Below, piece after piece: positions 1 to 32,539 of a stretch of DNA of 32,539 bases. The DNA is from an uncultured bacterium. Lineage in GTDB: Bacteria > Planctomycetota > UBA1135 > GCA-002686595. Under the pieces are notes generated by a model that ran no database searches, was not told the origin of the DNA, and saw only the letters and a program-made list of their open reading frames with translations. Made by a program: the position numbers and the translations under genes. The DNA lies in the NCBI GenBank assembly GCA_902826945.1, contig CADEGS010000022.1, positions 1 to 32,539 of the forward strand. The letters are read 5' to 3'. Within the stretch, counting starts at the first letter, position 1. The number at the start of each line of letters is the position of its first letter.

Positions 1-583
1 GCTTGCCCTGGCGCAGGAGCTCCTCGTCCTCGCAGTGCGCGACGATCATGCGCCCCGCGCGCGCCGCGCCGGCGAAGAGCGCGCGCACCGCCTCGCGGTC
101 GTCCATGCCCCCCAGGCCGGTCGAGCCGCCCAGGAAGCACTTGAAGGCCGGCGTGAGCGGCGCCATCGACGCGAGCTCGTCCAGCGACGCGGGCAAGAGG
201 TTCGCCAGGCAGCCGAAATCCACGCGCGAGCGCGCGCGCACGTGCTCGATGCGCGCCTCGAGCGCCGCGCGCGTGACCGACAGCGGCGGGTTGTTCTGCA
301 CCTCGACCACGCCCGTCACGCCGCCGTGCAGCGCGCCCTCCGAGCCGCTCTCCCAGCCCTCCTTGTGCGCCAGGCCCGGATCGCGGAAGTGCACGTGCAC
401 GTCGAGCAGCGCCGGGATCACGCTGCGCCCCGCGGCGTCGACGACGACCTCGCCCCGCGGCGCGAGCGTGCCTCCGGCCGCGACCTCCTCGATGCGCCCG
501 GCCCGCACGCGCACGTCGAGCGCGCGGCCGTCGTCGGGGAAGGCGCGCGCCCCGCGCAGCAGGAGGTCGCCCCCGGCGCTCAT
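1..583 (-). CDS. pyrC: Dihydroorotase (N-terminal part, runs off the window)
   Basis: The first 194 residues of an amidohydrolase-fold dihydroorotase are visible, reading from an ATG at 583 toward base 1; the C-terminal half lies outside the window. Seen: a small N-terminal beta region, then the metal-binding HxH motif in LLDVHVHFRDPG, a substrate-loop QNNPPLS resembling the family's NTxPP, and FKCFLGGSTG, where the lysine is expected to be carboxylated to bridge the two metals. Known role: reversible cyclisation of carbamoyl aspartate to dihydroorotate, the third step of pyrimidine synthesis, in the cytoplasm. The ATG overlaps the stop of the upstream phosphatase gene as ATGA, so the two are probably co-translated. 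An allantoinase or other cyclic amidohydrolase is possible because the rest is missing. Confidence 0.82.
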   Translation of the reverse strand, partial: MSAGGDLLLRGARAFPDDGRALDVRVRAGRIEEVAAGGTLAPRGEVVVDAAGRSVIPALLDVHVHFRDPGLAHKEGWESGSEGALHGGVTGVVEVQNNPPLSVTRAALEARIEHVRARSRVDFGCLANLLPASLDELASMAPLTPAFKCFLGGSTGLGGMDDREAVRALFAGAARAGRMIVAHCEDEELLRQGK

Positions 584-1986
584 CGCCGCCGCGCGACGAC
601 CACGGTCAGGTCGTCCTCGCGCACGCCGCGGCTGAGCCGCATCGCCGCCTCGACCAGCGCCAGCGCGATCGCCTGCGCGTCGGCGCCGCTCGCGGCGCTC
701 TCGGCCAGCACGCGCTTCACGCCCTCCTCGCCGAGCAGCTCGCCGCGCGTCTCGGTGTCGCGCGCCTCGGTCAGGCCGTCGGTGTAGACGACCAGCACGT
801 CGCCCGGTGCGAGCGACAGCGGCGCGTGCGCCGCGTAGCGCTCGTCGGGGATCATCCCCAGCGCCGGCCCGCCGCGCCCGATCGTGTCGATCGCGCCCCC
901 GGCCTTGCGCCAGACGAAGGGCAGCGCGTGGCCGCCGTTCAGCGCGTCCACCTGGCCGTCGGCCGAGAGCAGCGCCAGGAACAGCGTCAGGAAGCGGCCG
1001 TCCTCGACGCGCTCGCACAGGTCCTGGTTGAGCATCGTCACGACCTCGCCCGGGTCGGAGACCAGGCGCAGGTAGGAGCGCAGGCTGGCCTGCGCGGTGG
1101 CCGTGATCAGCGCCGGGCCGATGCCGTGGCCGGTCACGTCGCCGACGACGATCCCCAGGCGCCCGTCCTTGACGCGCACGAAGTCGTAGAAGTCGCCGGC
1201 GGTCTGCTCGGCCGGCGCGTACCAGCCGTGCAGGTCCCAGCCCGGCACGTCGTTCGGGACGCGCGGCATCAGGTCGCGCTGGATCGCGCTCGCGAGCTCG
1301 AGCGACTGCTCCAGGCGCACCTTCTCGAGCGAGTCGAAGTGCAGGCGCGCGTTCTCCATCGCGATCGAGATGTGCTGGGCCAGCGCCGCGAAGAGCGACA
1401 GGTCGGCCTGCGTGAACTGCCGCGTGGCCGCGCGCGAGTCCACGTACAGCACGCCGGAGGGCTTCGAGCTGCCCGAGGAGCCCTGCGGCGAGACCAGCGG
1501 CACGCACATCACCGCGCGCAGCTTCAGGTCGTAGACCGAGCGGCCGAGCTCGAGCGCCTCGGACTCCGAGTGCACCGTGGCGCGCAGCGGCTGGACCTCG
1601 GCCAGGACGCGCCCGGCGATGCTGGTCGAGAAGCGCGCGTCCGAGGGCAGCTCCTTGCTGCCGCGCTGGCGCGCGACGCGCACCTCGAGGACGCCCTCGG
1701 CGGCGCCGGGCGTGTCGAGCAGGAGCAGCCCGCGCTCGGCGCCGGTGATCTCGATCGAGCGGTCCACGATGTCGTTCAGGAGCGACTGCAGGTCGCGCGA
1801 CTCCGACACCCGTGCGATGGCCTCGAGCAGCACCTGGACGGTGCGCCGGTCGCGTCCGGCCTCCCCGGTCAGGAACTGCGTCGAGGGCGCGCTCTCGGGG
1901 GGCGGCGCGGCCGGAGCGCTCGCCGCAGGAGCGGGAGCGGGCGGGGCGGCGTCCTCGCCCTCCTTGCGCTTCTTGCGGAAGAACAT
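580..1986 (-). CDS. GAF domain-containing PP2C (SpoIIE/RsbU-type) serine phosphatase
   Basis: The product of 468 residues has a Pro/Ala-rich N-terminus (1-45), a GAF sensory domain (about 52-213), a short helical linker (214-240) and a complete PP2C-type phosphatase domain (about 250-466). Metal-binding motifs of the SpoIIE/RsbU class are intact: AGDFYDF (263-269), GDVTGHG (282-288), YTDGLTEA (401-408) and REDDLTVVV (456-464). Members of this class dephosphorylate STAS-domain anti-sigma-factor antagonists. A STAS protein is encoded divergently 187 bp away, a likely substrate (inference). The ligand of the GAF domain is unknown. The ATG at 1986 is preferred because it gives the charged FFRKKRK start; an in-frame start near 2082 would add a low-complexity Arg/Ala stretch. 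The 3' end overlaps the dihydroorotase start by ATGA. Confidence 0.9.
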   Translation of the reverse strand: MFFRKKRKEGEDAAPPAPAPAASAPAAPPPESAPSTQFLTGEAGRDRRTVQVLLEAIARVSESRDLQSLLNDIVDRSIEITGAERGLLLLDTPGAAEGVLEVRVARQRGSKELPSDARFSTSIAGRVLAEVQPLRATVHSESEALELGRSVYDLKLRAVMCVPLVSPQGSSGSSKPSGVLYVDSRAATRQFTQADLSLFAALAQHISIAMENARLHFDSLEKVRLEQSLELASAIQRDLMPRVPNDVPGWDLHGWYAPAEQTAGDFYDFVRVKDGRLGIVVGDVTGHGIGPALITATAQASLRSYLRLVSDPGEVVTMLNQDLCERVEDGRFLTLFLALLSADGQVDALNGGHALPFVWRKAGGAIDTIGRGGPALGMIPDERYAAHAPLSLAPGDVLVVYTDGLTEARDTETRGELLGEEGVKRVLAESAASGADAQAIALALVEAAMRLSRGVREDDLTVVVARRR

Positions 1987-2173
1987 GGGAGCGGAGAGTG
2001 TAGCCTGCGCGCGCGCCCGAGTCCCGGCGTGCGGCCCCCCCGCCGCGGCGGAAATCGCTTGCCGCGGCTGCGCCACGGCCACCTAATCATGAGCCCGCCG
2101 GTCGCGCCCGGCGCGGACGCCCGCCCCCCACTCCCGCCCCAGGCGGGCCCCCGCGGAACAGCCCGAGAACCGT
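1987..2173. promoter_or_regulatory. Divergent intergenic region between phosphatase and STAS genes
   Basis: This 187-bp spacer separates the 5' ends of two divergent signalling genes and must hold promoters for both. A weak plus-strand candidate is TTGCCG near 2060 and TAATCA near 2083, with a long spacing of about 19 bp. Neither gene shows a strong Shine-Dalgarno. No convincing operator was seen. Confidence 0.3.
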
Positions 2174-2992
2174 ATGCAGATCACCGTCGAGCCGCGCGAC
2201 ACGTACACGATCGTCCACCTGCGGGGCGAGTTCGACACGTTCTACGTGCCGCGCATGCAGAAGGAGATCGAGGGCCTGATCGCCGCCGGCGTCGTGCACG
2301 TGGTGCTCAACCTGCGGCTGGTCAAGTTCATCAACTCGACCGCGCTGGGGGCGATCATCAAGGCCTCCAAGGTGCTGGCCGCCTCGCACGGCAAGCTGGT
2401 CATCGCGCGGCCCTCGGCGTTCTGCCGCGACATCATCGAGAAGGTCGGCCTGGACCGCGTCGTGCCGATCTTCGAGTCCGACGAGGAGGCCGGGGAGTCG
2501 TTCGCCGCGCAGGGCGCGCGCGCCCACGCGGCGGAGTCGGGCGAGGGCCTCGACGACGAGACCTCGATCCTGTTCTCCCCGCGCGACGAGGGGCGCATCG
2601 AGCACTTCATCAAGCGCGTGAAGGCCGCGGTCAACCCGCTGCACGGGCACTCCTTCGGCAGCAAGTGGCGCGGCGTCGGACGCATGTCCGCGCTCGACAA
2701 GGAAGGCCTGCGCTTCACCTGGAACGGCGGCAACACGCAGCTCTCGCCGTTCGAGCTGGGCCAGCTCCTGGCGCTCGGCACCGAGCTCCTGGTCAAGTTC
2801 CGCCTGCCGCTCCTGCAGAAGGGCTACTGCGAGGCGATGGTGACGGTCAGCGAGCTCGAGGAGCGGCCCGACGGCGTCAAGGTCGCCGCGCGCTTCAGCG
2901 AGATCGACGCCGAGACGCGGCGCGCGGTGGAGCAGTACGCGGCCGACATGGCCTACCTGAAGCGCGAGCTGCGCCAGGCCACGCAGGACTAG
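2174..2992 (+). CDS. STAS domain protein with PilZ-like C-terminal domain
   Basis: This 272-residue cytoplasmic protein starts with a STAS domain (about 1-105) like SpoIIAA/RsbV anti-sigma-factor antagonists. The phosphorylation-site helix reads KFINSTALGA (51-60); Ser55 aligns with the serine phosphorylated in RsbV, while the usual Asp before it is Asn. An acidic linker (105-135) leads to a second domain (about 140-265) that resembles PilZ: RGVGR (166-170) fits RxxxR and a hydrophobic strand follows, ending in the AARFSEIDAETRRAVEQY-type tail. The second PilZ motif (DxSxxG) is not clean (LDKEG), so c-di-GMP binding is uncertain. The divergent GAF-PP2C phosphatase suggests a partner-switching pair. 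No anti-sigma kinase is encoded in the window. Confidence 0.8.
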   Translation: MQITVEPRDTYTIVHLRGEFDTFYVPRMQKEIEGLIAAGVVHVVLNLRLVKFINSTALGAIIKASKVLAASHGKLVIARPSAFCRDIIEKVGLDRVVPIFESDEEAGESFAAQGARAHAAESGEGLDDETSILFSPRDEGRIEHFIKRVKAAVNPLHGHSFGSKWRGVGRMSALDKEGLRFTWNGGNTQLSPFELGQLLALGTELLVKFRLPLLQKGYCEAMVTVSELEERPDGVKVAARFSEIDAETRRAVEQYAADMAYLKRELRQATQD

Positions 2993-2994
2993 GA

Positions 2995-3074
2995 GCCCGT
3001 CCGCGCTCGCCGCAGCGCGGCGGCGCGAGGTCGGCGTCCCGCTGCGCCGCGCCCCCCTCCCGCACGGGACGGGC
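2995..3074 (+). terminator. Large imperfect GC-rich hairpin after the STAS gene
   Basis: Two bases after the stop codon, GCCCGTCC (2995-3002) pairs with GGACGGGC (3067-3074), and an inner 8-bp GC stem forms around 3016-3053. There is no U-tract, so it is at best a Rho-assisted or attenuating 3' structure. Confidence 0.35.
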
Positions 3075-3095
3075 GGTCGCTCCGCGTCCGCCGGC

Positions 3096-3203
3096 TGGCT
3101 CCCGGTCCCGCCAGCCCGGCGCCGCCTGCTCGCCATGCGCGGCGCGTCCTCGCGGAGCCGTCGCCCCGCCTCCCGGGGGCTCGCCCGCCGCTCTTTCTCA
3201 GGC
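3096..3203 (+). repeat. Possible decayed copy of the 150-bp palindromic element
   Basis: Three words in the same order as in the copies at 8462 and 23988 are present: TGGCTCCCGGT (3096-3106), a CGCGTCCTCGCGG block near 3136-3150 matching CGCGTCTTCGCGG at one base off, and TCTTTCTCAGGC at the right end (to 3203). The intervening sequence is different and the arms pair poorly. This may be an old copy or chance similarity in GC-rich DNA. It fills most of the 331-bp gap between the STAS gene and the TPR gene, which otherwise shows no coding sequence. Confidence 0.3.
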
Positions 3204-3216
3204 AGGGGAAGGTCCT

Positions 3217-3282
3217 GGTTCCGGGAACCGGCTCGATTCCCTACCGCAGGGGGTTTCCGTCCGGAATGTTCTCGTTATGTTC
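3217..3282 (+). promoter_or_regulatory. AT-richer upstream region with palindrome and GTTC-N7-GTTC
   Basis: This is the upstream region of the TPR gene and is less GC-rich than its surroundings. It has the odd palindrome GGTTCC-G-GGAACC (3217-3229) and the direct repeat ATGTTC...ATGTTC, read as GTTC-N7-GTTC (3268-3282). The second pattern equals the alphaproteobacterial LexA box, but nothing else here suggests SOS control; it may be an 11-bp-periodic binding site or chance. Confidence 0.3.
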
Positions 3283-3323
3283 CGCGTTTGTAAGCGGCCT
3301 GGGGAGGAGGCCCGTTTCGGCGC

Positions 3324-5432
3324 ATGGCGAGCCGCTCCGATCGCCATCCCGGTGCTCTCGGGACCAGCGCGGATCCCTCGCTGGAGGCTCCCCGCTCGCC
3401 TGCGGGCTTCGCCAGGGCGCGCTCGCTCGCCGCGCTGCTGCTCCTCGCCGTCGCGGTCGGGGCCGTGTACGTGCGCGCGCTCGACGCCCCGTTCTTCTTC
3501 GACGACCACGACAGCATCCTCGAGAACCCCTCGATCCGCCGGCTCTGGCCGCTGTTCGGGGATCGCCGCTCGCCCGGCCCGCTCGACACGCTGCGCCCCT
3601 CGCCGGTCAGCGGGCGCCCGCTCGTCAACCTGAGCCTGGCCCTCAACTACCGGATCGGCGAGCTCGCGCCGCGCGGCTACCGGATCCTGAACCTCGCGGT
3701 GCACGTCGCGTCCGCGCTGCTCCTCGCGGCCCTCGTGCGGCGCGCGCTGCAGCTCCACGCGCGCGGCGGCGCGCAGGACGGGGCCGTCTGGGTCCCCTCC
3801 GTGGTCGTCGCGCTCCTGTGGGCGCTGCACCCGCTGCAGACCGAGGCGGTGGCATACGTCACGCAGCGCACGGAGCTCTTCGTCGGCTTCTTCTACCTCG
3901 CGACGCTCTACGCCGCCCTGCGCTCGTGGTCGGCGACGAGCCGCGCCGCTCGGCGCGCGTGGACGGCCCTGGCGGGGCTCGCGTGCATGGCCGGGGCCGC
4001 CTCGAAGGAGGTGATCGTCTCCGCGCCGCTGGTCGTGCTGCTCTTCGAGCGCCAGCTCGTCGCGGGCTCGCTGCGCGCGGCGCTGCGGCGCTCGTGGCCG
4101 CTGTACGCCGCGCTGGCCTCGAGCTGGCTCGCGCTGCTCGCGCTCAACGCGCACGGCCCGCGCAGCGCGACGGCCGGGTTCGACCTGGAGGGCGGGCCGT
4201 GGGGCTGGTGGATGACCGAGGCCAAGGTCCTGTGGCTGTACCTGCGGCTGGTCGTGTGGCCCTGGCCGCTCGCGATCCACTACGCGACGCCGCCCCCGCC
4301 CACGCTGGCCGCGGCCTGGCCCTGGGTGGCCGCCACGGCGCTGCTCGCGGCCGGGACCGTCTGGCTGCTCCTCCGCCGCCATCCCTTCGGCTTCCTGGCG
4401 GCGGCGGCGTGGCTCGTGCTCTCGCCCACGCTCGTCGTCCCGATCGGCACCGAGGTCGCGGCCGAGCGGCGCATGCACCTGCCGCTGGCGGCCCTGGCGA
4501 CCATGGCCGTGCTGGGAGCGCTCGCGCTGGGACGGCGCTGGCACGCCTCGCGGGTCCCGCCGCGCTCCGCTCCGCGCGGGACGCGCGCCGTCCTGGCGAG
4601 CGCGACCGCGCTCGTGCTGCTCGTATGCGGGCTGGTCGGCGCGGAGCGGCTCGGCGCGTACGCCTCGGAGCTCTCGATCTGGCGCGACGCGCTCGCCAAG
4701 GAGCCCGACGACCCGATCGTGCACCAGGGCCTGGGGAGCGCGCTGATCGAGCAAGGCCGGTGGGAGGAGGCCGCGCACCACTTCGCTGCGGCGGTCGCGC
4801 TCGACCCGGGCTTCGCCGACGCCTACAACAACCTGGCCGGCGCGCTGGGCAAGCTCGGCCGGCGCGAGGGGGCGCTCGCGGCGCTCGCGCGCAGCGCGGA
4901 GGCGACGCCCGGCAGCGCCGCGGCCCAGCTGGCCTACGGGGGCGCGCTGGCCGAGGCCGGGCGCCTGCGCGAGGCGCTCGTGCGCTTCGACGCGGCCGTG
5001 CGGCTCAAGCCCGGCGACGCGGCGGCCCACTTCGCGCGCGGCACCGCGCTCTTGCGGCTGGGCCGCGCGGCGGACGCGGCCGAGGCGCTCGAGCGCTGCC
5101 TGGAGCTCGAGCCCGACAGGGTCGAGGCGCTGAACAACCTGGGCCTGACGCTCCTCGGTGCCGGTGCGCTCGAGCAGGCGACCGCGCGCTTCGAGCGCGC
5201 CGTCGCGCTCGATCCGCGCTCGGGGGACGCGCACTTCAACCTGGCGCGCGCGCTCCTGCGCGCCGAGCGCACCGACCAGGCCATCGCGCACCTCGAGCAG
5301 GCGCTGGCGCTGGCGCAGAGCGGGCGCGACGCCGCGCTGGCGCGCAACGCGGCCGCCACGCTACGCCGGGTCGACCCCGAGCGGGCGCCCCTCGCCGGCG
5401 GCGAGGACCCAGAGTCCCTGCGAGGCCGCTAG
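3324..5432 (+). CDS. Polytopic TPR protein, TMTC-like glycosyltransferase
   Basis: The 702-residue product has an N-terminal multi-pass membrane region (about 33-450) followed by some six tetratricopeptide repeats (about 456-690). The first loop carries FFFDDHDSILENPSI (57-71), the acidic-pair motif seen in the GT-C fold of TMTC-type protein O-mannosyltransferases and related bacterial TPR membrane proteins; further conserved stretches are RPLVNLSLALNYRI, ALHPLQTEAVAYVTQRTEL and SKEVIVSAPLVVLL. The family likely transfers sugar from a polyprenyl-phosphate donor on the outer face of the membrane; the acceptor here is unknown. The start is an ATG preceded by GGGGAGGAGG at 3301-3310, a strong but somewhat distant (13 nt) Shine-Dalgarno. 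Its TAG stop lies in the left copy of a 10-bp direct repeat that flanks a palindromic element. Confidence 0.8.
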   Translation: MASRSDRHPGALGTSADPSLEAPRSPAGFARARSLAALLLLAVAVGAVYVRALDAPFFFDDHDSILENPSIRRLWPLFGDRRSPGPLDTLRPSPVSGRPLVNLSLALNYRIGELAPRGYRILNLAVHVASALLLAALVRRALQLHARGGAQDGAVWVPSVVVALLWALHPLQTEAVAYVTQRTELFVGFFYLATLYAALRSWSATSRAARRAWTALAGLACMAGAASKEVIVSAPLVVLLFERQLVAGSLRAALRRSWPLYAALASSWLALLALNAHGPRSATAGFDLEGGPWGWWMTEAKVLWLYLRLVVWPWPLAIHYATPPPPTLAAAWPWVAATALLAAGTVWLLLRRHPFGFLAAAAWLVLSPTLVVPIGTEVAAERRMHLPLAALATMAVLGALALGRRWHASRVPPRSAPRGTRAVLASATALVLLVCGLVGAERLGAYASELSIWRDALAKEPDDPIVHQGLGSALIEQGRWEEAAHHFAAAVALDPGFADAYNNLAGALGKLGRREGALAALARSAEATPGSAAAQLAYGGALAEAGRLREALVRFDAAVRLKPGDAAAHFARGTALLRLGRAADAAEALERCLELEPDRVEALNNLGLTLLGAGALEQATARFERAVALDPRSGDAHFNLARALLRAERTDQAIAHLEQALALAQSGRDAALARNAAATLRRVDPERAPLAGGEDPESLRGR
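5423..5432. repeat. Left copy of 10-bp direct repeat AGGCCGCTAG
   Basis: AGGCCGCTAG here is repeated exactly at 5581-5590. This copy holds the TAG stop of the upstream TPR gene. With the second copy it brackets the palindromic element, as a target-site duplication would. Confidence 0.6.
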
Positions 5433-5580
5433 TGTCCTGTCTCCGAAGTCCGTCGACGAAGTCCGGCATCCGCCGTCTGGCGAGGCGCGAGGACGACCGC
5501 GGCTCCAGGGCGATGCGCCGAGGAGGAGCAACGCAGCCGGGCGGTGGAGGAGGGCGAGCTCGTCGACGAGCTCGGGAGAC
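5433..5580 (+). mobile_element. 148-bp palindromic element between convergent genes (divergent family member)
   Basis: No gene fits here. The termini are inverted repeats: CCTGTCTCC (5436-5444) against GGAGACAGG (5575-5583, partly in the flanking repeat), and the arms share GTCGACGA further in. A perfect 20-bp palindrome CGAGCTCGTCGACGAGCTCG lies at 5555-5574. The inner third resembles the elements at 8462 and 23988: CTGGC-R-AGGCGCG, then GACGAC, then GAGGAGG-M-GCAACGC-M-GCC-R-GGCGG in the same order and orientation, while the outer arms differ. Exact 10-bp direct repeats flank the element. The likely reading is a small non-autonomous insertion (MITE- or REP-like) that can fold into a long hairpin; the mobilising enzyme is not in the window. 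Confidence 0.55.
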
Positions 5581-5590
5581 AGGCCGCTAG
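5581..5590. repeat. Right copy of 10-bp direct repeat AGGCCGCTAG
   Basis: Exact repeat of 5423-5432. On the minus strand it holds the TAG stop (5587-5589) of the GT4 glycosyltransferase. Removing one copy plus the element would leave the two convergent genes with stop codons overlapping in CTAG. Confidence 0.6.
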
Positions 5591-6777
5591 GCCCGGCGCT
5601 CGGCGGACGCCTCGGAAGCGTCGGAGCGCGCGCCGCGGCGCGCCTGGGCGCGCAGGGCGGCGCTCGCCAGCGCCTCGCGCAAGAGCCCCTCGAAGCGCGT
5701 CGCGACCGGCGTCCAGCCCAGCTCGGCCTCCGCGAAGGAGCGCGCGTTGCGCGACCAGCGCTGGCGCAGCGCGGGCGAGCCGGCCACGCGCCGGATCGCC
5801 TCCACCCACGCGTCCACCGCGCCCGGCTCGACGAGCATCCCGTGGTCGTCCCCGCGCAGGAGCTCCGCCAGGCGCGGCTGCGCCGAGACCAGCACCGGCA
5901 GCCCGCAGGCGAGCGCGCGCCGCACCTGCTGGCCGCTCGTCACGTCGCCGGTCGCGGGGGCGACGAGCGCGGTGGCGGCCCCCATCAGCCCCGGCAGCTC
6001 CTCGGTCCGCGGGCGCGGCAGCCAGTGCACGTGCGCCGAGACGCCGAGGCGGTCGGCCTGCGCGCGCAGCTGGGGCCTGGCCGGCCCGTCGCCCGCGATC
6101 ACGAGGCTCCAGTCGCCGCGCTGGCCGACCGTGCGCGCGAAGGCCGCCAGCGCGACCTCGACCCCGCGCGACGCCTCCAGACGGCCGACGTACAGGAGGA
6201 TCCGCCCGCGCACGCGGTAGCCGGCGACCAGCGGGCTCGTCAGGCCGGGGCGGAACTGCAGCACGTCCACGCCGTGCGGCACCACGCGCACGACGCTCTC
6301 CTCGAAGCCCTGGCGCAGCGCCTGCTCGCGCGCCACGCCGTCGAGCGCGACCAGCACGTCCGTCGCGCGCCGCACGTAGGCGCCCCACAGGAGCCCGCCG
6401 GCGCGCTGGCGCAGCCGCCGCCAGCTGCGCCCGCTCTTCACCCCCGCCTCCACCAGGACGACCGCGACCCCGCCGCGGCGCGCCAGCCGCGCGGCGCGCA
6501 CGCCCGCGGGCGAGAGCGCGTCGTAGGCGACGACCACCTCGGGCTGGAAGGCGGCCAGCTTCGTCCAGGCGTGCTCGGCCCCGGGCAGCGACTCCTCGCC
6601 GGAGCGCGGCAGGAGCCCGGGCGGCGCGCCGAAGCCGCGCACGACGTGGCCGCGCCCCATCAGCTCGCGCGCGAGCATCGAGGCGTGCTCGCGCCAGCGC
6701 ACGCGCAGGCGCAGCGGCTCGTCCAGCACGATCGACAACGGATCGAGCAGGAGCGCGATGCGCAGGGAGTTCAGCAA
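5587..6777 (-). CDS. GT4-family (GT-B fold) glycosyltransferase
   Basis: The 396-residue cytoplasmic or membrane-associated protein has the two Rossmann halves of GT-B glycosyltransferases. Seen: N-terminal strand RIALLLDP and ASMLARELMGRGHVVRGFGAP, the linker HGVDVLQFRPG, the C-terminal start ILLYVGRLEASRGVEVALAAFA, LVIAGDGPARPQL and LACGLPVLVSAQPRLAELL. The usual EX7E pair of retaining GT4 enzymes is not evident: around TSGQQVRRALACGLP the expected glutamates are replaced, so donor binding may differ. It probably acts in polysaccharide or glycolipid assembly; acceptor and sugar are unknown. The assigned start is TTG at 6777, since no in-frame ATG precedes the conserved first strand. It is convergent with the TPR glycosyltransferase and divergent from the HAD gene. 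Confidence 0.8.
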   Translation of the reverse strand: MLNSLRIALLLDPLSIVLDEPLRLRVRWREHASMLARELMGRGHVVRGFGAPPGLLPRSGEESLPGAEHAWTKLAAFQPEVVVAYDALSPAGVRAARLARRGGVAVVLVEAGVKSGRSWRRLRQRAGGLLWGAYVRRATDVLVALDGVAREQALRQGFEESVVRVVPHGVDVLQFRPGLTSPLVAGYRVRGRILLYVGRLEASRGVEVALAAFARTVGQRGDWSLVIAGDGPARPQLRAQADRLGVSAHVHWLPRPRTEELPGLMGAATALVAPATGDVTSGQQVRRALACGLPVLVSAQPRLAELLRGDDHGMLVEPGAVDAWVEAIRRVAGSPALRQRWSRNARSFAEAELGWTPVATRFEGLLREALASAALRAQARRGARSDASEASAERRA

Positions 6778-6793
6778 CGTGGATGCCCGCTTC

Positions 6794-6837
6794 CGAAGAA
6801 AGTGCGGACGCCGCGTCGTCGCGGCGAACTTTCTTCG
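6794..6837 (+). promoter_or_regulatory. Nested inverted repeat in divergent promoter region
   Basis: CGAAGAAAGT (6794-6803) pairs with ACTTTCTTCG (6828-6837), enclosing CGCCGCG (6809-6815) and CGCGGCG (6820-6826) around a TCGT loop. It lies between the divergent GT4 and HAD genes. It could be a transcript leader hairpin, a terminator or an operator. Confidence 0.45.
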
Positions 6838-6867
6838 AGCCTTCTTTCGGCGCGGCGATTGTCCGCT

Positions 6868-6881
6868 CTTGACCGCTCAAG
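6868..6881. promoter_or_regulatory. Small inverted repeat CTTGA-N4-TCAAG
   Basis: CTTGA (6868-6872) and TCAAG (6877-6881) form a short dyad in the AT-richer part of the same spacer, about 55 bp upstream of the HAD gene start. It is a possible operator; support is only the symmetry. Confidence 0.25.
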
Positions 6882-6936
6882 TTCCGCCCGCGGCGGTCGA
6901 AAACGGAGCGTCCTGGAGCCCCCCACCAGAGCGTCG

Positions 6937-7557
6937 ATGCGCCGAACTCCGCAGAGCCCCTTTCCTTCCCTTCCCGGCACCACGCGCCGGCCCCGCGGCC
7001 TGTTCGTGGACCGCTGGGGCACGCTGCTCGTGGCGCCCGAGGGCGGCCATGGCCGCGGCGCGTCCGACGTGGTCTTCGTCGACGGCGTGCTGCAGGCGCT
7101 CTTCCGCGCCACGCGGCGCGGCTGGCGGCTGTACCTGATCGGGAACGAGGAGGCGGTCGCGTGCGGCGCCGTTCCCGAGCGCGCCTGGGAGGCGCTCCAG
7201 GAGGCCCTGCTGGCCGGCCTGGCGGGCGCGGGCGTCGCACTCCAGCGCGACTACACCTGCGCCGTGCACCCCGAGGGAACGGCGGCGCGCCGCGGCGACT
7301 CGGTCTACGCCCTGCCGAACACGGGCGCCTTCTACCACGCGGCGCACACCGACGGGATCCAGCTCGATCGCAGCTGGGTCGTCGGCGACAGCACGCTCGA
7401 GCTCGCCGCCGGCTGGCGCGCGGGCCTGCGCCTGGCGGGCGTCACGAGCGGCCAGGGCCTGCGCGACGGCCAGCTCGACGTCGAGCCGGAGCTCGTCGGC
7501 GCCACGCTGACCGAGGTGCTCGAGACGCTGCTCGCGCTCGAGTCGCAGGCGGTCTGA
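6937..7557 (+). CDS. HAD-superfamily protein, GmhB-like, with altered active site
   Basis: The 206-residue product follows the layout of histidinol-phosphatase/heptose-bisphosphatase (GmhB) HAD proteins: motif I LFVDRWGTLL (22-31), motif II region LYLIGNEEA (65-73), and motif IV WVVGDSTLELAAGWRAGL (147-164). Key residues differ. The second Asp of DxD is Trp27, the KP lysine of motif III is replaced in ALPNTGAFYHAA, and the last acidic residue of GDxxxD is Glu155. The nucleophile Asp25 is kept. The enzyme may therefore be inactive on phosphate esters, or be a binding or regulatory protein. The ATG at 6937 is chosen because homology begins soon after it. A hairpin follows the stop. Confidence 0.7.
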   Translation: MRRTPQSPFPSLPGTTRRPRGLFVDRWGTLLVAPEGGHGRGASDVVFVDGVLQALFRATRRGWRLYLIGNEEAVACGAVPERAWEALQEALLAGLAGAGVALQRDYTCAVHPEGTAARRGDSVYALPNTGAFYHAAHTDGIQLDRSWVVGDSTLELAAGWRAGLRLAGVTSGQGLRDGQLDVEPELVGATLTEVLETLLALESQAV

Positions 7558-7570
7558 GACCCGCGTCGGG

Positions 7571-7605
7571 GCCCCTCGCGGCGCGGAGGATCCGCGCCGA
7601 GGGCC
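7571..7605 (+). terminator. GC-rich hairpin after the HAD gene
   Basis: CCCTCG(C)GGCGCGGA pairs with TCCGCGCCGAGGG (to 7603), with a single-base bulge and a tight loop, 16 bases after the stop; TTCTC follows. It is a terminator-like structure without a full U-tract. Confidence 0.5.
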
Positions 7606-7711
7606 TTCTCGCGGCCGGCGCGACCCCGGCGTCGCGCGGCGGCGGATGCACGCGCTCCGCCCCTCTCCGCCCAGCGCCCTCCCCCCGCGCCCCCCCCGTG
7701 GACCCCGCTCC

Positions 7712-7738
7712 ACGGCCTGCTAGACTGCCACAGGCCGT
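7712..7738 (+). promoter_or_regulatory. Inverted repeat ACGGCCTG-N11-CAGGCCGT upstream of the CBS gene
   Basis: Perfect 8-bp arms (7712-7719, 7731-7738) flank an 11-nt spacer containing TAGACT, a passable -10 hexamer. It lies 13 bp before the ATG, so it would sit in the promoter or leader. Possible operator or leader hairpin. Confidence 0.4.
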
Positions 7739-7751
7739 TTCTGGAGCAGGC

Positions 7752-8189
7752 ATGAAGACGATCCGCGAGCTCTTGACGGGGATGAAGCCGGTAGCCCTCG
7801 AGTCCACGGCGAGCGCGCTCCACGCGGCCCGCGCCATGAAGGACGCGCACGTCGGCGCCGTGCTCGTGACGGGGCCGGACGGCTCGCTGCGCGGCATCTT
7901 CACCGAGCGCGACCTGATGGTGCGCGTGGTCGTCCCGGGCCTGGACCCCTCGGGCGTGCCGCTCGAGCGCGTGATGACGCGCGACCTGTTCATCGCCGGG
8001 CCCTCGCGGCTCGTGAACGAGCTCGGACGCGAGATGCAGGCGCGCCACATCCGCCACCTGCCGGTGGTCGAGGGCGAGCGCGTGCTGGGCCTGCTCAGCC
8101 TGCGCGACATCCTGCGCGCCCACCTCGAGGTGAAGCGCACCGAGGTCCGCGCGCTGCACGCCTACATCCAGGGGGAAGAGCAGGGCTGA
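7752..8189 (+). CDS. Two-CBS-domain protein
   Basis: This small cytoplasmic protein of 145 residues consists almost only of a Bateman module: CBS1 about 7-65 (ending GIFTERDLMVRVV) and CBS2 about 72-130 (MTRDLFIAGP to GLLSLRDILRAHL), with a short charged tail. CBS pairs bind adenine nucleotides or related ligands and regulate partners; stand-alone forms are common and the partner is unknown here. A Shine-Dalgarno (GGAG, 7743-7746) supports the ATG. The TGA stop lies inside the 5' arm of a very long hairpin at 8183-8249. Confidence 0.88.
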   Translation: MKTIRELLTGMKPVALESTASALHAARAMKDAHVGAVLVTGPDGSLRGIFTERDLMVRVVVPGLDPSGVPLERVMTRDLFIAGPSRLVNELGREMQARHIRHLPVVEGERVLGLLSLRDILRAHLEVKRTEVRALHAYIQGEEQG

Positions 8190-8249
8190 GCGACGAGGCT
8201 CGGGGATCCCCGCGCCTCGCGGGGACCCCCGAGCCTCGTCGCTCAGCCC
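8183..8249 (+). terminator. 32-bp-stem hairpin overlapping the CBS stop codon
   Basis: Arms 8183-8214 and 8218-8249 are complementary over 32 bp with one mismatch (A8206 against C8226) and a CCT loop. The CBS stop codon (8187-8189) lies within the left arm. On the minus strand the single mismatch becomes a U-G wobble. This is far longer than an ordinary intrinsic terminator and is followed by three smaller hairpins. Confidence 0.6.
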
Positions 8250-8338
8250 CCGCGGCCGCGTGGCCGCGGCCGGCGCCCCCGCCGTGGCGCCGCAGGCCTC
8301 CTTCGCGCGCAGCGCGAAGCGATCGTCGCGCAGCGACG
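8250..8338. repeat. Three further small hairpins in tandem
   Basis: Perfect small dyads follow: CCGCGGCC/GGCCGCGG (8250-8269), CTTCGCG/CGCGAAG (8301-8319) and CGTCGC/GCGACG (8324-8338). Together with the long hairpin before and the palindromic element after, they fill the convergent gap 8190-8616. Bases 8339-8461 hold no gene that could be recognised. Confidence 0.45.
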
Positions 8339-8461
8339 GAAGCACGTGCCCCGGCGAAGACCCCGCTGCGCACGCGCCCCGATCCAAGAAGCGCTCGACG
8401 CCGCGGAGGGCGCTCCAGGCGCGCGCGCGCCGACCAGCGCCGGGACTCCCGCGACGGCTCC

Positions 8462-8614
8462 GCTCAGAGAATCCTGCGTGGCTCCCGGTGCCGTCTGGCT
8501 TCGTCCTGGCAAGCGCGCCGACGACGCGTCTTCACGGCAAGACTCGGAGGAGGCGCAACGCCGCCAGGGCGGAGCCAGACGGTGCTGGGGGCCGCGCAGG
8601 ATTCTTTCTCAGGC
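8462..8614 (+). repeat. Palindromic repeat element, copy A
   Basis: This non-coding unit is nearly identical to 23988-24144: over the shared 147 bases there is one substitution and one single-base indel. Arms 8469-8510 and 8563-8604 pair over 42 positions: 35 Watson-Crick and 7 G-U wobbles, no true mismatch, when read as plus-strand RNA. Relative to copy B a 10-bp segment of the left outer arm is missing, so the outer stem is shorter. The 52-nt interior contains GTCTT/AAGAC around a six-base loop. It ends 2 bases before the stop codon of the minus-strand exported protein gene. Confidence 0.8.
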
Positions 8615-8616
8615 TC

Positions 8617-9213
8617 CTAGCGCCCCGGACGCGCCCCGAGCCGGATCTCCTCCCCCGGTCGCACCACGCGCGGCCAGCGCTCGTCGCGCGGGACGCGCGA
8701 GCGCACGCGCGCCGGCGCGCCGCCGTGGTGGCGCACGACCCAGCCGCCGTGCGGGTCCTCGGCGACCTGCAGCGCCGCCTGGGCGACCTCGAGCCGCCAG
8801 CCGTGCGCGAGCTCGAGCCGCAGGCTCGAGCGCCGCGCCTCGACCTCCAGCGCGGCGGCCGCTCCGACGATCACCTCGAGCTCGCCGGTCTCCGGCGCCG
8901 TGCCCCACTCGACCTCCGCCGGCCCCGCCAGGCGCATGCTGCCGAGCGCGCGCCAGGCGACCTCGACCGTCGCGCCCGAGCCCAGCCCGAGCGCCGCGTC
9001 GCCGGCGCCCGAGCCCGGGCCGTCCGGCGGCGTGAGCGTGCGCACGCGCTCCTCCTGCGCGAGCCGCGCCCGCCCGCGCAGGACGCGCACGTCGAAGGCG
9101 GCCGGCCGGCCCGCCGCCGGGCCGTCGAGCCCCTGCCGGGGGGCGGAGCGGCCCGCGGGAGCCCCGGCGGCCAGCGCGGCCAGGGCGAGCGGGAGGACGA
9201 GCCAGGCGCGCAT
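8617..9213 (-). CDS. Exported protein of unknown function, FecR-like features
   Basis: The 198-residue product starts with a signal peptide (MRAWLVLPLALAALAAGAPA) and has no recognised catalytic motif. The middle reads as alternating beta-strands (GATVEVAWRALGSMRLAGPAEVEW, then LEVIVGAAAALEVEARR and LELAHGWRLEVAQAALQV), similar in rhythm to FecR-type domains that sense or scaffold at the envelope; this is a weak resemblance. The ATG at 9213 gives the signal peptide; longer in-frame extension into the McsB region is a shadow. It is the last gene of the minus-strand run, 59 bp after McsB, and stops right beside the palindromic element. Confidence 0.6.
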   Translation of the reverse strand: MRAWLVLPLALAALAAGAPAGRSAPRQGLDGPAAGRPAAFDVRVLRGRARLAQEERVRTLTPPDGPGSGAGDAALGLGSGATVEVAWRALGSMRLAGPAEVEWGTAPETGELEVIVGAAAALEVEARRSSLRLELAHGWRLEVAQAALQVAEDPHGGWVVRHHGGAPARVRSRVPRDERWPRVVRPGEEIRLGARPGR

Positions 9214-9272
9214 CCCCGGCCCTATCGGCGCTCGGGGCGGAAACCCTGGAACGGGCGGCTCGCGCCGCGCTC

Positions 9273-10373
9273 CTAGTGCAGGAGCTCCCCCATCCGGCGG
9301 CGCAGGAAGGCCGCCCGCAGGCGGTCGCGCTCGGTCGGCTCGGCCAGCTCCTCGCCCGGCCGGCTGGCGAGCGCGTGCACGTGCGCGCGCTGCACCTGGA
9401 CCGCGATCGGGTTCAGGGCGGCCAGGTCGGCCTCGACCAGGTCGAGCGCGGCGCCCAGGCGCAGGTTCGAGACGTGCATCAGCGCGACCTCGGTCGTCAT
9501 CGAGCGCGCGGCGAGCAGCATCCCGCGCGAGCGCTGGATGCGGTTCTCGAGGTCGCGCCGCTGGCGCGTCAGCAGGCCTTGGCGCACCGTGCGCTCGAAG
9601 GCGATGATCGAGGGCACGAGCGCCTCGAGGTCGGCGATCAGGCGCGACTCCTCGCAGCCGAGCGTCACCTGGTTCGAGATCTGGTAGAGGTCTCCGGCAG
9701 CGCGGCTGCCCTCGCCGTACATCCCGCGCACCGCGAGGCCGGTGCGCTGCGCGGCGTGGAAGACCTTCTCGAGCTCCTGGCGCACGAGCCCGAGCGCCGG
9801 CAGGTGCAGCATCACGGAGGCGCGCAGGCCGGTGCCGACGTTCGTCGGGCAGCTCGTCAGGTAGCCCAGCTCGGGCGAGGTCGCGTAGCCGACGCGCTCG
9901 CCGAGGCTCTGGTCGAGCGCGCGCACGCGCTCCCACGCGGCGCGCGGGTCGAAGCCGCTCGCCAGCCCCTGCAGGCGCAGGTGGTCCTCCTCGTTGACCA
10001 TCACCGAGACCGTCTCCGAGGGCGCGAAGGCGACGCCGCGGCCCGGGCGCGGCGCACGGCGCGGGTCGGCCGGCGCGAGGTCGCGGCTGATCAGGTGCCG
10101 CTCGGAGAGCAGGAGCCGCACGATGGCCGAGACCTTCGCCATCTCGACCCAGATCGTCTCGCCGCCCAGCCGCTCGTCGACGAGCACCGTCTCGAGCCGC
10201 GCGGCGACCTCCTCGGCGCGCTCGTTCGGCAGGCGCTCGACGAACGGGTAGCCGGCCACGTTGCGCGCCAGGCGGATGCGGCAGGAGACCACGACGTCGC
10301 CCTCGGGCCCCTGCGCCGCGAGCCAGCTCCCGACGTGGTCGGCCAGGCGCCTGGGGTCGAGCGGGAGCGACAT
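9273..10373 (-). CDS. mcsB: Protein-arginine kinase McsB
   Basis: This 366-residue protein has the guanidino-kinase catalytic fold: VVVSCRIRLARN (27-38) in the nucleotide-binding part, VMVNEEDHLRL (124-134) and the conserved active-site cysteine in TSCPTNVGTG (173-182). Length and lack of the N-terminal substrate domain match bacterial McsB rather than creatine or arginine kinases. In Firmicutes McsB phosphorylates arginines on proteins and marks them for ClpCP. The customary partners (McsA, ClpC, CtsR) are not adjacent; an arginase lies directly upstream instead. Start ATG at 10373. Confidence 0.9.
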   Translation of the reverse strand: MSLPLDPRRLADHVGSWLAAQGPEGDVVVSCRIRLARNVAGYPFVERLPNERAEEVAARLETVLVDERLGGETIWVEMAKVSAIVRLLLSERHLISRDLAPADPRRAPRPGRGVAFAPSETVSVMVNEEDHLRLQGLASGFDPRAAWERVRALDQSLGERVGYATSPELGYLTSCPTNVGTGLRASVMLHLPALGLVRQELEKVFHAAQRTGLAVRGMYGEGSRAAGDLYQISNQVTLGCEESRLIADLEALVPSIIAFERTVRQGLLTRQRRDLENRIQRSRGMLLAARSMTTEVALMHVSNLRLGAALDLVEADLAALNPIAVQVQRAHVHALASRPGEELAEPTERDRLRAAFLRRRMGELLH

Positions 10374-10387
10374 GCCGCCGCCATCTT

Positions 10388-10406
10388 AGTGCCCGGGGGG
10401 GGCACT
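10388..10406 (-). terminator. Short hairpin between arginase and McsB genes
   Basis: AGTGCCC (10388-10394) and GGGCACT (10400-10406) flank a G5 loop (C5 on the transcript) within the 61-bp gap. It may attenuate read-through from arginase into mcsB. Confidence 0.35.
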
Positions 10407-10434
10407 TCCACGGGCCGCGCGGCCGCGCGTGGTC

Positions 10435-11352
10435 TCAGAGGATGCGCTTGCCCAGCGCGGAGAGCGCCAGGTCGACCGCCAGCCGCGCGGTGCGGTTGGC
10501 GCTGTCGAGGATCGGGTTGATCTCGGTCAGCTCGAGGCCGAGCAGGCGCGAGGACTCCCAGGCGTGCTCCATCAAGAGGTGCGCCTCGCGCTGCGTGATG
10601 CCGCCCGGCACCGGCGTGCCGACGCCGGGCGCCTCGCGCGGGTCGCAGCCGTCCAGGTCGAACGAGAGGTGGAAGCCCGCCGTGCCGCGGCCGGCGGCCT
10701 CGATCGCGCGCTCCATGACCTGGTCCATGCCCAGGATGTCGAGCTCGCGCATGCTGAAGGCCAGGATGCCGCTCCTGTGCACGAGCGCGCGCTCGCCCTC
10801 GTCGAGGTCGCGGATGCCGATCAGGACCGCGTTCGCCGGGTCCACCATCGGGCGGCGCAGGCCCAGGCCGACGAGCTCGTCGGGGCCGTAGCCCATGCAG
10901 GCCGCGAGCGGCATGCCGTGCACGTTGCCGGTCGGCGAGGTCTCGGGCGTGTTCATGTCGGCGTGCGCGTCGACCCAGATCAGCCCGATCTTCTCGCCGC
11001 GCTCGTGGTACCAGGAGCTGATGCCCGCGACCGTGCCGCACGCGATCGAGTGGTCGCCGCCGACGACGAGCGGCAGGCCCTCGGCGTCGAGCACGCGCTG
11101 CACGCGGTCGCGCAGGCGCCGGCAGCAGTGCGCGATCTCGGCCAGGAAGCGCGCCTCCGGCTGGCCGGGGTTGCGCGACTCGGGCCGCGACACCGGCACG
11201 TTGCCCAGGTCCTCGCAGGCGAGCCCCAGCGCCTGCACGCGCTCGCGCAGGCCGGCGATGCGGATCGCGCTCGGCCCCATGTCCACGCCCCGCAAGCCGC
11301 CGCCGAGGTCCATCGGCACGCCCAGGATCTGCACGGTGCGGCTCGTCGTCAT
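10435..11352 (-). CDS. rocF: Arginase (ureohydrolase family)
   Basis: The 305-residue protein carries all ureohydrolase metal and substrate motifs: GGDHS (98-102), DAHAD (128-132), the arginase-type NVHGMP (143-148) and SFDLDGCDP (230-238). The DxD pair that holds the two Mn ions is kept; the family's usual DALDP is DGCDP here. It would hydrolyse arginine to ornithine and urea in the cytoplasm. The start ATG (11352) overlaps the stop of the SAM hydrolase as ATGA. Agmatinase or formiminoglutamase is less likely because of the arginase-like N-terminus and NVHG motif. Confidence 0.88.
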   Translation of the reverse strand: MTTSRTVQILGVPMDLGGGLRGVDMGPSAIRIAGLRERVQALGLACEDLGNVPVSRPESRNPGQPEARFLAEIAHCCRRLRDRVQRVLDAEGLPLVVGGDHSIACGTVAGISSWYHERGEKIGLIWVDAHADMNTPETSPTGNVHGMPLAACMGYGPDELVGLGLRRPMVDPANAVLIGIRDLDEGERALVHRSGILAFSMRELDILGMDQVMERAIEAAGRGTAGFHLSFDLDGCDPREAPGVGTPVPGGITQREAHLLMEHAWESSRLLGLELTEINPILDSANRTARLAVDLALSALGKRIL

Positions 11353-12167
11353 GACCGTCCTTGGGCCGGCGCCTCGCGGAACTCCACCCTCGCGCCCGCG
11401 CCGAGCCCCAGCGCGCGCGCGGCGTCGCCGCCGCCCAGCGCCAGCTCGAAACGGCCGTACGAATCTAGCAGGCAGACGAGCTCCCCGGGCGCGCCCTCCG
11501 CGTAGGTCTCCACGCAGCGCGCGGGACGGCCCTCCAGGAGGACGGCGCGAGGGCCCGCGCCGAGGTCCTCCGGCGCGACGTTCGTGACCAGGTTGCCGAA
11601 GCGGTCGGCGAAGAGCACCCGGCCGCGCACGAGCCCTCCCGCGCGCTCCGGGCGCGGCAGGACGGCGCGCGGCGCGCCCGGAGCGCGCGCGGCGGCCAGC
11701 GACGCGGGCGCCTCGCCCTGCACCAGGCGCGCGGCGAGCGGCGCGAAGCGGTCGCGCCCGTGGAACGTGCGGCTGCCGCCCGCGAGCCCCAGCCGCAGGA
11801 CGTCGGCGACGTGCGCGCGCGCGCCCGGGTCCGCCTCGCGCAGCGGGTCGAGCAGGCCGTTGTCGGGCGCCACGAAGGCGCTGCCCCCGCTCTCGACGAG
11901 CAGGATCTCGCGCGCGCTGCCCACGCCGGGATCGACGACGGCAACGTGCACGGTGCCGGGCGGGAACCAGGCGCGCGAGCGCTCGACGAAGAAGGCCGCG
12001 CGCGCCACGTCGGCGTGCGGCAGGCCGTGCGCGAGGTCGACCACCGCGCGCAGCGCGGGCGCCGCGCCCCACAGGACGCCCTTCATCACGCCCACGTACG
12101 GATCGACGAGGCCGAAGTCGGTGAGCAGCGTCACGAGGCCGCTCGCGCGCCAGCTGGCGGAGCCCAT
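11349..12167 (-). CDS. S-adenosyl-L-methionine hydrolase (DUF62 / SAM hydroxide adenosyltransferase)
   Basis: This 272-residue protein has the full DUF62 signature: LVTLLTDFGLVDPYVGVMKG at the N-terminus, VVDPGVG, VAPDNGLLDPL, TFHGRDRFAPLAARL and FADRFGNLVTNV. Characterised members split SAM with water into adenosine and methionine; chlorinases and fluorinases share the fold, but the hydrolase type is by far the more common. The ATG at 12167 starts 17 bp after the preceding lipoprotein gene. The stop overlaps the arginase start, so both enzymes are likely made together. Confidence 0.88.
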   Translation of the reverse strand: MGSASWRASGLVTLLTDFGLVDPYVGVMKGVLWGAAPALRAVVDLAHGLPHADVARAAFFVERSRAWFPPGTVHVAVVDPGVGSAREILLVESGGSAFVAPDNGLLDPLREADPGARAHVADVLRLGLAGGSRTFHGRDRFAPLAARLVQGEAPASLAAARAPGAPRAVLPRPERAGGLVRGRVLFADRFGNLVTNVAPEDLGAGPRAVLLEGRPARCVETYAEGAPGELVCLLDSYGRFELALGGGDAARALGLGAGARVEFREAPAQGRS

Positions 12168-12184
12168 GGTCGGCGCGGCGCGCG

Positions 12185-12562
12185 CTAGCGCACGAACACG
12201 ACGACCTCCAGCACGCCCTCGCGCAGCGCGCGCAGGCGGTTCGTGCCCGAGCGGCCGTCGTCGGTCGTCGCGACGACCTCGCCGCCGCCGCCGACCGGCA
12301 AGCGCTCGAGCGCGAAGCGGCCCTCGCGGTCGGAGACCGCCTGCGCGCCGCCGGGGCCCTGCACGAGCGCGCCCGCGAGCGGGCGGCCCGAGGCCGCGTC
12401 GAGCACGGTGCCGCGCACGCTGGCCGGCCCGCCGCGCGGCGCGCGCGGGTCGCGCAGCGCGCTCCCCTCGCCCTCGCGCGGCGCGCGCTCGGCCTTGCCC
12501 TCGCCGCGGCTGCCGGCGCAGGCGGCCAGGAGGAGCAGGCAGCACAGGGCCGCGCGGCTCAC
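12185..12562 (-). CDS. Small lipoprotein with carboxypeptidase-regulatory-like domain
   Basis: The product of 125 residues begins with a lipoprotein signal (CCLLLLAAC, lipidation at Cys15), a charged linker (16-45) and a beta-sandwich CarboxypepD_reg-like domain (about 46-125; VRGTVLDAASGRPLAGALV, then SDREGRFALERLPVG). These domains are structural or binding modules at the cell surface. The GTG start (12562) overlaps the stop of the phosphomannomutase gene (GTGA), so translation is probably coupled. The specific role is unknown. Confidence 0.72.
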   Translation of the reverse strand: MSRAALCCLLLLAACAGSRGEGKAERAPREGEGSALRDPRAPRGGPASVRGTVLDAASGRPLAGALVQGPGGAQAVSDREGRFALERLPVGGGGEVVATTDDGRSGTNRLRALREGVLEVVVFVR

Positions 12563-13917
12563 TCGGGCTCCCCCAGCAGCAGGACGAGCTCGTCGCGGCG
12601 CCGGTCGCGCAGCTCGGGGCTCGAGGCCTCGAGCGTCAGGCGCAGGAGCGGCTCGGTGTTCGAGGGCCGCACGTTGAACCACCACCACGCGGCGTCGCCC
12701 AGGTCGCCGTACTCGACCGTGATGCCGTCCAGCTCGTCCTGGCGGCCGTCCGCGTAGCGCCGGCGCAGCTCGGCGATCACGGCGTCCTTGTCCTCGACGT
12801 GGAAGTTGATCTCGCCGGTGGAGTGGTAGCGGCGCAGTCCGCGCACGAGCTCGCTGAAGCGCTTGCCCGCGTTCTCGGGCTGCGTCAAGAGCGTCAGCGC
12901 CTGCAGCATGGCGATCACGCCCGAGTCGCAGACGTAGTTCTCGGCGAAGTAGAAGTGGCCGGAGAGCTCGCCGCCGAAGATCGCGCCGCGCTCGCGCATC
13001 GTGGCCTTGATGAACGAGTGTCCGACGCGGTCGCGCACGGGGACGCCGCCCAGGCGCTCGATCTCCTCCTTCACCGCCCAGGACGAGCGCAGGTCGTAGA
13101 CCACCGGCGCGCCCGGCTTGCGCGACAGGAGCAGCGGCGCGAGGAAGGCCGTCATCAGGTCGGCCGACACGGTCACGCCCTGCTCGTCCACGAAGCAGCA
13201 GCGGTCCGCGTCGCCGTCGAAGGCCACGCCGATCTCGGCCCCGCCGCTGCGCACGAGCGCCTGCAGGTCGGCCAGGTTCTCCTCCTTCAGCGGGTTCGCC
13301 TCGTGGTTGGGGAAGCTGCCGTCGAGCTCCATGTACAGGGTCTGCGCCTTGACCGCGCGCACGCGCTCGAGGATCGCCGGCAGCGTGAAGCCCGCCATGC
13401 CGTTGGCCGCGTCGATCGCGACGCGCACGTCGCGCCCGAGCTTGGCGAAGCCGGCCACGTGATCGACGTAGGCGCCGAGCACGTCCACCTGCTCTTCCTT
13501 GCCGCGCAGCGAGCGCGCGCCGGGGTAGGGCTCGGCGCACATCTTCTCGAGCTCGGCGATGCCGGTCTGCTTCGACATCGGCCGCGCCCCCTCGCGGCAC
13601 AGCTTCATGCCGTTGTACTCGCCCGGGTTGTGGCTGGCGGTCACGCACAGGCCGCCGTCGCACTCGAGCGAGCCGATCGCGAAGTACGCCATCGGCGTCG
13701 AGGCCAGCCCCAGGCGCACGACGTCGCAGCCCGCGTCGCGGATGCCGTCCGCCACCGCGTCGGCCAGGCGCGGCGAGTGCGTGCGCATGTCCTGGCCGAT
13801 GACGAGGCGCTTGGCCGAGAGCAGGCGCGCGAAGGCGTGCCCGATCTTGCGCGCCAGGTCGGTGTCGAGCTCGGAGGGGACGAGCCCGCGGATGTCGTAG
13901 GCCTTGAAGATGCCCAT
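12559..13917 (-). CDS. manB: Phosphomannomutase/phosphoglucomutase
   Basis: The 452-residue enzyme belongs to the alpha-D-phosphohexomutase superfamily. Seen: FKAYDIRG at the start, the phosphoserine loop TASHNP (93-98, catalytic Ser95), metal loop DGDADR (234-239), sugar-binding GELSGH (316-321) and phosphate-binding RPSNTEP (417-423). It interconverts 6- and 1-phosphates of mannose and/or glucose, supplying nucleotide sugars for the glycosyltransferases nearby. Substrate preference cannot be told from motifs. Start ATG 13917; 86 bp separate it from threonine aldolase upstream. Confidence 0.92.
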   Translation of the reverse strand: MGIFKAYDIRGLVPSELDTDLARKIGHAFARLLSAKRLVIGQDMRTHSPRLADAVADGIRDAGCDVVRLGLASTPMAYFAIGSLECDGGLCVTASHNPGEYNGMKLCREGARPMSKQTGIAELEKMCAEPYPGARSLRGKEEQVDVLGAYVDHVAGFAKLGRDVRVAIDAANGMAGFTLPAILERVRAVKAQTLYMELDGSFPNHEANPLKEENLADLQALVRSGGAEIGVAFDGDADRCCFVDEQGVTVSADLMTAFLAPLLLSRKPGAPVVYDLRSSWAVKEEIERLGGVPVRDRVGHSFIKATMRERGAIFGGELSGHFYFAENYVCDSGVIAMLQALTLLTQPENAGKRFSELVRGLRRYHSTGEINFHVEDKDAVIAELRRRYADGRQDELDGITVEYGDLGDAAWWWFNVRPSNTEPLLRLTLEASSPELRDRRRDELVLLLGEPE

Positions 13918-14003
13918 GGGTCGTGGCGGCGCGGGGGTGGGGGCGCTCGCGAGGGGGAAAGGATAGCGGGCGGCGCGGGGGCCTCCCAGGGCGTCCGGCC
14001 GGC

Positions 14004-15050
14004 CTACGCCAGGATCGCCCGCGCCTCGGCCAGGCAGCGCTCCACGTCGGCCGGCCCGACGTCGAGGTGCGTGACGAAGCGCAGCGCCGTGTCGTTCATC
14101 GGCAGCACGAGCACGCCCCGCCGGCCGAGCTCCGCCGCCAGCGAGGCGCTCGTGTGCCGCGCGTGGCGCACGCGCACCATGACGATGTTCGTCTCCACCT
14201 GCGCGGGGAAGGCCTCGAGCCCGGGCAGCTCGTCCAGCCCGCGCGCCAGCGCGGCCGCCAGCGCGTGGTCGTCGGCGAGCCGCTCGACGTTGTGCCGCAG
14301 CGCGTGGATCCCGGCGGCGGCCAGGATGCCCGCCTGGCGCATCCAGCCGCCGAGGCGCTTGCGCGCCAGGCGCGCGCGCTCGAGGAACGCGGCGTCGCCC
14401 GCGACGAGCGAGCCCACCGGCGCGCCCAGCCCCTTCGAGAGGCAGATCGAGACCGTGTCCGCGACCGCCGCCCAGCGTCGCGCGCCGACGCCGCTCGCGA
14501 CGACCGCGTTCGCCAGGCGCGCGCCGTCGAGGTGCACGCGCAGGCCGGCTTCGCGCGCCCAGGCGCCGAGCGACTCGACGTAGGCGAGCGGCAGCACGCG
14601 CCCACCGGCCGCCTCCCCCGAGCCCATGAAGCTCTGCTCGAGCGCCACCAGGCGCGTGCGCGGGCAGTGGATCGAGGCCGGCCGCCGCACCGCGCGCAGC
14701 TCGTCGAGCGGCAGCACGCCGTCGGGCGCGTGCAGCGTCTGGAACATCACGCCCGAGAGCGCCGCCGCCGCGCCCGACTCCCAGCAGGCGACGTGCGCGC
14801 TGCGCTCGCACACGACCTCGTCGCCGGGCGCGAGCGTGGCCGCCAGCGCGACCTGGTTCGCCATCGTCCCCGAGGGCACGAACAGCGCTCCCGCCTTCCC
14901 GAGCCAGTCGGCGGCCAGCGCCTCCAGCGCGCGCACGGTCGGGTCGCCGTCGAGCACGTCGTCGCCGACCTCGGCCGCCAGCATCGCCTCGCGCATCGCG
15001 GGCGAGGGGCGCGTGACCGTGTCGCTGCGGAAGTCGGAGGCGCGCGTCAC
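14004..15050 (-). CDS. ltaE: Low-specificity L-threonine aldolase
   Basis: This 348-residue fold-type I PLP enzyme starts with SDFRSDTVTRPSPAMREAM, typical of threonine aldolases. Other marks are VPSGTMANQVAL (58-69), HLDGARLANA (173-182) and the PLP lysine in CLSKGLGAPVGS (Lys206). It cleaves threonine or allo-threonine to glycine and acetaldehyde. The GTG start (15050) overlaps the stop of the aminotransferase gene (GTGA), so the two PLP enzymes are co-translated. Confidence 0.92.
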   Translation of the reverse strand: MTRASDFRSDTVTRPSPAMREAMLAAEVGDDVLDGDPTVRALEALAADWLGKAGALFVPSGTMANQVALAATLAPGDEVVCERSAHVACWESGAAAALSGVMFQTLHAPDGVLPLDELRAVRRPASIHCPRTRLVALEQSFMGSGEAAGGRVLPLAYVESLGAWAREAGLRVHLDGARLANAVVASGVGARRWAAVADTVSICLSKGLGAPVGSLVAGDAAFLERARLARKRLGGWMRQAGILAAAGIHALRHNVERLADDHALAAALARGLDELPGLEAFPAQVETNIVMVRVRHARHTSASLAAELGRRGVLVLPMNDTALRFVTHLDVGPADVERCLAEARAILA

Positions 15051-16216
15051 GCGGGCTGCAGGCAGGCGCGCACGCGCTCCAGCGCGGCCCGGATCGCGTC
15101 CAGGCTGCTCGCGTAGCTGAAGCGCACGTGCCCCTCCCCGCCCTTGCCGAAGGCGGTGCCCGCCACGGTGGCCACGCCCGCGTCCTCGAGCAGGTGGTCC
15201 TGCAGCTCCTTCGCGCGCATGCCGGTGCCGGTCACGTTCGGGAAGGCGTAGAAGGCGCCCTGCGGCTTCACGCAGCGGAAGCCGGGGATCGCGTTCAGGC
15301 CGTCCACGATCGCGAGGCGGCGCTCGTCGAAGGCGGCCAGCATGCGCTCCACCGCGTCCTGCGGGCCGCGCAGCGCCTCGACGCCGGCGATCTGCACGGG
15401 CGCGCTGGCGCACGAGTTGGCGTTGATCTGCAAGCGCTCGGCGTGCGCGATCAGCGCGCGCGGCCACAGGCCCCAGCCCAGGCGCCAGCCGGTCATCGAG
15501 AAGGTCTTGCTCCAGCCGTCGAGCACGATCAGCCGCTCGCGCAGGCCCTCGTAGGCGAGCAGCGAATGGTGGCGCGCGCGCCCGTAGACCATGCGCGAAT
15601 AGATCTCGTCGGAGAGCACCGCCACGTGCGGGTGGTGCTCGAGGCCGGCGGCGAGGCGGTCGAGCGCCTCCTTCGGCACGACCGTCCCGGTCGGGTTCGA
15701 GGGCGTGTTGACGATCAGGAGCCGCGTGCGCGCGTTGACCTTGGCCAGCACCTCGTCGGGGTCGAAGCCGAAGGCGCGCTCCTCGCGCAGCTCGATCGGC
15801 ACCGGCGTGGCGCCGGTGAACGCGATCATCGACTCGTAGATCGGGAAGCCCGGGTCGGGATACAGGATCTCCGCGCCCGGCTCGCCGAACATCTGGATCG
15901 CGAACGTCATCGTGGGCTTGCCGCCGGGCACGATCATCACGCAGTCGGGGTCGACGCGGACCCCGCGGCGGCGCTCGACGTCCTCCGCGACCGCCTCGCG
16001 CAGCGCGGGCAGGCCGCGCGCGGGCGTGTAGAAGTGCCAGCCGTCGGCCAGCGCCTTCCTGCCGGCCTCGACGATGTTCTCGGGCGTGCGGAAGTCGGGC
16101 GCGCCGATGCCCAGGTTGATGATGTCGCGTCCCTGCGCCTCGAGCGCCTTGGCGCGGGCCAGCACGTCGAAGGCGGTCTCCGTCCCCAGCCGGGACATGC
16201 GTTGGGCGAGGTGCAC
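15047..16216 (-). CDS. Class I/II pyridoxal-phosphate aminotransferase
   Basis: The 389-residue protein has the aspartate-aminotransferase family layout: INLGIGAPDF (33-42), YTPARGLPALREAVA (63-77), NTPSNPTG (170-177), SDEIYS (202-207) and the Schiff-base lysine in DGWSKTFSMTGWRLGWGL (Lys237). It transfers an amino group between an amino acid and a 2-oxoacid; the exact substrate (Asp, Ala, aromatic) is not visible. The GTG at 16216 is selected over an ATG at 16198 because a GGAGGAA Shine-Dalgarno lies 6 nt upstream of it. Confidence 0.9.
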   Translation of the reverse strand: MHLAQRMSRLGTETAFDVLARAKALEAQGRDIINLGIGAPDFRTPENIVEAGRKALADGWHFYTPARGLPALREAVAEDVERRRGVRVDPDCVMIVPGGKPTMTFAIQMFGEPGAEILYPDPGFPIYESMIAFTGATPVPIELREERAFGFDPDEVLAKVNARTRLLIVNTPSNPTGTVVPKEALDRLAAGLEHHPHVAVLSDEIYSRMVYGRARHHSLLAYEGLRERLIVLDGWSKTFSMTGWRLGWGLWPRALIAHAERLQINANSCASAPVQIAGVEALRGPQDAVERMLAAFDERRLAIVDGLNAIPGFRCVKPQGAFYAFPNVTGTGMRAKELQDHLLEDAGVATVAGTAFGKGGEGHVRFSYASSLDAIRAALERVRACLQPA

Positions 16217-16222
16217 GCTCGA

Positions 16223-16229
16223 TTCCTCC
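16223..16229 (-). promoter_or_regulatory. Ribosome binding site deciding the aminotransferase start
   Basis: GGAGGAA on the minus strand, 6 nt before the GTG at 16216. It is one of the few strong Shine-Dalgarno sequences in the window and fixes the GTG start. Confidence 0.7.
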
Positions 16230-16317
16230 GGGGGCCTCGTGCGCCGCGGGCGGGCGCGCGGCGCGGGAAAGGGAGAGCGTACGGCGGCCCGCTCGCGGCG
16301 GTCAAGGCGGCCCGCGC

Positions 16318-17799
16318 TCAGCGCGGCCCGCCGAGGAGCGCGGGCAAGCGCTCCCCGAGCAGCGCCGCGCGCGCCCGGTGACGCGCCTCGGCCTCGGCCA
16401 CGCTGGCCGTCCGCCCCGGCTCGCCCGCCAGCGCCTGCCACGCCGCGAGCGCGTCCCGCGCGGGCGCGCCGCCCGCGCTCGCCTCGCGCTCGAGCCATGC
16501 CTCCAGGGCCGTCTCGGCGGCGTGGTGGTCCGCCCCCGGCCGCGTCAGGCACTCCTGGAGGAGCGCGGCGCCGCGCGCCCCCTCGCCGAGCGCCACGAGC
16601 CCCTCGGCGGCGGTCTGGCGCAGGTCGGGCGCGTCGGCCTGCGCCAGCAGCGCGACGAGCGCGTCGGTCGCCCGCTGGCCGCCGAGCGCGGCCAGCGCGC
16701 GCGCCGCGGCGTGGCGCAGGTCGGCCCCGGCGCCCGGCTCGGTGCAGCGCACGAGCGGCTCGACCGCGTCCGCGCAGCCGATCGCGGCCAGCGCCTTCGC
16801 CATCGCCGGCGCGGTGCGCGGCTCCGCCAGCGCCTCGACCAGCGCCGCGCAGGCCGCGGCGGCGCGCGGCCCCATGCGCTCGAGCGACTGCGCCACGCAC
16901 GCGCGCAGGTGCTCCTCCTCCTCGTGCAGCGCCTGCACCAGGACGTCGGTCACCCACCAGGGGCTGCGCGAGAGCACGAAGCGCGCGTCGTCCACCTGCT
17001 TCAGGTCGAACACGCCGAGGTCCGCGACGCGGCGCCAGATCGCGGCGCGCAGCGCGTCGGACGGCTCCTTGCGCGGCACGCGCCGCTCGGGGTCCGCGCC
17101 GTTCCAGGCCGCGTGCAGCGCGTCGGGGTCGTCGAAGCCCGCCTCGCGCGCGATCTCGGCGAGCGTGGCGGCGGCCAGCTCGCGCACGTCGGGCTCGGCC
17201 CGCCCGCCGGCCAGGAAGCGCAGCCCGTCGAGGCCCGCGTACACGCGCTGGCGCGCGAGGTAGGTGGCGATCCAGACCACCGTCTCGCCGTCGGTCTCGT
17301 ACTTGAGCTGCGCGCAGAGCGCGGGCACCGCGACGTCCGCGTCGATGCGGCTGGCCTCGTACGCGGCGCGCGCGCGCTTCCACGGCTCGTGGCAGCGCTG
17401 GATGTCCACGAGCCCGGCGAGCGTCTCCAGCGCCGCGGGCGTCGCGACCGCGCCCAGCACCTCGAGCGCGGAGAGGCTCGCCTCGTCGCCCGCCTGCGGG
17501 TCGTCGAGCACGGCCCGGGCAGCGGCCACGGCGGCATCCGCCTGGCCGGCGACCTCGTCGAGCACGAGCGCGCGCATCTTTCCCTGCAGGCTCGCGCGGC
17601 CGACGATCTGCTCGCGCAGGCGCGCGACGAGCGCGGCGTCGGGCGCGGGCGTCGGCGGCGGCGCCGGGAGCGCGGCCAGCGCCGCGCGACCGACCGCGCG
17701 CAGCTCGTAGGCCGGCGGGGCGCCGGGATCGCGCTCCGCCTCCGAGCAGGCGCACAGCGCGCACGCGGCGCCGAGCGCGAGCGCCAGCGCGCGCCTCAC
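16318..17799 (-). CDS. HEAT-repeat lipoprotein
   Basis: The 493-residue product has a lipoprotein signal ending LCAC (Cys about 18) and then helical HEAT/PBS-lyase-type repeats through most of its length, e.g. AVEPLVRCTEPGAGADLRHA and DALVALLAQADAPDLRQTA, with an Asp/Glu-rich centre. HEAT solenoids act as protein-binding scaffolds; here it would sit outside the cytoplasmic membrane. The GTG start (17799) overlaps the stop of the pentahaem cytochrome (GTGA), so a role with that cytochrome is probable but unproven. It ends the five-gene transporter/cytochrome operon. Confidence 0.75.
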   Translation of the reverse strand: MRRALALALGAACALCACSEAERDPGAPPAYELRAVGRAALAALPAPPPTPAPDAALVARLREQIVGRASLQGKMRALVLDEVAGQADAAVAAARAVLDDPQAGDEASLSALEVLGAVATPAALETLAGLVDIQRCHEPWKRARAAYEASRIDADVAVPALCAQLKYETDGETVVWIATYLARQRVYAGLDGLRFLAGGRAEPDVRELAAATLAEIAREAGFDDPDALHAAWNGADPERRVPRKEPSDALRAAIWRRVADLGVFDLKQVDDARFVLSRSPWWVTDVLVQALHEEEEHLRACVAQSLERMGPRAAAACAALVEALAEPRTAPAMAKALAAIGCADAVEPLVRCTEPGAGADLRHAAARALAALGGQRATDALVALLAQADAPDLRQTAAEGLVALGEGARGAALLQECLTRPGADHHAAETALEAWLEREASAGGAPARDALAAWQALAGEPGRTASVAEAEARHRARAALLGERLPALLGGPR

Positions 17800-18794
17800 G
17801 GGCGCAGCTCCAGGCGCTTCACCAGGCGCGCCTCGCGCTCGGGGTCGGGACGCTCCGGGTCGGCCCAGTAGGGCCGCAACGAGTAGAAGAGCGCCACCTC
17901 GACCGGCGCGCTCGACGAGGCCTCGGGGATCGGGATCTCTCGCGTCTCGTGCGCGGGCAGCAGCGTGTCGGGCAGCGTCTCGTGGCGGTAGGGGCTGCGG
18001 AAGCGGTAGACGTGCGTCCAGGGGTGCAGGGCGCCGTCGAGCGGGCGCCAGAAGACGTCCGCGGCGCGCGAGCGCTCCTCGGTCGGGAAGTGGTGGCCGG
18101 CGCCGACGTTCTCGACCTCGACCAGCCAGCGGTCGCCGTCCTTGCGGCCGCGCACGTCGACTGCGCTCCTGACCAGCTCGATGTCGTGCCCGCCGTGCAT
18201 CGTGTGGTCGCGGCCGCGCGTGCCGTCCGCGCGCGCGGGCATGTGGCAGTCGATGCAGCCGATGCCCTTCGCCGCGTAGTCCGTCGCGCGCCACTGCTTG
18301 GTCGTGTCGTGCTGGTCGTGGCACGAGGCGCAGAACGCCGACGAGCCGAGGTCGCGCAGCGCCGCCGGGGCGCAGGGCGCGTCGGGGACCGTGCGCGTGC
18401 CGGCCACCCGCCCGCCCGACGAGTGGCCGTCGGGCAGCGCGTGGCAGGCGATGCAGTCCACGCCCTCGCCGCGGCGCGACTCGCGCGGCAGGACGCGCTC
18501 TGCGATCCCGGTCTCGAACACCGGCCGCGGCGCGTGGCAGTCGATGCAGTCCGCGTTGGCGAAATCGTTCGAGAGCGCGCGCACCTCCGGGTCGGTCCAG
18601 GCCAGGGCGTGCCAGGACTCCGCCCACTCGGCGTACACCGTCTCGTGGCAGGCGCGGCACTGCTCCGAGCTCGTGAACGCGCCGGCCGGCTCGGCGCGCG
18701 GCGGCGGCGAGCGCAGGATCGCCAGCAGCGCCGCCGCGCCGGCCAGGACGGCGACGCCGCCCAGCGCGCGCCGCAGGGTCCCCGCTCCGCTCAT
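17796..18794 (-). CDS. Pentahaem c-type cytochrome
   Basis: The 332-residue protein has an N-terminal membrane anchor or uncleaved signal (about 9-28) and five CXXCH haem sites: CRACH (46-50), CIDCH (83-87), CIACH (114-118), CASCH (155-159) and CIDCH (180-184). The pattern resembles cytochrome c554/NrfB-like multihaem proteins. The C-terminal third (about 205-332) has no haem site and looks beta-rich (VDVRGRKDGDRWLVEVENVGAGHHFPT). It should be periplasmic or extracellular and carry electrons. The ATG at 18794 overlaps the stop of the ABC ATPase gene as TGATG, tying it to the transporter. Confidence 0.87.
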   Translation of the reverse strand: MSGAGTLRRALGGVAVLAGAAALLAILRSPPPRAEPAGAFTSSEQCRACHETVYAEWAESWHALAWTDPEVRALSNDFANADCIDCHAPRPVFETGIAERVLPRESRRGEGVDCIACHALPDGHSSGGRVAGTRTVPDAPCAPAALRDLGSSAFCASCHDQHDTTKQWRATDYAAKGIGCIDCHMPARADGTRGRDHTMHGGHDIELVRSAVDVRGRKDGDRWLVEVENVGAGHHFPTEERSRAADVFWRPLDGALHPWTHVYRFRSPYRHETLPDTLLPAHETREIPIPEASSSAPVEVALFYSLRPYWADPERPDPEREARLVKRLELRP

Positions 18795-19468
18795 CACGCT
18801 TCCTCCACGGCCAGGCCGGCCTTCATCCGCAGCGTGCGCGTGGCGAGCCGCTGCACCTCGCGCGGGTCGTGCGTCACGTGCAGCGTCGCCAGGCGCAGGC
18901 GCCGCTCGAGCGCGCCGATGCGCTCGATCAGGGCCTGGCGCAGCTCGGCGTCGAGCGGCCCGAGCGGCTCGTCGAGCAGGAGGATCGCGGGCTCCATCGC
19001 CAGCGCGCGGGCGAGCGCGAGGCGCTGCGCCTCGCCGCCCGAGAGCGCGCCGGGCTTGCGCTCCTCCAGGCCGGCCAGCTCGACCAGCGCGACCAGCTCC
19101 GCTACGCGCGCCGGGCGCGCCGCGGCGGGGACGCCGCGCGCGCGCAGGACGAAGTCGAGCGTGCGGCGCACGCTCATGTGCGGCCACAGGGCGCCGCCCT
19201 GGAACAGGAGCGCCACGCCGCGCTTCTCGGGCGGCACGGGCAGGCGCCGCCCGTCGCTCGCGAGCGCGCCCCCGATCCGGATGCGGCCGGCCTCGAGGCG
19301 CTGCAGGCCCGCGATCGCGCGCAAGAGCGTCGTCTTCCCGCAGCCCGAGGGCCCGACGACGAGCAGGTGCTCGCCGCGCGCGAGCTCGAGGTCCAGCGGC
19401 CCGAGCACGCGCCGGCCGCCCAGCGTCACGCTCGCGCCCTCGACGCGCAGGAGCGGGCCCTCGCTCAC
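18794..19468 (-). CDS. ABC transporter ATP-binding protein (ferric/spermidine-type)
   Basis: The 224-residue ATPase has Walker A GPSGCGKT (39-46), Q-loop LLFQGG, signature LSGGEAQRLALARAL (142-156), Walker B LLLDEPLGPLD (163-173) and H-loop LHVTH (His200). It is close to FbpC-like ATPases but ends right after the ATPase core, without the TOBE regulatory extension that makes many of them about 350 residues. The GTG start (19468) overlaps the permease stop (GTGA). It energises the adjacent permease on the cytoplasmic side. Confidence 0.88.
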   Translation of the reverse strand: MSEGPLLRVEGASVTLGGRRVLGPLDLELARGEHLLVVGPSGCGKTTLLRAIAGLQRLEAGRIRIGGALASDGRRLPVPPEKRGVALLFQGGALWPHMSVRRTLDFVLRARGVPAAARPARVAELVALVELAGLEERKPGALSGGEAQRLALARALAMEPAILLLDEPLGPLDAELRQALIERIGALERRLRLATLHVTHDPREVQRLATRTLRMKAGLAVEEA

Positions 19469-21003
19469 GCGGACGTCTCCCAGCGCTCGCGCCCGAAGGC
19501 GCTCCACAGGATCCCCGGCAAGAGGATGAAGAACACGATCAGGAGCGCCAGGGCGGCGACGAAGTCGTCGCGGCCGAAGTGGATCGCGTTGTAGACGCGG
19601 AACATCGCCGTGCCGTTCGCCGCGGGCACGAGGATGGCGGCGTCGAGCTCGCGCATGGCGAAGACGAACACCAGCGCCGCGCCGCCGAGGAGCGACGTGC
19701 GCAGCGCGGGCTGCACGACCGACAGCAGCCGGCGCAGCGGCCCGGCGCCCGCGAGCCGCGCGGCCTCCTCGAGGCGCGGGTCGAGCATCGCCGTCGCGCC
19801 GGCGCCGGCGAAGACCGGGAAGGCGGCGAAGCGCCCCAGGTCGAGCAGCACGACCAGCCAGCCGCTGGCGTAGAAGCGCTCGGTCGAGGGGTGGTTCCAC
19901 AGCGCGATCATGCCGATCCCGAACAGGATCGCGGGCACGGCGAGCGGCGCGAGGACCAGCGGCTCGAGCCACGCCGTGCGGCGCGAGCGCTGCAGCGCGT
20001 GCCCGAGCGCCAGCCCCGGCACGAGCGAGACGAGCGCGGCCGAGGTCGCGTAGAGCAGGCTGCGCTGCAGGTCCTTGCGGCCGACCTCGACGGCGCGGCC
20101 GAAGGCCCGCGCGAGCCCCCCCGCGCTCCAGCCGCGCTGCCCGCCGCCGGCCTCCCACGCGAGCCGCGCGAGCGGCAGCGCGGCCGCGAACAGGACCAGC
20201 GCGAGCGCCAGGGCGAAGAGCGGCCAGCGCCAGCGCCCGAGCGCCAGCGTCTGCGGCCGGCGGAAGTCGCCGTCCCAGGTCTCGAGCGCGCCGCGGCGGC
20301 GCAACCACAAGGCCGGCACGAGCGCGACCACCGTCAGCGCGAGCAGCGGCAGCGCCGCCGCGACGGCCTTGCCCGGCTGGTGGACGCTCTGCCAGCTGGC
20401 GAAGATCTCGTCGGCGTAGACGTTCACCTTCGAGCCGATCGAGGTCATGTAGTCGGGCACGGCGAAATCGTTGATCGCCAGCACGAAGGCCAGGCAGGCG
20501 GCGCTGGCCGCGGCGGGCAGCACCAGCGGCAGCTCCATGCGCAAGACGGCGCGCAGGCCGCCCGCGAGCAGCGCCGCCTCCTCGCGGCGCGCGTCCACGC
20601 GCTCGAAGGCGCGGCCGCTGAAGACCGCCACCAGCGGGAACGTGCCGAGGCCGAGCACGAGCACGATCGCCCACGGCCCGCGCAGCGCGTCGAAGAGGAT
20701 CACGAGCGTCAGCGACAGCATCACCGGCGGCACGAGCAGCGGCACCAGGCCGGCGTGGCGCAGGAAGCGCGCCAGCGGCACGTCCGTGCGCGCGACGAGG
20801 AAGCCGAAGGGCAGCCCGAGCGCGAAGGCCAGCCCCGCCGCTCCCGCGCCGATCCAGGTCGTGCGCCACAGGAGCCCGAGCGTGCGCGCGTCGAGCGCCG
20901 CGGCCAGGTCCGCTCCCTCGACGCGCGCCAGCATGCTCGCGATCGGCGCGATGCCGGCCAGGGCCAGCAGCGCGGCGCAGGCGAGGACCAGCGTGCGGCT
21001 CAC
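19465..21003 (-). CDS. Double-length ABC transporter permease (FbpB-like)
   Basis: This 512-residue integral membrane protein holds two consecutive binding-protein-dependent permease domains of about six helices each, the arrangement of ferric-iron permeases. EAA-type loops that contact the ATPase can be seen: EEAALLAGGLRAVLRMELPLVLPA in the first half and EEAARLAGAGPLRRLLSVVQPAL in the second. Start GTG (21003) lies 10 bp after the binding-protein stop. One gene supplies both transmembrane halves. Substrate is probably Fe(III) or a similar small ligand, by family. Confidence 0.88.
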   Translation of the reverse strand: MSRTLVLACAALLALAGIAPIASMLARVEGADLAAALDARTLGLLWRTTWIGAGAAGLAFALGLPFGFLVARTDVPLARFLRHAGLVPLLVPPVMLSLTLVILFDALRGPWAIVLVLGLGTFPLVAVFSGRAFERVDARREEAALLAGGLRAVLRMELPLVLPAAASAACLAFVLAINDFAVPDYMTSIGSKVNVYADEIFASWQSVHQPGKAVAAALPLLALTVVALVPALWLRRRGALETWDGDFRRPQTLALGRWRWPLFALALALVLFAAALPLARLAWEAGGGQRGWSAGGLARAFGRAVEVGRKDLQRSLLYATSAALVSLVPGLALGHALQRSRRTAWLEPLVLAPLAVPAILFGIGMIALWNHPSTERFYASGWLVVLLDLGRFAAFPVFAGAGATAMLDPRLEEAARLAGAGPLRRLLSVVQPALRTSLLGGAALVFVFAMRELDAAILVPAANGTAMFRVYNAIHFGRDDFVAALALLIVFFILLPGILWSAFGRERWETSA

Positions 21004-21013
21004 GGGCGGCCCG

Positions 21014-22042
21014 TCACTCCACGAAGAGCGTCTTCAGCGCCTCGGCGCGGGCCTCGATCTCCGCCCCGAGCTTGCCGAAGTCGACGGCCATCGGCTCGAA
21101 CTGCCCGGGCGAGACCATCGCGTCGGGCCGCGGCACCGAGGCCCGCACCGGGACCTGCGCCGAGCGCGAGAAGGCGAGCTCCTGCTCGACCTCGGGGCGC
21201 AGCACCCAGTCGACGAAGCGCCGCGCCGCCTCGGCGTGCGGCGCGCCCGCCAGGATCGCGATCGAGTTCGGCAGGAACAGCGTGCCGCAGCCCTGGGCGT
21301 CGGGGTAGACCGCCGCGACCGGCGCGCCGCGCTCCAGCGCCACCGCGAAGTCGTCGGTGTCGGTCCAGCCGAAGGCGGCCTTGCCCTCGCCGACCAGGCG
21401 CGCCACCGCCGCGTTGCCGTTCGTCAGCCCGACCGCGCCCGTCCGCGACAGCTCGTGGATACGCCGCACGTACCTCTCGGCCTCGGCCTCTCCCAGCACC
21501 AGGTAGAGCGCCGCCATGTGGGTCAGCGTCGTGCCGGTCAGCGGCTTGGCCATGAGCCCCTTGCCGGCCCACTGCGGGTCCACCAGGTCCCACATGCTCG
21601 TGATGCGCGACGGGTCGGCGAGCTCGGTGTTGACGATGAAGACGTGCGCGCGCGCGCCGAACCCGTTCCAGCACCCGCCCGGGTCGCGGAACTGCGGCGG
21701 GAGATCGCGCGCGGCGGGCGGGTCGTAGCGCTGCAAGAGCCCGTCGCTCCCGAGCGCGGCCGTGTGCGCGACCTCGTTGTTCCAGAACACGTCGCAGCGC
21801 GGGTTCGAGCTCTCCGCGCGGATCCTGGCCACCAGCCCGACCGTCTTGGCCGCCTCGACGTCGAACTCGGCGCGCACGTCGAGGCCGCTCTCGCGCGCGA
21901 AGCGCTGGATCAGCGGCTCGGCGAACTCCTGGTCGAGCGAGCAGTAGACGACCAGATCGGGCGCCTTCGCGCAGCCCGTCGCGAGGCCGACCTGGAGCGG
22001 CAGGCAGAGCGTGAGGGCGAGCGTGCGGAGGGATCGTGTCAT
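21014..22042 (-). CDS. ABC transporter substrate-binding lipoprotein (ferric-type)
   Basis: This 342-residue protein has an N-terminal export signal with a plausible lipidation Cys24 (GLATGCAKAP). The mature part is a class II periplasmic binding protein: LVVYCSLDQEFAEPLIQRF, DVFWNNEVAHTAAL, VFIVNTELADPSRITSMWDL and TLFLPNSIAILAGAPHAEAARRFVDWVL follow the FbpA/extracellular-solute-binding order. The paired Tyr often used to bind Fe(III) is not obvious, so thiamine, phosphonate or sulfate-like ligands are alternatives. It is first in a tightly packed operon leading to the permease, ATPase and cytochrome. Confidence 0.82.
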   Translation of the reverse strand: MTRSLRTLALTLCLPLQVGLATGCAKAPDLVVYCSLDQEFAEPLIQRFARESGLDVRAEFDVEAAKTVGLVARIRAESSNPRCDVFWNNEVAHTAALGSDGLLQRYDPPAARDLPPQFRDPGGCWNGFGARAHVFIVNTELADPSRITSMWDLVDPQWAGKGLMAKPLTGTTLTHMAALYLVLGEAEAERYVRRIHELSRTGAVGLTNGNAAVARLVGEGKAAFGWTDTDDFAVALERGAPVAAVYPDAQGCGTLFLPNSIAILAGAPHAEAARRFVDWVLRPEVEQELAFSRSAQVPVRASVPRPDAMVSPGQFEPMAVDFGKLGAEIEARAEALKTLFVE

Positions 22043-22153
22043 GCGGCGGCGACGGGTGCGGGGGACCGAGCCCCAGAGCCTAGCCGACGGCACCATGCAA
22101 GGCCCACTCCACGCGCGCGGGAGGGCGACCCCGGGGCGGCGACGCGCGCGCTC

Positions 22154-22173
22154 GCGTTCCGCCGGCGGAACGC
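22154..22173. promoter_or_regulatory. Perfect 20-bp palindrome GCGTTCCGCCGGCGGAACGC
   Basis: A fully symmetric 20-bp dyad lies in the 202-bp gap between the binding-protein start (22042) and the prenyltransferase stop (22245). It could be an operator for the iron-transporter operon or a terminator stem for the upstream minus-strand gene. The rest of the gap shows no gene. Confidence 0.5.
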
Positions 22174-22244
22174 ACCTGCGCGCAGACGAGGATCGGAGCC
22201 GGGCGCCGGCGGCGGGAGCGCGCTCGCGGGGGAAGCCCCGCTCC

Positions 22245-23201
22245 CTACCCGAACAGCGCCCAGGCGACCGTCGCCGCCCACAGGAGCGCGTTCACGCCGA
22301 ACCACAGGTCGCCGCCCAGGAGCACCCGCGTGGGGTCGCCCCCGCCGCCGCTCTGCACGAGGACCATGTAGCGGCCGATGCCGAACACGACGAAGGGCAC
22401 GCTGGCGATCAGGCGGTTGTCGCCGAACTTGGCCGCGGTGTCCTCGCCGACGGTGTACATCGTGTAGCAGACCACCGTGCAGGCGGCGAGCACGCTGACC
22501 ATCTGGTCCACGAAGCCGATCGAGTACTGCTGCAGGCTGGCGCGGTGCAGCGCGCCGTCCTCGCCGAGCAGGACGAGCTCGGCGCGGCGCTTGTTCAGCG
22601 CCAGGAAGAGGCTCAGGAAGAGCGTGCACAGGAAGAGCCACTGCGAGATCGGCGCGCCGGCGGCGATGCCGCCGACCTCGACGCGCATCAGGAACCCGGC
22701 CGCGACGCAGAAGGCGTCGACCAGGACGACGCGCTTGAGGCGCCAGCTATAGGCCAGGTTGAGGCCCAGGTACAGGGCGAGCGTCAGCACGACCCCGGAG
22801 CGCCCGCCGGCCGCGCGCCAGCCGGCGACGAGGCCGAGCGCCGCGCAGCCGACCGCCAGGGCCAGCGCGGCCGGCACGCTCACCTCGCCCGCGGCGATCG
22901 GGCGCAGGCGCTTGCGCGGGTGGCGGCGGTCGCTCTCGACGTCGAGCGCGTCGTTCAGCAGGTACACCGCGCTGGCGACCAGGCAGAAGGCGACGAAGCC
23001 GAGCAGCGTGCGCGCGAGCTCGGGCGAGCCCGGGTGCTCGGCGAGGCGCCGGTCGCCGAGCGCGAACACGAGCGGCGCCAGCACGAACAGGTTCTTCGAC
23101 CACTGCTCGGGGCGCAGCGCGCGCAGGTGCGGGAGCGGGCGCGGCGCGGGGACGCCGCTCGCCGCGGGCGCGGGCCGGTCGGGCGGCGGAGGCGTCGTCA
23201 T
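22245..23201 (-). CDS. UbiA-family prenyltransferase (decaprenyl-phosphate phosphoribosyltransferase-like)
   Basis: The 318-residue polytopic membrane protein has the UbiA acidic motif NDALDVESDRRHPRKRLRPIAAG (83-105, given here as key residues Asn83, Asp84, Asp87, Asp91) and a second acidic region near LKRVVLVDAFCVAAGFLMRV. HP-x-KR-x-RP after the first motif is characteristic of 5-phosphoribosyl-1-diphosphate:decaprenyl-phosphate transferases rather than quinone or haem enzymes. It would make a polyprenyl-phosphoryl sugar donor for glycosyltransferases. Start ATG 23201, 29 bp after the pseudopilin gene. Confidence 0.8.
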   Translation of the reverse strand: MTTPPPPDRPAPAASGVPAPRPLPHLRALRPEQWSKNLFVLAPLVFALGDRRLAEHPGSPELARTLLGFVAFCLVASAVYLLNDALDVESDRRHPRKRLRPIAAGEVSVPAALALAVGCAALGLVAGWRAAGGRSGVVLTLALYLGLNLAYSWRLKRVVLVDAFCVAAGFLMRVEVGGIAAGAPISQWLFLCTLFLSLFLALNKRRAELVLLGEDGALHRASLQQYSIGFVDQMVSVLAACTVVCYTMYTVGEDTAAKFGDNRLIASVPFVVFGIGRYMVLVQSGGGGDPTRVLLGGDLWFGVNALLWAATVAWALFG

Positions 23202-23230
23202 CGCCCGAGAGGATCCCCTCCTCCGGGCCC

Positions 23231-23875
23231 TCAGTCGAGGCTCAGCTTGGTCAGGTCCTCGACCTGCGAGTCCGGCCCCACGAGCAGGGTCTCGTCGGGG
23301 CCGAGCACGCCCTCCTCGCGCAGCACCTCGAGCTCGAGCGAGCGCACGGTGCCGTCCCCGTAGAGCACGTTGGTCGCCGTGGCGTGGTTCGTCGAGCCGT
23401 CGTTGTCGTCGGCGACCAGCGGCTCCGCCCCGCTCAGGCGCTTGATCGGGTGGTTGCGGGTGTCGCGCCCGGCGTAGGCCGACCACGTGCCGTCGATGCG
23501 GTCGAGCTCGGTCCACCACTCCTGCCACGGCCGCTGGCCGAGCTCGAGGAAGCCCCGGTCCACGGCCGGGCAGGTCAGGCGCTCGGCGTTCGTCTGCGTG
23601 TTCTCGATCGCCTTGCGGGAGTACATCTGCGCGAAGAAGCGCACGCCGCTCTCGCTCGGCAGCTCCTTGTACTTGATCTCGTACAGGAGCAGCGCCTTGT
23701 GGATCTCGCCCAGGTTGCCGGAGCAGCCGGTGACCTTGGCGGTCTCGATCGCGTCGGTGACCATCGGCACCAGCGTCGCGACCAGGACGCCGATGATCAG
23801 GATCACGGCCAGGATCTCGATCAGCGTGAAGCCTGCGCGGCGGGCGCGCGGGGCGAGGCGGCGGAGCAGGGACAT
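23231..23875 (-). CDS. Type II secretion/type IV pilus pseudopilin
   Basis: The 214-residue protein begins with a short basic leader and the class III signal RRAG-FTLIEILAVILIIGVL: cleavage after Gly15, N-methyl-Phe16 and Glu at mature position 5. After the transmembrane helix comes a globular part with two cysteines and HATATNVLYGDGTVRSLEL, like the H-x9-DG tail common in Planctomycetota pseudopilins. It would assemble into a pseudopilus after processing by prepilin peptidase. An ATG at 23875 is preferred; a GTG at 23908 would give an over-long leader. No other secretion genes are nearby. Confidence 0.85.
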   Translation of the reverse strand: MSLLRRLAPRARRAGFTLIEILAVILIIGVLVATLVPMVTDAIETAKVTGCSGNLGEIHKALLLYEIKYKELPSESGVRFFAQMYSRKAIENTQTNAERLTCPAVDRGFLELGQRPWQEWWTELDRIDGTWSAYAGRDTRNHPIKRLSGAEPLVADDNDGSTNHATATNVLYGDGTVRSLELEVLREEGVLGPDETLLVGPDSQVEDLTKLSLD

Positions 23876-23987
23876 GCGCGGGACGGCCGCGCCAGGCGCG
23901 GCCCGCACGTTCTATGCGATGGCGAGGCGCGGGTCACGCCCCCGCGCTCCGGGGAGCGCGGGCAGGCCTCCCCCCGCCCGGCTCAGA

Positions 23988-24144
23988 GCCTGGGAAAGAA
24001 TCCTGCGTGGCTCCCGGTGCCGTCTGGCTTCGTCCTGGCAAGGCGCGCCGACGACGCGTCTTCGCGGCAAGACTCGGAGGAGGCGCAACGCCGCCAGGGC
24101 GGAGCCAGACGGTGCTGGGGGCCGCGCAGGATTCTTTCTCAGGC
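23988..24144 (+). repeat. Palindromic repeat element, copy B
   Basis: Arms 23988-24039 and 24093-24144 pair along their full 52 bp as plus-strand RNA: 44 Watson-Crick and 8 G-U wobbles, no mismatch, enclosing 53 nt with inner stems. It matches copy A at 8462-8614 with two differences in the shared 148 bases. GCTCAG occurs immediately outside both ends (23981-23986 and 24145-24150); the right one contains the TGA stop of the glycosyltransferase gene. The remainder of the gap (23876-23980) holds no recognisable gene. Confidence 0.82.
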
Positions 24145-24146
24145 GC

Positions 24147-25898
24147 TCAGCCGGAGCGGGGCCGGACGGCGAAGACCGCCGGCTCGAGCGGTGTCCCCGG
24201 CTCCTGCACCAGCTCGAGGCGCAGCGGGGCGTCGGGACCCAGCCGCCGCGCGCACAGGGCGTAGACGATCCACTGCCAGTCGAAGACGAGGTCCACGCCG
24301 CGCTCGAGCAGGTACGGCCCGATCGCGCCGGCGTGCAGGGCGCGCTGCGCGTCGGGGTTGACCTTGCCGTCGAGGTTCACGACCGGCCGCCCGGAGAAGT
24401 AGGCGAGCGCGCCGGCCTGGAAGGCGCCGATGCGCTGGTCGGCGGCGACGCGCGGCGCCATGCGCCGCCAGGCGCTGACGAAGCCGTTCGGAGGCGCGCC
24501 GCCGCGCGCGAGCGTCGCGTAGGGCTGGCCCTCCGCGGGGCGGTAGCCGGTCGCGACGCCGGCCCAGGCGAGCAGCGCGAGCGCCGTGCCGAGCGCTCGC
24601 CGCGGCGCGCGCGGCAGCCGTCCCAGCGCGCGCGCCAGCGCTCCGACCGCCGCGACGGTCGTGACCAGCACGAGCGGCACGAGGTAGCGCGCGAAGAACC
24701 AGTGCACCGGCGCGAGGAAGGTGTAGCCCGCCAGCGTCAGGAGGAAGGTCAGCGCCGCGATCCCGCCCAGGCGCGGGTCGGCGCCCCGCGCGCGGCGCCA
24801 GGGCAGGCAGGCGAGCAGCACGAGCGCGAGCAGCGCCGCGAGCCGGGCAGCGCGCCCCGGCGGGTCGGCGCGGAACCAGCCGAGCAGGCGCGACGAGCCG
24901 GCGTCGGCCCAGAAGGTGAACGGCTGGTCGAGGCGGAAGGCGGAGAGGAGCGGGTGCTCGAACAGGAACACCGAGAGGAAGCGCGTCGCGACGTCGGCGT
25001 GCCACGCGGGCGGCACGTCCTCGACGTCGAAGAAGGGCTGCGCGGGCGGCGGCGTCCAGACCGGCTGCAGGTGCGCCCAGCCGTACTGCAGCGCGATCTC
25101 GCGCCCGGCCGGGCCGCTCTGCGGCGTCCAGCGGCCGGTCGCGCGCTGGCTCGCGACGCCCCAGCAGGCCCACACGGCGAGCGCCGTCGCTCCCGCCACG
25201 GCCATGCGCGGGAGGGCGGCCGCGAGCGCGCGCCGCCGCAGCGCGCCGACGACCCAGTCCAGCGCCAGCGCCGCGCCCAGGAAGCCGAGGTCGATGCGCG
25301 CGAGCAGCGCCAGGCCGCCCGCCGCGCCGAGCGCGAGCGCGCGCGCGAGGCTCGGCGGGGCCTGCGCGCGCGCGCAGCGCAGGTAGGCGAGCAAGAGCAC
25401 GAGCGCGCACAGCGCCGCCGAGCCCGTGTCCATGCCGTTCGCGCTGTGGGCGAGGAACGAGGGCGAGAGCGCCCACAGGCCGAGGAGCGCCACGCCCGCC
25501 CACGGCCCGCCGACGCGCCGGCCGAGCCGCTCGAGCGCGATCCCCGCGCAGAGCGCCACGACCGCCGCCAGCACGCCCGCCGCGCGCAGGCGCGCCAGCG
25601 GATCCGCCCCGACCATCCAGCGCAGGGGCACGAGCGCCAGCATGTAGAGCGGCGAGAAGCCGTTCGTCGCCACCGTCCCGTCGAAGGTCATCCCGTGGCC
25701 CTGCGCCACGTGGTCGGCGATCACCAGGTAATAGAAGGCGTCGTCCTGGAGGAAGTCGGACGCCATGGCCGTGTCGGGGTCGGCCAGGCCCACCCACAGC
25801 CGGCCGGCGAGCGTGACGAGCGCCAGGACCAGAGCGCAGGCGAGCTCGGCGCGGCTGCGCCTCGCGCGCGGCGGCTCGGGCGCGGGGACGTCGCTCAT
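24147..25898 (-). CDS. Polytopic membrane glycosyltransferase (GT-C-like)
   Basis: The 583-residue protein has about ten or more transmembrane segments and a large C-terminal soluble region. The first periplasmic loop carries FLQDDAFYYLVIADHVAQGHG (Asp52, Asp53), the acidic pair typical of GT-C enzymes using polyprenyl-linked sugars; GMTFDGTVATNGFSPLYML and VNLDGKVNPDA are further conserved-looking stretches. It likely glycosylates lipid or polysaccharide on the outer face. Its stop lies 2 bases from the palindromic element B. Start ATG at 25898; it is divergent from the exoribonuclease. Confidence 0.75.
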   Translation of the reverse strand: MSDVPAPEPPRARRSRAELACALVLALVTLAGRLWVGLADPDTAMASDFLQDDAFYYLVIADHVAQGHGMTFDGTVATNGFSPLYMLALVPLRWMVGADPLARLRAAGVLAAVVALCAGIALERLGRRVGGPWAGVALLGLWALSPSFLAHSANGMDTGSAALCALVLLLAYLRCARAQAPPSLARALALGAAGGLALLARIDLGFLGAALALDWVVGALRRRALAAALPRMAVAGATALAVWACWGVASQRATGRWTPQSGPAGREIALQYGWAHLQPVWTPPPAQPFFDVEDVPPAWHADVATRFLSVFLFEHPLLSAFRLDQPFTFWADAGSSRLLGWFRADPPGRAARLAALLALVLLACLPWRRARGADPRLGGIAALTFLLTLAGYTFLAPVHWFFARYLVPLVLVTTVAAVGALARALGRLPRAPRRALGTALALLAWAGVATGYRPAEGQPYATLARGGAPPNGFVSAWRRMAPRVAADQRIGAFQAGALAYFSGRPVVNLDGKVNPDAQRALHAGAIGPYLLERGVDLVFDWQWIVYALCARRLGPDAPLRLELVQEPGTPLEPAVFAVRPRSG

Positions 25899-25971
25899 GG
25901 GCGGCCATGGTAGCGGGCGAGCGCGCTCCCCTGCGCGCGGCGCGCCGCGTCTGCTACGCTCGGCGCCGGCC

Positions 25972-27729
25972 GTGGGCGACGAGCACGAGAAGAAGCGCTT
26001 CCGGAGCTTCCAGGACCTCCGGCGCGCGCGCGGGGAGGGCGATCCGGAGCCGCCGCCGCCCGAGCGCGGCTGGACGATCGAGAGCGAGGTCCCGATCGAC
26101 GCCGACGCGCTGCCCGAGGAGGCCGGGCCCGGCTCGCTGGCGCGCGTGCGCGCGCGGCCGCGCGCCTTCGGGCCGATGACGCACGGCCCCGCGCCCTACC
26201 GGGACGAGGACTCCGAGGAGATGCGGCTGCTCGGCTCCTTCCGCTGCCGCACGGTCTTCCCCGAGGACGTGCTGGCCGAGGTGGCCGCGCTGCCGCGCGA
26301 CCCGACCGAGGCCGACCGCGCCGGGCGCCTCGACCTGCGCGAGCGCACGATCTTCACGATCGACGGCGACGACGCCAAGGACTTCGACGACGCGATCTCG
26401 ATCGAGCCGCTCGAGGGCGGCGGCCACGAGGTCGGCGTGCACATCGCCGACGTCGGCCACTACGTGCGGCCGGGGACGGCGCTCGACGACGAGGCGCTGG
26501 CGCGCGGCACGAGCGTCTACGTGCCCGGCCAGGTCGTGCCCATGCTGCCCGAGGAGCTCTCGAACGGGCTGTGCTCGCTCGTGGCCGAGCGCGACCGGCT
26601 GGCCTACTCGGTCTTGATGCGCTTCGACGCCGCCGGCAAGCGCCAGGCGACGAGCGTGCACAAGAGCGTGATCCGGAGCGTGCGCCGCAACACCTACCGC
26701 GTCGTGCAGGAGCTGCTCGACGGCGTGCGCTCGGAGGAGACCGACGCGATCCGTTTCCTCGACGAGCCGCTGCGCCTCTTCCAGCGCTGGACGCGTCGCC
26801 AGCAGGAGCTGCGCGACGCCAAGGGCTCCCTGCGCGTGCAGTCGAGCGAGAAGGCCTTCGTGTTCGACGAGCGCCACGAGGTCGTGCGCATCGTGGACGC
26901 GCCGCGCTACTTCTCGCAGGCCCTGATCGAGGAGACGGCGCTGGCGGCGAACCAGGCCGTGGGCGACCTCTTCCGCGAGCGCGGCCTGCCGACGATCTAC
27001 CGCGTGCACCCCGAGAAGGACCCCGAGGAGGTCGCGCAGGTCGCGCGCGCGCTCGAGGAGCACGGCATCCGCGTGCCGCAGAAGGAGCGCCTGACCGGCC
27101 GCGACATCGGCCAGATGATCCGCGCCGCGCGCCGGCGCCCGAATGCCGAGGCCCTGATCCAGCGCATCATGGGGCTGGTCGAGCGCGCCTTCTACCAGGT
27201 CGCCGACCACGAGAACGTGGCCGAGCACTGGGGCCTGGCGCGGCGCGCCTACCTGCACTTCACCTCGCCGATCCGCCGCTACCCCGACCTGGTCGTGCAC
27301 CGCTGGCTGCACGCCGTGCTCTCGCGCGGCGAGGAGGCGGAGAGCGAGCTCAAGGGCGAGGCGCTCGTGCAGGACCTGAACGAGGTCGCGCTGCACTGCT
27401 CGCTGCGCGCCGAGCTGGCCGAGATGTGCGAGCAGGCGGTCTCCGACCTCAAGATGTGCCAGTTCCTCGCGCCGCACACGGGCGAGGTGCACGAGGCGCG
27501 CGTGCAGCGCGTCAGCCGCCACGGGCTCGTCGTGCACCTGGCGGCCTTCAACGCCGAGGGCTTCGTGCCGGCGCGCACGATCGGCGAGAAGCCCGAGCTG
27601 CGCGGGCCGACGCTGACCCTGCGCGCGGGCAAGCGGCACTTCTCGTTCACCGAGGGCTACCCGATCCGGGTCGAGATCGCCGAGGTGGACTTCCTGCGCC
27701 TGCAGGTCGAGCTGCGCCTGCACGCGTGA
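25972..27729 (+). CDS. RNase II/RNase R-family exoribonuclease lacking N-terminal cold-shock domains
   Basis: The 585-residue product has an RNB catalytic domain with the four clustered aspartates in TIDGDDAKDFDDAIS (129-143) and HFTSPIRRYPDLVVHRWL near the end of the domain, then an S1-like RNA-binding domain (from about HTGEVHEARVQRVSRHGLVVHL). It would degrade RNA 3' to 5' in the cytoplasm. Before the RNB there are only about 100 residues, charged and low in complexity; the two cold-shock domains and helical N-terminus of RNase R (700-800 residues) are absent. The GTG at 25972 is the first good start; a coding stretch further upstream overlaps the divergent gene's promoter. Confidence 0.87.
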   Translation: MGDEHEKKRFRSFQDLRRARGEGDPEPPPPERGWTIESEVPIDADALPEEAGPGSLARVRARPRAFGPMTHGPAPYRDEDSEEMRLLGSFRCRTVFPEDVLAEVAALPRDPTEADRAGRLDLRERTIFTIDGDDAKDFDDAISIEPLEGGGHEVGVHIADVGHYVRPGTALDDEALARGTSVYVPGQVVPMLPEELSNGLCSLVAERDRLAYSVLMRFDAAGKRQATSVHKSVIRSVRRNTYRVVQELLDGVRSEETDAIRFLDEPLRLFQRWTRRQQELRDAKGSLRVQSSEKAFVFDERHEVVRIVDAPRYFSQALIEETALAANQAVGDLFRERGLPTIYRVHPEKDPEEVAQVARALEEHGIRVPQKERLTGRDIGQMIRAARRRPNAEALIQRIMGLVERAFYQVADHENVAEHWGLARRAYLHFTSPIRRYPDLVVHRWLHAVLSRGEEAESELKGEALVQDLNEVALHCSLRAELAEMCEQAVSDLKMCQFLAPHTGEVHEARVQRVSRHGLVVHLAAFNAEGFVPARTIGEKPELRGPTLTLRAGKRHFSFTEGYPIRVEIAEVDFLRLQVELRLHA

Positions 27730-27794
27730 GCCGCGCGGCTGGAGCCGGCGGCGCTGCGGCGCTATCCTCGGCCGGCCCCTCGCAGGAGCCCCGC

Positions 27795-28520
27795 ATGCGC
27801 CTCCCTCGCCACGTCCTCGTCCCGCTCCTCGTTCTCCTCGCGCCCGGCTGCGGCGCCGCGCGTCCGGACGACGCGCCGCCCGCCAGCTCGGCGCCGGCAG
27901 CCGGCGCGCCCGCGGACGGCAGCCCGGCCTTCGCGGGCCGGCGCGCGTGGAGCTTCGAGGACGCGCAGGCCGGCGGGCTGCCGGCGGGCTGGCGCGCCGC
28001 GTCGACGAACGGCAAGGGACCGCCCGCGCGCTGGAGCGTCGTCGACGAGGGCGCGCACGCGGGGAAGCGCGCGCTGGCCCTGCTCGACGCGCGCGAGGCC
28101 AGCGGCCAGACCTACAACCTGTGCTGGACCGACGAGATCCTGTTCCTGAACGGCCGCGTCTCCGTCGCGGTGCACGCGGGGAGCGGCGCGGAGGATCAGG
28201 GCGGCGGCCCGGCCTGGCGCGTGCGCGGCCCGGACGACTACTACCTCGCGCGCTGGAACCCGCTCGAGGACAACTTCCGCGTGTACAGCGTGCGCGGCGG
28301 GCGGCGCACGGAGCTCGACAGCGCCGACGTCCGCGCCGACCCGTCGCGCTGGCACACGATCGACGTGCGCCAGGAGGGCGCGCTGATCACGTGCTCGTTC
28401 GACGGCCGGGAGCTCCTGCGCGTCAGCGACACGGCGCACCTCGCCCCGGGCGGCGTCGGGCTGTGGACGAAGGCCGACGCGGAGAGCGCCTTCGACGACC
28501 TGGCCGTCGAGAGCCCCTGA
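27795..28520 (+). CDS. Lipoprotein with concanavalin-like (DUF1080-type) domain
   Basis: The 241-residue product begins with a lipoprotein signal (LLVLLAPGC, Cys19), a Pro/Ala-rich linker (20-45) and a beta-sandwich like the DUF1080/LamG group: WSFEDAQAGGLPAGW, DDYYLARWNPLEDNFRVYSV, SRWHTIDVRQEGALITCSFDGRELL and GGVGLWTKADAESAFDDLAV. Such domains bind or cleave glycans. No catalytic residues can be assigned. An AGGAG Shine-Dalgarno precedes the ATG by 6 nt. The stop is one base from that of the convergent acyltransferase. Confidence 0.72.
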   Translation: MRLPRHVLVPLLVLLAPGCGAARPDDAPPASSAPAAGAPADGSPAFAGRRAWSFEDAQAGGLPAGWRAASTNGKGPPARWSVVDEGAHAGKRALALLDAREASGQTYNLCWTDEILFLNGRVSVAVHAGSGAEDQGGGPAWRVRGPDDYYLARWNPLEDNFRVYSVRGGRRTELDSADVRADPSRWHTIDVRQEGALITCSFDGRELLRVSDTAHLAPGGVGLWTKADAESAFDDLAVESP

Positions 28521-28521
28521 A

Positions 28522-29265
28522 TCAGGCCCCGGCAGCCGGCAGCGCCTGCAGCGGCGCGTCGTCCCGGAACCCTGCCAGCGCGTCGACCTCGGCGTGCAGC
28601 GCCAGCAGCGTGCGCTCGAGCTCGGCGCGGATCGACTCGGCGCCCGCGGCGTCGAGGCGCGCGGGCACCGGGATCGGCGGCGCGAACGCGACGTGCACGC
28701 GCGCGAAGGGCAGCGGCAGGACCGTGCGGTCCCACGACCAGCGGTAGACGAAGCTGCGCCCGGACGAGGCGGCCACCGGCAGCAGCACGCCGCCCGTCTT
28801 CTGCGCCAGCGTGACGATCCCGAGCTGCGCGATCCCGCGCGGGCCGCGCGAGCCGTCCACCGCCAGGCACGAAGACCAGCCGGGCTCGCTCTTCACCGTC
28901 TGGATCATCCCGACCAGCGCGCGGCCGCCGCCGCCGCCCGACGACCCGCGCACGACCTTGTAGCCCAGGCGCTCCTCGACGCGGCTCATCAGCTCGCCGT
29001 CGCGGCTCTGCGAGCACATCAGGACCCAGCGGCCGTGCGAAGGCCGGCTGTTGTAGTGCAGGAGCTGGAACGTGCGCGCGTGCAGGAACGCCGCCACGAC
29101 CGGGCGCTCGCCCGCCAGCGCGTCGGCGAGCAGGTGCCCGCGCACCTCGACGTAGCGCCAGCTCGCGCCCAGCGCGCGGTAGGCGAGCGCGGCCGCGGGG
29201 GGCACGACGGTGCGGAACAGGAACCGCCGCAGCCGCTTGCGGCGTCGCTTGGCCGGCTCCGCCAC
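28522..29265 (-). CDS. DUF374 lysophospholipid acyltransferase-like protein
   Basis: This 247-residue protein matches the DUF374 acyltransferase pattern: AAFLHARTFQLLHY (catalytic His region), MCSQSRDGELMSRVEERLGYKVVRGSSGGGGGRAL, AVDGSRGPRGIAQLGIVTLAQKTGG and SWDRTVLPLPFARV. It has a basic N-terminus followed by a hydrophobic segment, which should place it on the inner membrane face. The family is linked to lipid A or phospholipid acylation. The GTG start (29265) is 5 bp after the HMG-CoA reductase stop, so they form a two-gene unit. Confidence 0.8.
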   Translation of the reverse strand: MAEPAKRRRKRLRRFLFRTVVPPAAALAYRALGASWRYVEVRGHLLADALAGERPVVAAFLHARTFQLLHYNSRPSHGRWVLMCSQSRDGELMSRVEERLGYKVVRGSSGGGGGRALVGMIQTVKSEPGWSSCLAVDGSRGPRGIAQLGIVTLAQKTGGVLLPVAASSGRSFVYRWSWDRTVLPLPFARVHVAFAPPIPVPARLDAAGAESIRAELERTLLALHAEVDALAGFRDDAPLQALPAAGA

Positions 29266-29270
29266 GGCGC

Positions 29271-30482
29271 TCAGCCCGAGCGCGCCGAGCGCTCGCCCGC
29301 CTCGGCGTGCGCGCGCGCGAAGCTGCCGCCCGCCATCGCTCCGATGATCGCCAGCTCGCCGACGAGCGCCAGCGCCGCGCACACCTCGGCCAGCGCGTCG
29401 CCGCGCCCCTCGCCCAGGCAGCCGAGCATCGCCAGGCACTCGCGCGCCACGGGCAGCTGCGTCCCGCCCCCCACCGCGCCGACGATCAGGTTCGGCAGCG
29501 TGACCGAGACGTACAGCGCGCCGTCGTCGTCCACGTCGGCGTCGGTCAGGCCCAGGGTCGCCTCGGCCACGCAGGCGACGTCCTGGCCGGTGGCGATGAA
29601 GAGGCCGGCCAGCGCGTTCGCGTAGTTCGCCTGCGAGCCGAGCGTGCCGCTCAGGATCCCGCCGTGGGCCGCCAGTCGCCAGGCGCGGCTCATCGCGGCC
29701 GCGCCGGTGCGGAAGTAGCGCCGGCAGAGCTTGTCGGAGACGCGCGCCTCGGCCGAGGCGCGCCGGCCGCGCGCGCGCAGGAGCGCCATGGCCGAGGCCT
29801 TCTTGTCGCCCGAGAGGTTGGCCTCGATCTGCCACTGCGCGCACGGCACGCCGGCGCGCTCGAGCACCAGCGTGCAGATCGCCTGCGTGGCCGCCGTGAC
29901 CATGTTCTGCCCGGCGGCGTCGCCGGTGGCGAAGCCCAGGCGCACGTAGACGTCGCGCCCGACGAGCACCGGCACGAGCTCGGTCAGGCGCGCGTGGCGC
30001 GAGCCGGACGCGACCAGCGCCTCGAGCTCGGGGACGAGCGGCGCCAGCGCGGCGGCGAAGCGCGCCGCCTGCTCCAGCCCCTCGAAGCGGAACGCCGGCG
30101 AGCGCCACACGACCGCGTCGCTGCAGCGCGCGCGGATCGGCTCGCCGCGCCCGAGCATGTTCGCCACGTGCTGCAGCGAGAGCACCAGCGCGCCCTCGGT
30201 CGTCGCCAGCGGCACGAAGTGCTCGCCGCGCGCGGCGGTGCCCTCGATCGCGAGCGGCCCGACCACGCCGACCGGGACGCGCGCCCAGCCGACGAAGCCC
30301 TCGATGCGGCCGGCCAGGCTCTCCGAGGGCGGCTCGGCGCCCTCGCCGGCCAGGCGCGCGGTCGCCAGGCCGGCCGCCGCGAGCAGCGCGCGGCGGCGCT
30401 CGACGGCCTCGCGCGACAGATCGGTCGGCGAGGGCAGGCGCGGCGCGGCGGCGGCGTCGGGGGGCGGGGCTTCGCTCTTCAA
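29271..30482 (-). CDS. 3-hydroxy-3-methylglutaryl-CoA reductase, class I type
   Basis: The 403-residue protein contains the HMG-CoA reductase landmarks: VPVGVVGPL (69-77), TTEGAL with catalytic Glu96, GDAAGQN (187-193), SGDKK (224-228), ATGQD with catalytic Asp301, GAVGGGTQLP (335-344) and a C-terminal ARAH whose His392 aligns with the class I catalytic histidine. The spacing fits class I better than the class II of lactic acid bacteria. It makes mevalonate, the entry to isoprenoid synthesis, which would also feed the polyprenyl carriers used by nearby glycosyltransferases. The start is TTG at 30482; no in-frame ATG precedes the first motif. No Shine-Dalgarno was seen. Confidence 0.85.
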   Translation of the reverse strand: MKSEAPPPDAAAAPRLPSPTDLSREAVERRRALLAAAGLATARLAGEGAEPPSESLAGRIEGFVGWARVPVGVVGPLAIEGTAARGEHFVPLATTEGALVLSLQHVANMLGRGEPIRARCSDAVVWRSPAFRFEGLEQAARFAAALAPLVPELEALVASGSRHARLTELVPVLVGRDVYVRLGFATGDAAGQNMVTAATQAICTLVLERAGVPCAQWQIEANLSGDKKASAMALLRARGRRASAEARVSDKLCRRYFRTGAAAMSRAWRLAAHGGILSGTLGSQANYANALAGLFIATGQDVACVAEATLGLTDADVDDDGALYVSVTLPNLIVGAVGGGTQLPVARECLAMLGCLGEGRGDALAEVCAALALVGELAIIGAMAGGSFARAHAEAGERSARSG

Positions 30483-30571
30483 GCAACCGCCCGGACCGCC
30501 GACGCGCGGCGGCCCGGAGCGGGCCAGAGACTAGCAAAGGCCGGGCGCGGCTTCCCGCCCCGCGGCGCGGC

Positions 30572-32539
<1,968 letters not shown>

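Follow-up and report, generated by a model that had tools for sequence, protein, structure and literature searches.

Bacterial MITEs of the IS5 type are derived from IS elements and use TNA or CTAG targets. IS-derived MITEs share with the element described here inverted ends, a short target duplication, the lack of a transposase gene and a presumed mobilisation in trans; however, an ordinary MITE is not expected to keep a conserved single-strand structure, as this element does, and for this element no parent was found. REP elements, tagged by GTAG/CGTC, are likewise high-copy extragenic palindromes, but are 20–40 bp long (PMC3733652) as opposed to about 170 bp here. The bcr1 repeat, of 147 or 167 bp, is dispersed in tens of copies, folds, and has the traits of a mobile element (PMC6542083, PMC2267715); it thus resembles our element in being short, dispersed, folded and mobile in character, but it is described as confined to the Bacillus cereus group and its ends are associated with TTTAT, whereas those here are of the CTNAG/TNA type. 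The closest published motif that we found is MRSC-65-2, presented as a single long covarying stem with more than 20 000 representatives, often dozens per genome, across several phyla, and read as selfish (PMC11109978); long-stem mobile repeats can therefore be very numerous. Whether its structure works as RNA or as DNA is a question that its authors do not settle.

The single long covarying stem and the dozens of copies per genome are common to MRSC-65-2 and our element. The two are set apart by description rather than by alignment, and on that basis the UYCCGG repeat, conserved in MRSC-65-2, is not conserved here. At least one UYCCGG occurs on the plus strand of 0 of 86, 3 of 20 and 2 of 3 copies and on the minus strand of 3 of 86, 3 of 20 and 0 of 3, and over both strands of all 109 copies the motif is found 0.14 times per element against 0.27 in shuffles, which is below expectation. 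For this reason we did not file the element under MRSC-65-2. Relative to what is described of that motif, the element adds a CAAGGCGCG core, CTNAG/TNA ends and a test of strand. Among the open-licence papers searched, the name MRSC-65-2 itself appeared in PMC11109978 alone, and judged by titles and the beginnings of abstracts no account of the present family was recognised there.

The locus lies in a 32,539-nt stretch of DNA from an uncultured bacterium, referred to here as the window, with a G+C content of 75.7%; the organism-named relatives of its arginine-kinase gene (6 rows among the 120 matches listed) are all Planctomycetota. We take the window, with some doubt, to be a metagenomic contig of that phylum. 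Both strands were scanned for unbroken stems of at least 17 pairs, allowing G-U and loops of 3–80 nt. The two longest stems in the window are those of two hairpins, copies B and A, followed on the plus strand by a stem of 23 pairs. Copy B has a 52-pair stem closed by the outer pair 23988/24144, with 44 Watson-Crick and 8 G-U pairs on the plus strand and a loop of 53 nt, and so bears out the sequence-only reading, which had described 52-bp arms with eight T/G differences. The further statement that the stem pairs only as plus-strand RNA was too strong: the minus strand folds as well, with A-C mismatches. Folded as RNA, the 181 nt around B reach −148.7 kcal/mol (plus strand) and −116.1 (minus strand), and on either strand none of 200 shuffles was as low. 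The best minus-strand stem in the window, with 33 pairs, a 3-nt loop and 97% complementary arms, lies at 8182-8250; it starts at the stop codon of a CBS-domain gene, has CTGAG and CTCAG close to its ends, and may be a terminator or another small element.

Features of the element and its surroundings in the window. Model R2 is the covariance model built from the copies of another genome.
Feature	Position	Strand	Description and basis
Copy B, full length	23982..24152	+	Stem 23988-24039 with 24093-24144; stem scan, fold, model R2
5′ CTCAG of B	23982..23986		TCA 23983-23985, candidate 3-bp target duplication; sequence, register from model match
3′ CTCAG of B	24146..24150		TCA 24147-24149, second copy of the candidate duplication
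Conserved apical core of B, CTGGCAAGGCGCG...GAGGAGGCGCAACGCC	24035..24102	+	Fold, alignment with C
Flanking gene of B	23231..23872	-	Prepilin-type N-terminal methylation motif protein; PF07963, E 3.6e-6
Flanking gene of B	24147..25898	-	583-aa protein; the 3′ CTCAG of B contains the gene end
Copy A	8463..8612	+	Stem scan; model R2 52.6 bits, E 1.9e-11
Copy C, diverged	about 5428..5593	+	Blastn, sequence and fold, inverted ends; model R2 23 bits, E 2.6e-4
Flanking gene of C	3324..5432	+	TPR protein; stop TAG 5430-5432 within the 5′ CTAG
Flanking gene of C	5587..6777	-	Glycosyl transferase group 1; stop within the 3′ CTAG

The apical core of B folds with paired GA/GA internal loops (24050-24051 with 24080-24081, and 24053-24054 with 24077-24078) and a 3-nt bulge at 24087-24089. 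These two internal loops and the bulge are conserved across the relatives described below, and within the core CAAGGC occurs in 99, and AGGCGC in 108, of the 109 copies. At the 3′ end of B, the TCA of the candidate duplication, read in reverse complement, supplies the stop codon for the minus-strand gene that follows. The 583-aa product of that gene has no Pfam match of its own; some of its homologues carry PF13231 or a glycosyltransferase name, and its sole organism-named relative is from a Myxococcota bacterium (41%).

Copy A was said to show the same pattern in 42-bp arms; its eight G-U pairs were found, in arms of 45 pairs (8466-8607, loop 52 nt). Over 148 nt its identity to B is 98.6%, and by our reading of the two sequences its outer 5′ arm is 10 nt shorter than that of B. 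The sequence around A folds at −128.5 on the plus and −102.7 on the minus strand. Since A and B share their arm differences at this level of identity they represent one evolutionary observation, and the chance of about 1 in 128 to 1 in 256 previously given for so one-sided a set of differences counts once. Sensitive blastn of B against the window identified a further match at 5477-5544 (77% over 69 nt, E 7e-8), which is the tip of a third hairpin, copy C, at about 5428-5590. Its outer arms are unlike those of A and B yet complementary to one another, and each of them is 11 nt shorter than in A and B, again by reading of the sequences. The arm differences of C comprise 5 G-U, 5 A-C and 8 other mismatches, so that this independent copy has no strand bias. 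All three copies abut gene ends: CTAG stands at both ends of C (5429-5432 and 5587-5590) and contains the stop codons of the flanking convergent genes, and CTAG at 8617-8620, just past A, contains the stop of a minus-strand ORF ending at 8617. Copy C is in addition flanked by a 9-bp direct repeat, GGCCGCTAG (5424-5432 and 5582-5590), which exceeds the 2–3 bp of the family.

Relatives were found in a phylum that we assigned only from the title of the record 'Actinomycetes bacterium isolate Dive100_bin2.26'. Comparing the 68-nt tip of B with 149 genomes of this phylum gave matches in four, and in one of these, G113, the match was within a long hairpin having the same tip; the other three, and partial loop matches at loci L025-L028 and L023, look like chance. 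A first, small model (R1), applied to the window only, recovered A, B and C at E values of about 2e-15 or lower, with the next match at 0.028. The covariance model R2 was then built from 26 copies of G113 alone, with no window sequence (34 matches were listed, 30 fetched and 26 taken into alignments; L054, L055 and L057 were left out for having another 5′ half and L058 for being cut). Applied to the window, R2 gave B 66.7 bits (E 7.7e-15) over model positions 1-172 and matched B, A and C over their full length, each on the plus strand; the match ranked after them (E 0.003) was on the minus strand and lacked most of the middle of the model. Because R2 contains no window sequence these matches are independent evidence of homology.

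With R2 we found 35 matches in G113, and positives in 15 of the 59 genomes around it (G113 included) and in 28 of 396 sampled genomes of the Actinomycetes-titled phylum. Copies per genome were counted from at most 47 scored candidates in the 59-genome search and at most 7 in the 396-genome search; G135 and G306 each had at least 47. In G306 the first ~145 bases of many contigs (C12, C19, C37, C94, C130, C255, C256 and others) lie inside an element, and the 47 copies counted in this 1.9-Mb genome are therefore probably an underestimate. None of 400 genomes from the phylum of G001 matched, an empty answer that by itself shows nothing, and the relatives found belong to one named phylum in addition to that of the window. 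The three G113 copies left out for their 5′ half have a normal 3′ half joined to a different repeated sequence, GGTAGGCCACAGGTC..., and are chimeric or a second, related family.

Searches of known collections yielded no counterpart. With Rfam release 15, no family reached its gathering score anywhere in the window; with the limit relaxed to E 1, nothing matched within 23800-24300 or at the element in the loci of seven relatives. Near one of these elements, L054 1871-1978 gave sub-threshold scores against several microRNA precursor models on both strands and is probably another palindromic repeat. An exact search of a public genome collection with the inverted ends of B returned 13 stretches, all of which proved on inspection to lack the element's arms; viral contigs gave three matches in all, without a comparable hairpin; and similarity searches of plasmids and phages gave weak partial matches only, six plasmid loci being folded and found to be without the element's arms.

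The G-U against A-C comparison on arms held in a fixed register decides between the symmetry of double-stranded DNA and folding of a single strand, and here the result is clear. A set of 126 copies from 10 genomes was assembled from the 26 of G113 and 100 chosen among those listed matches that scored better and left enough sequence on either side for flanks, and therefore leans towards well-kept copies. In their outer 20-bp arms we counted 2144 Watson-Crick, 323 G-U, 14 A-C and 39 other cells. Counted without folding in the 86 aligned copies, from the same 10 genomes, the inverted ends of about 22 bp are Watson-Crick in 1560 of 1805 gap-free cells, with 210 G-U, 11 A-C and 24 other. In a more diverged set, 20 copies drawn from 16 other genomes and placed in register with no preference for G-U over A-C, the counts were 327 Watson-Crick, 35 G-U, 4 A-C and 34 other cells, and the plus strand had the lower minimum free energy in all 20. 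The idea of selection for a structured RNA had been tied to arm differences that break pairing less often on the plus than on the minus strand, and this is what both sets of relatives display, although C, the one independent copy in the window, does not. The 34 internal pairs show 277 G-U against 16 A-C, a count that leans to G-U as the pairs were taken from the plus-strand fold; the alignment folds at −70.95 on the plus strand and −19.23 as the reverse complement.

It should be considered that cells from related copies are not independent, and private changes were therefore examined too. In 28 copies having two near neighbours within 6 differences, Watson-Crick pairs had changed to G-U 20 times, to A-C 5 times and to other mismatches 5 times. 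This bears on the possibility that the element is an ordinary MITE, with arms alike because a transposase needs both ends, and that its G-U excess stems from strand-biased mutation such as deamination of the non-template strand. The MITE features are indeed present, and in unpaired columns C/T variation is somewhat above G/A, with 176 minor cells in 21 pyrimidine columns and 132 in 38 purine columns. However, at the closest distance, where 20 changes led to G-U and 5 to A-C, the stem substitutions showed no preference for either strand (C>T 9, G>A 8, A>G 11, T>C 7). In wider neighbourhoods changes to G-U against A-C numbered 41 to 7, 62 to 16 and 82 to 19, with stem C>T against G>A at 24 to 13, 37 to 21 and 53 to 26, an excess of about twofold that selection for pairing would itself also produce; neither this skew nor that of the unpaired columns nears a ratio of 20. 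Pairs internal to the element and outside its ends also covary, and the internal loops are kept, which makes the ordinary MITE a highly improbable account. Pairing is maintained through G-U and rarely through A-C, and hence selection acts on a single strand, the plus strand.

Compensatory changes, a second form of evidence that had been suggested for the fold, are plentiful. Over 57 pairs in the 86 copies, 97.7% of cells are paired, compared with 92.0 in shuffled alignments and 27–46 when partners are slid by 1–3 columns, and 30 of the 57 pairs changed on both sides, compared with 16.9 after shuffling. A coding explanation was rejected: one frame is open in 82 of the 86 copies, but without a codon-position signal (entropy 0.50, 0.41, 0.52), and 15 of the 86 element lengths are out of phase with the commonest length. 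This frame, plus frame 1, can begin with a GTG that coincides with the element's first base and extend towards a stop in the target duplication; most copies have two open frames. The spurious ORF over the element, treated as a protein, led to P0013 (102 aa; 86% over 22 aa, E 1.4), which is not significant; P0013 may itself be an erroneous ORF call on a further copy.

The strand-specific G-U excess would look identical if the structure mattered as single-stranded DNA, the plus-strand hairpin being recognised in transposition or replication, and for MRSC-65-2 the same possibility is left open by its authors (PMC11109978). Folded as DNA, B gives the same stem. Hairpins of IS200/IS605-type and attC-type sites are recognised as single strands, and G-T is better tolerated than A-C in DNA too. 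Set against this, inverted ends with a 3-bp duplication are unlike the single-strand transposition of IS200/IS605, and the orientation of the copies fits transcription better: between co-directional genes the plus strand of the element is sense in 49 cases and antisense in 26 (p 0.011), B being among the antisense copies. Action as single-stranded DNA therefore seems to us fairly unlikely, and action as RNA likely.

The ends of the element resemble those of a transposon. In the main relatives they read C-TNA-GTG...CAC-TNA-G, the end sequence of the family being given as GTGCCYCGTTCCATRRATACGG; some diverged copies, and C in the window, have CTAG at both ends instead of CTNAG. Identical 3-mers stand at both ends of 40 of 126 copies, where permutation gave a mean of 17.6 and a maximum of 32 in 20000, and the remaining 86 lack them. 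In the register of the model, 25 of 60 copies match over 3 nt and none over more; this exact register supersedes a cruder parsing of the ends, which left 16 of 86 copies unparsed and gave identical 3-mers in 25 of 70. We dropped a retron or msDNA-repeat interpretation, since a transposon is indicated by the ends together with the 3-bp duplication.

Insertion of one copy into another was also seen. Three of the 60 copies whose flanks were read sit in the tip of another copy at the same position (L112, L121 and L124 of G135), one of them doubly nested inside a second host copy; these were spotted in 14-nt flanks. Their flanking 3-mers are unequal (TCA with TAA, TAA and TTA), so the insertions may be old or repaired. 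In G306 a 205-bp element (L169 477-681) shares the inverted ends and is bordered on either side by CTTAG, yet differs in its interior, so that the RNA core is not needed for the insertion of that relative. Together with one copy in G053 that is a shortened form of about 90 bp, it suggests that the ends are recognised in trans. In eight genomes, 17 hits to the transposase family PF01609 were found in six, with no locus bearing a pair of such ends, and PF13586 was found in 0 of 11 genomes; a family outside these two could encode the transposase.

Gene context was taken from a simple codon-based gene call (our own script), in which an ORF was disregarded if its overlap with the element exceeded 80 nt. 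By this rough call the copies are mostly intergenic: 116 of 126 have no ORF over more than 80 nt of the element, 2 are partly and 8 wholly spanned (L034, L041, L089, L109, L125, L132, L142 and L227), and some of the copies under ORFs may lie inside genes and be read through in frame. Within 6 nt of the element's 5′ end, plus-strand genes stop in 27 of the 126 copies and start in 12; within 6 nt of its 3′ end, minus-strand genes stop in 22 and start in 3. Such placement, together with the gene ends at all three window copies and recent changes that still favour G-U, is in keeping with hairpins used by the host in 3′-UTRs as repeated terminators or mRNA stabilisers, the fold then being maintained by the host and not by the element. 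Yet orientation is mixed, no U-run follows the stem in 60 copies, which removes an intrinsic terminator from consideration, and a simple terminator needs neither conserved internal loops nor one strand only. Stop codons can come from CTNAG and CTAG themselves, and the settling at gene ends could be explained by a CTNAG target alone. We regard maintenance by the host as unlikely.

We conclude that the hairpin at 23988-24144 is probably a member of a dispersed, MITE-like family of non-autonomous mobile elements of about 170 nt whose plus strand forms a structured RNA. The sequence-only reading had proposed selection for a structured RNA, either as a functional ncRNA or as a folding step of a mobile element, and is largely supported by the G-U excess and the compensatory changes, which do not separate RNA from single-stranded DNA; the transposon-like ends and the 3-bp target duplications go beyond it. 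Our best reading joins both halves of that proposal, in that the element moves as DNA and has a plus strand with a conserved fold. Its movement is probably due to a transposase that works on the inverted ends in trans, and the plus strand would be transcribed, from its own or a neighbouring promoter, and would work as a folded RNA. With less assurance, we suggest that the fold is kept as it helps the element to persist or spread, perhaps by recruiting or guarding something in cis or by rendering insertions at gene ends harmless as a 3′-UTR hairpin. A role in persistence or spread is preferred because lineages of copies retain the fold as their locations change, and the latest changes in single copies are also compatible with it.

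The fuller proposition, of a gene-less DNA transposon-like element that depends for its movement or survival on its own plus-strand folded RNA, occurs in at least two phyla and tends to settle at stop codons by way of its CTNAG target, is one that we hold tentatively and with more doubt than confidence. If true, the element would be a pair of transposase sites and an RNA gene at once. Should the strand act as RNA, an RNA component would be part of a mobile element that has transposon ends, and what it does could be tested directly in any culturable host of the family.
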